A program made the position numbers and the translations under genes. From positions 3,117,588 to 3,181,587 of the forward strand of contig NZ_CP062788.1 in the NCBI RefSeq assembly GCF_025136295.1: a DNA stretch of 64,000 bases, read 5' to 3'. Every line of letters starts with the position of its first letter. The stretch's first letter is position 1. Below are positions 1 to 64,000 of this stretch, piece by piece. The notes beneath the pieces are model-generated. The model had not been told where the DNA came from. It searched no databases and saw nothing but the letters and a program-made list of their open reading frames with translations. Source of the stretch: Aestuariispira ectoiniformans. GTDB taxonomy: Bacteria; Pseudomonadota; Alphaproteobacteria; UBA8366; Aestuariispiraceae.

Positions 1-223
1 GGTAAACAAGGGTTGGCGACTTGACCTGAACGTCGGCCACTTCCGGATCAGCCACGAAAACCGTATCTGCGCGACCGGGAAGCCGGATCAGCCGGCCATG
101 GCTTGCTTCCACCGAAATCTTCGTCCCTGCCCCCGAGATGATCTCAACGGCCTGCGCCGGATAAATCACCGCGAATGCAATCATCAGGATCGTTACCTGC
201 ATTGCCAGCTTACAGCCACGCAT
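1..223 (-). CDS. cpaC: CpaC/RcpA-type secretin of the Tad pilus, N-terminal part
   Basis: Only the N-terminal 74 codons lie inside the window; the gene continues past base 1. Reading leftwards from an ATG at 223, it shows a signal peptide with a hydrophobic stretch (VTILMIAFAVIYPAQA). A conserved N-terminal block follows, with GRLIRLPGRADTVFVADPEV and then ADVQVKSP, typical of CpaC/RcpA secretins, which form the outer-membrane channel for Flp pili. A GGGAG ribosome-binding site precedes the ATG. It lies directly downstream of cpaB, in the usual Tad order. The secretin domain itself is off the window, so the call rests on the N-terminal block and the neighbours. Confidence 0.8.
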   Translation of the reverse strand, partial: MRGCKLAMQVTILMIAFAVIYPAQAVEIISGAGTKISVEASHGRLIRLPGRADTVFVADPEVADVQVKSPTLVY

Positions 224-240
224 CCCCAGTCTCCCTCGAT

Positions 241-1218
241 TTATTTTGTGCCCAGACCGCCGCTGCCGCCGGGCGAACCGCGCAATACAGTCACCGTATG
301 CGCTTTTTGCGTTGGTGTTGCTTTACGACGGCCTCCGGAATTAAGAGATAGGTCGTGGCCGTTCACCGAAAAGACCTCCAGATCAATTGTATAATTGCGG
401 TCTTTCTTGTCGGTTTTGCCTTTCATGAAGGCATCAAAGGCATTGTCAGAAGCATCTGCCAGGTTTGTATTTTGTTCCGGCAGGCCGCGCAGGCTCAGTG
501 AAAGACTGCCCATGCTCAGCGACAATGCGATGCGTTCAGCCTGTTTTGGCAGGACTTCCAAAGTCGCCGTTTTGGCAACCACCACTTCGCCTTCTTCATT
601 GGTGACATTCTGGTCAATCGCCAGAACGCGGATATCCTGATCCAGCGTCAGGCTGGCATAACGGGTTGTATCCTTGCCGTCCAAATCCTTGCCTTTAAGG
701 CGAAGCGCAAGGATTAGATCAACATGATCGCCCGGAAAGACAAAGCCCGCAATCCCCTTGGTTGCGTCGATCGGCACGGTCATCGCACGATGTCCCGGCT
801 CAAGAACCGCCGCCAGGAACCCCTTATCACCCGGGAATACGAACTGACTGCGCATGACCGGCTGTCCGGCCTGGATCGTCTGACGGGCAACGGCACCGGC
901 GAAGGAGGCACGGCCTTCCTCGTCGCTTTCGCCTTTCGCCAGATCGTCAGGGGTCATCGCAACGTAATTGTCCAGGACACCATCTTCCGGCCAGGCCGTC
1001 CACTCAAGGTCTTCCGGCTTGATAAACTTGCCGATGCTGACGGCCTTGGATGCAACCAGCACCATACGCTCAGCCGGTTTGACGGCCTCGACGACCGCTT
1101 CTTTCTGGACTGCTTCTGCCGCATTGCGTTCTGCAACGATCAGGTTGCGCGCATAAAAAGCGGTACCACCGGCCATCATGACCGCGACGAGAATGAGAAG
1201 GACGGATCGGATCGACAT
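241..1218 (-). CDS. cpaB: Flp pilus assembly protein CpaB/RcpC
   Basis: A 325-residue protein of the CpaB/RcpC family, a periplasmic, membrane-anchored Tad pilus component thought to work with the secretin. The N terminus is a single signal-anchor helix (residues about 5-22). A SAF-type domain follows (about residues 50-120), including KPAERMVLVASKAVSIGKFI and VARQTIQAGQPV, then the RcpC domain with PGHRAMTVPIDATKGIAGFV and GDHVDLIL. The length is normal for the family. It sits 17 bases after cpaA and 17 bases before cpaC on the same strand, so the three are probably co-transcribed. The family role is known; the exact biochemical activity of CpaB is not. Confidence 0.9.
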   Translation of the reverse strand: MSIRSVLLILVAVMMAGGTAFYARNLIVAERNAAEAVQKEAVVEAVKPAERMVLVASKAVSIGKFIKPEDLEWTAWPEDGVLDNYVAMTPDDLAKGESDEEGRASFAGAVARQTIQAGQPVMRSQFVFPGDKGFLAAVLEPGHRAMTVPIDATKGIAGFVFPGDHVDLILALRLKGKDLDGKDTTRYASLTLDQDIRVLAIDQNVTNEEGEVVVAKTATLEVLPKQAERIALSLSMGSLSLSLRGLPEQNTNLADASDNAFDAFMKGKTDKKDRNYTIDLEVFSVNGHDLSLNSGGRRKATPTQKAHTVTVLRGSPGGSGGLGTK

Positions 1219-1235
1219 AGCGTATCCTCCTTACC

Positions 1236-1748
1236 TTATAATAACACGGGTTCGGCCAGGCGCCATGCGACGACAAAACCGCCTGCCGCAATCGCCAAGC
1301 CATAGGGCAGCACCGACCCCTGAAGGACCTTGCTACCGGAATGGAAACCGATTTTTTCCAGGGCCAGGGCAAAACCAAATCGTGCCGCCCCCAACATCAA
1401 CAGGGCGAGCACACCGCCAACGAGGCCGGTGAAAACCAGAAAATCGAAAATATAGGTGGGACCTGCCCATACCGAGACTACCGTGAGCAGCTTGATGTCG
1501 CCTCCCCCCACTTTTCCGAAGGCGAACAGGACAAAGCCCGCCACCAGAACAATGGCGCCAACAATCAAGCCTGCAGTCCAGTTAACGGACCCGCCGGAAG
1601 CCAGAACAAATGGCAAATAAAGAGAAAGAATAGCCAGCGAAACCTTGTTGGGGATCGTGTAGCTTTTAACGTCGCTACAGGCAGCCCAGAGAAGAAGGCC
1701 GGCAAAGGCGGCTACTGAAAGCGCCTGAACATACTCGAAAGAAGACAT
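1236..1748 (-). CDS. cpaA: Prepilin peptidase CpaA/TadV (A24 family)
   Basis: A 170-residue polytopic membrane protease of the A24 (type IV prepilin peptidase) family, expected to cleave the Flp pilins encoded just upstream. Both catalytic aspartates are visible: one in DVKSYTIPN near the N terminus, the other in the GGGDIKLL motif. Hydrophobic segments alternate through the rest. The short form without an N-terminal methylase domain is the usual CpaA/TadV size. I chose the ATG at 1748 (MSSFEYVQ), with a GAGGAC-like site upstream, rather than the ATG ten codons earlier. Order with flp, cpaB and cpaC is the classical Tad order. Confidence 0.88.
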   Translation of the reverse strand: MSSFEYVQALSVAAFAGLLLWAACSDVKSYTIPNKVSLAILSLYLPFVLASGGSVNWTAGLIVGAIVLVAGFVLFAFGKVGGGDIKLLTVVSVWAGPTYIFDFLVFTGLVGGVLALLMLGAARFGFALALEKIGFHSGSKVLQGSVLPYGLAIAAGGFVVAWRLAEPVLL

Positions 1749-1823
1749 TGCTGGGTCCTCGGAAAAAACATGAAACAAGCTGGCCTTCTCAAATGTGGCG
1801 AATGGCAGGTCGGGAAATAGAAA

Positions 1824-1849
1824 GCCGGAAGCTTTGGAAGGCTCCCGGC
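1824..1849 (-). terminator. Probable terminator of flp1
   Basis: An imperfect hairpin (GCCGG and AGC arms with one mismatch) lies about 70 bases after the flp1 stop, in the same place as the perfect hairpin after flp2. On the minus strand it is followed by a moderately T-rich stretch. It likely separates pilin mRNA from the cpaA-cpaB-cpaC message, which would allow higher pilin expression. Confidence 0.5.
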
Positions 1850-1921
1850 TAGTCTCTTACTCAGTGACTTAAAGTGGCGATGTCACTTTCGTTTCCCCTG
1901 CCGAGAAGGGCAGTTGTCAGC

Positions 1922-2113
1922 TTAGATCGTGGTACCACCACTCACAGCGCCGCTCAGGATCGTACCAACATATTCGAACATGGACTTCAGCGAGCCGCCC
2001 ATGGTGGTCAGTGCGGCAATACCGGCAACGGATACCAGTGCGGCAATCAGGCCATATTCAATAGCGGTTGCACCGGACTCATCTTTAACGAACTTCTTGA
2101 AAGTGTTGATCAT
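1922..2113 (-). CDS. flp1: Flp-type major pilin, copy 1
   Basis: A 63-residue Flp/Fap pilin. The short leader MINTFKKFVKDESG is followed by ATAIEYGLIAALVSVAGIAAL. Cleavage is expected after Gly14, with the family-defining Glu at +5 and Tyr at +6 of the mature protein, and a hydrophobic assembly helix after that. The protein is identical to the copy at 2431-2622, although the DNA differs at several synonymous positions, so selection or gene conversion is keeping the proteins alike. It keeps its native AT-rich upstream region (2114-2333), unlike copy 2. It is the substrate of CpaA encoded downstream. Confidence 0.93.
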   Translation of the reverse strand: MINTFKKFVKDESGATAIEYGLIAALVSVAGIAALTTMGGSLKSMFEYVGTILSGAVSGGTTI

Positions 2114-2179
2114 AGTAACTCCCTCCTTCGGGTTGGGTCTTCGAAACTCGATATTGAGATAATAGCGAAAATTACTTAA

Positions 2180-2210
2180 TAGGTCGAAATATTAATAAAC
2201 ATATTACTTA
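2180..2210 (-). promoter_or_regulatory. Conserved AT-rich upstream element of flp1
   Basis: An element whose plus strand reads AGGTCGAAATATTAATAAAC then ATATTACTTA lies about 68 bases upstream of the flp1 start. A near copy is found at 4397-4427, beyond the IS dimer. Conservation of both sequence and spacing marks it as a probable promoter or activator site for pilin genes. I cannot assign -35/-10 boxes with confidence. The rest of the 2114-2430 gap holds the flp1 leader and the flp2 terminator. Confidence 0.5.
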
Positions 2211-2333
2211 TATACTTTTTGCAGACTTTTTACTGAGACTTTACATTCATTTTTCCATAAAATTTTATCTTGTTTTAACGAGCAGATATTACTGTCGCCT
2301 CCATCGTAAGAACCGGACGCCAAAAATAGAGAA

Positions 2334-2357
2334 CCGGAAGCTTTATGAAGCTTCCGG
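2334..2357 (-). terminator. Rho-independent terminator of flp2
   Basis: A perfect 10-bp inverted repeat (CCGGAAGCTT, four-base loop, AAGCTTCCGG) lies about 75 bases after the flp2 stop. On the minus strand it is followed by TTCTCTATTTTTGG. Position and sequence correspond to the weaker hairpin after flp1, so it belongs to the duplicated pilin cassette. Confidence 0.75.
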
Positions 2358-2430
2358 CTAGTCTCTTGGTCCGTGATGTAATGTGGCGACATCACTTTCG
2401 TTTCTTCTGCCGATAGGGGCAGTTGTCAGC

Positions 2431-2622
2431 TTAGATCGTGGTACCACCGCTCACAGCGCCGCTCAGGATCGTGCCGACATATTCGAACATGGATTTCAGC
2501 GAGCCGCCCATGGTGGTCAGTGCAGCGATACCGGCAACGGATACCAGTGCGGCAATCAGGCCATATTCAATAGCAGTTGCACCGGACTCATCTTTAACGA
2601 ACTTTTTGAAAGTGTTGATCAT
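2431..2622 (-). CDS. flp2: Flp-type major pilin, copy 2 (upstream region interrupted by IS dimer)
   Basis: A 63-residue Flp pilin with exactly the same protein as flp1: leader ending at Gly14, EY motif, hydrophobic helix. The gene, its downstream flank and its terminator form a duplicate of the flp1 cassette. Its leader keeps only 36 bases of native upstream sequence (2623-2658) before the left end of the first insertion sequence. The matching upstream element is found 1.7 kb away at 4397-4427. Transcription from the native promoter is therefore unlikely unless it reads through both IS copies, which lie in the opposite orientation. The coding sequence itself is intact. Confidence 0.92.
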   Translation of the reverse strand: MINTFKKFVKDESGATAIEYGLIAALVSVAGIAALTTMGGSLKSMFEYVGTILSGAVSGGTTI

Positions 2623-2658
2623 AGTAACTCCCTCCTTCGGGCAGACCGATTAAAACTA

Positions 2659-3510
2659 GGCCGTAAACTCATAAACAGGATTCCCCTTTCGATCTTGATG
2701 TGATTCATGTCTCTTGTTGCCGAACGAGGGAGTTTTCATGAGCCGCCGCCGATACGAACTGACGGATTTCGAATGGTCGATTATCGCACCTTTGCTGCCG
2801 AACAAGCCGCGCGGGGTACCACGTGTCGATGATCGGCGGGTGCTGAACGGCATTCTGTGGCGGTTCCGGGCAGGCACGCCTTGGGCGGAGATACCGGAGC
2901 GTTACGGCCCCCATACAACCTGCTACAATCGCTTCGTCCGCTGGCGCAAGGCCGGGGTATGGGATCGGCTTTTGGAGGCAATCTCAGCGGCTTACGACAG
3001 CGACATCGTCATGATCGACAGTAGTTGCGTCCGCGTCCATCAGCATGGTGCGACCGGTAAAAAGGGGGATCTGACGATGGCTGCATGGGCCGTTCCCGGG
3101 GTGGACTGACGACCAAGATCCATGCCCTTGTCGACGCTGAAGGTCGGCCGGTGAAACTGGCCCTCACGCCGGGGCAAGCTCATGACGGCCGATCAGCGGA
3201 GGGCCTGCTCAAAGACTTGAAGGAGGGGGCCATCCTGCTGGCCGACCGGGCCTATGACAGTGACGCCATCCGCGCCCTTGCCGACGCGCGCAAGGCCTGG
3301 GCCAATATTCCGCCAAAACGGAACCGCAAAAAGACCTTCGCCTTCTCAAGCTGGGTCTATCGCCAGCGCAACCTCGTCGAGCGCTTCTTCAACAAGCTCA
3401 AGCAGTTCCGGGGCATCGCCACGCGATACGACCGTAACCCAGAGAATTTCCTGGCTGCCGTCAAGCTCGCTTCATGCCGCATCTGGATCAGAAGTTATGA
3501 GTCTGCGGCC
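2659..3510 (+). mobile_element. IS5-family (IS427-like) insertion sequence, copy 1 of a tandem dimer
   Basis: An 852-bp element. Terminal inverted repeats are GGCCGTAAACTCATAA on the left and, read inwards, GGCCGCAGACTCATAA on the right (14 of 16 matching). It encodes a two-frame DDE transposase. The bases before the left end are ACTA. After the right end come TA and then the left end of copy 2, so the copies are head-to-tail and separated only by TA. The two copies look identical base for base. Assignment to the IS427-type group of IS5 is from the transposase sequence and the split reading frame. Confidence 0.92.
2738..3109 (+). CDS. IS5-family transposase, OrfA (copy 1)
   Basis: A 123-residue N-terminal half of the transposase (MSRRRYELTDFEWSIIAPLL), with the IS5-type DUF4096-like region and the first catalytic Asp in IVMIDSSCVRVHQHG. 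The ATG at 2738 begins at the usual transposase N terminus; an upstream in-frame ATG at 2714 is less likely. The frame runs into A_AAG_GGG at 3061-3067, a canonical X_XXY_YYZ slippery heptamer. A -1 shift there would join it to OrfB at KKGGSDDGCMGRSRGG, the expected continuous transposase sequence. Without the shift it ends at 3109. Confidence 0.85.
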   Translation: MSRRRYELTDFEWSIIAPLLPNKPRGVPRVDDRRVLNGILWRFRAGTPWAEIPERYGPHTTCYNRFVRWRKAGVWDRLLEAISAAYDSDIVMIDSSCVRVHQHGATGKKGDLTMAAWAVPGVD

Positions 3511-3513
3511 TAG
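3085..3513 (+). CDS. IS5-family transposase, OrfB (copy 1)
   Basis: The C-terminal half (MGRSRGGLTTKIHALVDAEG), in the -1 frame relative to OrfA. It carries the second catalytic Asp in LLADRAYDSDAI and the Glu in NLVERFFNKLKQFR, followed by the IATRYDRN block of IS5-type transposases. It is probably made as an OrfAB fusion by frameshifting. Its stop codon TAG is created at the junction: TA from between the two IS copies plus the first G of the next copy. The element itself does not encode the stop. Confidence 0.85.
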   Translation: MGRSRGGLTTKIHALVDAEGRPVKLALTPGQAHDGRSAEGLLKDLKEGAILLADRAYDSDAIRALADARKAWANIPPKRNRKKTFAFSSWVYRQRNLVERFFNKLKQFRGIATRYDRNPENFLAAVKLASCRIWIRSYESAA

Positions 3514-4364
3514 GCCGTAAACTCATAAACAGGATTCCCCTTTCGATCTTGATGTGATTCATGTCTCTTGTTGCCGAACGAGGGAGTTTTCATGAGCCGC
3601 CGCCGATACGAACTGACGGATTTCGAATGGTCGATTATCGCACCTTTGCTGCCGAACAAGCCGCGCGGGGTACCACGTGTCGATGATCGGCGGGTGCTGA
3701 ACGGCATTCTGTGGCGGTTCCGGGCAGGCACGCCTTGGGCGGAGATACCGGAGCGTTACGGCCCCCATACAACCTGCTACAATCGCTTCGTCCGCTGGCG
3801 CAAGGCCGGGGTATGGGATCGGCTTTTGGAGGCAATCTCAGCGGCTTACGACAGCGACATCGTCATGATCGACAGTAGTTGCGTCCGCGTCCATCAGCAT
3901 GGTGCGACCGGTAAAAAGGGGGATCTGACGATGGCTGCATGGGCCGTTCCCGGGGTGGACTGACGACCAAGATCCATGCCCTTGTCGACGCTGAAGGTCG
4001 GCCGGTGAAACTGGCCCTCACGCCGGGGCAAGCTCATGACGGCCGATCAGCGGAGGGCCTGCTCAAAGACTTGAAGGAGGGGGCCATCCTGCTGGCCGAC
4101 CGGGCCTATGACAGTGACGCCATCCGCGCCCTTGCCGACGCGCGCAAGGCCTGGGCCAATATTCCGCCAAAACGGAACCGCAAAAAGACCTTCGCCTTCT
4201 CAAGCTGGGTCTATCGCCAGCGCAACCTCGTCGAGCGCTTCTTCAACAAGCTCAAGCAGTTCCGGGGCATCGCCACGCGATACGACCGTAACCCAGAGAA
4301 TTTCCTGGCTGCCGTCAAGCTCGCTTCATGCCGCATCTGGATCAGAAGTTATGAGTCTGCGGCC
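3513..4364 (+). mobile_element. IS5-family (IS427-like) insertion sequence, copy 2 of a tandem dimer
   Basis: A second 852-bp copy of the same element in the same orientation, with a period of 854 bp relative to copy 1. Its left end touches the TA junction at 3511-3512. Its right end is followed by CAATAACAGG rather than TA, so no clean target duplication is visible around the dimer. Both copies appear intact and identical, which points to recent arrival. A collapsed or artificially duplicated assembly cannot be ruled out from sequence alone. Confidence 0.9.
3592..3963 (+). CDS. IS5-family transposase, OrfA (copy 2)
   Basis: Identical in protein sequence to OrfA of copy 1, with the same A_AAG_GGG slippery site (3915-3921) just before the overlap with OrfB. 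The upstream context differs from copy 1. Here the right terminal repeat of the first element lies immediately before it, so any promoter created at the abutted ends would drive this copy. Confidence 0.85.
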   Translation: MSRRRYELTDFEWSIIAPLLPNKPRGVPRVDDRRVLNGILWRFRAGTPWAEIPERYGPHTTCYNRFVRWRKAGVWDRLLEAISAAYDSDIVMIDSSCVRVHQHGATGKKGDLTMAAWAVPGVD

Positions 4365-4370
4365 CAATAA
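3939..4370 (+). CDS. IS5-family transposase, OrfB (copy 2)
   Basis: Identical to OrfB of copy 1 up to the element end. It then reads one extra codon into flanking DNA (CAA) and stops at TAA (4368-4370). The different C terminus is a direct consequence of the different base pair context at the right boundary. Confidence 0.85.
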   Translation: MGRSRGGLTTKIHALVDAEGRPVKLALTPGQAHDGRSAEGLLKDLKEGAILLADRAYDSDAIRALADARKAWANIPPKRNRKKTFAFSSWVYRQRNLVERFFNKLKQFRGIATRYDRNPENFLAAVKLASCRIWIRSYESAAQ

Positions 4371-4396
4371 CAGGATAGTCACAAAAAACACTTACG

Positions 4397-4427
4397 CGGT
4401 CAAAATATTAATAAGCACATTACTTAC
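4397..4427 (-). promoter_or_regulatory. Displaced flp2 upstream element
   Basis: The plus strand reads GCGGTCAAAATATTAATAAG then CACATTACTTA, a near copy of the element at 2180-2210 upstream of flp1. If the IS dimer (2659-4364) is removed, its distance to the flp2 start becomes about 70 bases, within 1-2 bases of the flp1 arrangement. It is therefore probably the original flp2 control region, now stranded. Between here and the TadG start (4428-4619) the sequence is AT-rich and holds no other gene that I can support. Confidence 0.55.
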
Positions 4428-4619
4428 CCATACTTTACGTGTCTTTTTATATAAAATTTTATGTATGTTTTTTACTATTTTCCCAGCAAATGATCCGCTT
4501 ATTAATATTTTGGAGGCAGCAGTATACTTCCCCTATGATCCCTTTAATACGCGACACTCGCGTCCGGAATTATTCGTGCCTTTCCAAATGAGAGGCCAAG
4601 TAAAAAAGGGAATTGTGCC

Positions 4620-6092
4620 GTGACGAAATATTCGATCATCAAGCGGCTATTTAGTATTCGCCGCCTTAGGGAATTCACAAAAAACCAGCACGGGGGCACC
4701 CTGGCAATCGTCGCCTTCTCGGCGATCCCGTTGGTGGCCCTGACGGGTATCAGTGTGGATACCTCCCGCGGATACATGGTCAAATCGCGCCTGTCAGCCG
4801 CGCTCGACGCCGCTGCGCTGGCGGGGGGGCGTGCCTTCAACTCACCAAACCGCGACGACGACATACGTACCTATTTCAAAGCCAACTTCCCGGATGGTTA
4901 CATGGGAACCACCGTGGAAGGACCCAATATTGTCGTCGACGAAGTCAACGAGCGCATTGCCCTCGATGCCACCGCAAAGTTCGACACATCCTTCATGCGG
5001 ATCGTTGGCTTCAATGACATGACCATCAAATCCGATGCAGAGGTTGAGCGCGCCAAGCGGCCCCTCGATGTCATCCTGGCGCTGGACGTCTCCGGCTCCA
5101 TGGGGCAAAGCGGTGGCGACGGAAACTCCCGTATTTCAGCCGCCCGCGGGGCCGCAAAAATCCTGACTATGTCGCTTTTCGGCAAGAAGGAAACCAGCGA
5201 CTATATCCGTATTGGTCTGGTTCCCTGGAATGCGAAGACCAACATCACCTACAACGGTGTTGCCTATGACGAGGCCCAGACCACGGAAGTTCCGGTCCCC
5301 GCCTTCACCAACCCCTATACCGGTGAAACGCAGGACGTGATCTACAAGGTCAACAATTCACCAGTACCGCTGCTGAGCAAACCGGATTCCTATTTCTGGG
5401 GTGGTTGTGTCTACAGCCGTTTCCTGGACGATGGCGATGACAGCAATGATGCGGACGTCGCCTATGGTCCGGGGACCTATGGCACCACTTTGTGGCCTGC
5501 CTGGCAGCCGGTCGGCAAGGAAGGCGAACCGCAGCTCGGCCTTTGGAATGTCTGCACCTCCTCGCAGGATGGTCAGGAATGCACCAAATGCTCCGAACAC
5601 GGCATCACGCCTCTGCAGAATTCAAAGAGCGCTGTTCTGGATGCGATCAACTCCCTGCAAAACCCGGAAGGCACGACAAACGTTGCATCCGGTCTGGGGT
5701 GGGCGTGGCGCGCCCTCATGCCGGAGGCCCCCTTCACCGAAGCCGCAAGCGGCCCGGATATCGAACGGACCCGTGCCATTGTTCTGCTGACGGACGGTGA
5801 AAACTTCGGCGGCTGGGGTGATGCCTATCAGGGTCAATTCGGCCATGGTGACTCGGCCCGTCCGGCCCTGAATGAACGCCTGCGCAAACTGGCCCGTAAT
5901 GTCAAAGACGATGGTGTTGTGATCTATTCGATCCAGTTTTTCTACAACAGCACCGATCAGGCACAGCTAATGCAGGATATCGCCAGTGGTCCGAACGCCC
6001 CCTATTACCACTATGCGCCAAACGCAACGGACCTGAAGGTAATCTTCGAGGACGTGGCAGAGCATATTGCCTCCCTGCGCCTGACAAAATAA
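4620..6092 (+). CDS. tadG: TadG-like pilus assembly protein with von Willebrand A domain
   Basis: A 490-residue TadE/TadG-like protein. Residues about 19-75 are the TadG N-terminal block (NQHGGTLAIVAFSAIPLVAL, then VDTSRGYMVKSRLSAALDAA), a membrane segment that anchors the protein. A vWA domain follows, with a perfect MIDAS start DVSGSMG at 156-162, a long insertion containing several cysteines, and the later TDGEN motif. In Tad systems TadG is implicated in assembly and surface adhesion; the vWA domain suggests metal-dependent binding. The start is GTG at 4620 with AAGGGA upstream. It is transcribed away from the rest of the locus. Confidence 0.85.
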   Translation: MTKYSIIKRLFSIRRLREFTKNQHGGTLAIVAFSAIPLVALTGISVDTSRGYMVKSRLSAALDAAALAGGRAFNSPNRDDDIRTYFKANFPDGYMGTTVEGPNIVVDEVNERIALDATAKFDTSFMRIVGFNDMTIKSDAEVERAKRPLDVILALDVSGSMGQSGGDGNSRISAARGAAKILTMSLFGKKETSDYIRIGLVPWNAKTNITYNGVAYDEAQTTEVPVPAFTNPYTGETQDVIYKVNNSPVPLLSKPDSYFWGGCVYSRFLDDGDDSNDADVAYGPGTYGTTLWPAWQPVGKEGEPQLGLWNVCTSSQDGQECTKCSEHGITPLQNSKSAVLDAINSLQNPEGTTNVASGLGWAWRALMPEAPFTEAASGPDIERTRAIVLLTDGENFGGWGDAYQGQFGHGDSARPALNERLRKLARNVKDDGVVIYSIQFFYNSTDQAQLMQDIASGPNAPYYHYAPNATDLKVIFEDVAEHIASLRLTK

Positions 6093-6122
6093 CCCCTACC
6101 CTTAAGCACTCTCCCTTTTTAA

Positions 6123-6146
6123 GCCGCCCTTCGGGGCGGTTTTTTT
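6123..6146 (+). terminator. Rho-independent terminator of the tadG-like gene
   Basis: CCGCCC-TTCG-GGGCGG hairpin followed by seven Ts, 30 bases after the tadG-like stop. It touches the stop codon of the convergent DUF2867 gene. Confidence 0.85.
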
Positions 6147-6639
6147 ATGCGGCGAGCTTTTTCATATCGCGCCTTACGATGACATGATGGGCCGGGGCGA
6201 CAGGCACCATATAGAGACGGCCAAAGAAATTGTGGGTAACGACGGAGGTCGTCTCGCCGACCAGGGTCCCACCCTCCGCGACAGGATCGGCAGTCAGCGA
6301 CAGCATCACATCCAGATGCCGGTCGCGAACGGTTAACACCAGACGTCTGTCGGAAATATCCTCAACCAGGAAGAAATCCAGTTTCTCACCGACTTTCGGG
6401 GGAGCGTCTGCCGACTTGTTCCGAAAACCGCCGATTTGCTCAACACCGAAAGGTTTGCATAGCGCATCACGCAGCCAAACCGCCGAACGCATCAGCCAGG
6501 ATGAATTTTCTGTCATCCGGCAATAGGCCTGATAGGCATTCAATTCACGCTTTGCCAGTGCGCTTTCCTGATGGAGGTAATCCAAACTCTCTCGATCTCG
6601 AACAAGACGAGGCTGCGTTCGTTTGATTTCATCGACCAA
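6145..6639 (-). CDS. DUF2867 family protein
   Basis: A 164-residue protein matching DUF2867 by its central signature (AYCRMTENSSWLMRSAVWLR, then DALCKPFGVEQIGG) and by the C-terminal HNFFGRLYMVPVAPAHHVIV block. The function of the family is unknown. It has no signal peptide and no obvious membrane segments. The start is probably the TTG at 6639, with AAAGGAT eight bases upstream. It stands alone between two terminators and is convergent with the tadG-like gene. Confidence 0.75.
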   Translation of the reverse strand: MVDEIKRTQPRLVRDRESLDYLHQESALAKRELNAYQAYCRMTENSSWLMRSAVWLRDALCKPFGVEQIGGFRNKSADAPPKVGEKLDFFLVEDISDRRLVLTVRDRHLDVMLSLTADPVAEGGTLVGETTSVVTHNFFGRLYMVPVAPAHHVIVRRDMKKLAA

Positions 6640-6701
6640 CCTGATGATCCTTTCCCTGAACAGAGAGCTAGTGTCCTCTTCCTAACAGACGAATCCTTCA
6701 T

Positions 6702-6735
6702 AAAAAAGACCGGCTGCTCCATTTGGAACAACCGG
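6702..6735 (-). terminator. Rho-independent terminator of the dehydrogenase gene
   Basis: On the minus strand an 11-bp stem with two G-U pairs (CCGGTTGTTCC, four-base loop, GGAGCAGCCGG) is followed by TC and six Ts. It lies 26 bases after the stop of the flavoprotein at 6761 and ends the mttB-dehydrogenase transcript. Confidence 0.85.
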
Positions 6736-6760
6736 CCCAGTACAAGTTGCCTATGGGAAC

Positions 6761-9181
6761 CTATCCCCGCATGCGGTCGGCCTGCGGGTCGAACAACGGT
6801 TCATTGATCAGGGTCGCATCGCACATATCGCCCAGAATTTCGATCTGTACGGCCTGCCCATCTTCCACCAGCTCTATCGGCAGGAAACCGAGGGCAACCG
6901 ACTTTTGCGCGAAATGGGCGTAACCGCCGGAGGTCACGAAACCAACCACCTGGCCGTCATGCCAGATCGGTTCGTCACCCCAGACATCCGCGCCTTTATC
7001 ATCCACAACAAAGGTGCAAAGCCTGCGTGACGGGCCACTTTCCTTCTCGGCAATTGCGGCCTCCTTACCAATGAAGTCCACCGGCTTGTTATAGGCCATA
7101 AAACGGTCCATGCCGGTTTCCATCGGCATGTAGTCCGGTCGGAATTCCCGGTTCCAGGAACCAAAGCCTTTTTCCAGACGCAGGCTCATCATTGCACGCA
7201 TGCCAAACGGACGCAGGCCCAGGTCCCTGCCGGCCTCTTCCAGGATGTAATAGAGCGCGATCTGCTCTTCCGTCGGAACGTAGATTTCATATCCAAGGTC
7301 TCCAGTGTAGGAAACCCGCTGTACCAGCGCATGGCAGGTGCCAATATCCATTTCCTTGATGTCCAGGAATTTGAAGACTTCCGCAGACACGTCCTCAAAG
7401 GCCACACGGGCAAGCAGGTCCCGCGCGCGGGGTCCGGCAATCTGGAAACCGATGCGCCGGGTGGAGATATTTTCCACCGTTACGCTGCCATCTTCCGGCA
7501 GGTGCCTTTCAAACCAGCGCATATGAATGGCCTGCATACCGAAGGATGCCGTTACCATAAACTCGGTTTCCGAAAGGCAGGACACGGTGAAATCACCCAA
7601 TAGTTTGCCTTTCGGACTCAACATCGGATTCAGGGCCAGACGGCCGGGTTTCGGGATACGCCCCGCCATGATCCGGTCCAGCCAGGCCCGTGCGCCCTCG
7701 CCTTTCACCAGATATTTGCCAAAATTGTGGACTTCGTTGATCCCCACCGCCTCACGAACAGCGCGGCATTCCTGGCCTACGGCCTCAAAGGCATTGCTTC
7801 GGCGGAAGCTGGGGGTTTCCTCCAGCGGGTCGCCCTCCAGCGCAAAGTAATTAACTGCCTCCATACCAAAGGCCGCACCGAAGACCGCACGCTGCTCCTT
7901 CCAGATGCCATAGGCGGGCGTTGTCTGATGCGGGCGCGCCACTGGCAGTTCCTCGTTGGGATAGGAGACGGAGAAACGGCGCTGATAGTTTTCCTTCACC
8001 TTGGCGCGGGTGTAACCGGGCGTGATCCAGTCCCCGAAGCGGGAAACATCCATGGCAAAGACATCACGCGAGGGTTCCCCCTCGATCATCCATTCGGCCA
8101 AGGTCAGACCAACCCCACCGCCCTGGCTGAAGCCCGCCATAACAGCGCAGGCCGACCAGTAGTTCTTGAGGCCGGGCACAGGGCCGACCAGCGGGTTACC
8201 GTCGGGAGCGAAGGTGAACGGACCGTTGATAACCGTCTTGATCCCCGCACGCGCCAATACCGGGAAACGGTCAAAAGCAAAGGCCAGAGAATCCCCGATC
8301 CGGTCCAGATTGTTATTCAGCAGTTCATGACCGAAATCCATGGGCGTGCCGCGTTCGGCCCAGGGATCGCATTGCTGCTCATAAAAGCCGATACAGATGC
8401 CTTTGCCTTCCTGACGCAGATAACTTTCGCCCTCCGGGTCCATCACGTGAGGTAACTCCCGACCCAACTCATAAACCTCAGGCGTGGATTCTGTGATCAG
8501 ATACTGGTGCTCCATGGGATGCAGCGGCAGATAGACACCGGCCATCGCCCCCAGTTCACGCGCCCAGAGACCGCCCGCATTGACCACATGTTCCGCAATC
8601 ACCGTTCCCTGTTCGGTAACCACTTCCCAGGAACCGTCGGGCTGCTGGTTCGTCTCCAGGACCGGGTTACGGAGAATGATCTCGGCCCCGGCCATTTTGG
8701 CCGCCTTGGCATAGGCATGGGTTGTACCCGACGGATCAAGGTGACCGTCCAGCGGATCATAAAGCGCGCCCAAAATGCCGTCAGTATTGGTGATCGGGGA
8801 AAGTTTCTTAATCTCGTCCGGGCCGATAATTTCGGTATCGAGGCCCATATAACGATGTTTGGCCCGTTCCGCCTTCAGGAAATCCATGCGTTCCGGCGTG
8901 CCCGCCAGGGTGACACCGCCTACATGGTGCAGCCCGCAAGACAGCCCGGTTATCTCCTCCAACTCCTTATAAAGGCGGATGGTATAACCTTGGAGGGCGG
9001 CCATATTGGTGTCGGCGTTCAATGTGTGGAAGCCGCCCGCCGCATGCCAGGTCGACCCGGATGTCAGTTCCGACCTTTCGATCAGCATGACATCGGTCCA
9101 TCCCAGCTTGGTGAGATGATACAAAACGCTGCATCCAACAACGCCACCGCCGATCACCGCAACCCGGACATGTGATTTCAT
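6761..9181 (-). CDS. Dimethylglycine/sarcosine dehydrogenase-like flavoprotein (FAD + GcvT domains)
   Basis: An 806-residue two-domain enzyme of the DMGDH/SARDH family: N-terminal FAD-dependent DAO domain, C-terminal GcvT-like aminomethyltransferase domain (from about residue 430). The Rossmann motif VIGGGVVGCS is at 9-18. The covalent-flavin histidine motif SGSTWHAAG is present (His46). The family oxidatively removes N-methyl groups from dimethylglycine, sarcosine or related amines and passes the one-carbon unit to tetrahydrofolate. It follows the MttB-family gene by 36 bases and is probably co-transcribed. The exact substrate cannot be read from the sequence; dimethylglycine, sarcosine or another N-methyl compound are all possible. 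Confidence 0.85.
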   Translation of the reverse strand: MKSHVRVAVIGGGVVGCSVLYHLTKLGWTDVMLIERSELTSGSTWHAAGGFHTLNADTNMAALQGYTIRLYKELEEITGLSCGLHHVGGVTLAGTPERMDFLKAERAKHRYMGLDTEIIGPDEIKKLSPITNTDGILGALYDPLDGHLDPSGTTHAYAKAAKMAGAEIILRNPVLETNQQPDGSWEVVTEQGTVIAEHVVNAGGLWARELGAMAGVYLPLHPMEHQYLITESTPEVYELGRELPHVMDPEGESYLRQEGKGICIGFYEQQCDPWAERGTPMDFGHELLNNNLDRIGDSLAFAFDRFPVLARAGIKTVINGPFTFAPDGNPLVGPVPGLKNYWSACAVMAGFSQGGGVGLTLAEWMIEGEPSRDVFAMDVSRFGDWITPGYTRAKVKENYQRRFSVSYPNEELPVARPHQTTPAYGIWKEQRAVFGAAFGMEAVNYFALEGDPLEETPSFRRSNAFEAVGQECRAVREAVGINEVHNFGKYLVKGEGARAWLDRIMAGRIPKPGRLALNPMLSPKGKLLGDFTVSCLSETEFMVTASFGMQAIHMRWFERHLPEDGSVTVENISTRRIGFQIAGPRARDLLARVAFEDVSAEVFKFLDIKEMDIGTCHALVQRVSYTGDLGYEIYVPTEEQIALYYILEEAGRDLGLRPFGMRAMMSLRLEKGFGSWNREFRPDYMPMETGMDRFMAYNKPVDFIGKEAAIAEKESGPSRRLCTFVVDDKGADVWGDEPIWHDGQVVGFVTSGGYAHFAQKSVALGFLPIELVEDGQAVQIEILGDMCDATLINEPLFDPQADRMRG

Positions 9182-9217
9182 TTTCAGTTAACTCCCAGAC
9201 TTAAGCTCTTGATATTG

Positions 9218-10777
9218 TTAAAAATCGGTCGGCACGCCGCCTTCTGCCTTACGACGGGTGACAAAGTCATCCAGCTCTTCCCGGATTCCGGGGTCCAAGG
9301 GCGGCGCCTCATATTGGTCCAGCGCTTTCTTATAGAGTTCGTTGGCACGTTGGGTGGCGTCCCGGCCCCCGTCCAGTTCCCATGTTTCGAAATTGCGCCA
9401 ATCGGAAATCAACGGTTCGTAGAAGGCATCCTTGTAGCGTTCCTGGGTATGGGCCGTGCCAAAGTAATGACCGCCCGGCCCGACATCACGCACCGCATCA
9501 AGTGCCAGCGTCGCGTCATTGACCTCGATCGGCTTCATGTATTCGGCCATCTGCTGCAGCAGATCAATATCGATCATGAATTTCTCAAAGCTGGCGGTCA
9601 GGCCCCCTTCCATCCATCCGGCACCATGTTTCAGGATATTGGCTCCGCCCATCAATGCGCCCCAAAGCGACATCACGCTTTCATAGGCCGCCTGCGCATC
9701 CACCGCATTGGAGGCGTTTGTGTTGGATGACCGGTAAGGCAAATTGTAACGTCGCGCCAACTGCCCGCCGATCTGTGCCGCACGGACATATTCCGGCGTA
9801 CCGAAAGCAGGCGAACCCGTCTTCATATCCACATTGGAGGTAAATCCACCGTAAACCGCGGGCGATCCCGGCCGGACAATCTGTGTGAAGGCAATCCCGG
9901 CCAGCGCCTCGGCATTTTGCTGTGCCAGCGCACCGGCAATTGTCACCGGCGCCATTGCCCCGGAAAGCGTGAAGGGCGTCAGGATCACCACCTGATTTCG
10001 GCTGCTCATCTCAATAATGCCCTGCATCATCGGGTTATCGAGGCGCAACGGTGAACTGGAGTTGATCACCGTGATCAGGCTCGGCTCTTCGCTCAACTGC
10101 TCTTCGCTGATCCCGCGGGCGATCCGGACGATTTCCAACGCATCCAGGTTCCGCTCCTTACCCAGGGAATAGGCATGGAAAACCTTGTCCCCCATCGTCG
10201 CGAAATCATAGAGGCAATCCAGATGGCGGGTTGCGGGCGGCAGGTCTACCGGCTCCACCGAGTAACCGCCATGCAGATGAATGATGTTGAAGAACTGCGC
10301 CAGCTTGATGAATTTTCGGAAATCTTCCTGATTGCCGCGGCGGCGGCCCTTATCCAGATCCGAACAGTTCGGCGCACTGGCGACCGGGCAAAAGGCCATG
10401 ATATTGCCGCCAATCTTCAGATTCCGTTCGGGATTACGCGAATGCAATGTGAATCCACTCGGGGCCTTGGCAACCAGCTCCTCAATCATCCCGCGGTCGA
10501 AACGGACACGTTCACTGCCCGGCTTCACATCGGCACCTGCCGCCCTGTAGCGTTCCACCGCTTCCGGCAGCAGGACTTCAATCCCGACCTCTTCCAGGAT
10601 CGTCATGGAGGCATCGTGTATCTTTTCGATGGCCTCCTCGTCGACAATTTCAATCGGACGGTAGGGGTTCACCAGATTGTTGTTCCACGGAAGCTGGTGG
10701 ATGCTGTGATCGACAGCCTTGGCGGCGTGACCACCCCCGCGCCTGCGACGCCCCCGGCGTTCTGCGTGTTCCGTCAT
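9218..10777 (-). CDS. MttB-superfamily methyltransferase, non-pyrrolysine type
   Basis: A 519-residue member of the trimethylamine methyltransferase (MttB) superfamily. The reading frame is continuous with no internal amber codon, so it is the non-pyrrolysine group. That group includes glycine-betaine and proline-betaine demethylases (MtgB) that move a methyl group to a corrinoid protein. Family blocks visible include NNLVNPYRPIEIVDEEAIEK, ASMTILEEVGIEVL, the GPGGHYFGTAHT motif and C-terminal REELDDFVTRRKAEGG. The N terminus has an Arg/Gly-rich tail (RRGRRRRGGG). SD GGGAGGTGG precedes the ATG. No corrinoid protein or tetrahydrofolate methyltransferase gene is adjacent. It heads the unit with the flavoprotein gene. 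Confidence 0.87.
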   Translation of the reverse strand: MTEHAERRGRRRRGGGHAAKAVDHSIHQLPWNNNLVNPYRPIEIVDEEAIEKIHDASMTILEEVGIEVLLPEAVERYRAAGADVKPGSERVRFDRGMIEELVAKAPSGFTLHSRNPERNLKIGGNIMAFCPVASAPNCSDLDKGRRRGNQEDFRKFIKLAQFFNIIHLHGGYSVEPVDLPPATRHLDCLYDFATMGDKVFHAYSLGKERNLDALEIVRIARGISEEQLSEEPSLITVINSSSPLRLDNPMMQGIIEMSSRNQVVILTPFTLSGAMAPVTIAGALAQQNAEALAGIAFTQIVRPGSPAVYGGFTSNVDMKTGSPAFGTPEYVRAAQIGGQLARRYNLPYRSSNTNASNAVDAQAAYESVMSLWGALMGGANILKHGAGWMEGGLTASFEKFMIDIDLLQQMAEYMKPIEVNDATLALDAVRDVGPGGHYFGTAHTQERYKDAFYEPLISDWRNFETWELDGGRDATQRANELYKKALDQYEAPPLDPGIREELDDFVTRRKAEGGVPTDF

Positions 10778-10877
10778 ATTCCACCTCCCGATAAGTCGAC
10801 GGGCTCTCGCCCGCGTGGTTATTTCTCCCTTTCCCTCTGGCTTACGCCTGTTTCTTGGAGGCAGCCCTCCCCAATTT

Positions 10878-10903
10878 CGACTATGAATGTGTCGTTTTCG
10901 ACA
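10878..10903. promoter_or_regulatory. CGAC direct repeat, 21-bp spacing, upstream of mttB-like gene
   Basis: On the plus strand TTTCGACT (core at 10878) and TTTCGACA (core at 10899) are exactly 21 bp apart, about 100 bases upstream of the methyltransferase start. The same spacing and core occur upstream of the DddP-like gene and between the two regulator genes. AraC-family regulators typically bind direct repeats of this period. Assignment to the AraC-type regulator at 17737 is inference. Confidence 0.45.
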
Positions 10904-10926
10904 TCACGGCGCAAAAACGCAGTCTA

Positions 10927-12156
10927 TCACGTGACCAGCCAATCGGTCTCAAACGGATAGCTTGATAAAACACGGATACCGGTTTCGGTGATCAGAACCT
11001 GTTCTTCCAGTTTGACCCCCTCACCCCCATCGCGATGCCCGATATAGCTTTCCACGCAAAGGGTCATGCCCGGCAGGATCACGCCATCATAACCGCCCTT
11101 TTCATAGTCTTCCGGATAAGCGATTTTCGGATATTCGTCGCAAAGGCCGACACCATGGGCGACAACACTGTAGCGGTTACCGATAAAGGCGTCGGAGAGC
11201 TGAAAGCTCTTTTCCGCAAACTCCCGGAACCCCATGCCGGGTTTGAGGATTTCCATATTGTATTGGATCTGTTCGTAGGCCAGTTGGTATCGCGCCTTCT
11301 GTTCGGCACTCGGCTGCCCGTCGCCACATAGAAATGCCCGGGAGATATCCGCGCAATAACCGAACGGCCCGATCAGGTCGGTGTCATAACTGACCAGCTC
11401 CCCTGCCTGGATCGGCCGGTGGGAGGCCTCCTGGAACCAGGGGTTGGTGCGCGCACCGCTGCTCAGCAACCGTGTCTCGATCCACTCTCCGCCCCGGGCA
11501 ATGTTCTCCTGATGCATCAGGGACCAAAGCTCGATCTCCGTCATGCCGGGGCGCACCGCCTTGTGCATGCGGTCCATGGCCGCCTCACAGGTATCAACCG
11601 CCGCCTGCATGCATTTCAGTTCTTCTTCGGATTTAATTGACCTGGCGATTTCCAAAGGTTCCTGGCCATCCAGAACCGTAAGCCCCTGGATTTGCAGTTC
11701 CGCAACAGCTTCGTGATGCAGGCGGTCGATGCCGATCCGGCGGCTTCCACCACCATGGGCATGTATCAGGTCCGCCGTTTCCCGGGCAAAGGCCTTGCAT
11801 TGTTCCGATAACCGCTCCCCCGCCTCGAAATAGAATAAGGGCTTGCCGGGGCGCACCTCATCCACGGTACCGACGCCATTGGAAATATGCTCGCAGCTAT
11901 GGAAATCAAATAGCACCACCGGGCCATCGGCAGGAACAAAGGCGTATCGTGCGGGGTTATGCAGCGTCCAGACCTGCATGTTGGACGTGTCGGTGGCATA
12001 ACGGATATTCAGTGGGTCAAACAGCAAAACGGCGGCCATATCACGCCGCCGAAGTTCCTGTCGGACCCGTTCCAGCCGGTATTGCCGGACCGCGGTCATG
12101 TCGATACCGTGAGATGGAGGATAGCGGAAGTCTTCCGCAGAAACATAGCTGGTCAT
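10927..12156 (-). CDS. dddP: DddP-like M24-family protein, candidate DMSP lyase
   Basis: A 409-residue protein of the M24 (creatinase/aminopeptidase-fold) family, close to DddP, which cleaves dimethylsulfoniopropionate to dimethyl sulfide and acrylate. DddP-type blocks are present: LLFDPLNIRYATDTSNMQVW, GGEWIETRLLSSGARTNPWF and HGVGLCDEYPKIAYP. The six metal ligands (D258, D260, D270, H334, E369, E384) and the presumed catalytic Asp340 are all present. Each sits exactly 37 residues before the number I recall for Ruegeria lacuscaerulensis DddP (295, 297, 307, 371, 406, 421, 377). It is shorter than that protein at the N terminus. A related peptidase or creatinase activity on another substrate remains possible. 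Neighbouring methyltransferase and flavoprotein genes fit methylated-onium catabolism. Confidence 0.72.
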   Translation of the reverse strand: MTSYVSAEDFRYPPSHGIDMTAVRQYRLERVRQELRRRDMAAVLLFDPLNIRYATDTSNMQVWTLHNPARYAFVPADGPVVLFDFHSCEHISNGVGTVDEVRPGKPLFYFEAGERLSEQCKAFARETADLIHAHGGGSRRIGIDRLHHEAVAELQIQGLTVLDGQEPLEIARSIKSEEELKCMQAAVDTCEAAMDRMHKAVRPGMTEIELWSLMHQENIARGGEWIETRLLSSGARTNPWFQEASHRPIQAGELVSYDTDLIGPFGYCADISRAFLCGDGQPSAEQKARYQLAYEQIQYNMEILKPGMGFREFAEKSFQLSDAFIGNRYSVVAHGVGLCDEYPKIAYPEDYEKGGYDGVILPGMTLCVESYIGHRDGGEGVKLEEQVLITETGIRVLSSYPFETDWLVT

Positions 12157-12245
12157 GACGCCTCCCTGATCCTGAAACGCCGTTGCAATCCGGGCCCCAG
12201 GTCTGCGCCTTTCTATGGCCCCTTATCCCTCGACCCTACGCCTCT

Positions 12246-12297
12246 ATAATACCCTTCCTATGCTTGAAATCGACATGACTTATTCGCGGACCGACAT
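12246..12297 (-). promoter_or_regulatory. Putative activator-dependent promoter of the dddP-like gene
   Basis: On the minus strand a good -10 (TATTAT, 12246-12251) lies about 90 bases upstream of the start. Seventeen bases further up, the -35 position is a poor GTCGAT that overlaps a direct repeat of CGACAT on the plus strand (12271-12276 and 12292-12297, 21 bp apart). A weak -35 overlapped by a half-site is what an AraC-family class II activator site looks like. The 150-base gap to tdh holds nothing else obvious. Confidence 0.5.
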
Positions 12298-12306
12298 TCG
12301 CGTCAC

Positions 12307-13335
12307 TCAGGCGGCCCAGTCCAGGATGACCTTGCCGGACTGGCCGGAATTCATGGCAGCAAAGCCTTTTTCATAGTCATCAATCGGGAAGTGATGGGTC
12401 AGCACCGGCGAAAGGTCCAACCCGCTCTGCAGCATGGCGATCATCTTATACCAGGTCTCATACATTTCCCGGCCATAGATGCCTTTGATATGAAGCCCCT
12501 TGAAGATGACATCATCCCAGTTGATGGCACATTCCTTCGGCGGAATGCCCAACAGCGCCACGTTGCCACCGTTGTTCATCTGGTGCAGCAGGTCCCGCAG
12601 GGCCTGCGGGTTGCCGGACATTTCCATGCCCACGTCAAAGCCTTCCTCCATACCCAGTTCCTGCATGGCTTCCGGGGTGCTGCTTGTCGAGACATTCACC
12701 GCCTTGGTCGCCCCCATCCGGCGCGCCAGGTCCAGACGATATTCATTCACGTCCGTGATCACGATGTGCCGCGCACCGACAAATCGGGCAATGGCCACCG
12801 CCATCACACCAATCGGACCGGCCCCGGTAATCAGCACATCCTCGCCCACCAGATCAAAAGACAGCGCGGTATGGGCCGCATTGCCCAAGGGGTCCAGGAT
12901 CGCCGCCTGATCATCGGTGATGTTATCGGGGATGTGATAGGCATTCGACGCCGGGATCACCAGATATTCCGCAAAGCTGCCGGGGCGGTTCACGCCGACA
13001 CCCTTTGTATTGCGGCATAAATGCTGACGGCCCGCACGGCAATTGCGGCAATAGCCACAGGTGATGTGTCCTTCGCCGGAGACGCGCTCGCCGATCTTGA
13101 AGCCGGAAACAGCCTCGCCGACGGCTTCAATCGTGCCGACGAACTCATGGCCGACCACCATGGGCACGGGAATGGTACGCTGCGCCCAGTCATCCCAGTT
13201 ATAAATATGGAGATCCGTGCCACAGATGGCTGATTTGCGGACCTTGACCAGAACATCATTGGGGCCGATTTCCGGTTTGGGAACATCCTGCTTCCAAAGG
13301 CCGACCGCGTCTTCCGCTTTCACCAAAGCTTTCAT
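12307..13335 (-). CDS. tdh: L-threonine 3-dehydrogenase
   Basis: A 342-residue zinc-dependent medium-chain dehydrogenase that oxidises L-threonine to 2-amino-3-ketobutyrate with NAD+. The catalytic zinc site is visible as Cys38 (ICGTDLHIY) and His63-Glu64 (VVGHEF). The structural zinc cysteines lie in [15 protein letters not shown] and the Rossmann motif is GAGPIGVMA. The family signature [20 protein letters not shown] is complete. I start it at ATG 13335 ([10 protein letters not shown]), with GAGGAG eight bases upstream, not at the in-frame TTG five codons earlier. It follows kbl by 11 bases, forming the standard threonine-to-glycine operon. Confidence 0.96.
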
Positions 13336-13346
13336 CGCCCGTCTCC

Positions 13347-14555
13347 TCAAATAACGTTCATTTCGCGCCCGACCTTTTCAAAGGCGGCCAGAGCGCGATT
13401 GACATGGTCTTCGGTCAGCGCCGCCGACATCTGGGTACGGATGCGCGCCTGCCCCATGGGCACGACCGGATAGGAGAAACCGATCACATAGACACCTTCC
13501 TGATAAAGGCGCGCCGCCATATCCTGCGCCAGTTTGGCATCGCCCAGCATCACCGGGATGATCGGGTGATCACCCGGAACAAGCGTAAAGCCGAGCTTCT
13601 CCATCCCGGCCCGGAAGGCCTTGCCATTGGCAGACAGCTGTTCGCGCCAGGCGGCCCCCTCGGCGGTATCCAGCATATCCAGCACCTTGATCGAGGTCGC
13701 CGCGATCACCGGAGCCAGCGTATTGGAGAAAAGATAGGGCCGTGAGCGTTGACGCAGCCAGGTCACGATTTCCTTCGATGCCGCAGTATAGCCGCCGCTC
13801 GCACCGCCCAGGGCCTTTCCGAGCGTACCGGTGATGATATGGACGCGGTCCTGCACACCCCAATATTCCGGCGTGCCGCGCCCGGTCGGACCGGTAAAGC
13901 CTACGGCGTGGCTGTCATCCACCATGACCAAGGCGTCATATTTCTCCGCCAGATCGCAGATCGCGGGCAAATTGGCGATAATGCCATCCATGGAAAAGAC
14001 ACCATCGGTCGCAATGATCCGGAAGCGTGCGTCCTGCGCCTGTTTCAGGCAATCCTCCAAGGCAGCCATATCGTTATTGGCATAGCGATAACGCTTGGCC
14101 TTACAAAGTCTCACACCGTCAATGATGCTGGCATGGTTGAGCGCATCGGAGATGATTGCATCTTCCTCGCCCAGCAGGGTTTCAAACAGTCCCGCATTGG
14201 CATCAAAGCAGGAGGAATAGAGGATCGTGTCTTCCGTGCCCAGAAACTTGCTGATCCGGGCCTCCAGGTCTTTATGAATATCCTGCGTACCACAGATGAA
14301 ACGCACCGACGACAGACCAAACCCGTATTTCTCCAGCGCTTGCTTGCCCGCCTCGATCAGGGCCGGATGACCGGACAGCCCCAGATAGTTATTGGCGCAA
14401 AGGTTGATCTCGTCGCTGGGCTGACCCGGCTCTTTCGCCTCCACATGGATTTCCGCCCCCTGCCGGGACGTAATAACCCGCTCGTCCTTGAACAGCCCCT
14501 GTTCCTTCAGGGTCTCGGCTTCACGATGCAGATGCGCCAGCAGCCCGGTACTCAT
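13347..14555 (-). CDS. kbl: 2-amino-3-ketobutyrate coenzyme A ligase
   Basis: A 402-residue PLP-dependent alpha-oxoamine synthase. It splits 2-amino-3-ketobutyrate with CoA to glycine and acetyl-CoA, the second step after Tdh. The PLP lysine lies in the [16 protein letters not shown] motif, and substrate/PLP contacts are seen in [23 protein letters not shown] 14555 has GGGAGGA eight bases upstream. A palindrome, GTTCATTATATTGAAC, sits 23 bases before the start and may be the operator of the XRE-cupin regulator encoded at 16836. The operon yields glycine and one-carbon precursors, which links it to the neighbouring methyl-compound genes. Confidence 0.96.
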
Positions 14556-14577
14556 AACAGATCCTCCCAATCAAAAA

Positions 14578-14593
14578 GTTCATTATATTGAAC
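14578..14593. promoter_or_regulatory. Candidate XRE-cupin operator upstream of kbl-tdh
   Basis: A 16-bp near-perfect palindrome, GTTCATTATATTGAAC (half-sites GTTCA and TGAAC, six-base centre), 23 bases upstream of kbl. Thirteen of its 16 bases recur in the same upstream position of the XRE-cupin gene (17445-17460). The position close to the start codon suggests repression. Confidence 0.5.
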
Positions 14594-14747
14594 ATTTGTT
14601 TCTTATCCTGTGTCAATGAAATTTTTGACAAATAAATTATAGAAGTCCGTCCTTGCTTGTGACGTCACATTCTGGTGACAACAGACAGGCCAGCCGATAA
14701 ACTGCAGACACAATTCCAAACGACGATTTCCCGTGAAAAGGACGACA

Positions 14748-15062
14748 ATGCCGGAAACACTGAATCTGTTTCTCATCGACCTCACCTATGTAAAGCCGGT
14801 TGAGGAGATTGATCCGTTGCTTGACGCGCATTACGCCTTTCTCGACCGGCAATATGCCGACGGCATTTTCCTGGCATCGGGACCGAAGGTCCCGCGGACG
14901 GGCGGTGCCATCATCGCCCGTGGCACGGATCGCGCGGCCCTGGAGGAAATTCTGACGCAAGACCCCTTCTTCCAGGCCAAGGTCGCAGAGTACACGGTTA
15001 CAGAATTCATTCCAAAACGACATGCCGTCTCTCTGCAGGAAGCGCTGACAGCAACCGATTGA
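14748..15062 (+). CDS. YciI family protein
   Basis: A 104-residue YciI-like protein (MPETLNLFLIDLTYVKPVEE). It has the conserved HYAFLDRQYADG, LASGPKVPRTGG and DPFFQAKVAEYTVTEFIPKR blocks of the family. The fold is ferredoxin-like; a His-Asp pair is usually conserved and the function is mostly unknown (some members are dechlorinating or hydrolytic). ATG 14748 with AAGGA upstream is preferred to the in-frame GTG five codons earlier. It is divergent from kbl and convergent with the solute-binding gene at 15097. Confidence 0.8.
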   Translation: MPETLNLFLIDLTYVKPVEEIDPLLDAHYAFLDRQYADGIFLASGPKVPRTGGAIIARGTDRAALEEILTQDPFFQAKVAEYTVTEFIPKRHAVSLQEALTATD

Positions 15063-15096
15063 TCAACACACTCTCCTGCAGGTAATCCCGGCAAAA

Positions 15097-15867
15097 TCAA
15101 TATGCCACAATCAGCCGGTCCAGGGCTCGAAGCCGGATTCTGTCCAGTTCTCCGCTTGCTGTCATTTCCTGCAGCACCGCATCCAACTTGGGCACCAGAT
15201 CCTTATTCCTGAGGGTCAGATAATGATAAAGCGGCACCGTATGCAACGGCTGCCCTACTCTATGGATACCGGCATTGGGGAAATCGACCGCGGCCGAGAC
15301 CAGCCCCGGCGCTTCGGCCACAACCACCACATCCACATAATCTCGTATAAGATATCGGAATAACTCGGGGATCGTTTTTCCAAATTGCCGCTTCATGCCC
15401 TCCGTCGCCTCTTTGGCGTAGCGGACCCCATAGCGCACGCCGACCCGGTATGATTTCAGGTCATCCCAGGACCGGATATCATCGCTTATGTCCAATGTCG
15501 TAAAGGCAACAGCAGTAAAATATGTAATCGGCGTGGAAACCGGCGTCAGGTTTGGATATTTTTTCTCTGTCCCGGCGATCCGGGCAATGTCACCGTCGGT
15601 CCGTTCCCTGTTGGCCTCCGTCAAGGCGCGTTTCCCCGGAACCCAACGGAATGTGACAGAGACACCGATACGACCATAGGCAACGACCAGAACATCCGCA
15701 GCGGTCTTGTGGATCAGATCATTCTCAATCCCGGAAAGGACCAATGATCTGCCACTTTCTGCAATGGCCGAAACACTTCCGCCCACCAGCAAGGCCAGCA
15801 TCCATGCGACAACCATAAGCACCCGGTATCTTGACCATATCATGAGCAGCAACTCGATAATCGTCAC
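15097..15867 (-). CDS. Periplasmic solute-binding protein, family 3-like (paralogue A)
   Basis: A 256-residue protein with an N-terminal hydrophobic export segment (VLMVVAWMLALLVGGSVSA) followed by a periplasmic binding fold of the amino-acid/polar-solute type. Recognisable pieces are RWVPGKRALTEANRERTDGD, SWDDLKSYRVGVRYGVRYA and the C-terminal LDAVLQEMTASGELDRIRLR. No permease or ATPase genes adjoin, so it may be an orphan receptor or feed a transporter elsewhere. It is clearly homologous to the next gene, so the pair arose by tandem duplication. The start is uncertain: GTG 15867 has an AGGGA site only a few bases away, and ATG 15843 is an alternative. Confidence 0.72.
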   Translation of the reverse strand: MTIIELLLMIWSRYRVLMVVAWMLALLVGGSVSAIAESGRSLVLSGIENDLIHKTAADVLVVAYGRIGVSVTFRWVPGKRALTEANRERTDGDIARIAGTEKKYPNLTPVSTPITYFTAVAFTTLDISDDIRSWDDLKSYRVGVRYGVRYAKEATEGMKRQFGKTIPELFRYLIRDYVDVVVVAEAPGLVSAAVDFPNAGIHRVGQPLHTVPLYHYLTLRNKDLVPKLDAVLQEMTASGELDRIRLRALDRLIVAY

Positions 15868-15950
15868 CTTCCCTGAGGATCAGCATAGCATAAACCACAC
15901 CGCCTCCTTTAACGGAGTTTCATGGAGGGCAGTCTTGCAAGTCACCTGTT

Positions 15951-16685
15951 TCAATAAGACAACGCGATCTCGTTCAGGGCCCGCTGTTTGATTTTTTCAA
16001 TCTCACCACTGGCCGTCATCTCCTGCAGGGCGGCATCCAGCCTGGCGACGAGCTTTCTGTTGCGACGGTTCACAAAGTGATAAAGGGGCTGATTGGCGAG
16101 CAATCCACCTACCGGATGAATCCCCGCCTTGGGAAAATCCCGCGTGATTGTCAGATAGGCGACATTGTCAGTCAGGACGACAACATCGACATAATTGTTG
16201 ATCAGAAGATGCATTAACTGCTGCGGCGAGTTGGCCTCTTTTCGCTGCATGTTTTCCGTCGCGATATCCGAATAGCGAATACCCCGGATAATACCGATAC
16301 GGTATGGCTTCAAATCGGACCAGTCGTTGATTTTCGCATCAACATTCGTGCTATAGGCATGCGCCTTGAAGACCATAACCGGTGTTGGAACCGGTACGAG
16401 ATTTGGCCAGACCTTTTCCGTTCCCTCAATGCGCCCCACATCCCCGTCGGAACGGCCTGAATTGGCTTCATTCAAGGCTCTTTTCGCCGGCACCCAGCGA
16501 ATTTCCATGGGAATTCCCGCCCGTTCGTAGGCCGCAGCCACCACGGCGCCGACAATTTCATGGGTGACATTATCCATAATACCGGACAGCACGACTTTCT
16601 TCTGGGAGTCCTGCGCCTTCGCACTGCCGTGCATCGCACCGGCAAAAATCAAAAACCCAACCAGAAGGTATCGACAGGCCAGCAT
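15951..16685 (-). CDS. Periplasmic solute-binding protein, family 3-like (paralogue B)
   Basis: A 244-residue paralogue of the preceding protein, with a clear signal peptide (YLLVGFLIFAGAMHGSAKA). The same pattern follows: VLSGIMDNVTHEIV, RWVPAKRALNEANSGRSDGD, the DWSDLKPYRIGIIRGIRYSD segment, and C-terminal LDAALQEMTASGEIEKIKQR. It is probably translated from ATG 16685 with GGGGAAGAG upstream; the GTG at 16703 is less likely. Like its partner it has no transport genes beside it. Ligand unknown. Confidence 0.75.
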   Translation of the reverse strand: MLACRYLLVGFLIFAGAMHGSAKAQDSQKKVVLSGIMDNVTHEIVGAVVAAAYERAGIPMEIRWVPAKRALNEANSGRSDGDVGRIEGTEKVWPNLVPVPTPVMVFKAHAYSTNVDAKINDWSDLKPYRIGIIRGIRYSDIATENMQRKEANSPQQLMHLLINNYVDVVVLTDNVAYLTITRDFPKAGIHPVGGLLANQPLYHFVNRRNRKLVARLDAALQEMTASGEIEKIKQRALNEIALSY

Positions 16686-16835
16686 TCGATCGCTCTTCCC
16701 CACCTCGGAAACAGGACAGAAAACCCAGAAGTAGAAATCTTAACACAGTTTCTACCGATATACAGCCCTGCGATCGAAAACCGTAGCCAACGTCAGGAAC
16801 ATCATAGAAATTTCATCGGGGATTGCGCCCCGGGA

Positions 16836-17429
16836 CTACGTCTGCCTTTGGCCGCCATACTGGCCGGGCAGTGCCACAACCAGCAGCGCCCGCGCAGATG
16901 CGCCGGAAGCATTGGCAATGCGATGCGGCTGACCAACGTCATAGCGAAGGGTTTCACCCGCCTCCACCGTAAAGACGCGGTCTGCGACATGGACCTGCAA
17001 TGTGCCGTCCAGAACGGTCAGATGCTCCCAGGTGCCTTCGGCATGGGCATCGGAATCCAGCTCCCCCCCCGGTTCGTAGAGCAACTCATACCATTCCATA
17101 TTCAATGCGCTGCGCGCCGGGTTGAGAATGCGCAGCAGACATTTTCCATCCTGGCTTCGGATTTCCGGTGTGGAATAGCCCTTCATATGCTCAACCACGT
17201 CGGAATTGACCGCCTCGGAGGCTCCGCTGATCAGGTCGCTGATTTCCACCCCCAAAGCCGACGACAGGTTCCAGAGCACGGCAAAGGTGGGGTTCACCTT
17301 GCCCCGTTCAATCTGGGACAGCATGGATTTTGAAACGCCGCTGCGTTCCGCCAGTTGCTCCAGCGTCAGACGCCGCCCCTTGCGGGACTGTTTCAGGGCT
17401 TCTCCCAATTCAGGAACCGGTGGCTGCAT
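16836..17429 (-). CDS. XRE-family regulator with C-terminal cupin domain
   Basis: A 197-residue transcription regulator. Residues about 8-64 form an XRE helix-turn-helix (LEQLAERSGVSKSMLSQIER, then GKVNPTFAVLWNLSSALGV). Residues about 110-190 form a small cupin (EGTWEHLTVLDGTLQVHV, then VEAGETLRYDVGQPHRIANA) that normally senses a small ligand. This architecture often controls amino-acid or amine metabolism. Its own promoter carries a 16-bp imperfect palindrome 16-31 bases upstream that is shared with kbl-tdh, which suggests it controls threonine/glycine metabolism and itself. Divergent from the AraC-type regulator. Confidence 0.85.
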   Translation of the reverse strand: MQPPVPELGEALKQSRKGRRLTLEQLAERSGVSKSMLSQIERGKVNPTFAVLWNLSSALGVEISDLISGASEAVNSDVVEHMKGYSTPEIRSQDGKCLLRILNPARSALNMEWYELLYEPGGELDSDAHAEGTWEHLTVLDGTLQVHVADRVFTVEAGETLRYDVGQPHRIANASGASARALLVVALPGQYGGQRQT

Positions 17430-17444
17430 ATAAATACCCTATAA

Positions 17445-17460
17445 ATTCGATATATTGAAC
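17445..17460. promoter_or_regulatory. Candidate XRE-cupin autoregulatory operator
   Basis: ATTCGATATATTGAAC, matching 13 of 16 bases of the palindrome upstream of kbl (GTTCATTATATTGAAC), placed 16 bases before the start of the XRE-cupin gene. One half-site (TTGAAC) is exact and the other is degenerate. Confidence 0.45.
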
Positions 17461-17501
17461 TTTCGGAAAGCAGGATAGCCAATCCCTCGAAGCATCGCAA
17501 T

Positions 17502-17548
17502 CGACTGGAATTTTGATATTTGCGACAAGGGAAAAAGAATACGCGACA
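17502..17548. promoter_or_regulatory. Three CGAC repeats at 21-bp period between the two regulator genes
   Basis: CGACT at 17502, CGACA at 17523 and CGACA at 17544 are each exactly 21 bp apart on the plus strand. The last is also part of CGACA-CATC-TGTCG. Together with the operator at 17445 these occupy the 307-base divergent gap 17430-17736. The rest of the gap shows nothing I can name. The repeats could serve the XRE-cupin gene, the AraC-type gene or both. Confidence 0.45.
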
Positions 17549-17736
17549 CATCTGTCGAAATCGCGATTATTTGCTTCGTTTTCGGTGAATTTCTTTTGAC
17601 GAAAATCGGGATTTGTAGGCCAATATTCCAAGGCAACCGCCCCGTGGGTACATTTGGTTGCCGGGATTTGCCCCATTCAAAATACCGAACAACAGAAACA
17701 GAAATGGTTTGGGTGCAGGTTTAGGGAGCTGGGTCA

Positions 17737-18729
17737 GTGCGACAGGACGTTATTTCAAAATCGGATATGTCCGTATCAAATTCTGCGGAAACCAGAAGGA
17801 TCGGCTATCTCCTCATTCCCCGTTTTTCCATGCTGTCTTTGGCATCCGTTGTGGAAACCCTGCGCGAGGTCAACCGTCAGGCGGAAAGGACGCTTTATGA
17901 GCTGTCCCTGATCTCGGAGGACGGTGAGGCCGTTCCCGCCAGTTGCGGCATGCCGATCCAGGTTGAAAAGGGCATTCACGACAAGGCGGATTATGACATG
18001 GTCATGGTCCTGGCCGGGTTTAATCCCCATCACGCCTCCAACGCGGTCTATTCCTGGCTGCGCCGTCTCAGCCGCCACGGCACGGCCATTGCGGGGATCA
18101 GCACCGGCGCACATGTTCTTGCCACCGCCGGGTTGCTCGACGGCTACCGCGCCACCATCCACTGGGAAAACGCCACCTCCGCCCTGGAGGAATTTCCCGA
18201 CGTGGAATGGACCGGCAACCTGATCGAGATCGACCGGGACCGCTATACCTGTTCCGGCGGGGCGGCGACACTGGACCTGATGCTCAACATCATCAACCGG
18301 CATTACGACGCCAATCTAACCTCCAAGGTCGCCAACCAGTTCCAGCATGAGCGCGTGCGCTCCCCGCTCGACGAACAGAAGACATTGGAACAACAGCGCC
18401 TGCGCGTGAAAAGCGAGAAGCTGCACCACGTCATCAACATCATGGAACATAATATCGAGGAGACGATCCCGCTGGATGAACTCGCCTCCTCCGTCGGCCT
18501 GTCCCGGCGTCAGCTGGAACGCCTGTTCCGGCTTTACCTGGGCTGTTCACCCGGCAAATATTATCGCGATGTGCGGCTGAACAAGGCGCGTTCCCTGCTG
18601 ATCCAGACGAACAAGCCGATCATCGAGGTAGCTATGGCGACAGGCTTTGTCTCCATCTCCCATTTCACCCAGATTTATCGCGGAAAATTCGGTCTCACCC
18701 CAAGAGAAGCGCGGTATAGCGCCCTATAA
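17737..18729 (+). CDS. GATase1-like AraC-family regulator (GbdR/CdhR type)
   Basis: A 330-residue regulator. Residues about 18-190 form a DJ-1/PfpI-like (GATase1) sensor domain (RIGYLLIPRFSMLSLASVVE, then GISTGAHVLATAGLLDGYRA). Residues about 225-325 form an AraC-type double helix-turn-helix ending in HFTQIYRGKFGLTPREARYS. This architecture is that of GbdR, CdhR and ArgR of Pseudomonas, which respond to betaine/dimethylglycine, carnitine and arginine. With a dimethylglycine-dehydrogenase homologue and an MttB homologue nearby, a role in methylated-amine or onium catabolism is likely but inferred. The GTG at 17737 has GGGAGC seven bases upstream. Confidence 0.83.
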   Translation: MRQDVISKSDMSVSNSAETRRIGYLLIPRFSMLSLASVVETLREVNRQAERTLYELSLISEDGEAVPASCGMPIQVEKGIHDKADYDMVMVLAGFNPHHASNAVYSWLRRLSRHGTAIAGISTGAHVLATAGLLDGYRATIHWENATSALEEFPDVEWTGNLIEIDRDRYTCSGGAATLDLMLNIINRHYDANLTSKVANQFQHERVRSPLDEQKTLEQQRLRVKSEKLHHVINIMEHNIEETIPLDELASSVGLSRRQLERLFRLYLGCSPGKYYRDVRLNKARSLLIQTNKPIIEVAMATGFVSISHFTQIYRGKFGLTPREARYSAL

Positions 18730-18777
18730 GGGCCGCTGGCGGTTGCATCCCCCCTCCTTTCTTCATACTTGACAAAA

Positions 18778-18792
18778 GAACAAAAAAAGAAC
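18778..18792. promoter_or_regulatory. LexA box of the imuA-imuB-dnaE2 operon
   Basis: GAAC-N7-GAAC (seven As between), the complement of the alphaproteobacterial LexA consensus GTTC-N7-GTTC. It begins a few bases after a TTGACA -35 hexamer (18769-18774), so bound LexA would cover the promoter. Located 35 bases upstream of imuA. Confidence 0.85.
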
Positions 18793-18826
18793 AAAAATCT
18801 TCACTAGAGGAGAACAAAACAAGATC

Positions 18827-19537
18827 ATGTCGAGTAAACTGGAAATTGCACGCCACGCCTTGCGCCAGGCCGAACGGCAATGGGCCGTCCATGCCAATCT
18901 GGTGGAAACCGCCGGGTTGGCATTGGATATCCCGGTGCTGGACCAGTGTTTTCCGCAGGGGCTTGCCTGTCCCGCATTGCATGAAGTGCATGGGGTAACT
19001 GCCGACGGCGCCGCGACCGGCTTTGCCCGTCATCTGGCGCAACAGGCCGGTGCACGTTTTCAAAAGCCGGTCTTCTGGCTGCACAGCCCGTCCGTTCTGG
19101 ACAGTGGCGGTCTTTATCCCCCGGCCCTGCAGGCGGGTTTCAGCCACGGTCTTTATTTCATCGACAGCCCTCATCCCCGCGACAGCTTCTGGGCGTTGGA
19201 GGAAATCCTGCGGTCCGGTCAGGCAGCCGCCGTGGTGGCGGAGGCCCCTCTTCCCGACCTGACCGCAAGCCGACGCCTGCAACTTGCCGCGGAGGACGGC
19301 AACGGCATGGCCTTCCTGCTCTGCCCTGAAACAGATCGTGACAGCCTGCCATCAACCGCGGCACGCAGCCGCTGGCAGGTTACCGGCAATGAGGACGGAT
19401 GGCAGGTTTCCCTGCTGCGTGGGCAAGGCATGCGCCCCGGCCATTGGAGCATCGAACGAAATGACACAGAGGTTCCTTTATATCTGGCTGCCACGGCTGG
19501 CAACGGACCGGTATATCCGCAAGCCGCCGCCGCATGA
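18827..19537 (+). CDS. imuA: Mutagenesis accessory protein ImuA
   Basis: A 236-residue ImuA (SulA/RecA-like) protein, the first gene of the damage-inducible mutasome cassette. Features are the N-terminal LRQAERQWA segment, LPLHEV-type block (ACPALHEVHG), and RecA-fold pieces such as QKPVFWLHSPSVLDSGGLYP and DSFWALEEILRSGQAAAVVA. It is needed with ImuB and DnaE2 for error-prone bypass synthesis; its biochemical role is still debated. The 3' end overlaps imuB by 77 bases, so translation is probably coupled. An AGAGGAGA site lies rather far (about 16 bases) before the ATG. Confidence 0.9.
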   Translation: MSSKLEIARHALRQAERQWAVHANLVETAGLALDIPVLDQCFPQGLACPALHEVHGVTADGAATGFARHLAQQAGARFQKPVFWLHSPSVLDSGGLYPPALQAGFSHGLYFIDSPHPRDSFWALEEILRSGQAAAVVAEAPLPDLTASRRLQLAAEDGNGMAFLLCPETDRDSLPSTAARSRWQVTGNEDGWQVSLLRGQGMRPGHWSIERNDTEVPLYLAATAGNGPVYPQAAAA

Positions 19538-21014
19538 GACAGCCGAACGGCTCAGAACACAGCCCTTTGCCGTCACCCGCACCGACGCCAACACAGTGCG
19601 CCTGGTCGGCGTCAACAAAGTCGCTCTCAGGCAAAATCTGCTGCCGGGCATGTTGCTGGCCGACGCACGAGCCATTCAACCAGCCCTCATCACCCTGTCC
19701 GCGCGCCGGGATGAGGATTTCCAGACCCTTCACAGTCTGTCGCGCTGGGCGGACCGCTATGCCCCTTGGGTCGCGGTGGAAACGCGGCCTGCGGATCTGC
19801 CCGATATCGGTGACGGCGGCTTGTGGCTAAACATCACCGGCTGTGCCCATCTCTTTGGCGGTGAACAAGCCATGTTGAAACAGATCATAGCCGATAGCGC
19901 GCAATTCGGTTTCGACTGCCGCCTGGGCCTGGCTGATACCACAGGGGCCGCCTGGGCCATCGCCCGCTATGACGAAACCGGTGACCTCCTGGAAGCAGGA
20001 CAGACCCGCACCGGCCTGGAGCCCCTGCCGCTGGAGGCACTGCGCCTGAACGCGAACAATGTGCAATTGCTCAACCGCCTTGGCCTGCATCGGGTGGGTG
20101 ACCTTTATCCCCTGCCACGAGCCAACCTGACGGCACGTGCCGGAGGGCAGGTCCTGCGCCGCCTGGATCAGGCCCTGGGCCGCCTGCCGGAACATCTGGC
20201 CTATAACCAGCCACCACAGCATCATTGCCGCCGCCAACCCTGGCCGGAACCGCTGGGCGACGGTGCAATCCTGCGGGAAACCACCCGCCCCCTGCTGGAA
20301 CAGCTCTGCACCGAATTGAAGGAACAGGACAAGGGTATCCGGCAACTGGTGCTGCGCTATCGCCGGGTCGACAATTCCGTCGCCCTGCTGACCGTCAGCA
20401 CCAGCACGCCGACCGTCAGTCCCGATCACTTACAAAGGCTGCTGGACGAACGGCTGCCGGAAATCGACCCCGGTTTCGGGGTTGATGAAACCCTGGCCTG
20501 GGCCCGCCGGATAGACCCCCTCGCCACCCGGCAGACAGATATGGAAACGGCAGAGAGTGCGGGAGATCAGGTCGCCCTGGGCGCCCTGGTTGACCGCCTG
20601 TCCCATCGCATGGGGCCAAACCGCATCCACCGCCCTGGCTTCAAGGAAAGCCACCGGCCGGAACGGCTGTACCGGCCGCAAGCCCCCTTCGGTAAGGCCC
20701 AGGACAGCCCCTGGCCGACCCTCCCGCCACGCCCTTTGCGCCTGTTTGACCGGCCAGAACCGGTCACGGTGGAAACTTCTCCGGGCCAAACCCTGCCGAA
20801 ACAATTCATCTGGCGACGGGTTTGCCTGCAGGCTCAGGAAGTAACCGGCCCTGAGCGGATCGGGCCGGAATGGTGGCGGCAATTGGGGGACAAACCGCTT
20901 GCCGGAACGCGGGACTATTTCCGGGTCCGCGACCAGAAAGGCCGCCGCCTGTGGCTTTGCCGGGAACGCGCAAAGGCTGGTGAGAACTGGTTCATCCACG
21001 GCATATTCGGGTGA
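19461..21014 (+). CDS. imuB: Y-family polymerase-like protein ImuB
   Basis: A 517-residue ImuB. It has a DinB-like Y-family polymerase fold (LYIWLPRLATDRYI, DARAIQPALITLS, the NITGCAHLFGGEQ motif, an HhH region with LNRLGLHRVGDLYPLPRANL). The metal-binding acidic residues of active Y-family polymerases are missing, as in all ImuB proteins. The family acts as an adaptor linking DnaE2 to the sliding clamp and ImuA. I start it at ATG 19461 (MTQRFLYIWLPR), inside imuA, with TTGGAGC upstream; the longer upstream reading frame is just the shadow of imuA. Confidence 0.92.
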   Translation: MTQRFLYIWLPRLATDRYIRKPPPHETAERLRTQPFAVTRTDANTVRLVGVNKVALRQNLLPGMLLADARAIQPALITLSARRDEDFQTLHSLSRWADRYAPWVAVETRPADLPDIGDGGLWLNITGCAHLFGGEQAMLKQIIADSAQFGFDCRLGLADTTGAAWAIARYDETGDLLEAGQTRTGLEPLPLEALRLNANNVQLLNRLGLHRVGDLYPLPRANLTARAGGQVLRRLDQALGRLPEHLAYNQPPQHHCRRQPWPEPLGDGAILRETTRPLLEQLCTELKEQDKGIRQLVLRYRRVDNSVALLTVSTSTPTVSPDHLQRLLDERLPEIDPGFGVDETLAWARRIDPLATRQTDMETAESAGDQVALGALVDRLSHRMGPNRIHRPGFKESHRPERLYRPQAPFGKAQDSPWPTLPPRPLRLFDRPEPVTVETSPGQTLPKQFIWRRVCLQAQEVTGPERIGPEWWRQLGDKPLAGTRDYFRVRDQKGRRLWLCRERAKAGENWFIHGIFG

Positions 21015-21018
21015 CGCC

Positions 21019-24000
21019 ATGCGTGACTATGTTGAATTACAAACCACCAGCAATTTCAGTTTCCTGCGCGGGGCCTCCCATGCGGAAGAATTGGTCCTGG
21101 CCGCCAAAATCCAGGAATTACACGGTCTGGGCCTGACCGACCGGAACAGCTTTGCCGGTGTGGTTCGCGCCCATATCACTGCCAAGGACCATGGCCTGCC
21201 ATATTATCCGGGTGTCCGGCTGGACCTGCAGGATGCGCCTTCCCTGCTTTGCTATCCCACCGACCGTGCGGCCTATGGCAGGCTCTGCCGGTTGCTGACC
21301 GTTGGCAAGCGCCGTGCGCCCAAGGGTGAATGCGAGATCTATCTGGAAGATGTCGCCGCCCATGCGGAAGGCAGCCTGTTCATCGCGGTCCAGCCGATCT
21401 GCCCGGAAGCAGGTTTTGGCAAGAAGCTGCATATCCTGAAAGAGGCCTTCGGTGACCGGCTATGGCTTTCCATCAACCGCCATTACGACGGTTTCGACGA
21501 TGCCCGCCTCGCCTTCACCGAAAAGGCCGAAAAGGAGCTTGGCGTTCCGGCAGTCGCCACCAATGACGTCCACATCCATGAGGCCGCGCGCAAGCCGCTG
21601 TTGGATGTTGTGACCTGCATCCGGGAGGGCTGCACCCTGGACGAGGCCGGTTTCCGCCTGTTCCCCAATGCGGAGAGGCATGTGAAATCAGGCGCGAAAA
21701 TGGCCGCCCTTTTTCCCGGCCATCCGGAATGGCTGGACCGGACGCTGGAAATCGCCGGTCAATTGAGGTTCACTCTGGATGAGCTGCGTTACGAATACCC
21801 CAATGAAGGGCTGGACGGCGAAACCGCGAATGAGCGCCTCAACCGTCTGGCCTGGGCCGGTGCCCAAAACCGCTATCCGGAGGGTGTGCCGGACAAGGTT
21901 CGTCATGCCCTGACCCAGGAATTGGAACTGGTCGGACGTGTGGCTTACGAACCCTATTTCCTGACGGTTCATGACATTGTCGCCTTTGCCAAAGGTGAGA
22001 AAATCCTCTGCCAGGGACGCGGGTCCGCCGCCAATTCGGTGATCTGTTATTGCCTCGGCATCACGGAAGTGGACCCGGCAAAACACAAACTGCTTTTCGC
22101 CCGTTTCATCAGTGAGGAACGCAAGGAACCACCCGATATCGACGTGGACTTCGAACATGAACGCCGCGAAGAGGTGATCCAGCATATCTATAATCGCTAT
22201 GGCCGGGAGCGCGCCGGGCTGACCGCTACCGTCATCACCTATCGAAGCCGCAGCGCCGTGCGCGAGGTGGGCAAGGTCTTTGGCCTGAGCGAAGACAGCC
22301 TGACCAAACTGGCCAAAACCGTCTGGGGCAGCGGCTCCAAAGGCGTTGACCCCGGTCATGTGCAGGAAGCCGGTCTTCGGCCCGACGAACCACGGGTCGA
22401 AGCCGTGCTGGGCTTGAGTGAACAACTGATCGGCTTTCCCCGCCACCTGTCCCAGCATGTGGGCGGTTTCGTCATCACCCAGGGGCCGCTGGTGGAATTG
22501 TCGCCGGTTGCCAATGCCGCCATGCGGGACCGCACCACCATCGAATGGGACAAGGACGATATCGACGCGCTGGGCATCCTGAAGGTGGATGTGCTGGCGC
22601 TGGGCATGCTGACCTGCATGCGGAAAAGCTTCGCTTTGCTGCAGGCCCACAAGCGCCGCCCCATGGACCTCACCAGTTTCCGCGCGGCCAATGACGAGTC
22701 CACCTACAAGATGCTGCAAAAGGCCGACAGCATCGGTGTCTTTCAGGTAGAGTCCCGGGCGCAGATGTCGATGCTGCCGCGCCTCAAACCCAAGGAATTC
22801 TATGACCTTGTGGTGGAGGTTGCCATCGTTCGGCCCGGCCCGATCCAGGGCGGCATGGTCCATCCCTACCTGCGCCGCCGCCAGGGGCTGGAACGGGTCA
22901 GCTATCCGTCGGAGGAACTGAAGTCCGTGCTGGCGCGCACCTGCGGCGTGCCGCTGTTCCAGGAACAGGCCATGGAAATCGCCATGGTGGCCGCCGGATA
23001 TACCGCCAGCGAGGCAGATCAACTACGCCGGGCCATGGCCACCTTCAAACGTACCGGCCAGATCGGCAATCACCGGGACAAATTCATCAGCGGTATGCTC
23101 GCCAACGGTTATGACGAGGATTTCGCCGAACGCTGTTTCAGACAGATCGAGGGCTTTGCCGATTACGGCTTCCCGGAAAGCCATTCGGCCAGCTTTGCCC
23201 TGTTGGTCTATGCCTCCGCCTGGATGAAATGCCATCATCCGGATGTCTTCGTCTGTGCGCTTTTGAACAGCCAGCCCATGGGCTTTTACGCCCCGGCGCA
23301 ACTGGTGCGCGACGCCTATAATCATGGCGTGCCGGTCCGCCCCATTGATGTGAATTACAGCCAATGGGACAACAGCCTGGAAGACCCGCCGCCACGCGGC
23401 TATCACGCCCTGCGCCTGGGTTTTCGGCAGATCAAGGGCTTTTCGGAACATGATGCGCTGGCCATCGCCATCAACCGGCCACCCGGCGGTTATCAGGATC
23501 TTTACCTGATGGCACGGCAGACGGGTCTATCTCCCTATGCCTTGGAGAAACTGGCGGAGGCCGATGCCTTCGGCTCGCTGGGGATGTCGCGGCGGGATGC
23601 GTTATGGGCGGTAAAACGCTTCGGGTCAGGGCGTAAGGCACCGCCGGCCCTGCCCCTGTTCGACGCGGCGGTCAACCGGACCCATAACATGGCCGTCTCT
23701 GCGGAATTCGGCCCTGAAGACGCTGTTGTCCTGCCGGAAATGAGCCAGGCGGAGGAAGTGATCGAGGATTATACCACCCTGCGCCTGTCCCTGCGGTCGC
23801 ATCCGGTGGCCTTGACCCGGGACTGGCTGAACCAGGCCAATGTGCGCCGGGCGATTGACCTGCCCAAACTGGAAGACGGGATTAAAGCCACCCATGCGGG
23901 TCTGGTCATCGTACGCCAGCGTCCGGGCACGGCCAGTGGCGTGGTCTTCCTCACCATGGAGGATGAAACGGGACTCGCCAATATCGTGGTCTGGTCCAAG

Positions 24001-24312
24001 GTCTTTGAAAAATACCGCAGTGTCCTGATGACCGCACCGATGATCGGGGTGACCGGCAAGCTACAGCGCGAAGACCGTGTCACCCATCTGGTAGCGGAAA
24101 AGATCGTGGATCTGACACCGCTTCTGAACCGGTTGAGCGGCGACAGCAATCTGGAAACCCGTCCCATGCGCCACCCGCGCAATTTCTCCATCACCGCCAA
24201 ACGGCGCAGCAAAGAAGAGACGATATCCCTCGACAGATTGACCGAAGAATTGAGCGTATCGGGCAAAAGCCGCCCGAACCGTTTGAAAGTGGACAGTCAC
24301 GATTTCCACTAA
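21019..24312 (+). CDS. dnaE2: Error-prone DNA polymerase DnaE2 (ImuC)
   Basis: A 1097-residue C-family polymerase, the catalytic subunit of the SOS mutasome. Its domains in order are: PHP (residues about 4-210, starting MRDYVELQTTSNFSFLRGAS), polymerase palm with the catalytic acidic motif PPDIDVDFEHERREE, the fingers region, helix-hairpin-helix, and a C-terminal OB fold (GVVFLTMEDETGLANIVVWS). The length is right for DnaE2. The gene begins four bases after the imuB stop, so the three genes form one LexA-controlled operon. Its TAA is directly followed by the stop of the convergent eda gene, with no intergenic base. Confidence 0.95.
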   Translation: MRDYVELQTTSNFSFLRGASHAEELVLAAKIQELHGLGLTDRNSFAGVVRAHITAKDHGLPYYPGVRLDLQDAPSLLCYPTDRAAYGRLCRLLTVGKRRAPKGECEIYLEDVAAHAEGSLFIAVQPICPEAGFGKKLHILKEAFGDRLWLSINRHYDGFDDARLAFTEKAEKELGVPAVATNDVHIHEAARKPLLDVVTCIREGCTLDEAGFRLFPNAERHVKSGAKMAALFPGHPEWLDRTLEIAGQLRFTLDELRYEYPNEGLDGETANERLNRLAWAGAQNRYPEGVPDKVRHALTQELELVGRVAYEPYFLTVHDIVAFAKGEKILCQGRGSAANSVICYCLGITEVDPAKHKLLFARFISEERKEPPDIDVDFEHERREEVIQHIYNRYGRERAGLTATVITYRSRSAVREVGKVFGLSEDSLTKLAKTVWGSGSKGVDPGHVQEAGLRPDEPRVEAVLGLSEQLIGFPRHLSQHVGGFVITQGPLVELSPVANAAMRDRTTIEWDKDDIDALGILKVDVLALGMLTCMRKSFALLQAHKRRPMDLTSFRAANDESTYKMLQKADSIGVFQVESRAQMSMLPRLKPKEFYDLVVEVAIVRPGPIQGGMVHPYLRRRQGLERVSYPSEELKSVLARTCGVPLFQEQAMEIAMVAAGYTASEADQLRRAMATFKRTGQIGNHRDKFISGMLANGYDEDFAERCFRQIEGFADYGFPESHSASFALLVYASAWMKCHHPDVFVCALLNSQPMGFYAPAQLVRDAYNHGVPVRPIDVNYSQWDNSLEDPPPRGYHALRLGFRQIKGFSEHDALAIAINRPPGGYQDLYLMARQTGLSPYALEKLAEADAFGSLGMSRRDALWAVKRFGSGRKAPPALPLFDAAVNRTHNMAVSAEFGPEDAVVLPEMSQAEEVIEDYTTLRLSLRSHPVALTRDWLNQANVRRAIDLPKLEDGIKATHAGLVIVRQRPGTASGVVFLTMEDETGLANIVVWSKVFEKYRSVLMTAPMIGVTGKLQREDRVTHLVAEKIVDLTPLLNRLSGDSNLETRPMRHPRNFSITAKRRSKEETISLDRLTEELSVSGKSRPNRLKVDSHDFH

Positions 24313-24957
24313 CTACCGGATTTGGGAAGCCGCCTTGGCGCGTCGGGTGATTTCCGCCCAGTCCCCTACCTTGACCAGATCGCCTGCCGCGATCCAGGAA
24401 CCGCCGACGCAGGTGACATTCTTCAACGACAGGAAATCGGCGGCATTGGATTCGGAAATTCCGCCGGTCGGGCAGAACTGAACATCCTGGATCGGTGCGC
24501 CGATGGCCTTCAACGCAGGCATACCGCCCGCCACTGTCGCGGGGAAAAATTTCTGGCATTTGAAACCACGCTGCCGCAGGGTCATTACTTCCGACGCCGT
24601 GGCGGCGGCAGGCAGATAGGGCATTCCAATCTCAAGCGATGCCGCCAGCAGCGCATCGGTATAACCGGGGCTGATCGCAAGCGTCGCCCCCGCATCCCGC
24701 ACTTGCGCGAATTGTTCGACTTCCAGCACCGTTCCGGCTGCCACAGCCATTTCCGGCAGGGATTTGGCGATCTGCTCCATCGCTGCCAGGGCAGCTCCGG
24801 TGCGCAACGTCACTTCGGCAACGGAGATACCCCCAGCCAACAGAGCCTCTGCCAGCGGCAGGGCGTCTTCCGCCCGCTCAATGGTCAGGACGGGCATAAC
24901 AGGCCCGCGCCGCATCATGGCGTCCACGGTTTTCTGCAAAGTCACCAAATCAGTCAT
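24313..24957 (-). CDS. eda: KDPG aldolase
   Basis: A 214-residue class I aldolase that cleaves 2-keto-3-deoxy-6-phosphogluconate to pyruvate and glyceraldehyde 3-phosphate. The Schiff-base lysine is in CQKFFPA (Lys136) and the general acid/base Glu is in AEVTLRT (Glu48). Further blocks are PGYTDALLAA and FCPTGGISESNAADFL. It is the last gene of the nine-gene sugar operon, starting one base after the kdgK stop. KDPGal aldolases share this fold, so a galactose-derived substrate is possible, but the presence of a PfkB-type KDG kinase favours KDPG. Confidence 0.93.
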   Translation of the reverse strand: MTDLVTLQKTVDAMMRRGPVMPVLTIERAEDALPLAEALLAGGISVAEVTLRTGAALAAMEQIAKSLPEMAVAAGTVLEVEQFAQVRDAGATLAISPGYTDALLAASLEIGMPYLPAAATASEVMTLRQRGFKCQKFFPATVAGGMPALKAIGAPIQDVQFCPTGGISESNAADFLSLKNVTCVGGSWIAAGDLVKVGDWAEITRRAKAASQIR

Positions 24958-24958
24958 C

Positions 24959-25885
24959 TCAAGACGCCTTCACGATTTCCGGAATAAGAATGGGCACAAT
25001 CGCCCCTTTTTGCTGGATCACCTGGGCGGCGACCGCCTGCCCCGCGGCCACAGCCTGTGGAACATCGCCGCCCGTGGTCCGACTTGCCAGATAACCCGCA
25101 TTGAAACTGTCGCCTGCGGCCGTCGTATCCACGACCCCGGTCACGGCAGACACATCGAAACTCCGCTGCGCGCCAGCGCTGATCACCCAACAGGGATCAG
25201 TCCCGCATTTCAGCACAATTTCCGTACAACCATAGGACCAGAGGCGGCCCAACACCGCCTGTTCGTCCTCATCCTGCCAAAGCGCGCACTCATCATCATA
25301 GGACGGCAACGCCAGATCACAGCGCCGATAAGCCTCCACCATTGCGTCCCGCGCCTCTTCCTCCGGCCAAAGCCGCGGGCGGTAGTTGCCGTCATAGGCC
25401 ACCTTGCCGCCCCTGGCACGGAACCGGTCCAGCAGGGCAAAGAGCTTCGCACGCCCCGCTGGTGGCAAGATCGCCAGACTGATCCCGGAAAAATACAACC
25501 AGTCCCGCTTCATCAGCGCGGTTTCCAGCGCCTCGGCATTATCAGTCTGGAACAGTTTCTTCGCCGGTGCCTCGTTACGCCAATACAGGAAGCTGCGTTC
25601 TCCTGTCTCATCGGTCTGGATCAGATAAAGGCCCGGCACGGTGCCAGCCAGACGCTCCACCAGATCGGTCCTGATGCCTTCCGCCTGCCAGCCGTCGACC
25701 ATCTCCTGGCTGAGACTGTCATCGCCCAGGATCGTGGCGTAATGCACATCAATGTCGCTGCCGCCACAACGTGCCAGATAGACAGCCGTATTCAGCGTAT
25801 CGCCGCCATAGGTACGCCGATACAGGCCATCGCCCGTATCGAACAATTCCACCATACATTCGCCGATAATACCGACAGAAGTCAT
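24959..25885 (-). CDS. kdgK: 2-keto-3-deoxygluconate kinase (PfkB family)
   Basis: A 308-residue ribokinase-family (PfkB) kinase that phosphorylates KDG to KDPG for the aldolase encoded next. Features are the N-terminal TSVGIIGECMVELFDTGDGL, the substrate-binding YGGDTLNTAVYLAR and the C-terminal PfkB signature DTTAAGDSFNAGYLAS, with the catalytic Asp in GD. I start it at ATG 25885. The reading frame extends 67 codons further but overlaps the dehydratase gene. The gap to the dehydratase is 19 bases, so it is clearly in the same operon. Confidence 0.9.
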   Translation of the reverse strand: MTSVGIIGECMVELFDTGDGLYRRTYGGDTLNTAVYLARCGGSDIDVHYATILGDDSLSQEMVDGWQAEGIRTDLVERLAGTVPGLYLIQTDETGERSFLYWRNEAPAKKLFQTDNAEALETALMKRDWLYFSGISLAILPPAGRAKLFALLDRFRARGGKVAYDGNYRPRLWPEEEARDAMVEAYRRCDLALPSYDDECALWQDEDEQAVLGRLWSYGCTEIVLKCGTDPCWVISAGAQRSFDVSAVTGVVDTTAAGDSFNAGYLASRTTGGDVPQAVAAGQAVAAQVIQQKGAIVPILIPEIVKAS

Positions 25886-25904
25886 CGTCTCTATCACTCC
25901 TGCC

Positions 25905-27698
25905 TTAATGAGAATGGCGCGGTTCGCCTTTGGTGGCGACGATCCGCTGGAATTTTGTGGCGCTTTCCAGACAACCGCCCGAGGCAAGCTGCCCGACCGC
26001 CCCACGGTAGATTTCTTGCCAGGGCGTCTGATCTTCGGGAATATTGGGAACGAAGTCGGCGCGACGGCGCTCGATCTCCTCCTCATCCACCAGCATATCG
26101 ACCCGCCGGGTATTCAGGTCCACGCGAACCACATCACCGTTTTTAAGCAAGGCCAGACCACTGCCCACCGCCGCCTCCGGTGAGGCATTCAGGATCGACG
26201 GGCTACCTGACGTGCCGCTTTGACGGCCGTCCCCGATACAGGGCAGCGAGGTAATCCCCTCTTTCACCAACCGGTCCGGCGGCAGCATATTCACCACTTC
26301 CGCAGAACCCGGATAACCTACCGGACCGCAATTGCGGATGAAGAGGATGCTGTTCCCGTCGATATCGAGATCGGGGCTGTTGATATTCGCGTGGTAATCC
26401 TCCGGTCCTTCAAAGACAATCGCCCTGCCTTCGAACATATTCGGATGATCCGGGTGGCTGAGATAGCGTTTGCGGAAATCATCGTCGATGACAGACGTCT
26501 TGAGGACTGCTGCGTCGAACAGGTTACCGGACATGACAAGCAGGCCCGCCTTTTCCTGCATCGGTGCATCAACCGGCCAGATCACGTCGCGGTCATGGGT
26601 GACGGCATCTTTGCAATTCTCAGCCATGGTCTGCCCGTTGACGGTGGTCACATCCTCGTGGATCAGACCGGCACCGATCAGGTCCGCCATCACGGCGGGC
26701 ACGCCGCCTGCCTTGTGGAAACGTTCGCCCAGATGCACACCTGCCGGCTGGCAGTTGACGATCAGCGGCACCTCATAACCAACCCGCTGCCAGTCCTCCA
26801 TGGTGATCTCAACGCCCACATGGCGGGCGATGGCATTCAAATGCGGCGGACAGTTGCTGGACGCACCAATGGCAGATGCCATAACGATTGCATTTTCAAA
26901 GGCTTGCTTCGTCATGATATCAGAGGGCTTTAAGTCATCTTCGACCAATTTGACGACGCGTTTGCCGGTGGCATAGGCCATCTGGCCGCGTTCGCGATAG
27001 GGCGCAGGGATCGAGGCGCAACCCGGCAGGGACATGCCCAGAGCCTCTGCCAGCACATTCATGGAAAGCGCCGTCCCCATAATATTGCAATGACCGATGG
27101 AGGGCGCGGAAGCCGCCGCCAGGTCCATGAATTCGTCATAATCGATCTCACCTGCGGCGTGACGTTGGCGCGCTTCCCAGATAACCGCCCCCGACCCGAC
27201 CGACCGGCCCTTGTGATAACCGTCCAACATCGGACCACCGGAAAGCACAATGGCCGGAATATCAACCGTGGCCGCCGCCATAAGCAGCGCCGGTGTGGTT
27301 TTGTCGCAGCCGGTTGTCAGAACCACGCCGTCGATGGGATAGCCATAAAGCGTTTCCACAAGCCCCAGATAGGCGAGGTTCCGGTCCAGCGCCGCCGTCG
27401 GGCGCTTGCCGGTTTCCTGAATCGGATGGACCGGGAATTCCAGGGGCACACCACCTGCCTCGCGGATACCGTCCTTCACACGTTCCGCCAGATCCTTATG
27501 GTGGCGGTTGCAGGGCGTCAGGTCGGAACCTGTCTGGGCAATACCGATGATCGGTCGGCCCGACTGCAATTCGTCGCGCGTCAGGCCGAAATTCAGATAA
27601 CGCTCCAGATAGAGCGCAGTCATACCCGGATCGGCACTGTCATCGAACCAGAGCTGGCTGCGCAATTTCGTGTGTCTGGTCTTGGTCCCCTCACCCAT
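25905..27698 (-). CDS. IlvD/Edd-family sugar-acid dehydratase
   Basis: A 597-residue iron-sulfur dehydratase of the IlvD/Edd family. The three cluster cysteines are Cys63 (TPCNRHH), Cys131 (TTGCDKTTP) and Cys204 (GHCNIMGTA). Other family blocks are [20 protein letters not shown] and [20 protein letters not shown]. The subgroup includes arabonate, xylonate, galactonate and gluconate dehydratases rather than dihydroxy-acid dehydratase. Its partners (lactonase, dehydrogenase, KDG kinase, KDPG aldolase) point to dehydration of an aldonate such as gluconate or galactonate to a 2-keto-3-deoxy acid. The exact sugar acid cannot be fixed from sequence. Confidence 0.88.
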
Positions 27699-27715
27699 AA
27701 GTCAGGTCCCTCCAA

Positions 27716-28498
27716 TCAATTGTCCGAGATACGGTTACGACCGATCAGCGGATATTGTTCAACCTCATAGACCGAGCCACTCACCGGCGCACTGTCATCC
27801 GACAGCCAGAAGATCGCATGATGCGCGATCTGTTCCGGGCGCAGGATCGTGCCGCTGGGCGCGGACAACGGGTGCAGATGGTCCATCCAATCTTCCGGAC
27901 GGCCTTCGTTGAGCTGAATCTGGTTTTCGTTTTCCGTATAGGTCCAGCCCACGTTCAACTGGTTCACCCGGATCAGTTCCCGGCCATGGGCATCCGCCAG
28001 ATTGCGGGTCATGGTCTGCAAACCGCCCTTGGTCATGGAGTAGAGCAACAGGTCCGGTTGACCGCAATGGGCATTGATGGAGCCTATATTGACGATGGCA
28101 CCCGCCGATTTCTGTTTGCGGAACTGTGCGATCGCTGCCTTGGCAACCAACATCGGCGCGCGCAGATTTACCGCAAAGACGAAATCGAATTCTTCCGCCG
28201 TTGCCGTCTCGATATTATGGCGCGGGGAGATGCCTGCATTGTTAACAACGCCGTCCAACCGACCAAAAGACGCGAGGGCTGCGTCAATCAATGTCTGCGG
28301 CACTGCCGGGTCCGTCAGGTCACCGGCAACAGCCGTTACCCTGTCAGAGGCAAGTTGCTCCTGCGCTGCTTTCAGCTTGGCTTCGTCATTGCCATGCAGA
28401 ACCAGCTTTGCGCCCTGGCACAGCACTTCCTCGGCAATGCCCAGACCGATCCCCGAATTCGAGCCGGTCACAACAATTACTTTATCCTTCAGGCGCAT
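27716..28498 (-). CDS. Short-chain dehydrogenase, probable sugar 1-dehydrogenase
   Basis: A 260-residue classical SDR. The cofactor motif TGSNSGIG is at 12-19, NNAG is in GVVNNAGISP, the catalytic Ser is in NIGSINAHCG and the Tyr/Lys pair is in YSMTK. In this operon it would oxidise the imported sugar to its lactone ahead of the SMP-30 lactonase, or oxidise a sugar-acid intermediate. The first is the simpler reading. It lies 17 bases before the dehydratase gene and 3 bases after the lactonase gene. Confidence 0.85.
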   Translation of the reverse strand: MRLKDKVIVVTGSNSGIGLGIAEEVLCQGAKLVLHGNDEAKLKAAQEQLASDRVTAVAGDLTDPAVPQTLIDAALASFGRLDGVVNNAGISPRHNIETATAEEFDFVFAVNLRAPMLVAKAAIAQFRKQKSAGAIVNIGSINAHCGQPDLLLYSMTKGGLQTMTRNLADAHGRELIRVNQLNVGWTYTENENQIQLNEGRPEDWMDHLHPLSAPSGTILRPEQIAHHAIFWLSDDSAPVSGSVYEVEQYPLIGRNRISDN

Positions 28499-28501
28499 CG
28501 C

Positions 28502-29374
28502 TTATCCCTCAATGGAAACGGGCGTTTCAGCCAACCCGCGAATATCTGTCTCGATCCGGAACAACGCCCCGGAAGCAGGCGCATTTGCCAGTTCCTGTGC
28601 GGTCATACGTGTGGAGGCGGATGTCACAAAAATACTGGTCATCTCCGGCCCCCCGAAACAAAGCGAGGTCGGGCGCTGAACCGGGATTTCCACAACGCGG
28701 TCAATTGTGCCATCAGGACGATAGCGGGTCAGCCGCCAGCCATCCCAATGCGCGTTCCACAGGCAGCCATCCGCATCAACGGTCATGCCATCGGGGTAAC
28801 CGTCCCCCTCACCCAATTGGGCAAAAACCTCAAAGGGACCAAACGCACCGGTTTCCGCATCATAGGTGGCGGTTTTGATCTGCTGGGTCGGGGAGTCGGC
28901 GAAATAGACCCGGTCCCCCGCCGGGCTGAAGGCCGGGCCGTTGAAAACCGTGAAATGGTCCATCACGGGGCTGATCCGGCCGTGTGTGAAAGACCAGACA
29001 GAGGCCACCGGATCACTTTCCGGCAGATGTTTGGCCCCCGCAATGAAAGTTCCCCTACGATCGGCCTTGCCGTCATTCATCAGGCAGTCCTCGCGTGCGA
29101 TATCAGTCGCCAGCATACGGACTTCGCCTGTCATGGGTTCGACATGGGCAAATCCCCGCCCGATCGCCGCGACCAGACCGCCCTCGGCACAAAGAGCGAC
29201 CGACCCCGCCATTGCAGGCAGGTTAATACCGTTTACGGTACCTGTTCCTTCGGTACGTGCATAAAGCCTGGATTTTTCGATATCCAGCCAATAAAGCACC
29301 TGAAGGTCCGGATTCCATAACGGGCTTTCACCCAGTTGTGCCGGACCTTCCCAAATCTTGACCACTTCAACCAA
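28502..29374 (-). CDS. SMP-30/gluconolactonase family lactonase
   Basis: A 290-residue six-bladed beta-propeller of the SMP-30/regucalcin/LRE family, which hydrolyses sugar lactones to aldonates using a divalent metal. Metal-site and family segments visible are LGESPLWNP (the metal-ligand Glu), DIAREDCLMNDGKADRRGTF (the Asn-Asp ligand region), and DGYPDGMTVDADGCLWNAHW (a second Asp). The start is uncertain. Three non-ATG codons are possible; TTG 29374 is six bases from a GAGGG site and is preferred to TTG 29380 and GTG 29365. Fourth gene from the operon's end. Confidence 0.87.
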   Translation of the reverse strand: MVEVVKIWEGPAQLGESPLWNPDLQVLYWLDIEKSRLYARTEGTGTVNGINLPAMAGSVALCAEGGLVAAIGRGFAHVEPMTGEVRMLATDIAREDCLMNDGKADRRGTFIAGAKHLPESDPVASVWSFTHGRISPVMDHFTVFNGPAFSPAGDRVYFADSPTQQIKTATYDAETGAFGPFEVFAQLGEGDGYPDGMTVDADGCLWNAHWDGWRLTRYRPDGTIDRVVEIPVQRPTSLCFGGPEMTSIFVTSASTRMTAQELANAPASGALFRIETDIRGLAETPVSIEG

Positions 29375-29389
29375 AACCAACCCTCACTC

Positions 29390-30514
29390 TTACAGACGTT
29401 CTTCCGTTTCCGGATTGAACAGGCTGATCTTGTCCATGTCGACCATGAACTGCATGGTAGAGCCAGGTGCCGACGCATTATAGGGGTTTACGCGGGCAAT
29501 CACCTCACGGCCACCCAATTCGATATAGGTCAGTGTATCAGCGCCAGTCGGTTCCAGAACCTCCACCTGACAGTCGAAAGCGCAGTTGTTCGGTTTCTGC
29601 TGCATTTCCGCTTCGGAATAATGCGTCAGGTTTTCCGGGCGAATGCCAAGCACCAGTTCGCGCCCGACCCAATCCGCCAGTTCCTTGCGATCATCCCCCA
29701 ACGGCAGGAAGACCTGACTGCGGCTGCCGTTCGCGGTGCATTCCATGGTCACGCCCAACGCGCCATCCTGAGTGGTCAGCGTCGCCGGGATGAAGTTCAT
29801 GGCGGGAGAGCCCACAAAGCCTGCCACATACATATTGGACGGTTTCTCGTAGACCTCTTGCGGCGGGGCGAATTGCTGTACCACGCCTTCCTTCAGGATC
29901 GCGATACGGCTCGCCAGCGTCATGGCCTCGATCTGGTCATGGGTCACATAGATCATGGTCGTGCCCAGACGTTGGTGCAGGCGCTTGATCTCCGTGCGCA
30001 TTTCCACGCGCAGCTTGGCATCCAGGTTGGAAAGCGGTTCGTCGAACAGGAAGATTTTCGGATCGCGAACCAGCGCACGCCCCATGGCGACACGCTGACG
30101 CTGACCACCGGAAAGCTGTGCCGGTTTACGGTCCAGAAGGTGATCGATCTGCAGCATACGGGCCGCTTCGGTCACTTTCTGCGTACGGTCCACCTTGGGT
30201 ACCTTACGCATTTCCAGACCGAAACCGATATTCCGTCCCACCGTCATATTCGGATAAAGCGCATAGGTCTGGAAGACCATGGCGATATCGCGATCCTTGG
30301 GGTGAATATTGTTGATCTGGCGATTGTCGATGGTGATATCGCCGCTGGTGATGGTATCCAGGCCGGCAATCATATTCAGCAAGGTCGACTTGCCGCAGCC
30401 GGACGGCCCCAACAGAACCAGGAATTCACCGTCGTCCAGTTCCAGGTCGATGCCCTTGAGGACTTCAAGCGCCCCGTAAGCCTTCTTCACATTATTAATG
30501 CTGAGGGAAGCCAT
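29390..30514 (-). CDS. Sugar ABC transporter ATPase (UgpC/MalK type)
   Basis: A 374-residue ATPase of the CUT1 carbohydrate family: Walker A GPSGCGKST, signature LSGGQRQRV, Walker B IFLFDEPLSNLDA, H-loop VTHDQ, followed by a C-terminal TOBE/regulatory region. It energises the two permeases encoded just upstream. Its best context analogue is the GtsABCD/MglK glucose-mannitol system of Pseudomonas. A 15-base gap separates it from the lactonase gene, so transport and catabolism are in one transcript. Confidence 0.92.
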   Translation of the reverse strand: MASLSINNVKKAYGALEVLKGIDLELDDGEFLVLLGPSGCGKSTLLNMIAGLDTITSGDITIDNRQINNIHPKDRDIAMVFQTYALYPNMTVGRNIGFGLEMRKVPKVDRTQKVTEAARMLQIDHLLDRKPAQLSGGQRQRVAMGRALVRDPKIFLFDEPLSNLDAKLRVEMRTEIKRLHQRLGTTMIYVTHDQIEAMTLASRIAILKEGVVQQFAPPQEVYEKPSNMYVAGFVGSPAMNFIPATLTTQDGALGVTMECTANGSRSQVFLPLGDDRKELADWVGRELVLGIRPENLTHYSEAEMQQKPNNCAFDCQVEVLEPTGADTLTYIELGGREVIARVNPYNASAPGSTMQFMVDMDKISLFNPETEERL

Positions 30515-30532
30515 GTTTCTCTCTCCCGTCTC

Positions 30533-31420
30533 TTAACCCTTGACCGATCCTGCCGTCAGGCCGCGGACGAAATACCGTCCCGCCAGGACATAAACCAGCA
30601 AGGTGGGAGCCGCGGCGATCAGGGCCGCAGCCATATCTACGTTATAGCGTTTGACGCCGGTGGTGGTGTTGACCACGTTGTTGAGCGCAACCGTAACCGG
30701 CTGGCCGCCACCCGTGGTAAAGCTGGCGCCGAACAGGAAGTCGTTCCAGATCTGCGTGAACTGCCAGATGATGGTCACCACAATGATCGGCGGTGACAGC
30801 GGCAGGATGATCTTCCAGAAGATGGTGAAGAACCCTGCGCCGTCGATGGTCGCCGCCTTCACCAGGTCATCGGGAATATTCACATAATAGTTCCGGAAGA
30901 ACAGCGTGGTGAAAGGCAGGCCCGCCATGATATGGACCAGAACCAGCCCCGGGATCGTGTTGGCCATATGCAGCCAGCCAAGCGTCTGCGCCATTGGCAG
31001 CAGGACCACCTGAAACGGAATGAAGCAACCGAACAGGATCATGGCAAAGACCACATTCGCGCCTTTGAAACGGAATTTGGTCAGGGCATAGCCGGTCAGC
31101 GCGCCCAGGAAACTGGAAATCAGGACCGCCGGGATCGCCATCTGGACGGAGTTCCAGAAATAGGGCTGCAAGCCTTCACAGCTCACCCCGACGCAGGCCT
31201 CGCTCCAGGCAAAGGACCAGGCATCCACATTCAGTTCCGCCGGAAGCGACAGCAAGGTACCGGATCGAATTTCGTCCAGATCCTTGAAAGCCGTCGACAG
31301 CACCACAAAAAGCGGCAGCAGGTAATAAACCGCGAAAACACACAGCAGGAAATACAAGCCAAAACGCAGGGCCATATGCCACGGGCTACGGCTGCCGGGA
31401 AGTTGCGCCACATCAGCCAT
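30533..31420 (-). CDS. Sugar ABC transporter permease (GtsC-like)
   Basis: A 295-residue inner-membrane permease of the MalG class with six hydrophobic segments. The coupling-loop EAA-type motif is DLVKAATIDGAGFFTIFWKI, followed by PLSPP. The N-terminal region and the periplasmic loop with the Cys-containing EACVGVSCEGLQPYFWNSVQ match the GtsC glucose-type permeases. It overlaps the upstream permease gene by eight bases. Confidence 0.88.
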   Translation of the reverse strand: MADVAQLPGSRSPWHMALRFGLYFLLCVFAVYYLLPLFVVLSTAFKDLDEIRSGTLLSLPAELNVDAWSFAWSEACVGVSCEGLQPYFWNSVQMAIPAVLISSFLGALTGYALTKFRFKGANVVFAMILFGCFIPFQVVLLPMAQTLGWLHMANTIPGLVLVHIMAGLPFTTLFFRNYYVNIPDDLVKAATIDGAGFFTIFWKIILPLSPPIIVVTIIWQFTQIWNDFLFGASFTTGGGQPVTVALNNVVNTTTGVKRYNVDMAAALIAAAPTLLVYVLAGRYFVRGLTAGSVKG

Positions 31421-32363
31421 GTTTTTTCTCCCGCAGTTCGGAATAGAGATAAGGCACGATGATCGCCATCACGGTCGCCAGCATCATGATCGCGCTGGCC
31501 GCACCCAGGCCGATCTGGTTCCGCCGGAAGGTCATCTCGTACATGAAATTCGCAGGCAACGTGGAGGAATAGCCCGGACCGCCGCCGGTCAGGGCGACAA
31601 CGAGATCAAAGCTCTTGATCGCCAGATGCGACAGGATCACGAAACTGCTGAGGAACACCGGGCGTAACGTCGGCAGAATGATCACCAGATAAATCCGCGA
31701 GATCGATGCGCCATCCAGATAGGCCGCCTTGATGATCTCCTGATCCACCCCGCGAAGCGCCGCAAGGAACATCGCCATGACAAAGCCGGAAGCCTGCCAG
31801 ACCCCGGCAATGACCAGGGTGTAGACCGCCATGTCGGGGTCGACCAGCCAGGAAAACTCAAAGGAGGTCCAGCCCAGGCCATGCATCAGGTTTTCGATCC
31901 CGAGACCCGGATTCAAAATCCACTTCCAGGCCGTACCGGTCACGATGAAGGAAATTGCCATCGGATAGAGGTAGATGGTCCGCAGTATGCCCTCACCCCG
32001 GATTCTCTGATCCAGGAGAATAGCCAGCAGACAGCCCAGCACGATGGAAACGATGATGAACAGGCCGCCGAAAATCACGAGATTTTCAATCGCCACATGC
32101 CAGGGCGGCAGTTTCCATAGACGTATATACTGATACAGCCCTTCGAAGCTGTAGATGGGCAGCATCTTGGATTTCGTGAAGGAGGTGTAACCGGTCCAGG
32201 CAATGAAGCCGTAGACAAAAACCAGGACCAAGGCAAAGGACGGTGCCACGACCAGCTTGGATGTATTCCAGCGCAGCCAGTCTTTCACTTTGTCCATCAT
32301 GCTTGTCTTTTGGTCTTGCTTGGTCTGACCGATTGCAATCGAGCTCATTTCCCCGTTTGCCAT
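31413..32363 (-). CDS. Sugar ABC transporter permease (GtsB-like)
   Basis: A 316-residue permease of the MalF class. It has a hydrophilic N-terminal tail, then six or more membrane segments starting with LVVAPSFALVLVFVYGFIAW. The EAA-type loop is QEIIKAAYLDGASISRIYLV, and C-terminal DLVVALTGGGPGYSSTLPAN is the usual block of this group. An internal ATG (MSSIAIG) is an alternative start. It is separated from the binding-protein gene by a 147-base gap that contains a strong stem-loop. Confidence 0.88.
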   Translation of the reverse strand: MANGEMSSIAIGQTKQDQKTSMMDKVKDWLRWNTSKLVVAPSFALVLVFVYGFIAWTGYTSFTKSKMLPIYSFEGLYQYIRLWKLPPWHVAIENLVIFGGLFIIVSIVLGCLLAILLDQRIRGEGILRTIYLYPMAISFIVTGTAWKWILNPGLGIENLMHGLGWTSFEFSWLVDPDMAVYTLVIAGVWQASGFVMAMFLAALRGVDQEIIKAAYLDGASISRIYLVIILPTLRPVFLSSFVILSHLAIKSFDLVVALTGGGPGYSSTLPANFMYEMTFRRNQIGLGAASAIMMLATVMAIIVPYLYSELREKKHG

Positions 32364-32459
32364 GGTACAGCCTTTTCTTTTTCAGATCGGGATGGGCCGT
32401 AAGCGGCCTCAACTTTCGCAGCACTCACAGTCAATGCAGCGCCACAGTCACAAGCGGTT

Positions 32460-32497
32460 CGGTCCGTCCCCGACAATGGGCAAGCGGGAACGGACCG
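32460..32497 (-). other. Intercistronic stem-loop between binding-protein and permease genes
   Basis: Inverted repeat with arms CGGTCCGTCCCC and GGGAACGGACCG (a 12-bp stem with one mismatch) around a 14-base loop, just after the binding-protein stop. No T-run follows on the minus strand. Such structures after binding-protein genes usually protect the upstream mRNA or partly terminate, giving an excess of binding protein over permease. Confidence 0.65.
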
Positions 32498-32510
32498 GAC
32501 CAAACGCCGC

Positions 32511-33773
32511 TTAGAGGGCGAGTTCAACGGCTTCCGCAAGGCGGACCACCGCTTCGTCGGACGACATGTCGGAGTTGAAATGCTCCGTCACGACATCAAG
32601 GATCGCACCGCGGATTGCACCCGCCGTGGAAATTTCATGCGCCATGGAACCGACCAAAGTGTTGTTGTCGGATGCAACCTTCAGGTCATCCATGGATTTG
32701 ACCGCACAATCGTCAAACTTATCACGCGGCACACCGATACGCGCCGGGATAGAGCCCTTGTACAGGTTGAAGGTTTCCTGGAATTTCTCACCCAGGATCA
32801 GCTTCGCCAGCAGGTCCTGACCAGCCTTCTGATCGTCACCCTGCACGTTGAACATGGCAAAGCTGTCGGAGTTCAGGATATAGCCATGATCAGACGGTGT
32901 CGGCGCGCAAACGAAATCCACACCCGGCTTTTTACCGGCAGCGAGGAATTCACCCTTTGCCCAGTCACCCATGATCTGCATGGCGGCTTCGCCGCGCATG
33001 ACCATACCGGTTGCCAGGTTCCAGTCACGGCCCGGGAAGTCGGGATCCACATAGCCGCGAATCTTGCGCATTTCATCGAAGACCTTTTTCATCGTGTCGG
33101 ACTTCAGCGTGTCGACGTCACGCTCGACAAAGGCCTTGTTGAAGAAATCCGCACCACCGATGCCCAGGACAACGGTTTCAAAGATGGTCGCATCCTGCCA
33201 GGGCTGACCGCCATGGGCCAGCGGCGTGATCCCGGCCGCTTTCAGCTTTTCAGCCGTTTCGTTGAACTCGTCCCAGGAGGTCGGCACACCAGCGCCGACT
33301 TTTGCCAGGACTTTCGGGTTTGCCCAAATCCAGTCCACACGGTGAATGTTCACCGGAACGGCGACATAGTGACCGTCATATTTGACGATTTTCTGCAGCA
33401 ACGGCGGCAGGACCTTGTCCCAACCTTCTTCATTGGCAACCTTGTCGAGGTTAGCCAGCGCGCCTGTTTCCGCCCATTCCTGAATGTTAGGGCCTTTGAT
33501 CTGGACTGCGGTCGGCGGGTTGCCGGACAGCACACGGGAACGCAGCACAGCCGCCTGGGCGTCACCGCCACCACCGGCCACCGGTGCATCGACCCATTTA
33601 CCACCATGGGCTTCGAAATCTTCTTTCAGTGCCTTGACGGCTTTTGCCTCGCCACCGGATGTCCAATAGTGCAGAACTTCTGCAGTCGGTTCAGCCTGCG
33701 CACCTGCGGCAGCGGCGACAATGCCGCCTGCCAGAATCGTTGTCGCAGTTAGTTTGCGAAGAATGGCATTCAT
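32511..33773 (-). CDS. Sugar ABC transporter substrate-binding protein (GtsA-like)
   Basis: A 420-residue family 1 extracellular binding protein with a clear signal peptide (LTATTILAGGIVAAAAGAQA, cleavage near AQA-EPT). The mature start, EVLHYWTSGGEAKAVKALKE, and later PVNIHRVDWIWANPKVLAKV and HGGQPWQDATIFETVVLGIG resemble glucose-type (GtsA) binding proteins. The ATG at 33773 has GGGAGG eight bases upstream. It is the first gene of the operon, transcribed from the divergent region 33774-34025. Confidence 0.9.
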   Translation of the reverse strand: MNAILRKLTATTILAGGIVAAAAGAQAEPTAEVLHYWTSGGEAKAVKALKEDFEAHGGKWVDAPVAGGGGDAQAAVLRSRVLSGNPPTAVQIKGPNIQEWAETGALANLDKVANEEGWDKVLPPLLQKIVKYDGHYVAVPVNIHRVDWIWANPKVLAKVGAGVPTSWDEFNETAEKLKAAGITPLAHGGQPWQDATIFETVVLGIGGADFFNKAFVERDVDTLKSDTMKKVFDEMRKIRGYVDPDFPGRDWNLATGMVMRGEAAMQIMGDWAKGEFLAAGKKPGVDFVCAPTPSDHGYILNSDSFAMFNVQGDDQKAGQDLLAKLILGEKFQETFNLYKGSIPARIGVPRDKFDDCAVKSMDDLKVASDNNTLVGSMAHEISTAGAIRGAILDVVTEHFNSDMSSDEAVVRLAEAVELAL

Positions 33774-33903
33774 CAATAAGCCTCCCATATAGCGTTGACG
33801 AAACTTGGTTAACCGCTCCATTGTTTAGTTGTTGAATAAGGAACGGTTACTCGGTGTCATCGTGGTTTTTAGAAGGAAAGAAGACAGATCGCGACGAGAA
33901 TAG

Positions 33904-33950
33904 GGTAACAGAAGATTTCACAAAGGTTACATGGAAAAACTTTGTTACAT
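33904..33950. promoter_or_regulatory. GTTAC/GTAAC repeats in the sugar-operon divergent region
   Basis: GGTAACA (33904-33910), GGTTACAT (33925-33932) and TTGTTACAT (33942-33950) lie in the 252-base gap between the sugar operon and the response-regulator gene. Repeated half-sites in a divergent promoter next to an OmpR-type regulator suggest its binding sites, but the spacing is irregular and the assignment is weak. The rest of the gap is AT-rich with no clear promoter boxes. Confidence 0.3.
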
Positions 33951-34025
33951 TTATTGAGATCTATACTTATTTTTCAAAACCTTACCGCAATTGCGAAATA
34001 TTAAACTTAAGTGGCGGTTTCCAGG

Positions 34026-34757
34026 ATGGATTCATTTAAACATCTACTGATCGTAGACGATGACCTTGAGATTTGCGACCTGTTGCACGACTTTTTCACC
34101 CAGCGCGGTTTTCGTGTTTCCGTCGCCTGTAACGGCGGGGAAATGCGCAAGATTTTGCAGGTCTGGGACATCGATCTGGTGATTCTCGACCTGATGCTGC
34201 CGGGCGACGATGGCCTGGCTTTATGCCGTGAGATTCGCGAAGATTCCGATCTGCCGATTATTATGCTGACCGCCGTCACCGGCGAGGCCGACCGGATTGT
34301 CGGCCTGGAAGTGGGTGCTGACGATTACATGGAAAAACCCTTTAATCCACGTGAATTGCTGGCGCGGGTGAAGGCTATCATGCGCCGCTCAGGCCAATCG
34401 GCCAACACAGGTGAAACGGAAACCAAACAGCCAGAAAACAGGACCTTCCATTTCGCCCGCTGGACCCTGCAGGAAGGCAAACGGGAATTACGGTCGCCGG
34501 ACAAGGTACTGGTGCAACTGAGCAGTGGCGAGTTCGAATTATTGCTCGCCTTCCTTCAGCGCCCCCAAGCAGTGCTGAGCCGGGACGACCTCTTGGCCGC
34601 AACACGGGGTGTGGAAGCCATCCCCTTTGACCGCAGCATCGACATTCAGATCAGCCGCCTGCGTAAAAAACTGTCTCCTGGCAGTTCCCAGCATGGATTG
34701 ATCAAGACCGTGCGCGGCCAGGGCTATATCTTCACCGAGACAGTGAAGGTACGTTGA
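34026..34757 (+). CDS. OmpR-family response regulator
   Basis: A 243-residue two-domain regulator. The receiver has the acidic pair DDD near residue 11, the phosphorylation site Asp55 (VILDLMLPG) and the Lys in DYMEKPFNP. The C-terminal winged helix includes SIDIQISRLRKKLS and IKTVRGQGYIF. It is divergent from the sugar ABC/oxidation operon and followed by its histidine kinase. This is the same arrangement as the glucose-responsive GltR-GtrS pair of Pseudomonas next to gts, so it probably controls the sugar operon. Start: ATG 34026 is preferred, and GTG 34011 is possible; neither has a good ribosome-binding site. Confidence 0.88.
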   Translation: MDSFKHLLIVDDDLEICDLLHDFFTQRGFRVSVACNGGEMRKILQVWDIDLVILDLMLPGDDGLALCREIREDSDLPIIMLTAVTGEADRIVGLEVGADDYMEKPFNPRELLARVKAIMRRSGQSANTGETETKQPENRTFHFARWTLQEGKRELRSPDKVLVQLSSGEFELLLAFLQRPQAVLSRDDLLAATRGVEAIPFDRSIDIQISRLRKKLSPGSSQHGLIKTVRGQGYIFTETVKVR

Positions 34758-34761
34758 CGCC

Positions 34762-36276
34762 GTGCGATCGGATTCCCCACATAGTGCTTCCATGATTGAA
34801 CGTTTTCTCGATCGCGTCCTGCCAAAGACATTGGGCAATCGCATTGCCGTCATCGGCTTTTCAGCGGGCCTGCTTGCCTCCCTTTTTGCGGCGGCAGGCA
34901 TCGGCGGCATCCTGACACGGCGCGCGGAGATTTCGGAAGCCGCATGGCTGGGCCCCACCATCGCCGCCGCCTATGAGCGGACCCGGCGTATGTCGACCGA
35001 GTTTCGCGTTAAACGCCTGAAAGAATTGGAAATCGCAAACAGCATTCACTATGAATGGTTGCCTCAGGCCGCCGACTTCGGGGATAATCCCTATACCCCT
35101 CTACCGCCACCCTATTACGGTGGACCGCTGATTTCCGTCTACAGCGCGAATGGTCCACTCAGAAAACGGCTGCTGGCAACCGCGCACCCGCTGCCGACAC
35201 TGGAGGCGCATCTGACATCGCTTGCCGTCAGCCTCGCCCGACATGACGAACCGATCAGCCTGCAAATCCGATACCCGGATGGCAGCCTGTTGCGCATCAC
35301 AAGTCCCCAATACTGGCACAGCCGCACGACAGAGGTCACTTGGGCCATGATCATGTTGGCTGGTATGACACTGACCGCCGCCCTGTTCCTGATCTTCTGC
35401 CAGCGCCTGGCGCGGCCCTATCGCCTGCTGGCCCGCGTCACCAAAGATCACGATGCGGACAGTCTGCCCAAACCGCGGGCAAGCTGGACCCGCGAGGCGC
35501 TCGACCTATTCGGTCTGCTGTCTTCCGAGCGGATCGGCCGCAAGGAAATGGTTGCCGAACGGACCCGCATGCTGGCGGCCATCTCCCATGATTTGCGCAC
35601 CCCAGCCACCCGGTTGCGCCTGCGCTCTGAAAAAATCGACGACGATGAATTGCGGGAGAAAATCCACAACGATCTCGATTCCATGCTCACCATGATCGAG
35701 GATGCCATTGATTTCCTGAAAGGCACGATTGTTGAAGAGGAAGTGCAAAAGATCGACTTCCTCTCGCTGGTGCAAAGCATCTGCGATGACTTTGCGGATG
35801 TCGGCATGCCCGTCACCCTGACCGACCCTCAATATCCAACGGTGGAAACCCGGTCTACTGTCTTTGGCGGCGAGGCGGAGGCCCTGGACCTCAAACGGCT
35901 TTTGACCGGGAACATGATGGCCCGGCCCGTTGCCTTGAAACGCGCCGTTTCCAACCTGGTCGGCAATGCCATCAAATACGGACATCAGGCCAAAGTGGAT
36001 ATGCTGGTAAAACCGGGTGAACTGGTTCTGGAAATCACCGACCGCGGCCCGGGCATTCCCGACGAAGAACAGGGCAATGTGATGAAACCCTTCTATCGCC
36101 TGGAGAAATCGCGGAACCGCGAAACCGGCGGCAGCGGCCTGGGCCTCAGCATCGCCTATACCGTCGCCCAGGCCCATCACGGAAAACTGGAACTCATCAA
36201 CCTGCAGCGCGGCCTGATGGTCCGCCTCACCCTGCCGCGCGGGTTGGAGTTACAGGAAAATCAGCGCGGTCACTGA
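34762..36276 (+). CDS. Sensor histidine kinase, partner of the response regulator
   Basis: A 504-residue membrane kinase. The first transmembrane segment is at about 31-52 and the second at about 193-214, with a periplasmic sensor region of about 140 residues between them. A HAMP-like segment (RLARPYRLLARVTK) follows. The HisKA box is MLAAISHDLRTPATRL (phospho-His276), and the HATPase region has NLVGNAIKYG, EITDRGPGIPDEE and GGSGLGLSIAYTVAQ. It is probably the sensor for the sugar transported by the divergent operon, directly or through the binding protein. The start is GTG 34762 or ATG 34792. Its end overlaps the end of the convergent ATPase gene by 7 bases. Confidence 0.88.
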   Translation: MRSDSPHSASMIERFLDRVLPKTLGNRIAVIGFSAGLLASLFAAAGIGGILTRRAEISEAAWLGPTIAAAYERTRRMSTEFRVKRLKELEIANSIHYEWLPQAADFGDNPYTPLPPPYYGGPLISVYSANGPLRKRLLATAHPLPTLEAHLTSLAVSLARHDEPISLQIRYPDGSLLRITSPQYWHSRTTEVTWAMIMLAGMTLTAALFLIFCQRLARPYRLLARVTKDHDADSLPKPRASWTREALDLFGLLSSERIGRKEMVAERTRMLAAISHDLRTPATRLRLRSEKIDDDELREKIHNDLDSMLTMIEDAIDFLKGTIVEEEVQKIDFLSLVQSICDDFADVGMPVTLTDPQYPTVETRSTVFGGEAEALDLKRLLTGNMMARPVALKRAVSNLVGNAIKYGHQAKVDMLVKPGELVLEITDRGPGIPDEEQGNVMKPFYRLEKSRNRETGGSGLGLSIAYTVAQAHHGKLELINLQRGLMVRLTLPRGLELQENQRGH

Positions 36277-37394
36277 GCCCCGGCCAGGACAACTTCCTCT
36301 TTGGCGGATAGCTTCTCCAGCGCGATCCCGTCTGATCCGAAGACATGGACGCTATCGAGATCGGCATGGAATTTCATGTTCTCACCGTTTTTCGCCGGAC
36401 TGGTCCCGGCGCTGCTGAGGGTTGCGCGCACGCCGTCGGCGGTATGGAAATAGACGTAGGACACATCGCCCAGTCGCTCGACCACATCAACGGCACCGCT
36501 GAGCGACAGGCCCTCGCCCTCGCCTTCCTGCAGATGTTCCGGGCGAACACCGACGGTGACTTCGTCGCCGTTCGAAAGCCCTTCGCCTGACACGGGCAGA
36601 CGTGCGAAGCCTCCCACCTTCAGGGCAACGGTAAGGCCGAAATCATCAATGGCCTCCACCTTGCCCGGCAGGAAGTTCATGGCCGGGGAACCGATAAAAC
36701 CCGCCACGAACAGGTTGCGCGGGTGGTGATAAAGCTCCAATGGCGAGCCCACCTGTTCCACATTGCCCTGGTTCAGCACGACGATCTTGTCAGCCAGCGT
36801 CATCGCCTCTACCTGGTCATGGGTCACATAGATGACCGTGGATTTCAGGTTTTCATGCAGTTTGGCGATCTCGATCCGGGTCTGTACACGCAGCGCCGCA
36901 TCCAGGTTGGACAGGGGTTCGTCAAACAGGAAAACCTTCGGGTTGCGGACAATGGCACGGCCAATGGCGACACGCTGGCGCTGACCTCCGGAAAGTTCCG
37001 CCGGGCGGCGGTCCAGCAATGGTTCCAACTGCAGGATGCGGGCGGCTTCACGTACGCGGCGGTCCACCTCCTGCTTGTTGCGTTTCGCCAGCTTCAGGCC
37101 AAAGGCCATATTCTTGTAGACCGTCATATGCGGATAAAGCGCATAGGACTGAAACACCATGGCGATCCCGCGTTCCTTTGGCGTGTAGTCGTTGACGCGT
37201 TCACCGCCGATATAGAGATCACCGGAACTGATTTCCTCCAGACCGGAAATCATACGTAAAAGCGTGGACTTACCACAGCCACTGGGACCAACGAAGACCA
37301 CGAATTCACCATCGGTGATATCAATGTCAACGCCGTGGATCACCTCCACATCGCCATAATGCTTTTTTACCTTGTCGAGACGGATATCGGACAT
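36270..37394 (-). CDS. ABC transporter ATPase (UgpC/MalK type), amino-sugar locus
   Basis: A 374-residue CUT1-family ATPase with Walker A GPSGCGKST, signature ELSGGQRQRV, Walker B FLFDEPLSNLDA, and C-terminal TOBE domain. It resembles the other ATPase in the window (29390) but belongs to a separate transporter. It is the last gene of the minus-strand arm (murQ, binding protein, two permeases, ATPase). Judging from its neighbours, the imported substrate is GlcNAc, a chito-oligosaccharide or a cell-wall amino sugar. Confidence 0.92.
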   Translation of the reverse strand: MSDIRLDKVKKHYGDVEVIHGVDIDITDGEFVVFVGPSGCGKSTLLRMISGLEEISSGDLYIGGERVNDYTPKERGIAMVFQSYALYPHMTVYKNMAFGLKLAKRNKQEVDRRVREAARILQLEPLLDRRPAELSGGQRQRVAIGRAIVRNPKVFLFDEPLSNLDAALRVQTRIEIAKLHENLKSTVIYVTHDQVEAMTLADKIVVLNQGNVEQVGSPLELYHHPRNLFVAGFIGSPAMNFLPGKVEAIDDFGLTVALKVGGFARLPVSGEGLSNGDEVTVGVRPEHLQEGEGEGLSLSGAVDVVERLGDVSYVYFHTADGVRATLSSAGTSPAKNGENMKFHADLDSVHVFGSDGIALEKLSAKEEVVLAGAQ

Positions 37395-37430
37395 TTCAAA
37401 TTTCCACTCACAAAACTGTCTGCCATCGAC

Positions 37431-38270
37431 CTATTTGACCGCACCGGCGGTAATGCCGCGGATCAATTGTCGGGAGAAAATCAGGTAAAGAACCAGAACC
37501 GGCACAATCGCCAGGGTCAGCGACGCCAGAACCGAATTCCAGTCAGTTACGTACTGGCCGATGAACTGCTGCACACCAAGTGTGATGGTCTGCGTTTCTT
37601 CCGAAGGCGCCAGGATCAACGGGAACCACAGGTCATTCCAGATCGGAACCATGGTAAACACACCCACCGTTGCAATTGCCGGACGGATCAACGGCAGGAT
37701 CACAAACCAGAAGATGCCGTATTCGCTGATCCCGTCACAGCGCGCCGCCTCTTTCAGGTCCTTCGGGATGGTACGCATGAATTCCGACAGGATGAAAATC
37801 GCCAGCGGCAAGCCTTGCGCAGTGTAAACCAGAACCAACGCCGTCAGCGTATTGGTCAGGCCCAAATCCACCACAAGGTTCAGGATGCTGACACTGCCCA
37901 GACGGATCGGCACCATGATGCCGATTGCCAGATAAAGTCCGGTGACAGTATTGCCCTTGAAACGGTATTCGCTGAGCCCCCAGGCGGCCATCGCACCGAC
38001 CAGCAGGACAACGACCAGTGTCACCACCGTCACTGTCACGCTGTTGGTAAAATAAAGACCGAAATTGGATTTGGTCAGGACTTTCTCAAAGCCGATCAGG
38101 CTGAATGAATCGACACCTGGCAACCCCATCGGGTCCCGGAAGATCGCCTTCCGGCTTTTGAAACTGTTGATGATGATCAGGAAGATCGGCCACAGCGCCA
38201 GCACCGTATAAGCCAGGAGAATACCGTGCACCATCGTGGCGCTGAGGGGTTTGCGGATTTGGTTCTTCAT
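37431..38270 (-). CDS. Carbohydrate ABC transporter permease (MalG class)
   Basis: A 279-residue permease with six membrane segments (first at about 13-33, AYTVLALWPIFLIIINSF). The EAA loop is DLKEAARCDGISEYGIFWFV, and C-terminal LIFSRQLIRGITAGAVK is the usual ending of the MalG class. Thirteen bases separate it from the next permease gene. The gene order (ATPase last) is the common CUT1 order. Confidence 0.9.
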   Translation of the reverse strand: MKNQIRKPLSATMVHGILLAYTVLALWPIFLIIINSFKSRKAIFRDPMGLPGVDSFSLIGFEKVLTKSNFGLYFTNSVTVTVVTLVVVLLVGAMAAWGLSEYRFKGNTVTGLYLAIGIMVPIRLGSVSILNLVVDLGLTNTLTALVLVYTAQGLPLAIFILSEFMRTIPKDLKEAARCDGISEYGIFWFVILPLIRPAIATVGVFTMVPIWNDLWFPLILAPSEETQTITLGVQQFIGQYVTDWNSVLASLTLAIVPVLVLYLIFSRQLIRGITAGAVK

Positions 38271-38283
38271 TCTCTCCCCTCCC

Positions 38284-39261
38284 TTACAGGCTGTAGCGGC
38301 GCAAGCGGCGCTGAATCACAAAGAGGTAGAACAGAACCCCCACCAGAATCACCAGGAACATCAGCGTTGCCACCGTCGCCCCCATGGTCGGGCTGCCGAT
38401 CTGAAGCTGGAACCCGAAGAAGGTCCGATAAAAGAGCGTACCCATGATATCGGTGGAGAAATTCGGTCCGGCCAGTGCACCCTTGACCGCATAGATCAGG
38501 TCGAAGGCGTTGAAATTGGCGATAAAAGTCAGGATAGAGACCATCGCGATCGTCGGCAGGATCAACGGGAATTTGATCCGCCAGAACACATCCCAATGGT
38601 TTGCCCCGTCGATAACAGCCGCCTCTACGAGATCATCCGGAATGGAAAGAAGGGCGGCATAGATCAGCATCATGGGGATGCCGATGAACTGCCAGACGGA
38701 AATCAGGGACAGCGTGACAAGGGCGGTGTTTTCCTGCCCCAGCCAAGGCTGGAACCAATCAATGAGCCCGACATAATCCAATAGCGTTTCACTGATCCCC
38801 CAAAGCGGATTCAGGATCAACTGCCAGACAAAACCGATAATCACCACGGAAAGCATGGTCGGCATGAAGAGCAATGTGCGATAGGTATTGCGCAACCGGA
38901 CTTTCGGCAGGCTCAACAGGGCCGCCAGCATCAACCCGACGGGATTTTGCACCAGCATATGCACGGCAAAGAACTTCAGGTTGTTATAAAGCGCATTCCA
39001 GAAGGCGCCGGACCAGTCCGGGTCCAACATCATGGTGACATAGTTGGCAAGACCCGCGAAATGATAGTCTCCCGCCTCATCGGTGGTGAAAAAGCTGAGC
39101 CGGACCGAATCCACCAACGGATAGATCATGAACATCGTGTAGATGATTACCGCCGGGGCCAGGAATACCACGATATGCATGGGGAAACGGCGACCACGGC
39201 TTCCGGCCTGTGCACGCGCGTCGACCGTCGCGTCGTCATGTTGTTGGGCAAGGCTTGTCAT
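38284..39261 (-). CDS. Carbohydrate ABC transporter permease (MalF class)
   Basis: A 325-residue permease with an N-terminal cytoplasmic tail (residues 1-25), then six membrane helices from HIVVFLAPAVIIYTMFMIYP. The EAA-type loop is DLVEAAVIDGANHWDVFWRI. It pairs with the MalG-class permease downstream and the binding protein upstream. Confidence 0.9.
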   Translation of the reverse strand: MTSLAQQHDDATVDARAQAGSRGRRFPMHIVVFLAPAVIIYTMFMIYPLVDSVRLSFFTTDEAGDYHFAGLANYVTMMLDPDWSGAFWNALYNNLKFFAVHMLVQNPVGLMLAALLSLPKVRLRNTYRTLLFMPTMLSVVIIGFVWQLILNPLWGISETLLDYVGLIDWFQPWLGQENTALVTLSLISVWQFIGIPMMLIYAALLSIPDDLVEAAVIDGANHWDVFWRIKFPLILPTIAMVSILTFIANFNAFDLIYAVKGALAGPNFSTDIMGTLFYRTFFGFQLQIGSPTMGATVATLMFLVILVGVLFYLFVIQRRLRRYSL

Positions 39262-39323
39262 AGTGAAGATACCCTAAAGCAGGACATGGGATGGCCGGAG
39301 CCACCCCATGCGGACCGCTTTTT

Positions 39324-40601
39324 TTACATTTGCGGCTTGTACCATTTGGCGAGACCGGACTGGACGCTTTCGGCGGCCTGTTCGGGCGTCATGGTGCCGT
39401 TGATTACCTGCGCGCTGACGTTCCACAGCTCGTTTTCCAGGTTCGGCGTCCCACGGGACAGAATCTGGTAGGAATTGCGGATCGTGGACTTGCAACTGTC
39501 ACGCCAGCTCACAAATTCCTGCGCCACCGGATCCTTCACATCGACCTTATGCTTGGACAGCGAGAAGAAGCCCGGCAGAGCATTGGAATAAATCTCTGCG
39601 AATTCCTTCGTCGTCATCCATTCCAGGAAGGTTTTTGCGGCAGCAGCATTGGGGGAATCAGCATTGATGCCCAATGCGATATCCGTATGGTCGCTGATAT
39701 AGCAGGTTTTCTCACCTTCCGGCAGCGGCGGCGGGAATGCGCCGAACTCAAAGTCGGCCTGGTTATTGAAAGTCGTGATATCCCAGGAACCGGCAGGATA
39801 GATCGCCGCACGGCCCAGCGAGAACAGGTTCTGGCTGTCAGGATATTTCTGCGCCTTGTAGCCACGGCCCATATAAGGTGCCCAACTGGCGAGTTGCTTG
39901 AACGTATCCACGTAAGGCTTGTCGGTCAGCTTTTCGCTGCCGTCGATCAGGGCCTTGCGGCCTTCCTCGCCATGCCAGTAGTTCGGACCGATATTCTGGA
40001 AGCCCATGGTTGCGGCCTCCCACTGGTCGGCGGTGCCCATGGCAAGCGGCGTATAGCGGCTTTCGGATTTCACCGTTTCCAGAACCTTCATGAATTCCGG
40101 AACCGTCTTCGGCACAGACAGATTCAGTTCCTTGAAGATTTCCTTGTTATACATGAAGCCATGAATAACGGATGCCATCGGCAGGCAGAAGGTCGTCTTA
40201 CCGTCGTCGGTCTGCCAGGCGCTTTTGGCAACATCGGAGAAATTATCCATCCCCTTCAGGTCGTCGACCGCCAGGAGGTGCCCCTTGTTATAAAGGTCCA
40301 GCGACGCGTCGAATGGACGACAGGTAATCAGGTCACCCGCCGTGCCACCTGCCAGTTTGGCGTTCAGGCTGGCGTTATAGTCCGCCGGCGGTGTCGGTGT
40401 GAATTCCACCTTGATATCCGGATGCGCCTTATTGAACGCCGGAATGATCTGGTCGCTCCAGATATCGGCATCATCATTACGCCAGCTTTCAATTTTTAGG
40501 ACAGTATCCGCCTGTGCGGATGCCGCCACTGCCATTGCTGCACCGAAGACAGCGGCCAAAGCCGTGGTCCGGGTCAACATTACACTGAATTTAGTCTTCA
40601 C
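39324..40601 (-). CDS. ABC transporter substrate-binding protein, amino-sugar locus
   Basis: A 425-residue family 1 binding protein with a signal peptide (TTALAAVFGAAMAVAASAQA) and mature start DTVLKIESWRNDDADIWSDQ. Conserved cluster-1 pieces are AGGTAGDLITCRPFDASLDL and FPPPLPEGEKTCYISDHTDI. The start is GTG at 40601, with GGAGGAGA just upstream. A 52-base gap separates it from murQ, suggesting a shared transcript from the divergent region 41554-41836. The context suggests GlcNAc/chito-oligosaccharide or MurNAc-type ligands. The ligand cannot be told from sequence. Confidence 0.88.
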   Translation of the reverse strand: MKTKFSVMLTRTTALAAVFGAAMAVAASAQADTVLKIESWRNDDADIWSDQIIPAFNKAHPDIKVEFTPTPPADYNASLNAKLAGGTAGDLITCRPFDASLDLYNKGHLLAVDDLKGMDNFSDVAKSAWQTDDGKTTFCLPMASVIHGFMYNKEIFKELNLSVPKTVPEFMKVLETVKSESRYTPLAMGTADQWEAATMGFQNIGPNYWHGEEGRKALIDGSEKLTDKPYVDTFKQLASWAPYMGRGYKAQKYPDSQNLFSLGRAAIYPAGSWDITTFNNQADFEFGAFPPPLPEGEKTCYISDHTDIALGINADSPNAAAAKTFLEWMTTKEFAEIYSNALPGFFSLSKHKVDVKDPVAQEFVSWRDSCKSTIRNSYQILSRGTPNLENELWNVSAQVINGTMTPEQAAESVQSGLAKWYKPQM

Positions 40602-40653
40602 CTCTCGTCTCCTCCAACTTCGAAACAACTGTGAAATCCCTGTTCAGGATTGA

Positions 40654-41553
40654 CTACCGGCTGCTTGACTGCGACCGGTTCATTGCGGCCCTCAAATCCC
40701 CACCGGTTTTGGTGAGAAGGGCCTGTGCCTCTGCCGGTGACCGTCCGGCAGCGACGAGGACGGCCGGCTTCACATGGCCATCCACTTGTTTCAAGGCATC
40801 CGCGGCCAGCGACGGATCGCAACCGGCGATTTGCGCGACGATCCGGGCCGCACGTTCGTGCAGTTTTTCATTATCGGCGACAACACTGACCATCAGGCCG
40901 TCCACCACATGCCCCAGGCGGGTCATCACAGTCGAGGACAGCATCCCAAGCACGGCCTTTTGCGCCGTCCCCGCCCCCAGACGCGTAGAGCCAGCAACAA
41001 CCTCCGGACCGGTCTCCAACAGAATTGGATAATCCGCGATCTCCAGTAGCGGGACATTCGGGTTATTGGCGATGGAGACAACCAACGCCCCCGCCTGCTT
41101 GGCAAGGCGCGCGACTTCCAAGGTGTAGGGGGTCGTACCGCTGGCCGCGACGACGATCACCACGTCATGCGGACGCAGACCGATTTCTGCCGCATCTTTC
41201 CGGGCGGAAGCCACATCATCTTCAGAGACACCCTGCGGGGTCAAACGCGCAGCGTCACCGCCCGCCATCAGAAACTCCAGCCGCGCCAACGGCCAACCAA
41301 AGGTCGGCGTCAGTTCCATCCCGTCCTGCATGGCCAGAAGCCCGGACGACCCCGCCCCGGCATAAATCATGCGACTATCACCTTCACGCAGGCGTTCGAC
41401 AACAGGGGGAACGGCGGCTGCAATCTGCGGGAGCGCCGGACGGACGGCTGCAACGGCCGACATCTGCCCGTCCCAAAAGGCGGACAAGACATCAACATCC
41501 GGCCAGGTATCCAGCCCCATATATTTTTTTGAGGCACGCTCTGTTTCCTGCAT
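40654..41553 (-). CDS. murQ: N-acetylmuramic acid 6-phosphate etherase-like protein
   Basis: A 299-residue SIS-domain protein of the MurQ family. MurQ removes D-lactate from MurNAc-6-phosphate to give GlcNAc-6-phosphate. Family blocks are ERASKKYMGLDTWPDVDVLS, AGAGSSGLLAMQDGMELTPT, AASGTTPYTLEVARLAKQAG and STRLGAGTAQKAVLGMLSST. Two glutamates, Glu80 and Glu111, are 31 residues apart, the same separation as the E. coli catalytic pair I recall (83 and 114). ATG 41553 gives the normal MurQ start (MQETERASKKY); ATG 41571 is possible. It heads the transporter arm, opposite the kinase. Confidence 0.82.
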   Translation of the reverse strand: MQETERASKKYMGLDTWPDVDVLSAFWDGQMSAVAAVRPALPQIAAAVPPVVERLREGDSRMIYAGAGSSGLLAMQDGMELTPTFGWPLARLEFLMAGGDAARLTPQGVSEDDVASARKDAAEIGLRPHDVVIVVAASGTTPYTLEVARLAKQAGALVVSIANNPNVPLLEIADYPILLETGPEVVAGSTRLGAGTAQKAVLGMLSSTVMTRLGHVVDGLMVSVVADNEKLHERAARIVAQIAGCDPSLAADALKQVDGHVKPAVLVAAGRSPAEAQALLTKTGGDLRAAMNRSQSSSR

Positions 41554-41575
41554 CCCTGCAACCCATCTCATACAG

Positions 41576-41605
41576 ACCAATATTGCTACCAATATAATAC
41601 CAAAA
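41576..41605 (-). promoter_or_regulatory. Three phased TTGGT repeats upstream of murQ
   Basis: On the minus strand TTTGGTAT, TTGGTAGC and TTGGTC recur at 11-12 base intervals (plus-strand ACC starts at 41576, 41588 and 41599). This is one helical turn apart, immediately upstream of murQ. The same TTGGTAT core is found facing the other way before the kinase gene. The core resembles half of the NagR/DasR (GntR/HutC) operator, as I recall it. Confidence 0.45.
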
Positions 41606-41756
41606 ATAAGTTGAAGGCGACTCCTTTTTTCACTCCACCTGCTATTCACCACACTCAAAACAGCCCAAATACTTATAATTTATTATTACTTTTCAGATGC
41701 TTGATAAAATTTCAAAAAGGAACACAAAAAGATCAAATTTTATAAATTCTCAAAAG

Positions 41757-41774
41757 TGGTACTTTATTGGTATT
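41757..41774 (+). promoter_or_regulatory. Two phased TGGTA repeats upstream of the amino-sugar kinase
   Basis: GTGGTACT and TTGGTATT, with TGG starting at 41757 and 41768 (11 bp apart), about 65-80 bases before the kinase start. Together with the opposite-facing set at 41576-41605 they bracket the 283-base AT-rich divergent gap 41554-41836, which otherwise shows no recognisable feature. Confidence 0.42.
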
Positions 41775-41836
41775 GCCTGAAATCACAAATAGTTCTAAAT
41801 TGGACATGCCAACATTAACGAGGGCCTCCTATCAGC

Positions 41837-42733
41837 ATGAGCATGGCGAACGGGACTTTATTTCTGGGAATTGACGGTGGCGGCACCTCCTGCCGGGCCC
41901 GCATTGTAGATGCAGACGGAACAGTCTTGGGCGAAGGCCTCGGTGGTCCGACCAATACAACATTAGGCATCGACAGTGCCTATCAGGAGATCATCGGGAC
42001 AACTGTAAGGGCCCTGACCGCCGCCGGACTATCGGAAAGTGATATTGGCCGTCTCCACGCCGGTTTCGGTCTGGCGGGCCTCCATCTGGAGCGGGACCGG
42101 AAAGCCATGCTGGCCTATGAACACCCCTTTGCCTCGCTGTCCATCGGCACCGATGCCTACACTGCCTGCCTGGGTGCTCATGATGGAAAAGACGGTGGCA
42201 TTGCCATCTTCGGCACCGGTAGCTGCGGCTATGCCATCATAAACGGTGAAGGCATCAATATCGGTGGTTGGGGTTTCCGGATTTCCGATCATGGATGTGG
42301 CGCTCATGTGGGGTTGGAAGCGATTCGGCGCGCCCTGCAGGCCCATGACGACATCCTGCCACAGTCGGAATTCACCCATGCTGTCATGGACCGTTTCGAC
42401 AATAATCCCGACAAGGCGGTCATCTGGGCGGAATCAGCCAAACCAACCGATTACGGCACCTTTGCCCCGCTGGTGGTAGAATATGCCAGACGTAACGACA
42501 GTCTGGCCCAGCGCATCCTCTGGGAATCCGCCAAGGAGGCCGGACAGATTATTCACGCCCTGCAACGCAAAGGGGCCGACAGGGTCGCCCTGCTCGGTGG
42601 TTTTTCAAAATACCTCAAGGACTGGTTGCCGGGCGAGGTCATCCCGCTTCTGGTCGAACCGAAGGGCGACGCCATGGAAGGCGCCATCCGCATGGCCCGA
42701 CAGGCATTCGAACAGAAAGGCCGACGCATATGA
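41837..42733 (+). CDS. nagK: BadF/BadG-type amino-sugar kinase (GlcNAc/MurNAc kinase)
   Basis: A 298-residue kinase of the BadF/BadG/BcrA/BcrD ATPase family (ASKHA fold). Phosphate motifs are FLGIDGGGTSCRARIVD at the N terminus and IFGTGSCGYAI in the middle, with GFSKYL near the end. Members of this family phosphorylate N-acetylglucosamine; in Clostridium the related MurK accepts both GlcNAc and MurNAc. With murQ opposite and nagA plus a SIS isomerase downstream, it probably makes GlcNAc-6-P and perhaps MurNAc-6-P. It ends inside the start of the regulator gene (ATGA overlap). Confidence 0.85.
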   Translation: MSMANGTLFLGIDGGGTSCRARIVDADGTVLGEGLGGPTNTTLGIDSAYQEIIGTTVRALTAAGLSESDIGRLHAGFGLAGLHLERDRKAMLAYEHPFASLSIGTDAYTACLGAHDGKDGGIAIFGTGSCGYAIINGEGINIGGWGFRISDHGCGAHVGLEAIRRALQAHDDILPQSEFTHAVMDRFDNNPDKAVIWAESAKPTDYGTFAPLVVEYARRNDSLAQRILWESAKEAGQIIHALQRKGADRVALLGGFSKYLKDWLPGEVIPLLVEPKGDAMEGAIRMARQAFEQKGRRI

Positions 42734-43485
42734 ACAGCCTTGACCCGGTACTGGAAACCCTGCGGCAGGAAGCCAACCTGAAGGGGGCGAGCGCGTCGCC
42801 ACTGTACCGGCGTCTCAAGAACGGCATCCGCAAGGCTATCGAACAGGGCGTGCTCAGCCCTGACGACGCCCTGCCGCCGGAACGGGATCTGGCGCAGAAA
42901 CTGGAAGTTTCCCGCGTGACAGTCCGCAAGGCCGTTGGTTCACTGGTCGAAGAAGGCCTTCTGGTCCAACGCCAGGGTGCAGGCACCTTTGTTGCCCCGC
43001 GTGTCGAACAGCCGCTTTCCAAGCTAACGGGTTTTACCGAGGATATGGAAGCACGCGGCCTGTCGCCTTCCGTTGAATGGCTTGACCGGAGTCTGGGTTC
43101 CGCCACGCCGGACGAGGCCATTGCCCTGAACCTGTCACCGGGCGCGGAAGTCGCACGGCTTTATCGTATCCGCTTCGCCGATGACAAACCGATGTGCCTG
43201 GAACAGGCCATCCTGCCCGCAAGCGCCCTGCCCCATCCCGAACAGGTCGACAGCTCTCTTTATGCAGTACTGGAGCGCAGCCATATGCGCCCGACCCGGG
43301 CCTTGCAGCATTTGCGCGCCCAGCTTTTTGAATATGAACAGGCGCGGTTGTTGAATGTGCAGCCCGGCACTGCCTGCCTTTATATCGAACGACGCTCTTT
43401 CCTGCCCAACGGGCAGCCGGTGGAGTTCGTGCGATCCTATTATCGAGGCGACTCCTACGACTTCGTCGCCGAACTGCAACTTTGA
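42730..43485 (+). CDS. nagR: GntR/HutC-family transcription regulator (NagR-like)
   Basis: A 251-residue regulator. It has an N-terminal GntR winged helix (LYRRLKNGIRKAIEQGVLSP, then DLAQKLEVSRVTVRKAVGSL) and a C-terminal UTRA ligand domain with FTEDMEARGLSPSVEWLDR and LYIERRSFLPNGQPVEFVRS. HutC-type members in GlcNAc loci (NagR, DasR) respond to amino-sugar phosphates. It is translationally coupled to the kinase gene and is probably the repressor acting on the TTGGTAT-type repeats in the divergent promoter region. The gene symbol is by context. Confidence 0.85.
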   Translation: MNSLDPVLETLRQEANLKGASASPLYRRLKNGIRKAIEQGVLSPDDALPPERDLAQKLEVSRVTVRKAVGSLVEEGLLVQRQGAGTFVAPRVEQPLSKLTGFTEDMEARGLSPSVEWLDRSLGSATPDEAIALNLSPGAEVARLYRIRFADDKPMCLEQAILPASALPHPEQVDSSLYAVLERSHMRPTRALQHLRAQLFEYEQARLLNVQPGTACLYIERRSFLPNGQPVEFVRSYYRGDSYDFVAELQL

Positions 43486-43507
43486 TGCCTGAGGAATTAT
43501 TACGGTC

Positions 43508-44545
43508 ATGACCGAGATTGCGCAGACGACTTTGATGGAACAGGAAGCCCGCGAGGCCGCCGACGTTCTCGACCGGCAGTTCGCCGCCAATCAGTCCATC
43601 TGCGAAACGCTGGCGGCGCGCTTTCAGGAACACCCCTTGCGCCTGATCGCGACCTGCGCACGTGGCAGTTCAGACCACGCGGCGGCCTATGCCAAATATC
43701 TGATGGAAACCTCTCTCGGCCTGCCGGTCACCTCTAGTGCCCCGTCCATCGGGTCCATCTATGGCGAGTCGATGGCGCTCAGCGATTGCCTGTTCGTCGT
43801 GATTTCCCAGTCCGGCAAAAGCCCCGATCTGGTCGCCAATGTGGACTGGGCCAAGGCCAATGGGGCCTTCGTCCTTGCAATCGTCAATGTGGAGGATTCA
43901 CCGGTCACGGAACGTGCCGATCTGGTCCTGCCGCTTCACGCCGGGCCGGAAAACAGCGTGGCGGCCACCAAGACCTATATCGCATCGCTGGCGGCAATCC
44001 TGCAGGTAACCGCCTATCTGAGTGGGCGCGACGACCTGAAAGCCGCGGTCAAAGCCCTGCCCGACCAGCTGCGCGAGGCAGCAAAACTGGACTGGAGCAA
44101 GGCCGTCATCCCCCTGGCCGCCGCAGACGACCTGCTTGTGGTCGGACGGGGCCTCGGCTTCGGTATCGCATTGGAAGCCGCCCTGAAATTCAAGGAGACC
44201 TCATCTATTCATGCGGAGGCCTTCAGTTCGGCTGAACTGATGCATGGGCCGCTCGCGATTGTGCGCGAACGCTATCCTATCCTGGTATTCTCCCAGGAGG
44301 ATGAGACCCGTGCGGGCGTCCGGGAACTGGTTGGCAAATTGCGCGACAAAGGCGCACGGGTCTTTGTCGCCGAACCCGGCGATGCCGATCAGGGTCGCCT
44401 ACCCGTTGTCCCGGATATGCATCCCGCCACCGCCCCGCTCGCAATGATCCAAAGCTTTTACCTGTTGGTGAACCAAGTGGCGCTGGCACGGGATTTCGAC
44501 CCGGACCACCCACCGCACCTGCGCAAAGTGACGGAGACGCAGTAA
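43508..44545 (+). CDS. SIS-domain glucosamine-6-phosphate deaminase/isomerase (NagB-II type)
   Basis: A 345-residue protein with two SIS domains, homologous to the isomerase half of GlmS but lacking the glutaminase domain. Motifs are ATCARGSSDHAAAYAKYLME, VISQSGKSPDLVANVDWAKA and EAFSSAELMHGPLAIV. In GlcNAc operons of alphaproteobacteria this type (NagB-II) converts glucosamine-6-phosphate to fructose-6-phosphate and ammonia. It overlaps nagA by one base. Some relatives act on other amino sugars or fructosamines, so substrate specificity is inferred. Confidence 0.85.
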   Translation: MTEIAQTTLMEQEAREAADVLDRQFAANQSICETLAARFQEHPLRLIATCARGSSDHAAAYAKYLMETSLGLPVTSSAPSIGSIYGESMALSDCLFVVISQSGKSPDLVANVDWAKANGAFVLAIVNVEDSPVTERADLVLPLHAGPENSVAATKTYIASLAAILQVTAYLSGRDDLKAAVKALPDQLREAAKLDWSKAVIPLAAADDLLVVGRGLGFGIALEAALKFKETSSIHAEAFSSAELMHGPLAIVRERYPILVFSQEDETRAGVRELVGKLRDKGARVFVAEPGDADQGRLPVVPDMHPATAPLAMIQSFYLLVNQVALARDFDPDHPPHLRKVTETQ

Positions 44546-45687
44546 TGCCCACCTATCTGACAAATGGGCGCTTTTTTGATGGCGACAGCATCCATGAGGG
44601 CAAGGCCATTGTCATCAATGACAATAAAATTGCGGATATTATCAACGCCTCTGATGTTCCCGCTGATGCAGAGGTCGTGGACCTGAACGGTCAGCTTCTG
44701 GCCCCCGGTTTCATTGACGTGCAGGTCAATGGCGGCGGAGGCGTCCTGCTTAACGAAGAACCGACAGTGGGCGGCATCCGTCGGATTGCGGCAGCCCATC
44801 GCCGTTTCGGTACAACGACCATGCTGCCGACCATGGTCAGCGACGAATGGACGGTCATGGAAGCTGTCGGCGAGGCCACGGCGGATGCCCTCAAACATGG
44901 CGTGGCAGGCGTTCGCGGTGTCCATTTCGAAGGCCCCTATCTGAGCAAGGCGCGCAAAGGCGTTCATAACGAAGCGGTCATTCGCGAGGTTGACGCGCAG
45001 GCCCTGACGCTGTTTTCCCGCAAGGATATGGGTGTCGTTGTCACCACCCTCGCGCCGGAGGAAGTCTCGCCGAACTTCATCAACCGCCTCACAGACGAGG
45101 ATGTTATCGTCTGTGCCGGGCACACCGCAGGCACCTATGACGACGCAAGGCGCGGGTTGAACGCCGGAATTACCGGATTTACGCATCTCTTCAACGCCAT
45201 GACACCCTTTACCAGCCGGGAGCCCGGCATGGTGGGCGCAGCCCTTGAAGATGCCGATAGCTGGTGCGGATTGATCGTGGACGGCTATCATGTTCATGAT
45301 GCCAGCCTGCGCGTTGCCATCGCCGCGAAGGCCAAAGGCAAGATGATGCTGGTCACAGATGCCATGCCGACCGTGGGGGCGAAAAATAAAGAATTTACCC
45401 TCTATGGCGAATCCATCGTCGCCAGGGATGGGCGCTGTGCCACGTCTGACGGCACGCTGGCCGGATCGGATCTGGATATGGCGAGCGCGGTTCGCAACAC
45501 CGTCCGGCGGCTGGGCCTCCCGGTGGAAGAAGCCCTGCGTATGGCCTCGCTCTATCCGGCCCGGTTCCTGGGACTGGACAAGGAAATCGGCCGGATCACC
45601 GCGGACTATGACGCCGATCTGGTGTTGCTGGACGATGACCTGACAGTCACCGCGACCTGGATCGGGGGCAAGGCAGAGTTTTATTAA
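44545..45687 (+). CDS. nagA: N-acetylglucosamine-6-phosphate deacetylase
   Basis: A 380-residue amidohydrolase that removes acetate from GlcNAc-6-phosphate. Signature blocks are GFIDVQVNGGGGVLLNEEPT, HFEGPYLSKARKGVH (metal Glu), AGHTAGTYDDA and THLFNAMTPFTSREPGMVG (metal/substrate histidines), and VTDAMPTVGA (catalytic Asp). The length and motif order are normal. It starts on the last base of the upstream gene's stop codon, indicating coupling. It provides the substrate for the SIS deaminase. Confidence 0.95.
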   Translation: MPTYLTNGRFFDGDSIHEGKAIVINDNKIADIINASDVPADAEVVDLNGQLLAPGFIDVQVNGGGGVLLNEEPTVGGIRRIAAAHRRFGTTTMLPTMVSDEWTVMEAVGEATADALKHGVAGVRGVHFEGPYLSKARKGVHNEAVIREVDAQALTLFSRKDMGVVVTTLAPEEVSPNFINRLTDEDVIVCAGHTAGTYDDARRGLNAGITGFTHLFNAMTPFTSREPGMVGAALEDADSWCGLIVDGYHVHDASLRVAIAAKAKGKMMLVTDAMPTVGAKNKEFTLYGESIVARDGRCATSDGTLAGSDLDMASAVRNTVRRLGLPVEEALRMASLYPARFLGLDKEIGRITADYDADLVLLDDDLTVTATWIGGKAEFY

Positions 45688-45698
45688 GGGAGTATCTA

Positions 45699-46775
45699 AT
45701 GTCGCAACCCGTCCGTATTTTGGTTGTCGGCCTCGGCAATATGGGGCTTTCCCATGCCAAGGCCTATCACGCCCTCGATGGGTTTGACATTGTCGGCCTG
45801 TGCAGCCGCAGCGCCACAACCATGACCGGCCTGCCTGACCAACTGACCGCCTACCCCCGTTTCGATGATTATGAAGCAGCGCTTGCAGCTTTGAAGCCGG
45901 ATGCGGTCTGCATCTGCACCTATCCCGACAGCCATGCCGAATTCGCCATCAAGGCCTTTCAGGCAGGCGCCCATGTCTTTCTGGAAAAACCGGTCGCGGA
46001 AACCGTGGCGGAATCGGAAAAGGTTATCGCCGTTGCGCGGGAAACAGGGCGGAAACTGGTCGTTGGATATATCCTGCGCCATCACCCCTCATGGGCAAAG
46101 TTTGTCGAACTGTCTCAGACGTTGGGTAAACCGCTGGTCATGCGTATGAACCTGAACCAGCAAAGCAGCGGCGAGACCTGGGGTGTGCACAAGAACCTGA
46201 TGAAAAGCCTGTCGCCCATCGTCGACTGCGGTGTCCACTATCTGGATATGATGTGCCTGATGACGCGGGCCAAACCCGTATCCGTCCATGCCATCGGCGC
46301 ACGACTGACCGAGGAAATCGGTGCTGACATGTATAACTATGGGCAGTTGCAGGTCCGCTTCGAAGACGGGTCCGTTGGCTGGTATGAGGCAGGCTGGGGT
46401 CCGATGATTAGCGAGACCGCCTTCTTTGTGAAAGACGTGATCGGCCCGAAAGGCTGTGTCAGCATCGTCGCCGCGGAAGAAGCCGGACAGGGGCATAAAT
46501 CCGACGATGTGGACGCTCACACCAAGACCAGCGCCCTGCGCGTCCATCATGGCGAATTGGACGGCCAGGGCCGGTTCACAAGGGCTGACGAGATATTGCG
46601 TATGGATGAAGAGCCCGGCCATGACGAACTGTGCGAGCGCGAGCAGGTCTATTTCCACCGCACCATCGTGGACGACATAGACCTGACCGACCATATGAAT
46701 GATGCCGTCAACAGCCTGCGCATCGCCCTGGCGGCGGATGAATCCGTTCGTACCGGTCAGATCGTCACCTTGTAA
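45699..46775 (+). CDS. Gfo/Idh/MocA-family NAD(P)-dependent oxidoreductase
   Basis: A 358-residue oxidoreductase with N-terminal Rossmann motif GLGNMGLSHAKAYHAL, the EKPVAET block with its catalytic Lys, and a C-terminal substrate domain including SPIVDCGVHYLDMMCLMTR. The family acts on sugars, inositols and glycosides. SD AAGGGAG, 11 bases after nagA, places it in the operon. The substrate is unknown. Together with the PfkB kinase it implies that the operon handles a second sugar or a modified amino sugar beyond simple GlcNAc. Confidence 0.85.
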   Translation: MSQPVRILVVGLGNMGLSHAKAYHALDGFDIVGLCSRSATTMTGLPDQLTAYPRFDDYEAALAALKPDAVCICTYPDSHAEFAIKAFQAGAHVFLEKPVAETVAESEKVIAVARETGRKLVVGYILRHHPSWAKFVELSQTLGKPLVMRMNLNQQSSGETWGVHKNLMKSLSPIVDCGVHYLDMMCLMTRAKPVSVHAIGARLTEEIGADMYNYGQLQVRFEDGSVGWYEAGWGPMISETAFFVKDVIGPKGCVSIVAAEEAGQGHKSDDVDAHTKTSALRVHHGELDGQGRFTRADEILRMDEEPGHDELCEREQVYFHRTIVDDIDLTDHMNDAVNSLRIALAADESVRTGQIVTL

Positions 46776-46804
46776 TCGACAGCGACAGAGAGAGTATCCG
46801 TCCC

Positions 46805-47863
46805 ATGAAAGCCCTTACCATCGGCGGCGCCACCATCGACGTGATTGCCACAGTCGCAGATCGCGAAATTGAACGCATCACCATGCATAACGCCACCTCC
46901 TCCTTCCTGCTGCTGGAGGAAGGGCGCAAGGTTGAAGCAGAGCAGATTGATTCCTTCGTCGGCGGCGGAGCAACCAACGCGGCCGTTTCCATGGCGCGCC
47001 AGGGGTTACAGGTATCCTGCCTCGTCAAGCTGGGTCAGGATCTGGAGGCAGAGAAGGTTATTTCCTGCCTTTCCGAAGAAGGTATTGATACCAGCGGCGC
47101 CATTCGCAACGCCGCCCTGCCGACGGCCAAGTCGATCATGATCTCCTCGCATGTGAACAACCCCACGATCTTTGTCAGCCGCGGTGCAAATACCCTGCTG
47201 ACACCCGAAGAAATCACACCGGAGATTTTCGACGGCCAGGATCTGGTTTATGTCACGGGCCTGTCGGGTAATTCAGCCGCCTGTTTCCCGCGCATCGTGG
47301 AACTCGCCAAGACCGCCGGCGCGCGCGTCGCCGCCAACCCCGGCATTCGTCAATTGACCTATCGCGGGCAGGAAATCCTGCGGACCCTGCAATGGGTTGA
47401 TGTTGTCACCCTGAACACGGTCGAGGCGGCACAGCTTTGCGTGGCGCTGCCGCTGGAAAGCCGGGACCGCCTGCCCTCCCAAGGAGTGGACGGGGCCAAG
47501 CCGGGAGGACCGGAACTGCTGGAGGATGGCCTGCCGCTGGGTGAGCGCCGCGTCGCCCTGCAGAAATTCGCGGAACTCATGCATGCGCACGGCCCCTCGA
47601 CCGTCGTCGTCACCAACGGTTCCGAAGGGGCCTATATCTGCCACGACGGCAACATTCATTTCTGTCCGTCCCTGCCGGTCACAGTGCGCGGAACCGCCGG
47701 TGCGGGCGATGCCTTCGCCTCAACGTTTGCCGCCCAGCAGGCCCTGGGACAAGACGCGGAGACGGCGGCAAAACTGGCGGCGATCAACGCAGCCTCCGTC
47801 GTCGGGCGTATCGACACACAAAGCGGCCTCCTGAGGGCAGACGCCTTGGCAGAAAAGCTGTAA
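46805..47863 (+). CDS. PfkB-family carbohydrate kinase
   Basis: A 352-residue ribokinase-family kinase. Features are the N-terminal ALTIGGATIDVIATVADREI, the FVGGGATNAAVSMARQG substrate loop, and the C-terminal RGTAGAGDAFASTFAAQQAL with the catalytic Asp. Between residues about 215 and 245 it has an unusual Gly/Pro-rich insertion (SRDRLPSQGVDGAKPGGPEL) not typical of ribokinases. It is the last gene of the plus-strand amino-sugar arm, 29 bases after the oxidoreductase. The substrate is not evident; a sugar or sugar acid released by the preceding enzyme is possible. Confidence 0.83.
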   Translation: MKALTIGGATIDVIATVADREIERITMHNATSSFLLLEEGRKVEAEQIDSFVGGGATNAAVSMARQGLQVSCLVKLGQDLEAEKVISCLSEEGIDTSGAIRNAALPTAKSIMISSHVNNPTIFVSRGANTLLTPEEITPEIFDGQDLVYVTGLSGNSAACFPRIVELAKTAGARVAANPGIRQLTYRGQEILRTLQWVDVVTLNTVEAAQLCVALPLESRDRLPSQGVDGAKPGGPELLEDGLPLGERRVALQKFAELMHAHGPSTVVVTNGSEGAYICHDGNIHFCPSLPVTVRGTAGAGDAFASTFAAQQALGQDAETAAKLAAINAASVVGRIDTQSGLLRADALAEKL

Positions 47864-47939
47864 ACCGCAGATCGCTTGACAATTTCAGGCCGAAGACCTC
47901 CATTAGGCTGTAGGAATAAGTCTTACAGTAAAGGAACGC

Positions 47940-49808
47940 TTGGACGTGACCGGCCGCGACGGCGACAAGCAATCGACACAAGATGGCGGGCAGGATACCG
48001 GGAATGCATCCAGCCCCTGGCGGCATGTACTGGTGGCGGGACTGCTGCTGGTCTGGCTGGGGCTGGGTTGGCAGAGTTACAATCTGACACTTGCCGCGCT
48101 GTTCTCCGAACAGGAAAAGTCAGGTAACGCCACGCTGGACGTCTATGGGGCGGCCCTGCGTGGCAGCCTGGAGAAATACCGCGCGCTGCCCCGCCTGCTC
48201 TCCCGCCATCCCCTGGTCACCGCGCTGATGCATGACATGGACAACCCCGAGAAGGTGCAGGATGTGAATATCCTGTTCGGGGAAAGCAAAGTGGTGACCG
48301 GGGCTGCGGAAATCTACCTGATGCGGGCGGATGCAACGACGATCGCCGCCAGCAACGCCTATGCGCCGGACTCCTTCATCGGCGCGAACTTTGCCTATCG
48401 TCCTTATTACCAGCAGGCCATCGAGGGACGGCTGGGCCGGTATTTCGCACAGGGCACCACCTCGAAAAAACGCGGATACTATTTCTCCTATCCAATCTGG
48501 GCAAAACACCAGATCGCCGGCGTCATTACCGTCAAGGTCGACATTGATGCGCTGGAAACCCTGTTCCAGGACACCCCCCGCGATGCAGTCGTCACCGATA
48601 AACATGGCATCGTTTTCATGGCGACCCGTCCTGAGTGGCGCTTTCACTCGCTCACCCCGCTTGGCCCGAAAGATATTCAGGAGGTCGAAAATAACCGGCA
48701 ATACGGTGATGTGAAAATTGAGCCTCTGGACTGGGTTTATCAGGATGATGGCACCATCAAGGCTGTCGAAATCCGGGACAAACGCAAAACCATCCTCAAC
48801 TGGCGTAAGCTGGATAAACCGCTGACCGATATTGGCTGGACCGTGTCGCTGCTGCTGCCAGTGAAGACCCTCTATACACAGGCGCTGGCCGTGGCCGCAA
48901 TTGTCATGCTGGTTGTCTTCGGCACCGGCGTGATCATCCGCAACGCAATCCAGCGCCGCCGTGACCTGGCCGATCGCCTGGAACTGCAACGTCAGGCCCG
49001 ACGCAACCTGGAACAGTCCGCCCATGAACTGGAACGCCGTGTGGAGGAACGCACCCGCGAATTACGCAAGACGCAGGATGAATTGATCCACGCCGCCAAA
49101 CTTGCCGCCCTCGGCCGCATGTCCGCCGGGATCAGCCATGAACTGAACCAACCGCTGACCGCGATCCGCGCCTATAACGATACGGCAGTAAAATTCATCG
49201 ACAAGAACCGGCCCGAAAATGCCAAGGAAAACCTGGGCATCATCAACGATCTTGTCGCCAGAATGTCGGAAATTATCCGTTATTTCAGAACCTTCGCCCG
49301 TGAAGGCGATCCGACACTGGAAGTGTTCAACCTGACCGAGGTGATCGAAAACATCAAACGCTTCATGGGTCCCCGGTTGCAACGTGAGGGCGTGACCCTG
49401 CTGATCCGCAGCAATGAGAAAATCGTCCCGGTTCGCGCCAACCAGACCCGAATGGAACAGGTTCTCGTTAACATCGTCGGCAACGCCCTGGATGCCATGC
49501 GCGAGGCAGACAGCCCCGCCAAGCGGATCGAAATCAGCCTTGGCATCGATCATGTGAAAAATCAGGTTCGGCTTGCCGTGCGCGATTACGGTCCGGGCCT
49601 GTCGGCAAATGTCGCCTCACATGTGTTCGACCCCTTCTTCACGACCAAGGAGGCAGGCGACGGCCTTGGGCTGGGGCTGTCGATTTCCTATAATATTGTC
49701 AAAGACTTTGACGGCAGTCTACAAGTGGAGAACCATCCCCGGGGTGGTGCGATTTTCACCGTCACCCTGCCAATCGCAAAAGAAGACAGGCTGAAGCAAG
49801 CGATATGA
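47940..49808 (+). CDS. dctB: C4-dicarboxylate sensor histidine kinase DctB
   Basis: A 622-residue membrane kinase of the DctB type. The first transmembrane helix is near residues 28-45 (VLVAGLLLVWLGLGWQSYNL). A periplasmic double-PDC (CACHE) sensor follows with LYG-type region YGAALRGSLEKYRALPRLLS, then the second helix near 320-338, a coiled segment rich in Arg/Glu, and the HisKA box AGISHELNQPLTAIRAY (His400). HATPase motifs include GLGLGLSISYNIVKDF. It senses succinate-type acids in known homologues. The start is TTG 47940 (AAAGGA upstream) or GTG 47946. The last four bases overlap dctD. Confidence 0.9.
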   Translation: MDVTGRDGDKQSTQDGGQDTGNASSPWRHVLVAGLLLVWLGLGWQSYNLTLAALFSEQEKSGNATLDVYGAALRGSLEKYRALPRLLSRHPLVTALMHDMDNPEKVQDVNILFGESKVVTGAAEIYLMRADATTIAASNAYAPDSFIGANFAYRPYYQQAIEGRLGRYFAQGTTSKKRGYYFSYPIWAKHQIAGVITVKVDIDALETLFQDTPRDAVVTDKHGIVFMATRPEWRFHSLTPLGPKDIQEVENNRQYGDVKIEPLDWVYQDDGTIKAVEIRDKRKTILNWRKLDKPLTDIGWTVSLLLPVKTLYTQALAVAAIVMLVVFGTGVIIRNAIQRRRDLADRLELQRQARRNLEQSAHELERRVEERTRELRKTQDELIHAAKLAALGRMSAGISHELNQPLTAIRAYNDTAVKFIDKNRPENAKENLGIINDLVARMSEIIRYFRTFAREGDPTLEVFNLTEVIENIKRFMGPRLQREGVTLLIRSNEKIVPVRANQTRMEQVLVNIVGNALDAMREADSPAKRIEISLGIDHVKNQVRLAVRDYGPGLSANVASHVFDPFFTTKEAGDGLGLGLSISYNIVKDFDGSLQVENHPRGGAIFTVTLPIAKEDRLKQAI

Positions 49809-51160
49809 CCAAACCGGCAGTCATTCTGATCGACGACGAAGAGCATATCCGGCAGTCCTGCCTGCAGGCGCTGGAGCTGGAAGGCATCCCTGCCCGCGCC
49901 TTTGCCGAGGCAGAAACCGCCCTGCATGCCATCACCCCGGATTTTGACGGCGTGGTGGTCAGCGATATCCGCATGCCGGGCCTGGATGGGCTGACGGTTC
50001 TGTCGCGTATCGTCGAACAATTCCCCAATCTGCCGGTTATCCTGATCACCGGTCACGGCGACATCGCCATGGCGGTCGAGGCCATGCGAAAAGGCGCTTA
50101 CGACTTTATTGAAAAGCCATTCCAGGTGGACCGGTTGATCGACGTCATCCGGCGCGGTCTGGAAAAACACCGACTGGTGCAGGAAAACAATCGCCTGCGC
50201 AGCCTGCTGGACAAACAGACCAGCGACGCGGAAATCGCCGGACGGCTGATCGGGCGCGCCCCTGCCATGGTTGAACTTCAACAGCAGGTCGCCGCAATCG
50301 CAGGCACGAATGCGGATGTCCTGATTCTGGGTGAGACAGGGTCCGGCAAGGAAATGGTCGCGCGCTGCCTGCATGAATTCAGCAACCGAAGGGATGGGCA
50401 TTTCGTGGCCATCAACTGCGGCGCACTGCCTGCCAACATCATCGAAAGTGAGCTTTTCGGACATGAGGTGGGGGCCTTCACCGGGGCGGATAAACAACGG
50501 ATCGGCAAGTTTGAATATGCGTCCGGCGGCACACTGTTCCTGGACGAGGTGGAAAGCATGCCCATGGACCTGCAAATTCGTCTGCTGCGCGTGCTGCAGG
50601 AACGGCAGGTAGAACGTCTCGGATCAAACGAGGCGATCCCCATCGACGTGCGTATCATCGCGGCCACCAAGACGGACCTGCTGGATGCCAGCCACAAGGG
50701 CGAATTCCGGGAAGACCTCTATTACCGGCTGAATGTGGTGACTTTGACGATCCCGCCCCTGCGCCAGCGCCGGGAGGACATTCCCCTGCTTTTCACCCAA
50801 TTCTCTGCCCAGGCAGCTCTACGGCTGGGACAACAGGAACATACCCTTGAGGATAGCATCCTGCAGGGCTTGATGGGCTATGAATGGCCGGGCAATGTGC
50901 GGGAATTGCGCAATGCCGCCGAACGACATGCAATGGGCCTGTCACCGCTGCCACAGGACAGGTCAAAATCCTCGGATGGAAAGAACTCTCCTTCCCTGCA
51001 ACAACAGATGGATGCCTTCGAACGCAGCCTTCTGATCAACACTTTGGAACGAACCAAAGGCCAGGTTCAGGAAACTTGTGAACGCCTTCACCTGCCGAGG
51101 AAGACCTTCTACGACAAGCTTAAAAAACACGGCCTCACCCGCGCGGATTTTGAAGGCTGA
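49805..51160 (+). CDS. dctD: Sigma-54-dependent response regulator DctD
   Basis: A 451-residue NtrC-family activator: receiver with Asp54 (VVSDIRMPG), AAA+ domain with Walker A GETGSGKE, the sigma-54 contact loop GAFTGA, Walker B GTLFLDEVESMP and the R-finger region, then a C-terminal Fis-type helix-turn-helix (GQVQETCERLHLPRKTFYDK). Partner of DctB through a 4-base overlap. A perfect -24/-12 promoter and a DctD-like palindrome precede dctP three genes away, indicating that it activates the TRAP transporter. Ten bases separate it from the convergent lipase gene. Confidence 0.93.
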   Translation: MTKPAVILIDDEEHIRQSCLQALELEGIPARAFAEAETALHAITPDFDGVVVSDIRMPGLDGLTVLSRIVEQFPNLPVILITGHGDIAMAVEAMRKGAYDFIEKPFQVDRLIDVIRRGLEKHRLVQENNRLRSLLDKQTSDAEIAGRLIGRAPAMVELQQQVAAIAGTNADVLILGETGSGKEMVARCLHEFSNRRDGHFVAINCGALPANIIESELFGHEVGAFTGADKQRIGKFEYASGGTLFLDEVESMPMDLQIRLLRVLQERQVERLGSNEAIPIDVRIIAATKTDLLDASHKGEFREDLYYRLNVVTLTIPPLRQRREDIPLLFTQFSAQAALRLGQQEHTLEDSILQGLMGYEWPGNVRELRNAAERHAMGLSPLPQDRSKSSDGKNSPSLQQQMDAFERSLLINTLERTKGQVQETCERLHLPRKTFYDKLKKHGLTRADFEG

Positions 51161-51170
51161 ACAGCCCCGT

Positions 51171-52271
51171 TCATTTCGGCGCCCGTTCCAACGCGCGGTA
51201 ACGCAACTTGCGCCGGTAGGTGGTCATATTGTGATACATGTCCAACCGCTTCAACTGCGCCTTGGAGACCAGCATCCATAATCGTTCGATCCGGTCTATC
51301 AGGCCGAAATGGGTATAGTATTTAACAGTTGGATAGCCTCCCTTGTCGTCCATCTCGCCGGAGGTCATATGGCGCAGATCACCGGCATGGCGATATCCCT
51401 GCACCGTTTTCAGCCAGTCCCGCGCCACCTCAAAGAAGCCCGCCAGAAAGAATTTGGACAGTATCTGGCAGGTAAATTTCAGGATCGAGATAAAATGCCG
51501 CGTCGGTGGCACCAGTGGCACAGGATCGAAGGAATTGACCACACGGTATATCGGGGTTTTGAAACCATCATTGAATTTATGGTTACCGACACGCGGCGAA
51601 CCAAAGGTGTAACAGGCCGCCAGCGTATCACGGGCCTGGTACCAGGTAGCAATCACGGCAACTGCCCCGCCAAGGGAATGACCGGTAATATACAATGGCA
51701 GACCAGTCACCTTTTTCAGCAGTTTTGAGATATCGGCCTCGACATCCGAATAGGCCTTGTGAAACCCCTTGTGGACCTGTCGGCCACCCCCGATGGATTC
51801 CAGCCCGATGTTAGCGTTATTGATCCAGTCCTGCGGCGATGTGGTTCCCCGAATTGACAGCACCGCAAATTCACGCCCGTTTCCCCCGGTCCATTTGGCG
51901 ACATAGCCTTCCGTATTCGCCAGAATATCGAGGGAGTGATTATAGAATGTACCCACCAGTTCAAAGCCGGATGCCTTCAGTGTTGCCTTTAACCGCTTTT
52001 CCCCGTCGCTTGCATCAGGCGTGCGGAAAAAGCTTTGCAGGGCCTCCAAGCGTTTGTTGATCGCCTTCGCATTGCTGAGTGCGGCGAGTTCCTTGGACAG
52101 ATCGAAAAGCTTTTCAAAGGGCGGCTTTTCAAATCGGATATAGGCAAGTTCCGCCAACAGGGCCATCTGCCAGGCGGTCCGGTCACTGTAGGCCGCACGC
52201 TGTATCGGTGGCTTGAGCGCCAGCAGCTTTGGGCCGTCCACCTGCTCTATTTCTCTAGTCTCATTTGTCAT
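51171..52271 (-). CDS. Lipase class 3 family protein
   Basis: A 366-residue alpha/beta hydrolase of the fungal-type (class 3) lipase family. The nucleophile elbow is ITGHSLGGAVAVI (Ser199), and the oxyanion/first strand block is AVLSIRGTTSPQDWINNANI. The conserved YTFGSPRVGNHKF follows, and Asp249 in VNSFDPVPLVPP is the likely acid. The N terminus (1-90) is helical with no signal peptide, so it may act in the cytoplasm or be exported by another route. ATG 52271 follows GAGAGGGG. The substrate is unknown. It interrupts the usual adjacency of dctBD and dctPQM. Confidence 0.82.
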   Translation of the reverse strand: MTNETREIEQVDGPKLLALKPPIQRAAYSDRTAWQMALLAELAYIRFEKPPFEKLFDLSKELAALSNAKAINKRLEALQSFFRTPDASDGEKRLKATLKASGFELVGTFYNHSLDILANTEGYVAKWTGGNGREFAVLSIRGTTSPQDWINNANIGLESIGGGRQVHKGFHKAYSDVEADISKLLKKVTGLPLYITGHSLGGAVAVIATWYQARDTLAACYTFGSPRVGNHKFNDGFKTPIYRVVNSFDPVPLVPPTRHFISILKFTCQILSKFFLAGFFEVARDWLKTVQGYRHAGDLRHMTSGEMDDKGGYPTVKYYTHFGLIDRIERLWMLVSKAQLKRLDMYHNMTTYRRKLRYRALERAPK

Positions 52272-52526
52272 CCGGTTCCCCTCTCCCGCACGGAATACGG
52301 CGGCCAAAAGCTCCCCCCGATTTCCCAAAACACAAAGTAGATACAATTTTATTTGATTGCTAACTATCTTAAGTTGTCATAGGATTAAGGCAACAAGATT
52401 TTGGCTGATTTATCAGCAATAAAACACGTTTACAGGCCAGTTTTGATGGGAGGTTTCCAGGACAGCTACCGGCATCACCGGATGCCCGTAGACTGACGAC
52501 CCGTCATGCTTGCAGGGGAATTCAAC

Positions 52527-53546
52527 ATGACGATACTCCCTCCCGCCTTTTCCCGGATTTTAGTCATCCTCGGAGCCAGTCTGATAGCCTCGGCCTGCTC
52601 CCCCTACGTTTATGAAAGCGAAATCACCGCTTTCAGCAACGGCGTTGATAGGTCTCTGAAAGCCTATAACGCGCTGTTGCCCCAATATGAAAAATGGGCG
52701 ACGGAAAAACGCGATGCATCCCTTCTCGCCCGATTTGCCGATACAGGGGAAAGGCCGTCCACATCCGACGCCTGTGAATTGCTGCGCAGCCAATACGACA
52801 GCCGCTTCGCAGGTCAGGGCGCCCCCACCGTCGCCTTGCTGTCGCAGGACGAACTCGCAAAATGCCAGGTAACGCCTGTTCCCGGAATAGACCCGGCGAA
52901 AGGCCTGCCCAATCTTGGCGCGCTGGCTGACAGCCTGCGTTCCTACGCGTCTGCCCTTCAGGCCATCACCAATGCCGAAGCGGAAAAGGACCTGGAAAAG
53001 GCCTTTGGCAGCTTTAACACAAGCGCGACCGGCCTGCTCAAGACGGTTAATCAGGAACTCGTAAAAAGAAACGAGAAACAACTCGACGCTTTGGGAGCCC
53101 TTGTCTATCAGGCCGGGCTTGCCGGACTGCGCCAACGCCGCTTCAACGCCTTGAAGGAGGCCGTAAACAACAATGCGGCGGTTGTCGACCGGGGTTCCAG
53201 TCTTCTTGCGGAGGCTGCCTTCGACATTTACGGCCCGGCCCTGACCGCGAAGAAAAAAGCATTGGAGCAGGCGGAGAACAAAGCCCTGACGGCAACGCCG
53301 GGCAACTATATCGCCATATGGAAAAGCCTTCACAAGGCACGCGACAGCTATATTCAGGCTCTGGAAAGCAGCCCGGTTTATGCCTTTGCCGGTATCCGGT
53401 CCACCCATGAGGCCCTGCGACAGTCTTTGAACAATCCGGGTAACCGCGCCCAGCTTGCGGCCCTGCACAAAAACATTGTGGTCCTGAAGGTCGCCGCCGA
53501 GACGGCCTTCAACACATTGAAGCCAGCCGAACCGGGTGGATCATAA
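52527..53546 (+). CDS. Putative lipoprotein, unknown function
   Basis: A 339-residue protein with a lipoprotein signal: basic/hydrophobic start, then LGASLIASAC with Cys24 as the lipidation site. The rest is strongly helical and Ala/Leu/Lys-rich (for example AEKDLEKAFGSFNTSATGLL and KALEQAENKALTA). A possible disulfide pair, CELLRSQYDSRF and KCQVTP, lies in the first third. I do not recognise a family. It is divergent from the lipase gene across a 255-base gap (52272-52526) and followed after 59 bases by a small helical protein. The three may form a functional unit, but this is only positional. Confidence 0.7.
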   Translation: MTILPPAFSRILVILGASLIASACSPYVYESEITAFSNGVDRSLKAYNALLPQYEKWATEKRDASLLARFADTGERPSTSDACELLRSQYDSRFAGQGAPTVALLSQDELAKCQVTPVPGIDPAKGLPNLGALADSLRSYASALQAITNAEAEKDLEKAFGSFNTSATGLLKTVNQELVKRNEKQLDALGALVYQAGLAGLRQRRFNALKEAVNNNAAVVDRGSSLLAEAAFDIYGPALTAKKKALEQAENKALTATPGNYIAIWKSLHKARDSYIQALESSPVYAFAGIRSTHEALRQSLNNPGNRAQLAALHKNIVVLKVAAETAFNTLKPAEPGGS

Positions 53547-53605
53547 CGCCCGCCTGACGTTCGACTTTCCTTGGTCAGACCGACCAGCCCAGAGGGAGAG
53601 TAACC

Positions 53606-53977
53606 GTGCCGATATCACAACGAGCCCAAAGACTGAGAACCAACCTGCGCCTGGCGGTGCTGGAGAATATAACCGCCCTCAACAGGCAGAGAAAAGCCGC
53701 CGTTCAGGCCGGTGACGGAGATGCAGCCACCAATATCCAGGATGATATAAACGGCCTTCACGACAGACTGGACGACCTTTCCTTTCTCAGCCTGCAGGAC
53801 CTTGAGGACAGCCGGGAGGTCACACAGACCATCACGGACCTGCAGAAGGCTGCCGGAGACCTTGAGGATGAGGCTGGCAAGATCCAGTCCATTGCCGACG
53901 CCCTGAAAAAAGGCGCAGAGATCGCCGACAAAATATCGAAAATCATCGTCAAGTTGAGAGATATAATTCCAGTCTGA
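53606..53977 (+). CDS. Small helical protein, unknown function
   Basis: A 123-residue protein with high predicted helix and coiled-coil character. Residues about 15-60 and 65-118 show heptad-like spacing of Leu/Ile (QDLEDSREVTQTITDLQKAA, then KIQSIADALKKGAEIADKIS). No signal peptide, no cysteines, no known motif. The start is GTG 53606 with GAGGGAG upstream. It is probably co-transcribed with the lipoprotein gene. The sequence after it (53978-54208) is the regulatory region of dctP. Confidence 0.65.
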   Translation: MPISQRAQRLRTNLRLAVLENITALNRQRKAAVQAGDGDAATNIQDDINGLHDRLDDLSFLSLQDLEDSREVTQTITDLQKAAGDLEDEAGKIQSIADALKKGAEIADKISKIIVKLRDIIPV

Positions 53978-53999
53978 CAGCCACCTCAAATCGACATAT

Positions 54000-54019
54000 T
54001 TGTGCGGAAATCCGCACAA
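54000..54019. promoter_or_regulatory. DctD-like binding palindrome upstream of dctP
   Basis: A 20-base palindrome (TTGTGCGGA-AA-TCCGCACAA), 104 bases upstream of the sigma-54 promoter. It matches the TGTGCGG-N4-CCGCACA type of site I recall for rhizobial DctD. A degenerate second site (TGTGACTTTCCACACA, 54035-54050) and a half-site (GTGCGAAAT, 54061-54069) follow, as in tandem DctD sites. Confidence 0.75.
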
Positions 54020-54082
54020 GGTTTTGCACTAAAATGTGACTTTCCACACAGGCGATGCAGGTGCGAAATATTTTTGTCATAA

Positions 54083-55192
<1,110 letters not shown>

Positions 55193-55285
55193 CAGCGACC
55201 ACTTTCCATATAAATCACGCAGTCGCTTAACGGGCGGGCCGGTATGTCAAAAGGCAACCGGCCCGTCGTCCACGGGGAGGGTCCA

Positions 55286-55840
55286 ATGTTCCGTTTCCTT
55301 GAGAAACTGGAAGAGGCTGTCATCAGTCTCATTCTGGTTGCCATGACCCTACTGGTCTTCGTAGAGGTCATCCTACGTTTCTTCTTTAACACAGGCCTGC
55401 TCTGGTCCCAGGAAGCAACGCTTCATATGTCTGCCTGGCTGGTCCTGTTCGGCATGTCATACGGCGTCAAGAAAGGCGCACATATCGGGGTGGATGTGCT
55501 GGTCGAATCCCTGCCGGTGGCGGGAAAGAAAATCGCCGGCCTGATCGCGGTTGCCGCCAGTCTGGCCTATGCCACGCTGCTTGGCTATGGCGGCTGGGTC
55601 TATCTGGCAAAGGTCAAAATGATCGGTATCGAACTGGAAGATATGCCGATCCAGAAATGGGTTGCGCATTCGATCCTGTTCATCGGCATGGTCTGGTTGG
55701 GCTGGCGTCTGATCGTGCTTGCCTGGAACACGATCAGGGGCGACGCACACGGTTTTGTCTTCGCTGACGAGGCCAAGGAAGCCCTGCATGAACTGGAAGA
55801 ACACAAAAAAGATGAACTGCAACATGGTGGGGAGCGCTAA
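55286..55840 (+). CDS. dctQ: TRAP transporter small permease DctQ
   Basis: A 184-residue four-helix membrane protein: first helix VISLILVAMTLLVFVEVILR, then WLVLFGMSYGVKKGAHIGVD, the most conserved DctQ block. It has a charged cytoplasmic tail rich in Glu/Lys/His. The start is ATG 55286 (MFRFLEKLEEA) with GGGGAGGG upstream. It lies four bases before dctM. Confidence 0.9.
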   Translation: MFRFLEKLEEAVISLILVAMTLLVFVEVILRFFFNTGLLWSQEATLHMSAWLVLFGMSYGVKKGAHIGVDVLVESLPVAGKKIAGLIAVAASLAYATLLGYGGWVYLAKVKMIGIELEDMPIQKWVAHSILFIGMVWLGWRLIVLAWNTIRGDAHGFVFADEAKEALHELEEHKKDELQHGGER

Positions 55841-55843
55841 GCC

Positions 55844-57244
55844 ATGACGACACTCGCACTCTTTGCCCTGCTGTTCCTTTTCATGTTCCTAGGCATGCCG
55901 ATCGCCATGGCGCTGGGCCTGTCCAGCGTGATGACAATCCTGTTTTTCTCCAGCGATTCCATCGCATCCATCGCGTTGAAATTGTTCGAATCGCTGTCTG
56001 AGCATTACACCCTGCTCGCCATCCCCTTCTTCATCCTGTCCTCAGGCTTCCTGTCGACCGGGGGTGTGGCGCGCCGCCTGATCCGTTTCGCGGTATCCAT
56101 CGTCGGGCACATCAAAGGCGGGCTGGCTATGGCTTCCGTCCTCGCATGCATGCTGTTTGCCGCAGTTTCCGGCTCGTCACCGGCGACAGTTGCCGCCATC
56201 GGCAGCATTGTGATCGCCGGGATGGCCAAATCCGGTTACCCGAAAAGTTTTGCCGCCGGTGTCATCTGTAACGCAGGCACACTGGGTATCCTGATTCCGC
56301 CGTCGATTGTCATGCTGGTCTATGCCGCCGCAACGGAGGTATCCGCCGCGCGCATGTTTATGGCCGGTTTCATTCCGGGCATTTCCATGGGCCTGTTGCT
56401 GATGGTGGCAATCTATGTGGTTGCCAGGGTCAAGAACCTGCCAGCCAGCCCCTTCCCCGGCTTCGGCGAGGTCAGTGCCTCCTTTGTGAGTGCGCTGGGC
56501 GGGATCATGCTGATCGTGATCGTATTGGGTGCCATTTATGGCGGCGTCGCCAGCCCGACGGAGGCCGCTGCGGTTTCTGCGGTATACGCCTTCCTGATTT
56601 CGGTTCTGGTCTATCGCGATATCGGCCCGCTGGCGCATGTTCCCCTTCGCAAGGAGGGCGAGGATATCGCCTCTGCAACCCTGCGCGGCATCGTGCAGTC
56701 CGTGGTCGCCATCCCGAAAAGCTTCACGGATCCGCGTGTTCGTGACGTGGTTCTCGAAGCGGCCAAGGTCAGCATCATGCTGTTGTTCATCATCGCCAAC
56801 GCGATGCTGTTCGCGCATGTGCTGACGACGGAACGCATTCCGCATCATATCGCCGACTTCATCACCCATCTGGGCCTGCCCTCCTGGGCGTTCCTGATCG
56901 CGGTGAACATTCTGCTGCTGGTAGCGGGCAACTTCATGGAACCCTCGGCGATTATCCTGATCATGGCGCCGATCCTGTTCCCGATCGCCCAGAAACTGGG
57001 CATCGACCCGATCCACCTGGGCATCATCATGGTGGTCAATATGGAAGTGGGCATGATCACGCCGCCGGTGGGACTGAACCTTTTCGTCACCGCCGGGATC
57101 ACGGGCGAGTCTATAGGCTGGGTCATCAAGGCAGCCCTGCCATGGCTCGGCCTGCTGCTGTTCTTCCTGATGATCATCACCTATGTGCCGCAGGTCTCGC
57201 TGGCCCTGCCGGAATGGATCGACTACCTGCACGGCTATAAATAA
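55844..57244 (+). CDS. dctM: TRAP transporter large permease DctM
   Basis: A 466-residue membrane protein with about a dozen hydrophobic segments. DctM signatures are FLFMFLGMPIAMALGLSSV, FAAVSGSSPATVAAIGSIVI, GTLGILIPPSIVMLVYAAAT and MEVGMITPPVGLNLFVTAGI. A loop near 250-300 is longer than in the shortest homologues, giving the 466-residue form seen in C4-dicarboxylate systems. It forms the sodium-coupled transport unit with DctQ. A clear terminator follows. Confidence 0.93.
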   Translation: MTTLALFALLFLFMFLGMPIAMALGLSSVMTILFFSSDSIASIALKLFESLSEHYTLLAIPFFILSSGFLSTGGVARRLIRFAVSIVGHIKGGLAMASVLACMLFAAVSGSSPATVAAIGSIVIAGMAKSGYPKSFAAGVICNAGTLGILIPPSIVMLVYAAATEVSAARMFMAGFIPGISMGLLLMVAIYVVARVKNLPASPFPGFGEVSASFVSALGGIMLIVIVLGAIYGGVASPTEAAAVSAVYAFLISVLVYRDIGPLAHVPLRKEGEDIASATLRGIVQSVVAIPKSFTDPRVRDVVLEAAKVSIMLLFIIANAMLFAHVLTTERIPHHIADFITHLGLPSWAFLIAVNILLLVAGNFMEPSAIILIMAPILFPIAQKLGIDPIHLGIIMVVNMEVGMITPPVGLNLFVTAGITGESIGWVIKAALPWLGLLLFFLMIITYVPQVSLALPEWIDYLHGYK

Positions 57245-57271
57245 CGCCGGGACAAGCGACTGAAAAACTGA

Positions 57272-57304
57272 AGGGCACCCACGAACGCGGGTGCCCTTTT
57301 TCTT
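57272..57304 (+). terminator. Rho-independent terminator of dctPQM
   Basis: AGGGCACCC, eight-base loop, GGGTGCCCT followed by a T-rich stretch (TTTTTC). The stem is perfect over nine pairs. It may also serve the convergent symporter gene, as the sequence before it on the other strand has As. Confidence 0.88.
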
Positions 57305-57327
57305 TTGCCGGAATGGCAGCAGACAGA

Positions 57328-58800
57328 TCAGGCCTGCTGTTTGGCCCCTTCCGCAGTTTCTTCCGAGGCAGCCCCCGGGGCCGCACCGGTCCAGGCGCTG
57401 CGGCATAGATCCAGGTCCGGGAAGTCATCCGGGTTCAGGACCGGACGGTCAACACCGGCCTTCAACTGACGCCGGAAGTCGCTCAGAATGCGAAGGCAGG
57501 TCGGCAACAGCATCATGATCACCACCAGGTTCACGACCGCCAGAATACCCATCATCGGATCGGAGAAGAAGAAGACCGCGGTTGCCCCCGGCGCGGTAGC
57601 ACCGGCAAAGACAATCCCGATGACAACGAGACGCAGGATAAGCTGCGCCACTTTGCTGTGGGTGATTTCGGTCAGTGCGTTTTCACCCAGATAGTAGTTG
57701 TAGATGATCGAACTGAAGGCAAAGAGCAGGATCATGAAGGACAGGAAATACTGCGTCCAATCGCCCAGATGGGAGACCAGCGACTGCTGCGTCAATGCGA
57801 TGCCGTCGACACCTTCCGCACCCGGCGTATAGACGTCGCCCAGTAGAATCACAAAAGCCGTACAGCTGCAGACCAGCATGGTATCGATGAAGACAGAGAA
57901 GGACTGTGTGATGCCCTGGCTGATCGGGTGGCGCACATCGGCGGTTGCCGCCACGTTCGGGGCAGACCCCAGACCGGCTTCGTTGGAGAAAAGGCCACGG
58001 CGCAGGCCCTGTGCCAAAGCAGCCCCCATACCGCCGCCAACGGCCTCTTCCAGACCGAAGGCGTTATTGAAAATCGTGCTCAGCACAGACGGGATCGCGT
58101 CGATATTCATCACGATGACAACCAGTGCCATGCCGATATAACCCAGTGCCATCACCGGCACGACGACGTCGGCGGCCTTGGCGATACGGCGGATACCGCC
58201 GAAAACGATGAAACCGGACAGCAGAGCCAGGAAGATACCGGTATAAAGCCGGTCGATACCCAGGCTGTCCTTGACCGCACCGGCAACCGTATTGCCCTGG
58301 AAAGCATTAAAACCAAGGGCGAAGGCGGTAATCAGGCAGACGGCATAAAGAACCGCCAGCCATTTGAAATTCGCCCCCAGGCCATAGACGATGGACTGGG
58401 CCGGGCCACCACGGAACTGGCCGTCGTCTTCCCGGCGCTTGAATAGCTGTGCCAGGGAACATTCGACCAGACTGGTCGCCATGCCGACAAGTGCAATCGC
58501 CCACATCCAGAAGACAGCACCGGGGCCGCCCAGCGTGATGGCAACGGCAACACCGGCAATATTGCCACCGCCAACGCGCCCGCCAACAGACAGGAGCAGC
58601 GCCTCACGGGCGGACACTGCGTTGGGATCGCCTGTCTGGTTTTTGCCCGAAAGGACACGGAACATCCGGGTGAAATATTCAAACTGAACGAAACCCGTGA
58701 GAACGGTGATGAACAGACCAAAGACAACCAGCAGCGGGATCAGCGCCCACCCCCAGGTCAAATCGCCAATCAGGCCAAAAATGCTTTCAATAGTCTCCAA
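57328..58800 (-). CDS. Sodium:alanine/glycine symporter (AGCS family)
   Basis: A 490-residue membrane symporter of the AGCS family with about ten helices. Family blocks visible are VSAREALLLSVGGRVGGGNI, FLALLSGFIVFGGIRRIAKA, EEAVGGGMGAALAQGLRRGL, FSNEAGLGSAPNVAATADVR and SSIIYNYYLGENAL. It imports alanine or glycine with sodium. I place the start at TTG 58800, with TGGAG seven bases upstream. A longer frame exists, but its N terminus is not family-like. It is preceded by a 260-base region with several hairpins. Confidence 0.9.
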   Translation of the reverse strand: METIESIFGLIGDLTWGWALIPLLVVFGLFITVLTGFVQFEYFTRMFRVLSGKNQTGDPNAVSAREALLLSVGGRVGGGNIAGVAVAITLGGPGAVFWMWAIALVGMATSLVECSLAQLFKRREDDGQFRGGPAQSIVYGLGANFKWLAVLYAVCLITAFALGFNAFQGNTVAGAVKDSLGIDRLYTGIFLALLSGFIVFGGIRRIAKAADVVVPVMALGYIGMALVVIVMNIDAIPSVLSTIFNNAFGLEEAVGGGMGAALAQGLRRGLFSNEAGLGSAPNVAATADVRHPISQGITQSFSVFIDTMLVCSCTAFVILLGDVYTPGAEGVDGIALTQQSLVSHLGDWTQYFLSFMILLFAFSSIIYNYYLGENALTEITHSKVAQLILRLVVIGIVFAGATAPGATAVFFFSDPMMGILAVVNLVVIMMLLPTCLRILSDFRRQLKAGVDRPVLNPDDFPDLDLCRSAWTGAAPGAASEETAEGAKQQA

Positions 58801-59060
58801 GACTAGTCTCCATTGATGTGACCGGCCCGCCGAGAAAGCAGCCCGGCTCAAAGGTGGCTCAAGGCATGACCGCGAAGTCCGGCGATGCCTTGACGGCGAA
58901 ACCTTGCGGAAAACAAGTTCCCGTTCCGGAATGATGGATGGGGGGAGAAACGCCCCTGTCAGGCTGGAGACCCAGCCGACGAAATAAAATTTCGCGATGA
59001 CCTATAACAGGATGCGGGACTAGTCAAGTAAGGTAGCTATGAAATAACCATGCGGTTTTC
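58801..59060 (-). other. Structured leader region of the AGCS symporter gene
   Basis: No gene lies in this 260-base gap. On the transcript it can form at least three hairpins: 58859-58893 (9-bp outer stem TCAAGGCAT/ATGCCTTGA plus inner pairs), 58962-58977 (GGCTGG/CCAGCC with a four-base loop), and GGGGC around GTTTCTCC near 58941-58955. It lacks the conserved core words of the glycine riboswitch. It could be an unrecognised regulatory leader or just a structured 5' end. Confidence 0.4.
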
Positions 59061-59525
59061 CTAATGTTCGACCAGCGCCGCCGCCCGGCGGTCCAGGCTT
59101 TCCTGCGGCCAGTATTTGGATCGCTGGTAATATTCGGTCATGGCCGGAACATCCTCAGGCAGGATGACCCAGGGCTGTTTGCTTTCGGTAAAAATATGAA
59201 TATCCGGCGGGCAGGCATCCGGGTTTTCAAGCGTCCCGACCCGGATGAAATTGAATGTCGGCCCCGACCCGGAATAAACACTCCACAGCGCCACCTGACA
59301 GGTCGGACAGCGATAGATGGTCTGTCCCTTCCCGCTTTCGCTGGGCGTATCAACCCCAACCGGCGTACCGGATAAAAGCCTGACCTTGCTCGATTCGATG
59401 AGGGCGTTCAGCGCAAAGGCCGCCCCCGTCTCGCGCTGACACCAGCGACAGTGACAACAATGCACAAAAAGCGGCCTATCGGTCAGTTCGTAAGTGCATT
59501 CCCCACAGGTGCAATGGCCTTTCAT
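59061..59525 (-). CDS. GFA-family zinc-binding protein
   Basis: A 154-residue protein of the GFA (glutathione-dependent formaldehyde-activating enzyme-like, CENP-V) family. It has the zinc-binding cysteines in KGHCTCGECTYEL, FVHCCHCRWCQRETGAAFAL and RCPTCQVALWSVY. Most members have no proven activity. ATG 59525 with AGAGGAAA upstream is preferred to a longer frame. Single gene, divergent from the small ORF at 59698. Confidence 0.85.
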   Translation of the reverse strand: MKGHCTCGECTYELTDRPLFVHCCHCRWCQRETGAAFALNALIESSKVRLLSGTPVGVDTPSESGKGQTIYRCPTCQVALWSVYSGSGPTFNFIRVGTLENPDACPPDIHIFTESKQPWVILPEDVPAMTEYYQRSKYWPQESLDRRAAALVEH

Positions 59526-59697
59526 GGTGTAATTTCCTCTTAGCACTTTTTGGGCGAGAATTTGGGGTTCAGCAAATAAAGAAAACGCCCAAAGCAATAA
59601 CTAGCTTACCCCGACTATTCCATGATCAAGGCCTGCCTGCAATTCTAGCTATCTATGATAGAATGGCACCAAATCAATATCCTTAAGGAATTGTGTT

Positions 59698-59985
59698 ATG
59701 TCTTCCCCAGTGGAAACAGTTGATTTGATACAGCGCCTGCAATCCGAAGGGCTCACGGAAGAGCTCTTTGAAGAATTGCATCATTTTGGCTCACAATCAT
59801 CCATCCGCGAACATATCAACTATCTTGGAACAATAGATAGGTATCGCGGCGGTCGGAAAAGCGAGTGGAATAATCTGAAGCTGCACTGTCGACTAGATCT
59901 AATAGAACATCGGATTAACGTAAGCGGCAGACAGATTGACCAATCCGATATAGACGATGCGTTGGCTGCCTTCCCTCTTTCTTGA
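59698..59985 (+). CDS. Hypothetical protein, 95 residues
   Basis: An open frame with ATG and a TTAAGGAATT ribosome-binding site. The protein is charged and helical (EGLTEELFEELHHFGSQSSI near the N terminus, DQSDIDDALAAFPLS at the end), with no membrane segment or signal. I do not recognise the family. The surrounding DNA is slightly more AT-rich than neighbouring operons and the gene stands alone between the GFA gene and a terminator. Moderate confidence that it is real. Confidence 0.5.
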   Translation: MSSPVETVDLIQRLQSEGLTEELFEELHHFGSQSSIREHINYLGTIDRYRGGRKSEWNNLKLHCRLDLIEHRINVSGRQIDQSDIDDALAAFPLS

Positions 59986-60000
59986 CGACACCGTCCCTAC

Positions 60001-60026
60001 AAAAAAACGCCGGGCAAAAGCCCGGC
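60001..60026 (-). terminator. Rho-independent terminator of the hydantoinase operon
   Basis: On the minus strand GCCGGGC-TTTT-GCCCGGC followed by G and seven Ts, about 75 bases after the dihydropyrimidinase stop. Confidence 0.9.
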
Positions 60027-60099
60027 TGAGTGGTCGGCGTGGTCCGGAGGGGCCGCTTTTCGCGGACAGGTTCTGGTGACCCCTCCCAACCTCTTTGGC

Positions 60100-61629
<1,530 letters not shown>

Positions 61630-61636
61630 TTAGGGG

Positions 61637-63139
61637 TTAGGCTTTCTTCTTGCCCATGGAGAGCAGCAGATAAGCCGCACCCGCCACGAACAGTCCGACG
61701 AACCACGCATAGGTGTAGATCGTCGCAAAGAAGGGTGAGACGCTGTCCGTCACGCCAACGGCATTCAGGAAGCCCGGCAGGTTCGGCAGGATACCGATGA
61801 TCAAAGCCAGGATGCCAGCCCAGTTCCAGCCATTGGAACCGCTGTAAATGCCGTTATGCCGGAACAGGTCTTCCACCTTCAGGTTCTGTTTCCTGAGCAG
61901 ATAGTAATCCGCCAGCATGACACCCGCGATCGGGCCCAGCAGCGCGGAATAGGCAATCAGCCAGCCGACGATATGGTTCACCAGGATCCAGGGGAACATC
62001 ACCAGACCGATGCCCGCCGTGATATAGCCGCCCTTACGCAGGTTGATGGCGCTGGGTGCGAGGTTGGAGAACCCGTGCGCCGGGGCGACAACGTTGGCCG
62101 CCAGGTTGGTGGTCAGCGTCGCCACGATCAGGGCAAACAGCGCGATGATGATGGTAAACCCGCCCATCTTCTCGGTCAGGGCAATCGGGTCCCAGATCGC
62201 CTCGCCGAAGATCACGACGGTTGCAGAGGTCACCGCGGATGCGATGAAGGCAAACAGCGCCATCGGGATCGGCAGGCCGACCGCCTGGCCGACAAACTGG
62301 TCTTTCTGGCTTTTGGCGTAACGGGTGAAGTCCGGAATATTCAGCGCCAATGTCGCCCAATAGCCGATCATGCCGGTCAGGCTGGGCCAGAAGACGGACC
62401 AGAACTGGCCTTCTTTCGGCTGACCTTTGTCAAACTGGCTGGGCGTGGAGAGCATCTCACCAAAACCACCTGCCTTGAAATAGGCCCAGGCCAACAGCGC
62501 CAGCCCCATCAGCAGAAGGAAGGGCGCGGCATAGGTTTCCAGCCAGCGGATGGATTCCGTGCCGTTGCGGATGAAGTAGATATGGATCGCCCAGAACACC
62601 AGGAAGCAGACGAATTGCGCCAGGTTGATGCCCAGGATCGGCAGCGGATCAGCCGCCAGCGCCCCGCCGGTCAGCGTATTCAGGATCACATAGATCGCCG
62701 AACCACCGACCCAGGTCTGGATACCGAACCAGCCACAGGCGACGACGCCACGGGCAACCGCCGGGATTTTCGCGCCCACCGGGCCAAAAGACGCCCGCAG
62801 CAGCACCGGGAACGGGATGCCGTATTTCGCCCCGGCATGGCCCACGAGGACCATCGGGATCAACACGATGATATTGGCCAGTAGAATGGTGCTTACCGCC
62901 TCACCCCAGGACATGCCCGCCCCGATCAGATAAGAGGCCAGCAGATAGGTCGGAACGCAGACCACCATGCCAACCCAAAGGGCGGCAATGGCCTTCCAGT
63001 CCCATGTCCGCGTCTCGCGGGTGGTTGGGGCCTGGTCTTCGTTCCACAGGTCCGCGTCGACCCCCGATAGTTTTGTATGCGCGACGCCGAACTCGTCCAA
63101 GACGGTCCCTTCCGACGCCGTGGTTGCATTGTCAGTCAC
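61637..63139 (-). CDS. NCS1-family nucleobase/hydantoin:cation symporter
   Basis: A 500-residue NCS1 (cytosine/purine/hydantoin) transporter with twelve predicted helices. Family blocks are NEDQAPTTRETRTWDWKAIA at the N terminus, FPVLLRASFGPVGAKIPAVA, WFGIQTWVGGSAIYVILNTL, NIPDFTRYAKSQKDQFVGQA, and the N-rich LAANVVAPAHGFSNLAP. It probably imports uracil, thymine, dihydropyrimidines or hydantoins for the adjacent enzymes. It lies between the amidase and dihydropyrimidinase genes on the same strand. Confidence 0.9.
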   Translation of the reverse strand: MTDNATTASEGTVLDEFGVAHTKLSGVDADLWNEDQAPTTRETRTWDWKAIAALWVGMVVCVPTYLLASYLIGAGMSWGEAVSTILLANIIVLIPMVLVGHAGAKYGIPFPVLLRASFGPVGAKIPAVARGVVACGWFGIQTWVGGSAIYVILNTLTGGALAADPLPILGINLAQFVCFLVFWAIHIYFIRNGTESIRWLETYAAPFLLLMGLALLAWAYFKAGGFGEMLSTPSQFDKGQPKEGQFWSVFWPSLTGMIGYWATLALNIPDFTRYAKSQKDQFVGQAVGLPIPMALFAFIASAVTSATVVIFGEAIWDPIALTEKMGGFTIIIALFALIVATLTTNLAANVVAPAHGFSNLAPSAINLRKGGYITAGIGLVMFPWILVNHIVGWLIAYSALLGPIAGVMLADYYLLRKQNLKVEDLFRHNGIYSGSNGWNWAGILALIIGILPNLPGFLNAVGVTDSVSPFFATIYTYAWFVGLFVAGAAYLLLSMGKKKA

Positions 63140-63319
63140 AACATTTCTCCCAAACAGGCCGCAACGGTTTATCGGGCATTTATGGTTTTCGATCTCGCCC
63201 AGTTTTTATAATGCGGCACGCCGTGCATCGGTCCCCTTAAAGCGCCCCGCCGATGCTTCGGGGCGGGCCGGTCACCTCCCCTGTATTGAAATGACCGGCC
63301 GAATGATTCGGTGCTCCCG

Positions 63320-64000
63320 TTAGTTTCCTTCCACAAGGCGGCCATAGGTGCTGGGCCGGCGGTCCCGGAAGAACTGCCAGTTGTTGCGCACCTCGCGCAC
63401 CATGTTCATGTCCATATCGTGGACGATCAGCTCGTCCTGATCACGGCTGGCTTCCGCCTCGATCTGTCCGCGCGGGTTCACGAAATAGCTCTGGCCGTAG
63501 AATTCCCCGATATTCCAGGGGGCCTCTGTGCCGACACGGTTGATCGCGCCGATGTAACAGCCATTGGCCGCGGCGGATGCGGGCTGTTCCAGCTTCCAGA
63601 GATATTCGGACAGGCCCGCGACGGTTGCCGACGGGTTTACGATATATTCCGCCCCGTTGAGCGCCAGTGCGCGCCAGCCTTCCGGGAAATGGCGGTCGTA
63701 ACAAATATAGACGCCCAGCTTGCAATATTGCGTGTCAAAGACCGGCCAGTCCGATGCACCGGGCTTGAAGAAAAATTTCTCCCAGAACCCCGCTACCTGC
63801 GGGATATGGGTCTTGCGGTATTTGCCGAGATAGGAGCCGTCCGCATCAATGACCGCCGCCGTGTTGTAATAAACACCGGTGATGTCTTCCTCGTAGATCG
63901 GCACGACAATGACCATCTTGTGCTTCTTGGCCAGTTCCTGCATCAGGCGCGTCGTCGGCCCATCGGGGATGGCTTCCGCCGCCGCATACCATTTGGCATC
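63320..64000 (-). CDS. N-carbamoyl-beta-alanine amidohydrolase, 5' part off window
   Basis: The C-terminal 226 residues of a nitrilase-superfamily (carbon-nitrogen hydrolase) enzyme; the frame stays open to base 64000 (DAKWYAAAEAIPDGPTTRLM). Of the catalytic triad, the Glu is in VPIYEED, the Lys in GKYRKTHIPQ and the Cys in VYICYDRHFPEGW. The FWEKFFFKPG block is typical of beta-ureidopropionase, the third enzyme of reductive pyrimidine degradation. The N-terminal portion and any further genes, such as dihydropyrimidine dehydrogenase, lie beyond the window. The 180-base gap 63140-63319 shows nothing definite. Confidence 0.88.
   Translation of the reverse strand, partial: DAKWYAAAEAIPDGPTTRLMQELAKKHKMVIVVPIYEEDITGVYYNTAAVIDADGSYLGKYRKTHIPQVAGFWEKFFFKPGASDWPVFDTQYCKLGVYICYDRHFPEGWRALALNGAEYIVNPSATVAGLSEYLWKLEQPASAAANGCYIGAINRVGTEAPWNIGEFYGQSYFVNPRGQIEAEASRDQDELIVHDMDMNMVREVRNNWQFFRDRRPSTYGRLVEGN

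Follow-up and report, generated by a model that had tools for sequence, protein, structure and literature searches.

Tandem repeats upstream of an XRE-cupin gene in Aestuariispira ectoiniformans resemble GATase1-AraC operators and probably belong to a wider methylated-amine regulon

Introduction

The consensus for ArgR of Pseudomonas aeruginosa, which controls the arginine regulon, is TGTCGC-N8-AA-N5. The same kind of half-site recurs in operators of other GATase1-AraC regulators of this species. CdhR, which serves the carnitine operon, has its operator in the caiX-cdhR gap, i.e. between the regulator gene and its divergent target operon, and this operator consists of direct repeats of the half-site GGTCGC with a 15-bp spacer and a period of 21 bp; these sites are said to resemble those of GbdR, SouR and ArgR (PMC5806209). 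GbdR and SouR act in methylated glycine catabolism. On the enzymatic side, B12-dependent betaine demethylation has been described recently: MtgB/MtgC demethylation of glycine betaine relies on an MttB-superfamily enzyme and a corrinoid protein, and a term search of that text finds no 'AraC' (PMC12478193). Among the literature matches listed, nothing dealt with AraC-type control of B12-dependent betaine demethylation, which is weak evidence of absence, and those obtained for TGTCGC were mostly unrelated. The analysis of tandem repeats presented here offers a testable operator and regulon for this type of demethylation in these bacteria.

Three sets of repeats in one gene cluster

The window, i.e. 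the whole stretch of 64,000 nucleotides that was analysed, contains the following genes and candidate tandem sites.

6761-9181, minus strand: FAD oxidoreductase-GcvT fusion, dimethylglycine/sarcosine oxidase-like (DAO, FAO_M, GCV_T, GCV_T_C)
9218-10777, minus strand: MttB-superfamily methyltransferase (Pfam MTTB, 695 bits; open frame without internal stop)
10877-10903, minus strand: TGTCGA-N15-AGTCGA, a weak tandem candidate before the mttB-like gene (9/12)
10927-12156, minus strand: DddP-like M24 family protein (NCBIfam DddP, NF043017)
12270-12296, minus strand: TGTCGG-N15-TGTCGA, a candidate tandem operator before the dddP-like gene (10/12)
12307-13335, minus strand: tdh, L-threonine 3-dehydrogenase (NCBIfam, above cut-off)
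13347-14555, minus strand: kbl, glycine C-acetyltransferase (NCBIfam, above cut-off)
16836-17429, minus strand: XRE-cupin regulator (HTH_3 and Cupin_2), divergent from the GATase1-AraC gene
17501-17548, minus strand: TGTCGC-N15-TGTCGC-N15-AGTCGA, a putative tandem operator of three half-sites oriented toward the XRE-cupin gene
17737-18729, plus strand: GATase1-AraC regulator, GbdR homolog (DJ-1/PfpI and HTH_18, Pfam)

The MttB-like protein finds its best PDB match in 4yyc (E 1.5e-122), with the glycine betaine methyltransferase 9yce at E 3.7e-102. The DddP-like protein scores 449 bits against NF043017, which is under the cut-off of 600, and can be aligned along most of its sequence with the M24 chains 4b28 and 4rzy, including conserved Asp, His and Glu motifs that we take to have catalytic roles. 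The regulator encoded at 17737 carries the domains that define a GATase1-AraC protein (PF01965, PF12833 and PF00165), with a score against the NCBIfam GbdR model NF052371 (346 bits) that is below the cut-off of 480.

All seven CGAC elements reported by the first-pass annotation were recovered at their positions, i.e. CGACT at 10878 and CGACA at 10899, CGACAT at 12271 and 12292, and CGACT at 17502 followed by CGACA at 17523 and 17544. Each set lies on one strand with a spacing of 21 bp, and on the strand of the genes reads as GTCG-N17-GTCG. The location upstream of minus-strand genes also held, with distances of 73-140 bp: measured from the gene starts, the repeats are 101-126 bp away for the mttB-like gene (10777), 115-140 bp for the dddP-like gene (12156) and 73-119 bp for XRE-cupin (17429).

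Resemblance to known operators and recurrence in relatives

By its sequence, the set at 17501-17548 is the strongest of the three and looks like the operator type known for regulators of methylated-amine use. Its two overlapping tandems match TGTCGC-N15-TGTCGC in 12/12 and 10/12 positions, it is the only non-coding match of at least 11/12 at period 21 in the window, and a matrix derived from sites of other genomes places it second among the positions of the window. Both the direct TGTCGC/GGTCGC half-sites and the 15-bp spacer of GbdR/CdhR/SouR/ArgR-type operators are present, whereas the dddP (10/12) and mttB (9/12) sites have the half-sites in part only. Since the repeats match this published operator, the kind of operator is already known, and the earlier reading as an AraC-type footprint of the betaine/dimethylglycine class was right in kind: half-site, period and protein family agree with published sites, and the tandem recurs in relatives.

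The arrangement parallels that of CdhR, likewise a GATase1-AraC protein with direct repeats of period 21 between its own gene and a divergent target, but the divergent gene in the window encodes an XRE-cupin regulator rather than a carnitine operon, and a third half-site is added (PMC5806209). GbdR and SouR share the half-site type, but the window regulator falls outside their clade and below the GbdR cut-off. ArgR shares half-site and period, and many of the corrinoid-gene sites described below have TA or AA at the spacer position of the AA in its consensus, but no genes of an arginine regulon were identified at the window loci.

The same tandem occurs elsewhere with specific spacing. Among 24 regions upstream of GATase1-AraC homologs in other genomes, 13 have a match of at least 11/12 at period 21, whereas any other period between 12 and 33 gives 0-3; 12/12 tandems number 5 at period 21 versus 0. 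Like the window site, all 13 are oriented away from the araC gene; they are not independent, because 11 of them belong to a single clade within one family. The gene that the tandem faces is a flavoprotein gene, which we take to be soxB-like, in the four relatives examined (L033, L034, L042 and L050) and in the own genome, where the protein has a DAO domain. A second recurrent locus is the gene for a corrinoid protein, the partner type of MttB enzymes: a forward tandem of at least 10/12 lies upstream at 17 of 18 loci (17 genomes; 0-6 at other periods) and one of at least 11/12 at 10 loci (0-4 at other periods), the own genome having 11/12. In one genome (G057), an mttB homolog (44%) stands just upstream of the corrinoid gene and the tandem precedes it, with a matrix score of 18.2 against 9.5 for the best in-gene position. 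By its coordinates, one of the 17 corrinoid matches (L374) lies within the upstream mttB gene and is probably due to chance.

Distant loci of this genome carry the window motif as well. The explanation that we consider likely as a whole is that the tandems are GbdR/SouR/CdhR-type GATase1-AraC operators belonging to a wider regulon, on top of which the XRE-cupin protein forms a second layer. This regulon is probably not purely local but a methylated-amine/one-carbon regulon of known type. A regulator dimer would sit on two TGTCGC half-sites, which with a period of 21 bp, i.e. two helical turns, would lie on one face of the DNA; the promoter-proximal half-site would be next to or over the -35 region, and, judging from the family, transcription would be activated once a methylated amine or a breakdown product is bound. 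The site at 17501-17548 is probably an operator for the divergent XRE-cupin/GATase1-AraC pair, possibly with autoregulation, and elsewhere in this genome the regulon would include the soxB-like operon, the corrinoid protein and perhaps an ABC transporter.

The dddP and mttB sites

The short motif CGAC-N17-CGAC has 11 matches in the window where 2.76 are expected, with only 4 of the 11 in non-coding DNA, and coding matches are favoured because 21 bp corresponds to seven codons. By a crude mask of open reading frames, the non-coding window DNA (7,270 bases) holds 4 matches against 0.207 expected, and none of 2000 dinucleotide shuffles yielded as many, whereas the two that the mttB and dddP sites yield by themselves were reached in 1.65% of shuffles; on these grounds the site at 17501-17548 is clearly non-random and the other two only modestly so.

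That the mttB and dddP sites are chance matches and 17501-17548 alone is functional is a real possibility, though one we favour somewhat less than its opposite. Their scores of 9/12 and 10/12 lie in the background range, since 9-10/12 matches are common in non-coding window DNA at other periods too, and a match of at least 11/12 turns up once each at periods 18, 27 and 28. In relatives, the regions upstream of mttB and dddP homologs show no N17 peak, and the matrix gives a higher maximum upstream of the gene than within it at only 6 of 25 mttB and 4 of 26 dddP loci, mostly by narrow margins. Yet the GTCG core is exact in all four half-sites, on the same strand and at similar distance from the genes. 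The dddP site, which ranks 8 in the window with the matrix from other genomes, also has GAATAA in its spacer, as do several corrinoid-gene sites, and, in agreement with the overlap noted earlier, its proximal half-site as judged by eye occupies the -35 position, 18 bp before TATTAT. The mttB site ranks only 104, and no clear -10 is seen there by eye. The dddP site is moderately supported and the mttB site weakly; the former would be a probable and the latter a possible further target.

Candidate regulators of the tandem sites

The reader of these sites may be the 17737 product, a GbdR-like paralog of the same genome (G000:C1:1100361-1101299), whose gene faces the soxB-like gene, or both. In a tree, the 17737 regulator groups with its homologs from G003 and G374, its two closest orthologs (56% and 50%), outside the GbdR-like clade. 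The tree program warned that long branches meet where L032 joins the window row, and that placement of L032 deserves less confidence than its support value suggests. The sequence SRRQLERLFR, presumably the first recognition-helix region, is identical in the 17737 regulator and the GbdR-like clade, whereas the second helix region differs (SISHFTQIYR versus SASHFSKCYR).

It is doubtful, though plausible, that only the GbdR-like paralog reads the sites and the 17737 regulator recognizes something else. A consensus site lies upstream in 12 of 14 tree rows of the paralog's subclade (the host's bacterial family, own genome included), and in 16 of the 17 genomes scanned for corrinoid genes the best GATase1-AraC hit falls outside the clade of the 17737 regulator, a count that rests on the best hit per genome and leaves room for other paralogs there. 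Against exclusivity stand the identical first helix region and the fact that the strongest site of the window adjoins the local regulator. As a reader of the sites, the paralog is at least as likely as the 17737 product.

The first-pass annotation had proposed a small local regulon, with the 17737 product as dedicated reader of all three sites at XRE-cupin, dddP and mttB. Physical linkage, the orientation of all three sites toward cluster genes and the fact that the divergent GATase1-AraC/XRE-cupin pair and an mttB gene stay in the same cluster in G003 and G374 speak for it, but the proposal now appears unlikely: the motif is common to the paralog loci and the corrinoid genes, most genomes with corrinoid-gene tandems have their best regulator hit outside the clade, and the mttB site is weak. 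Nor are the repeats conserved in the orthologous regions examined, an outcome that the annotation itself had named as refuting its proposal, i.e. the mttB and dddP homologs and the gaps before XRE-cupin in G003 and G374, where the best tandems reach 9/12 and 8/12 and 700 bp contain no match.

Genome-wide occurrence of the motif

The genome-wide search suggested earlier did not bear out the short motif, since CGAC-N17-CGAC is rarer than its reversed control (556, i.e. 285 + 271, versus 700, i.e. 338 + 362). Full tandems of at least 11/12 show no excess either (63 versus 58); under a rough coding mask, in which even the site of the window itself passes for coding, 9 of 63 (at 8 places) are non-coding versus 2 of 57 in the control. 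The shorter pattern TGTCGC-N15-TGTCG with at most one mismatch is enriched (268 versus 137). That the repeats are a functionless by-product of the abundance of GTCG/CGAC in the genome would fit the counts of short motif and full tandem but is very improbable in view of the non-coding shuffles and the spacing-specific recurrence in relatives, and for 17501-17548 the sequence evidence already argues against it.

Three own-genome tandems were rejected as regulon members: that at 139298, which lies at the start of a gene (presumably malic-enzyme-like), that at 823204, which is within an open frame, and that at 1855444, beside a gene that we take to be folate-type. Further tandems counted as non-coding are located at 276608, 709016, 1236358 and 3411228.

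The XRE-cupin regulator as a possible second layer

The palindrome TTCNNTATANNGAA marks two promoters of the cluster.

14579-14592, no strand: TTCATTATATTGAA, likely kbl promoter; predicted XRE-cupin operator
17446-17459, no strand: TTCGATATATTGAA, XRE-cupin promoter region; predicted XRE-cupin operator

These are two exact matches in the window where 0.02 are expected, and genome-wide there are 9 places versus 1 for the control; the other seven show no evidently related genes by eye. Before XRE-cupin, G374 has an exact counterpart and G003 one with a single mismatch, so that within the cluster the palindrome is better conserved than the CGAC tandem. At ten further XRE-cupin loci (from 10 of 14 other matching genomes), it lies close to XRE or kbl at 4 (L258, L259, L263 and L267) but not at the other 6. 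No relevant literature on XRE-cupin control of kbl-tdh was apparent by title among the matches listed. Through this predicted operator, present at the kbl promoter as well as at its own, the XRE-cupin protein could form a second layer of control. One cluster thus appears to bring together two regulators, each with a different operator.

Tentatively, and as a nearly balanced prospect, a GbdR-type GATase1-AraC regulon may have been extended to cobalamin-dependent demethylation in this alphaproteobacterial group, taking in the corrinoid gene, the mttB-corrinoid pair of G057, the soxB-like operon and the window's island of XRE-cupin, kbl-tdh, DddP-like, MttB-like and FAD-GcvT genes, with XRE-cupin and TTCNNTATANNGAA coupling threonine-to-glycine breakdown to methylated-amine demethylation.

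A third copy of the palindrome, with one mismatch, is located at 17676 in the gap between the regulator and XRE-cupin genes.

The tandem element in the window

The first-pass annotation had described seven CGAC elements ahead of three minus-strand genes, and direct reading bears out their places, their location on a single strand and their 21-bp spacing. They lie 73–140 bp upstream of the genes, and their gene-strand form is GTCG-N17-GTCG. The sites and the two regulator genes are:

10877-10903, site before the mttB-like gene
12270-12296, site before the dddP-like gene
17501-17548, site before the XRE-cupin gene (pair 17501 and 17522)
16836-17429, minus strand, XRE-cupin regulator gene, divergent
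17737-18729, plus strand, GATase1-AraC regulator gene

This short motif is not rare in the 4.36-Mb genome (556 places versus 700 for the reversed control pattern), with matches in coding DNA favoured because 21 bp equal seven codons. Non-coding DNA of the window (7,270 bases) holds four matches versus 0.207 expected, a count not attained in any of 2000 dinucleotide shuffles; the overlapping pair at 17502 accounts for two of these matches, and two matches were obtained in 1.65% of shuffles. An identical 25-base CGAC-N17-CGAC stretch is also present at 2995-3019 and 3849-3873, with its complement at genome positions 34760 and 2080926, and this duplicate looks like a repeated gene.

The element extends to TGTCGC-N15-TGTCGC, which 17522 matches at 12/12 positions, the overlapping 17501 and the dddP site at 10 and the mttB site at 9. 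At period 21, 17522 is the only match of at least 11/12 in non-coding window DNA; since periods 18, 27 and 28 yield one such match each and matches of 9–10/12 are common at many periods, the window alone leaves the matter unsettled. This kind of operator is already known: passages of a study of Pseudomonas aeruginosa CdhR (PMC5806209) describe GGTCGC half-sites with a 15-bp spacer and call them very similar to the half-sites of GbdR, SouR and ArgR, all referred to as related transcription factors.

The tandem in this and other genomes

Among 24 regions of 700 bp upstream of GATase1-AraC homologs in other genomes, 13 carry a tandem of at least 11/12 at period 21, versus 0–3 at each of 21 other periods (12–33), and five carry a perfect one, versus none at other periods. 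All 13 point away from the araC gene, as does the window site; 11 of them come from one clade within one family, so that the 13 are not independent.

The own genome contains 63 tandems with at most one mismatch, nine of which (at eight places) are non-coding by a crude mask, versus 2/57 for the reversed pattern; one of these two overlaps a motif match, and the mask took the window site as coding, which in this respect makes the comparison a conservative one. The non-coding tandems include a sox site and four others without evident connection. Two further places are:

L256:4542-5918 (G000:C1:2054541), ABC transporter genes (ABC_tran and SBP_bac_8 domains), with a non-coding array of three half-sites (TGACGC, TGTCGC, TGTCGT) about 240 bp before them
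L257:3123-3955 (G000:C1:1891122-1891954), gene for a B12-binding corrinoid protein, preceded by a tandem and followed by a DUF1638 gene

The corrinoid gene has 28 matches outside the own genome, of which 18, all close homologs and from 17 genomes, were scanned: a forward tandem of at least 10/12 was found upstream of 17, versus 0–6 at other periods, and one of at least 11/12 upstream of 10, versus 0–4; the best lie about 114–238 bp ahead of the aligned start. One of the 17 (L374, genome G057) falls by its coordinates within the upstream mttB gene and is probably a chance match. The G057 mttB homolog is itself preceded by a strong tandem, which scores 18.2 versus 9.5 for the best in-gene stretch in a matrix of 26 distinct sites of other genomes. 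Together, the corrinoid and G057 mttB tandems tie the motif to MttB-type demethylation.

When all window positions on both strands are ranked with this matrix, 17522 comes second, the dddP site eighth, 17501 33rd and the mttB site 104th. Leave-one-out scores of the training sites are mostly 15–30, and three of 0.1, 9.6 and 10.6 indicate that the matrix includes some poor sites. By eye, the XRE-cupin promoter can be read as TTGCGA-N17-TATCCT with the third half-site directly upstream, and no convincing -10 is seen behind the mttB site. The proximal dddP half-site lies 18 bp ahead of TATTAT, in line with the -35/-10 arrangement of the first-pass annotation, and the spacer GAATAA of this site is common to several corrinoid sites.

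Conservation of the repeats at orthologous genes was not found. In relatives, the best matrix score upstream is above the best one within the gene at 6/25 loci for mttB homologs and 4/26 for dddP homologs, mostly narrowly, and neither shows an upstream N17 peak; the best tandem match in the regulator/XRE gap is 9/12 in genome G003 and 8/12 in G374.

Candidate regulators of the sites

The 17737 product combines DJ-1/PfpI and AraC HTH domains and has GbdR as its top NCBIfam match (346 bits, below the cut-off of 480); its assignment to the GATase1-AraC family was right. In a tree of 45 rows, it clusters with its G003 (56%) and G374 (50%) homologs, with support of 94/63 for all three and 98/90 for window and G003, a grouping that carries a long-branch warning. 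The clade that we label GbdR-like (20/45 rows) includes an own-genome paralog (C1:1100361-1101299); a perfect tandem lies between this paralog and the soxB-like gene that it faces. In 16 of the 17 genomes of the corrinoid scan, the best GATase1-AraC match lies outside the clade of the window regulator. The GbdR-like paralog may be an alternative reader of the sites in the same genome. The proposal of a small regulon of the neighbouring gene finds only partial support: one site is strong, one moderate and one weak, the motif is shared, the repeats were not found conserved at orthologous genes, and the paralog is a possible alternative reader.

A palindrome linked to XRE-cupin

The divergent regulator and XRE-cupin genes are neighbours in three genera, with these gene orders in the two relatives:

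G003: AraC, divergent from XRE-cupin, mttB, FAD-GcvT
G374: AraC, divergent from XRE-cupin, kbl, tdh, mttB

The palindrome TTCNNTATANNGAA has two exact matches in the window, versus 0.02 expected, and nine genome-wide, versus one for the control:

17446-17459, XRE-cupin promoter
14579-14592, kbl promoter

A one-mismatch copy lies in the regulator/XRE-cupin gap at 17676-17689, about 50 bp before the regulator start. With at most one mismatch, the 18-kb regions of G003 and G374 contain two palindromes each, one before XRE-cupin and the other before mttB (G003) or the aligned kbl start (G374). Ten further XRE-cupin loci of the class show it near XRE or kbl in four cases, with kbl and tdh inside the fetched region in nine. 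Of the two signals, the palindrome is better conserved in the cluster than the tandem repeat. We infer that XRE-cupin controls itself and kbl-tdh or mttB via this predicted operator, probably by repression.

kbl-tdh adjoins mttB in the window (6761-17429, with the DddP-like gene between) and in genomes G374, G004 and G009, which suggests joint use of threonine-to-glycine breakdown and betaine demethylation. Between XRE-cupin and kbl lie two tandem, diverged genes resembling those for periplasmic binding proteins (15097-16703), one with a weak SBP_bac_3 match below the cut-off and the other without a match.
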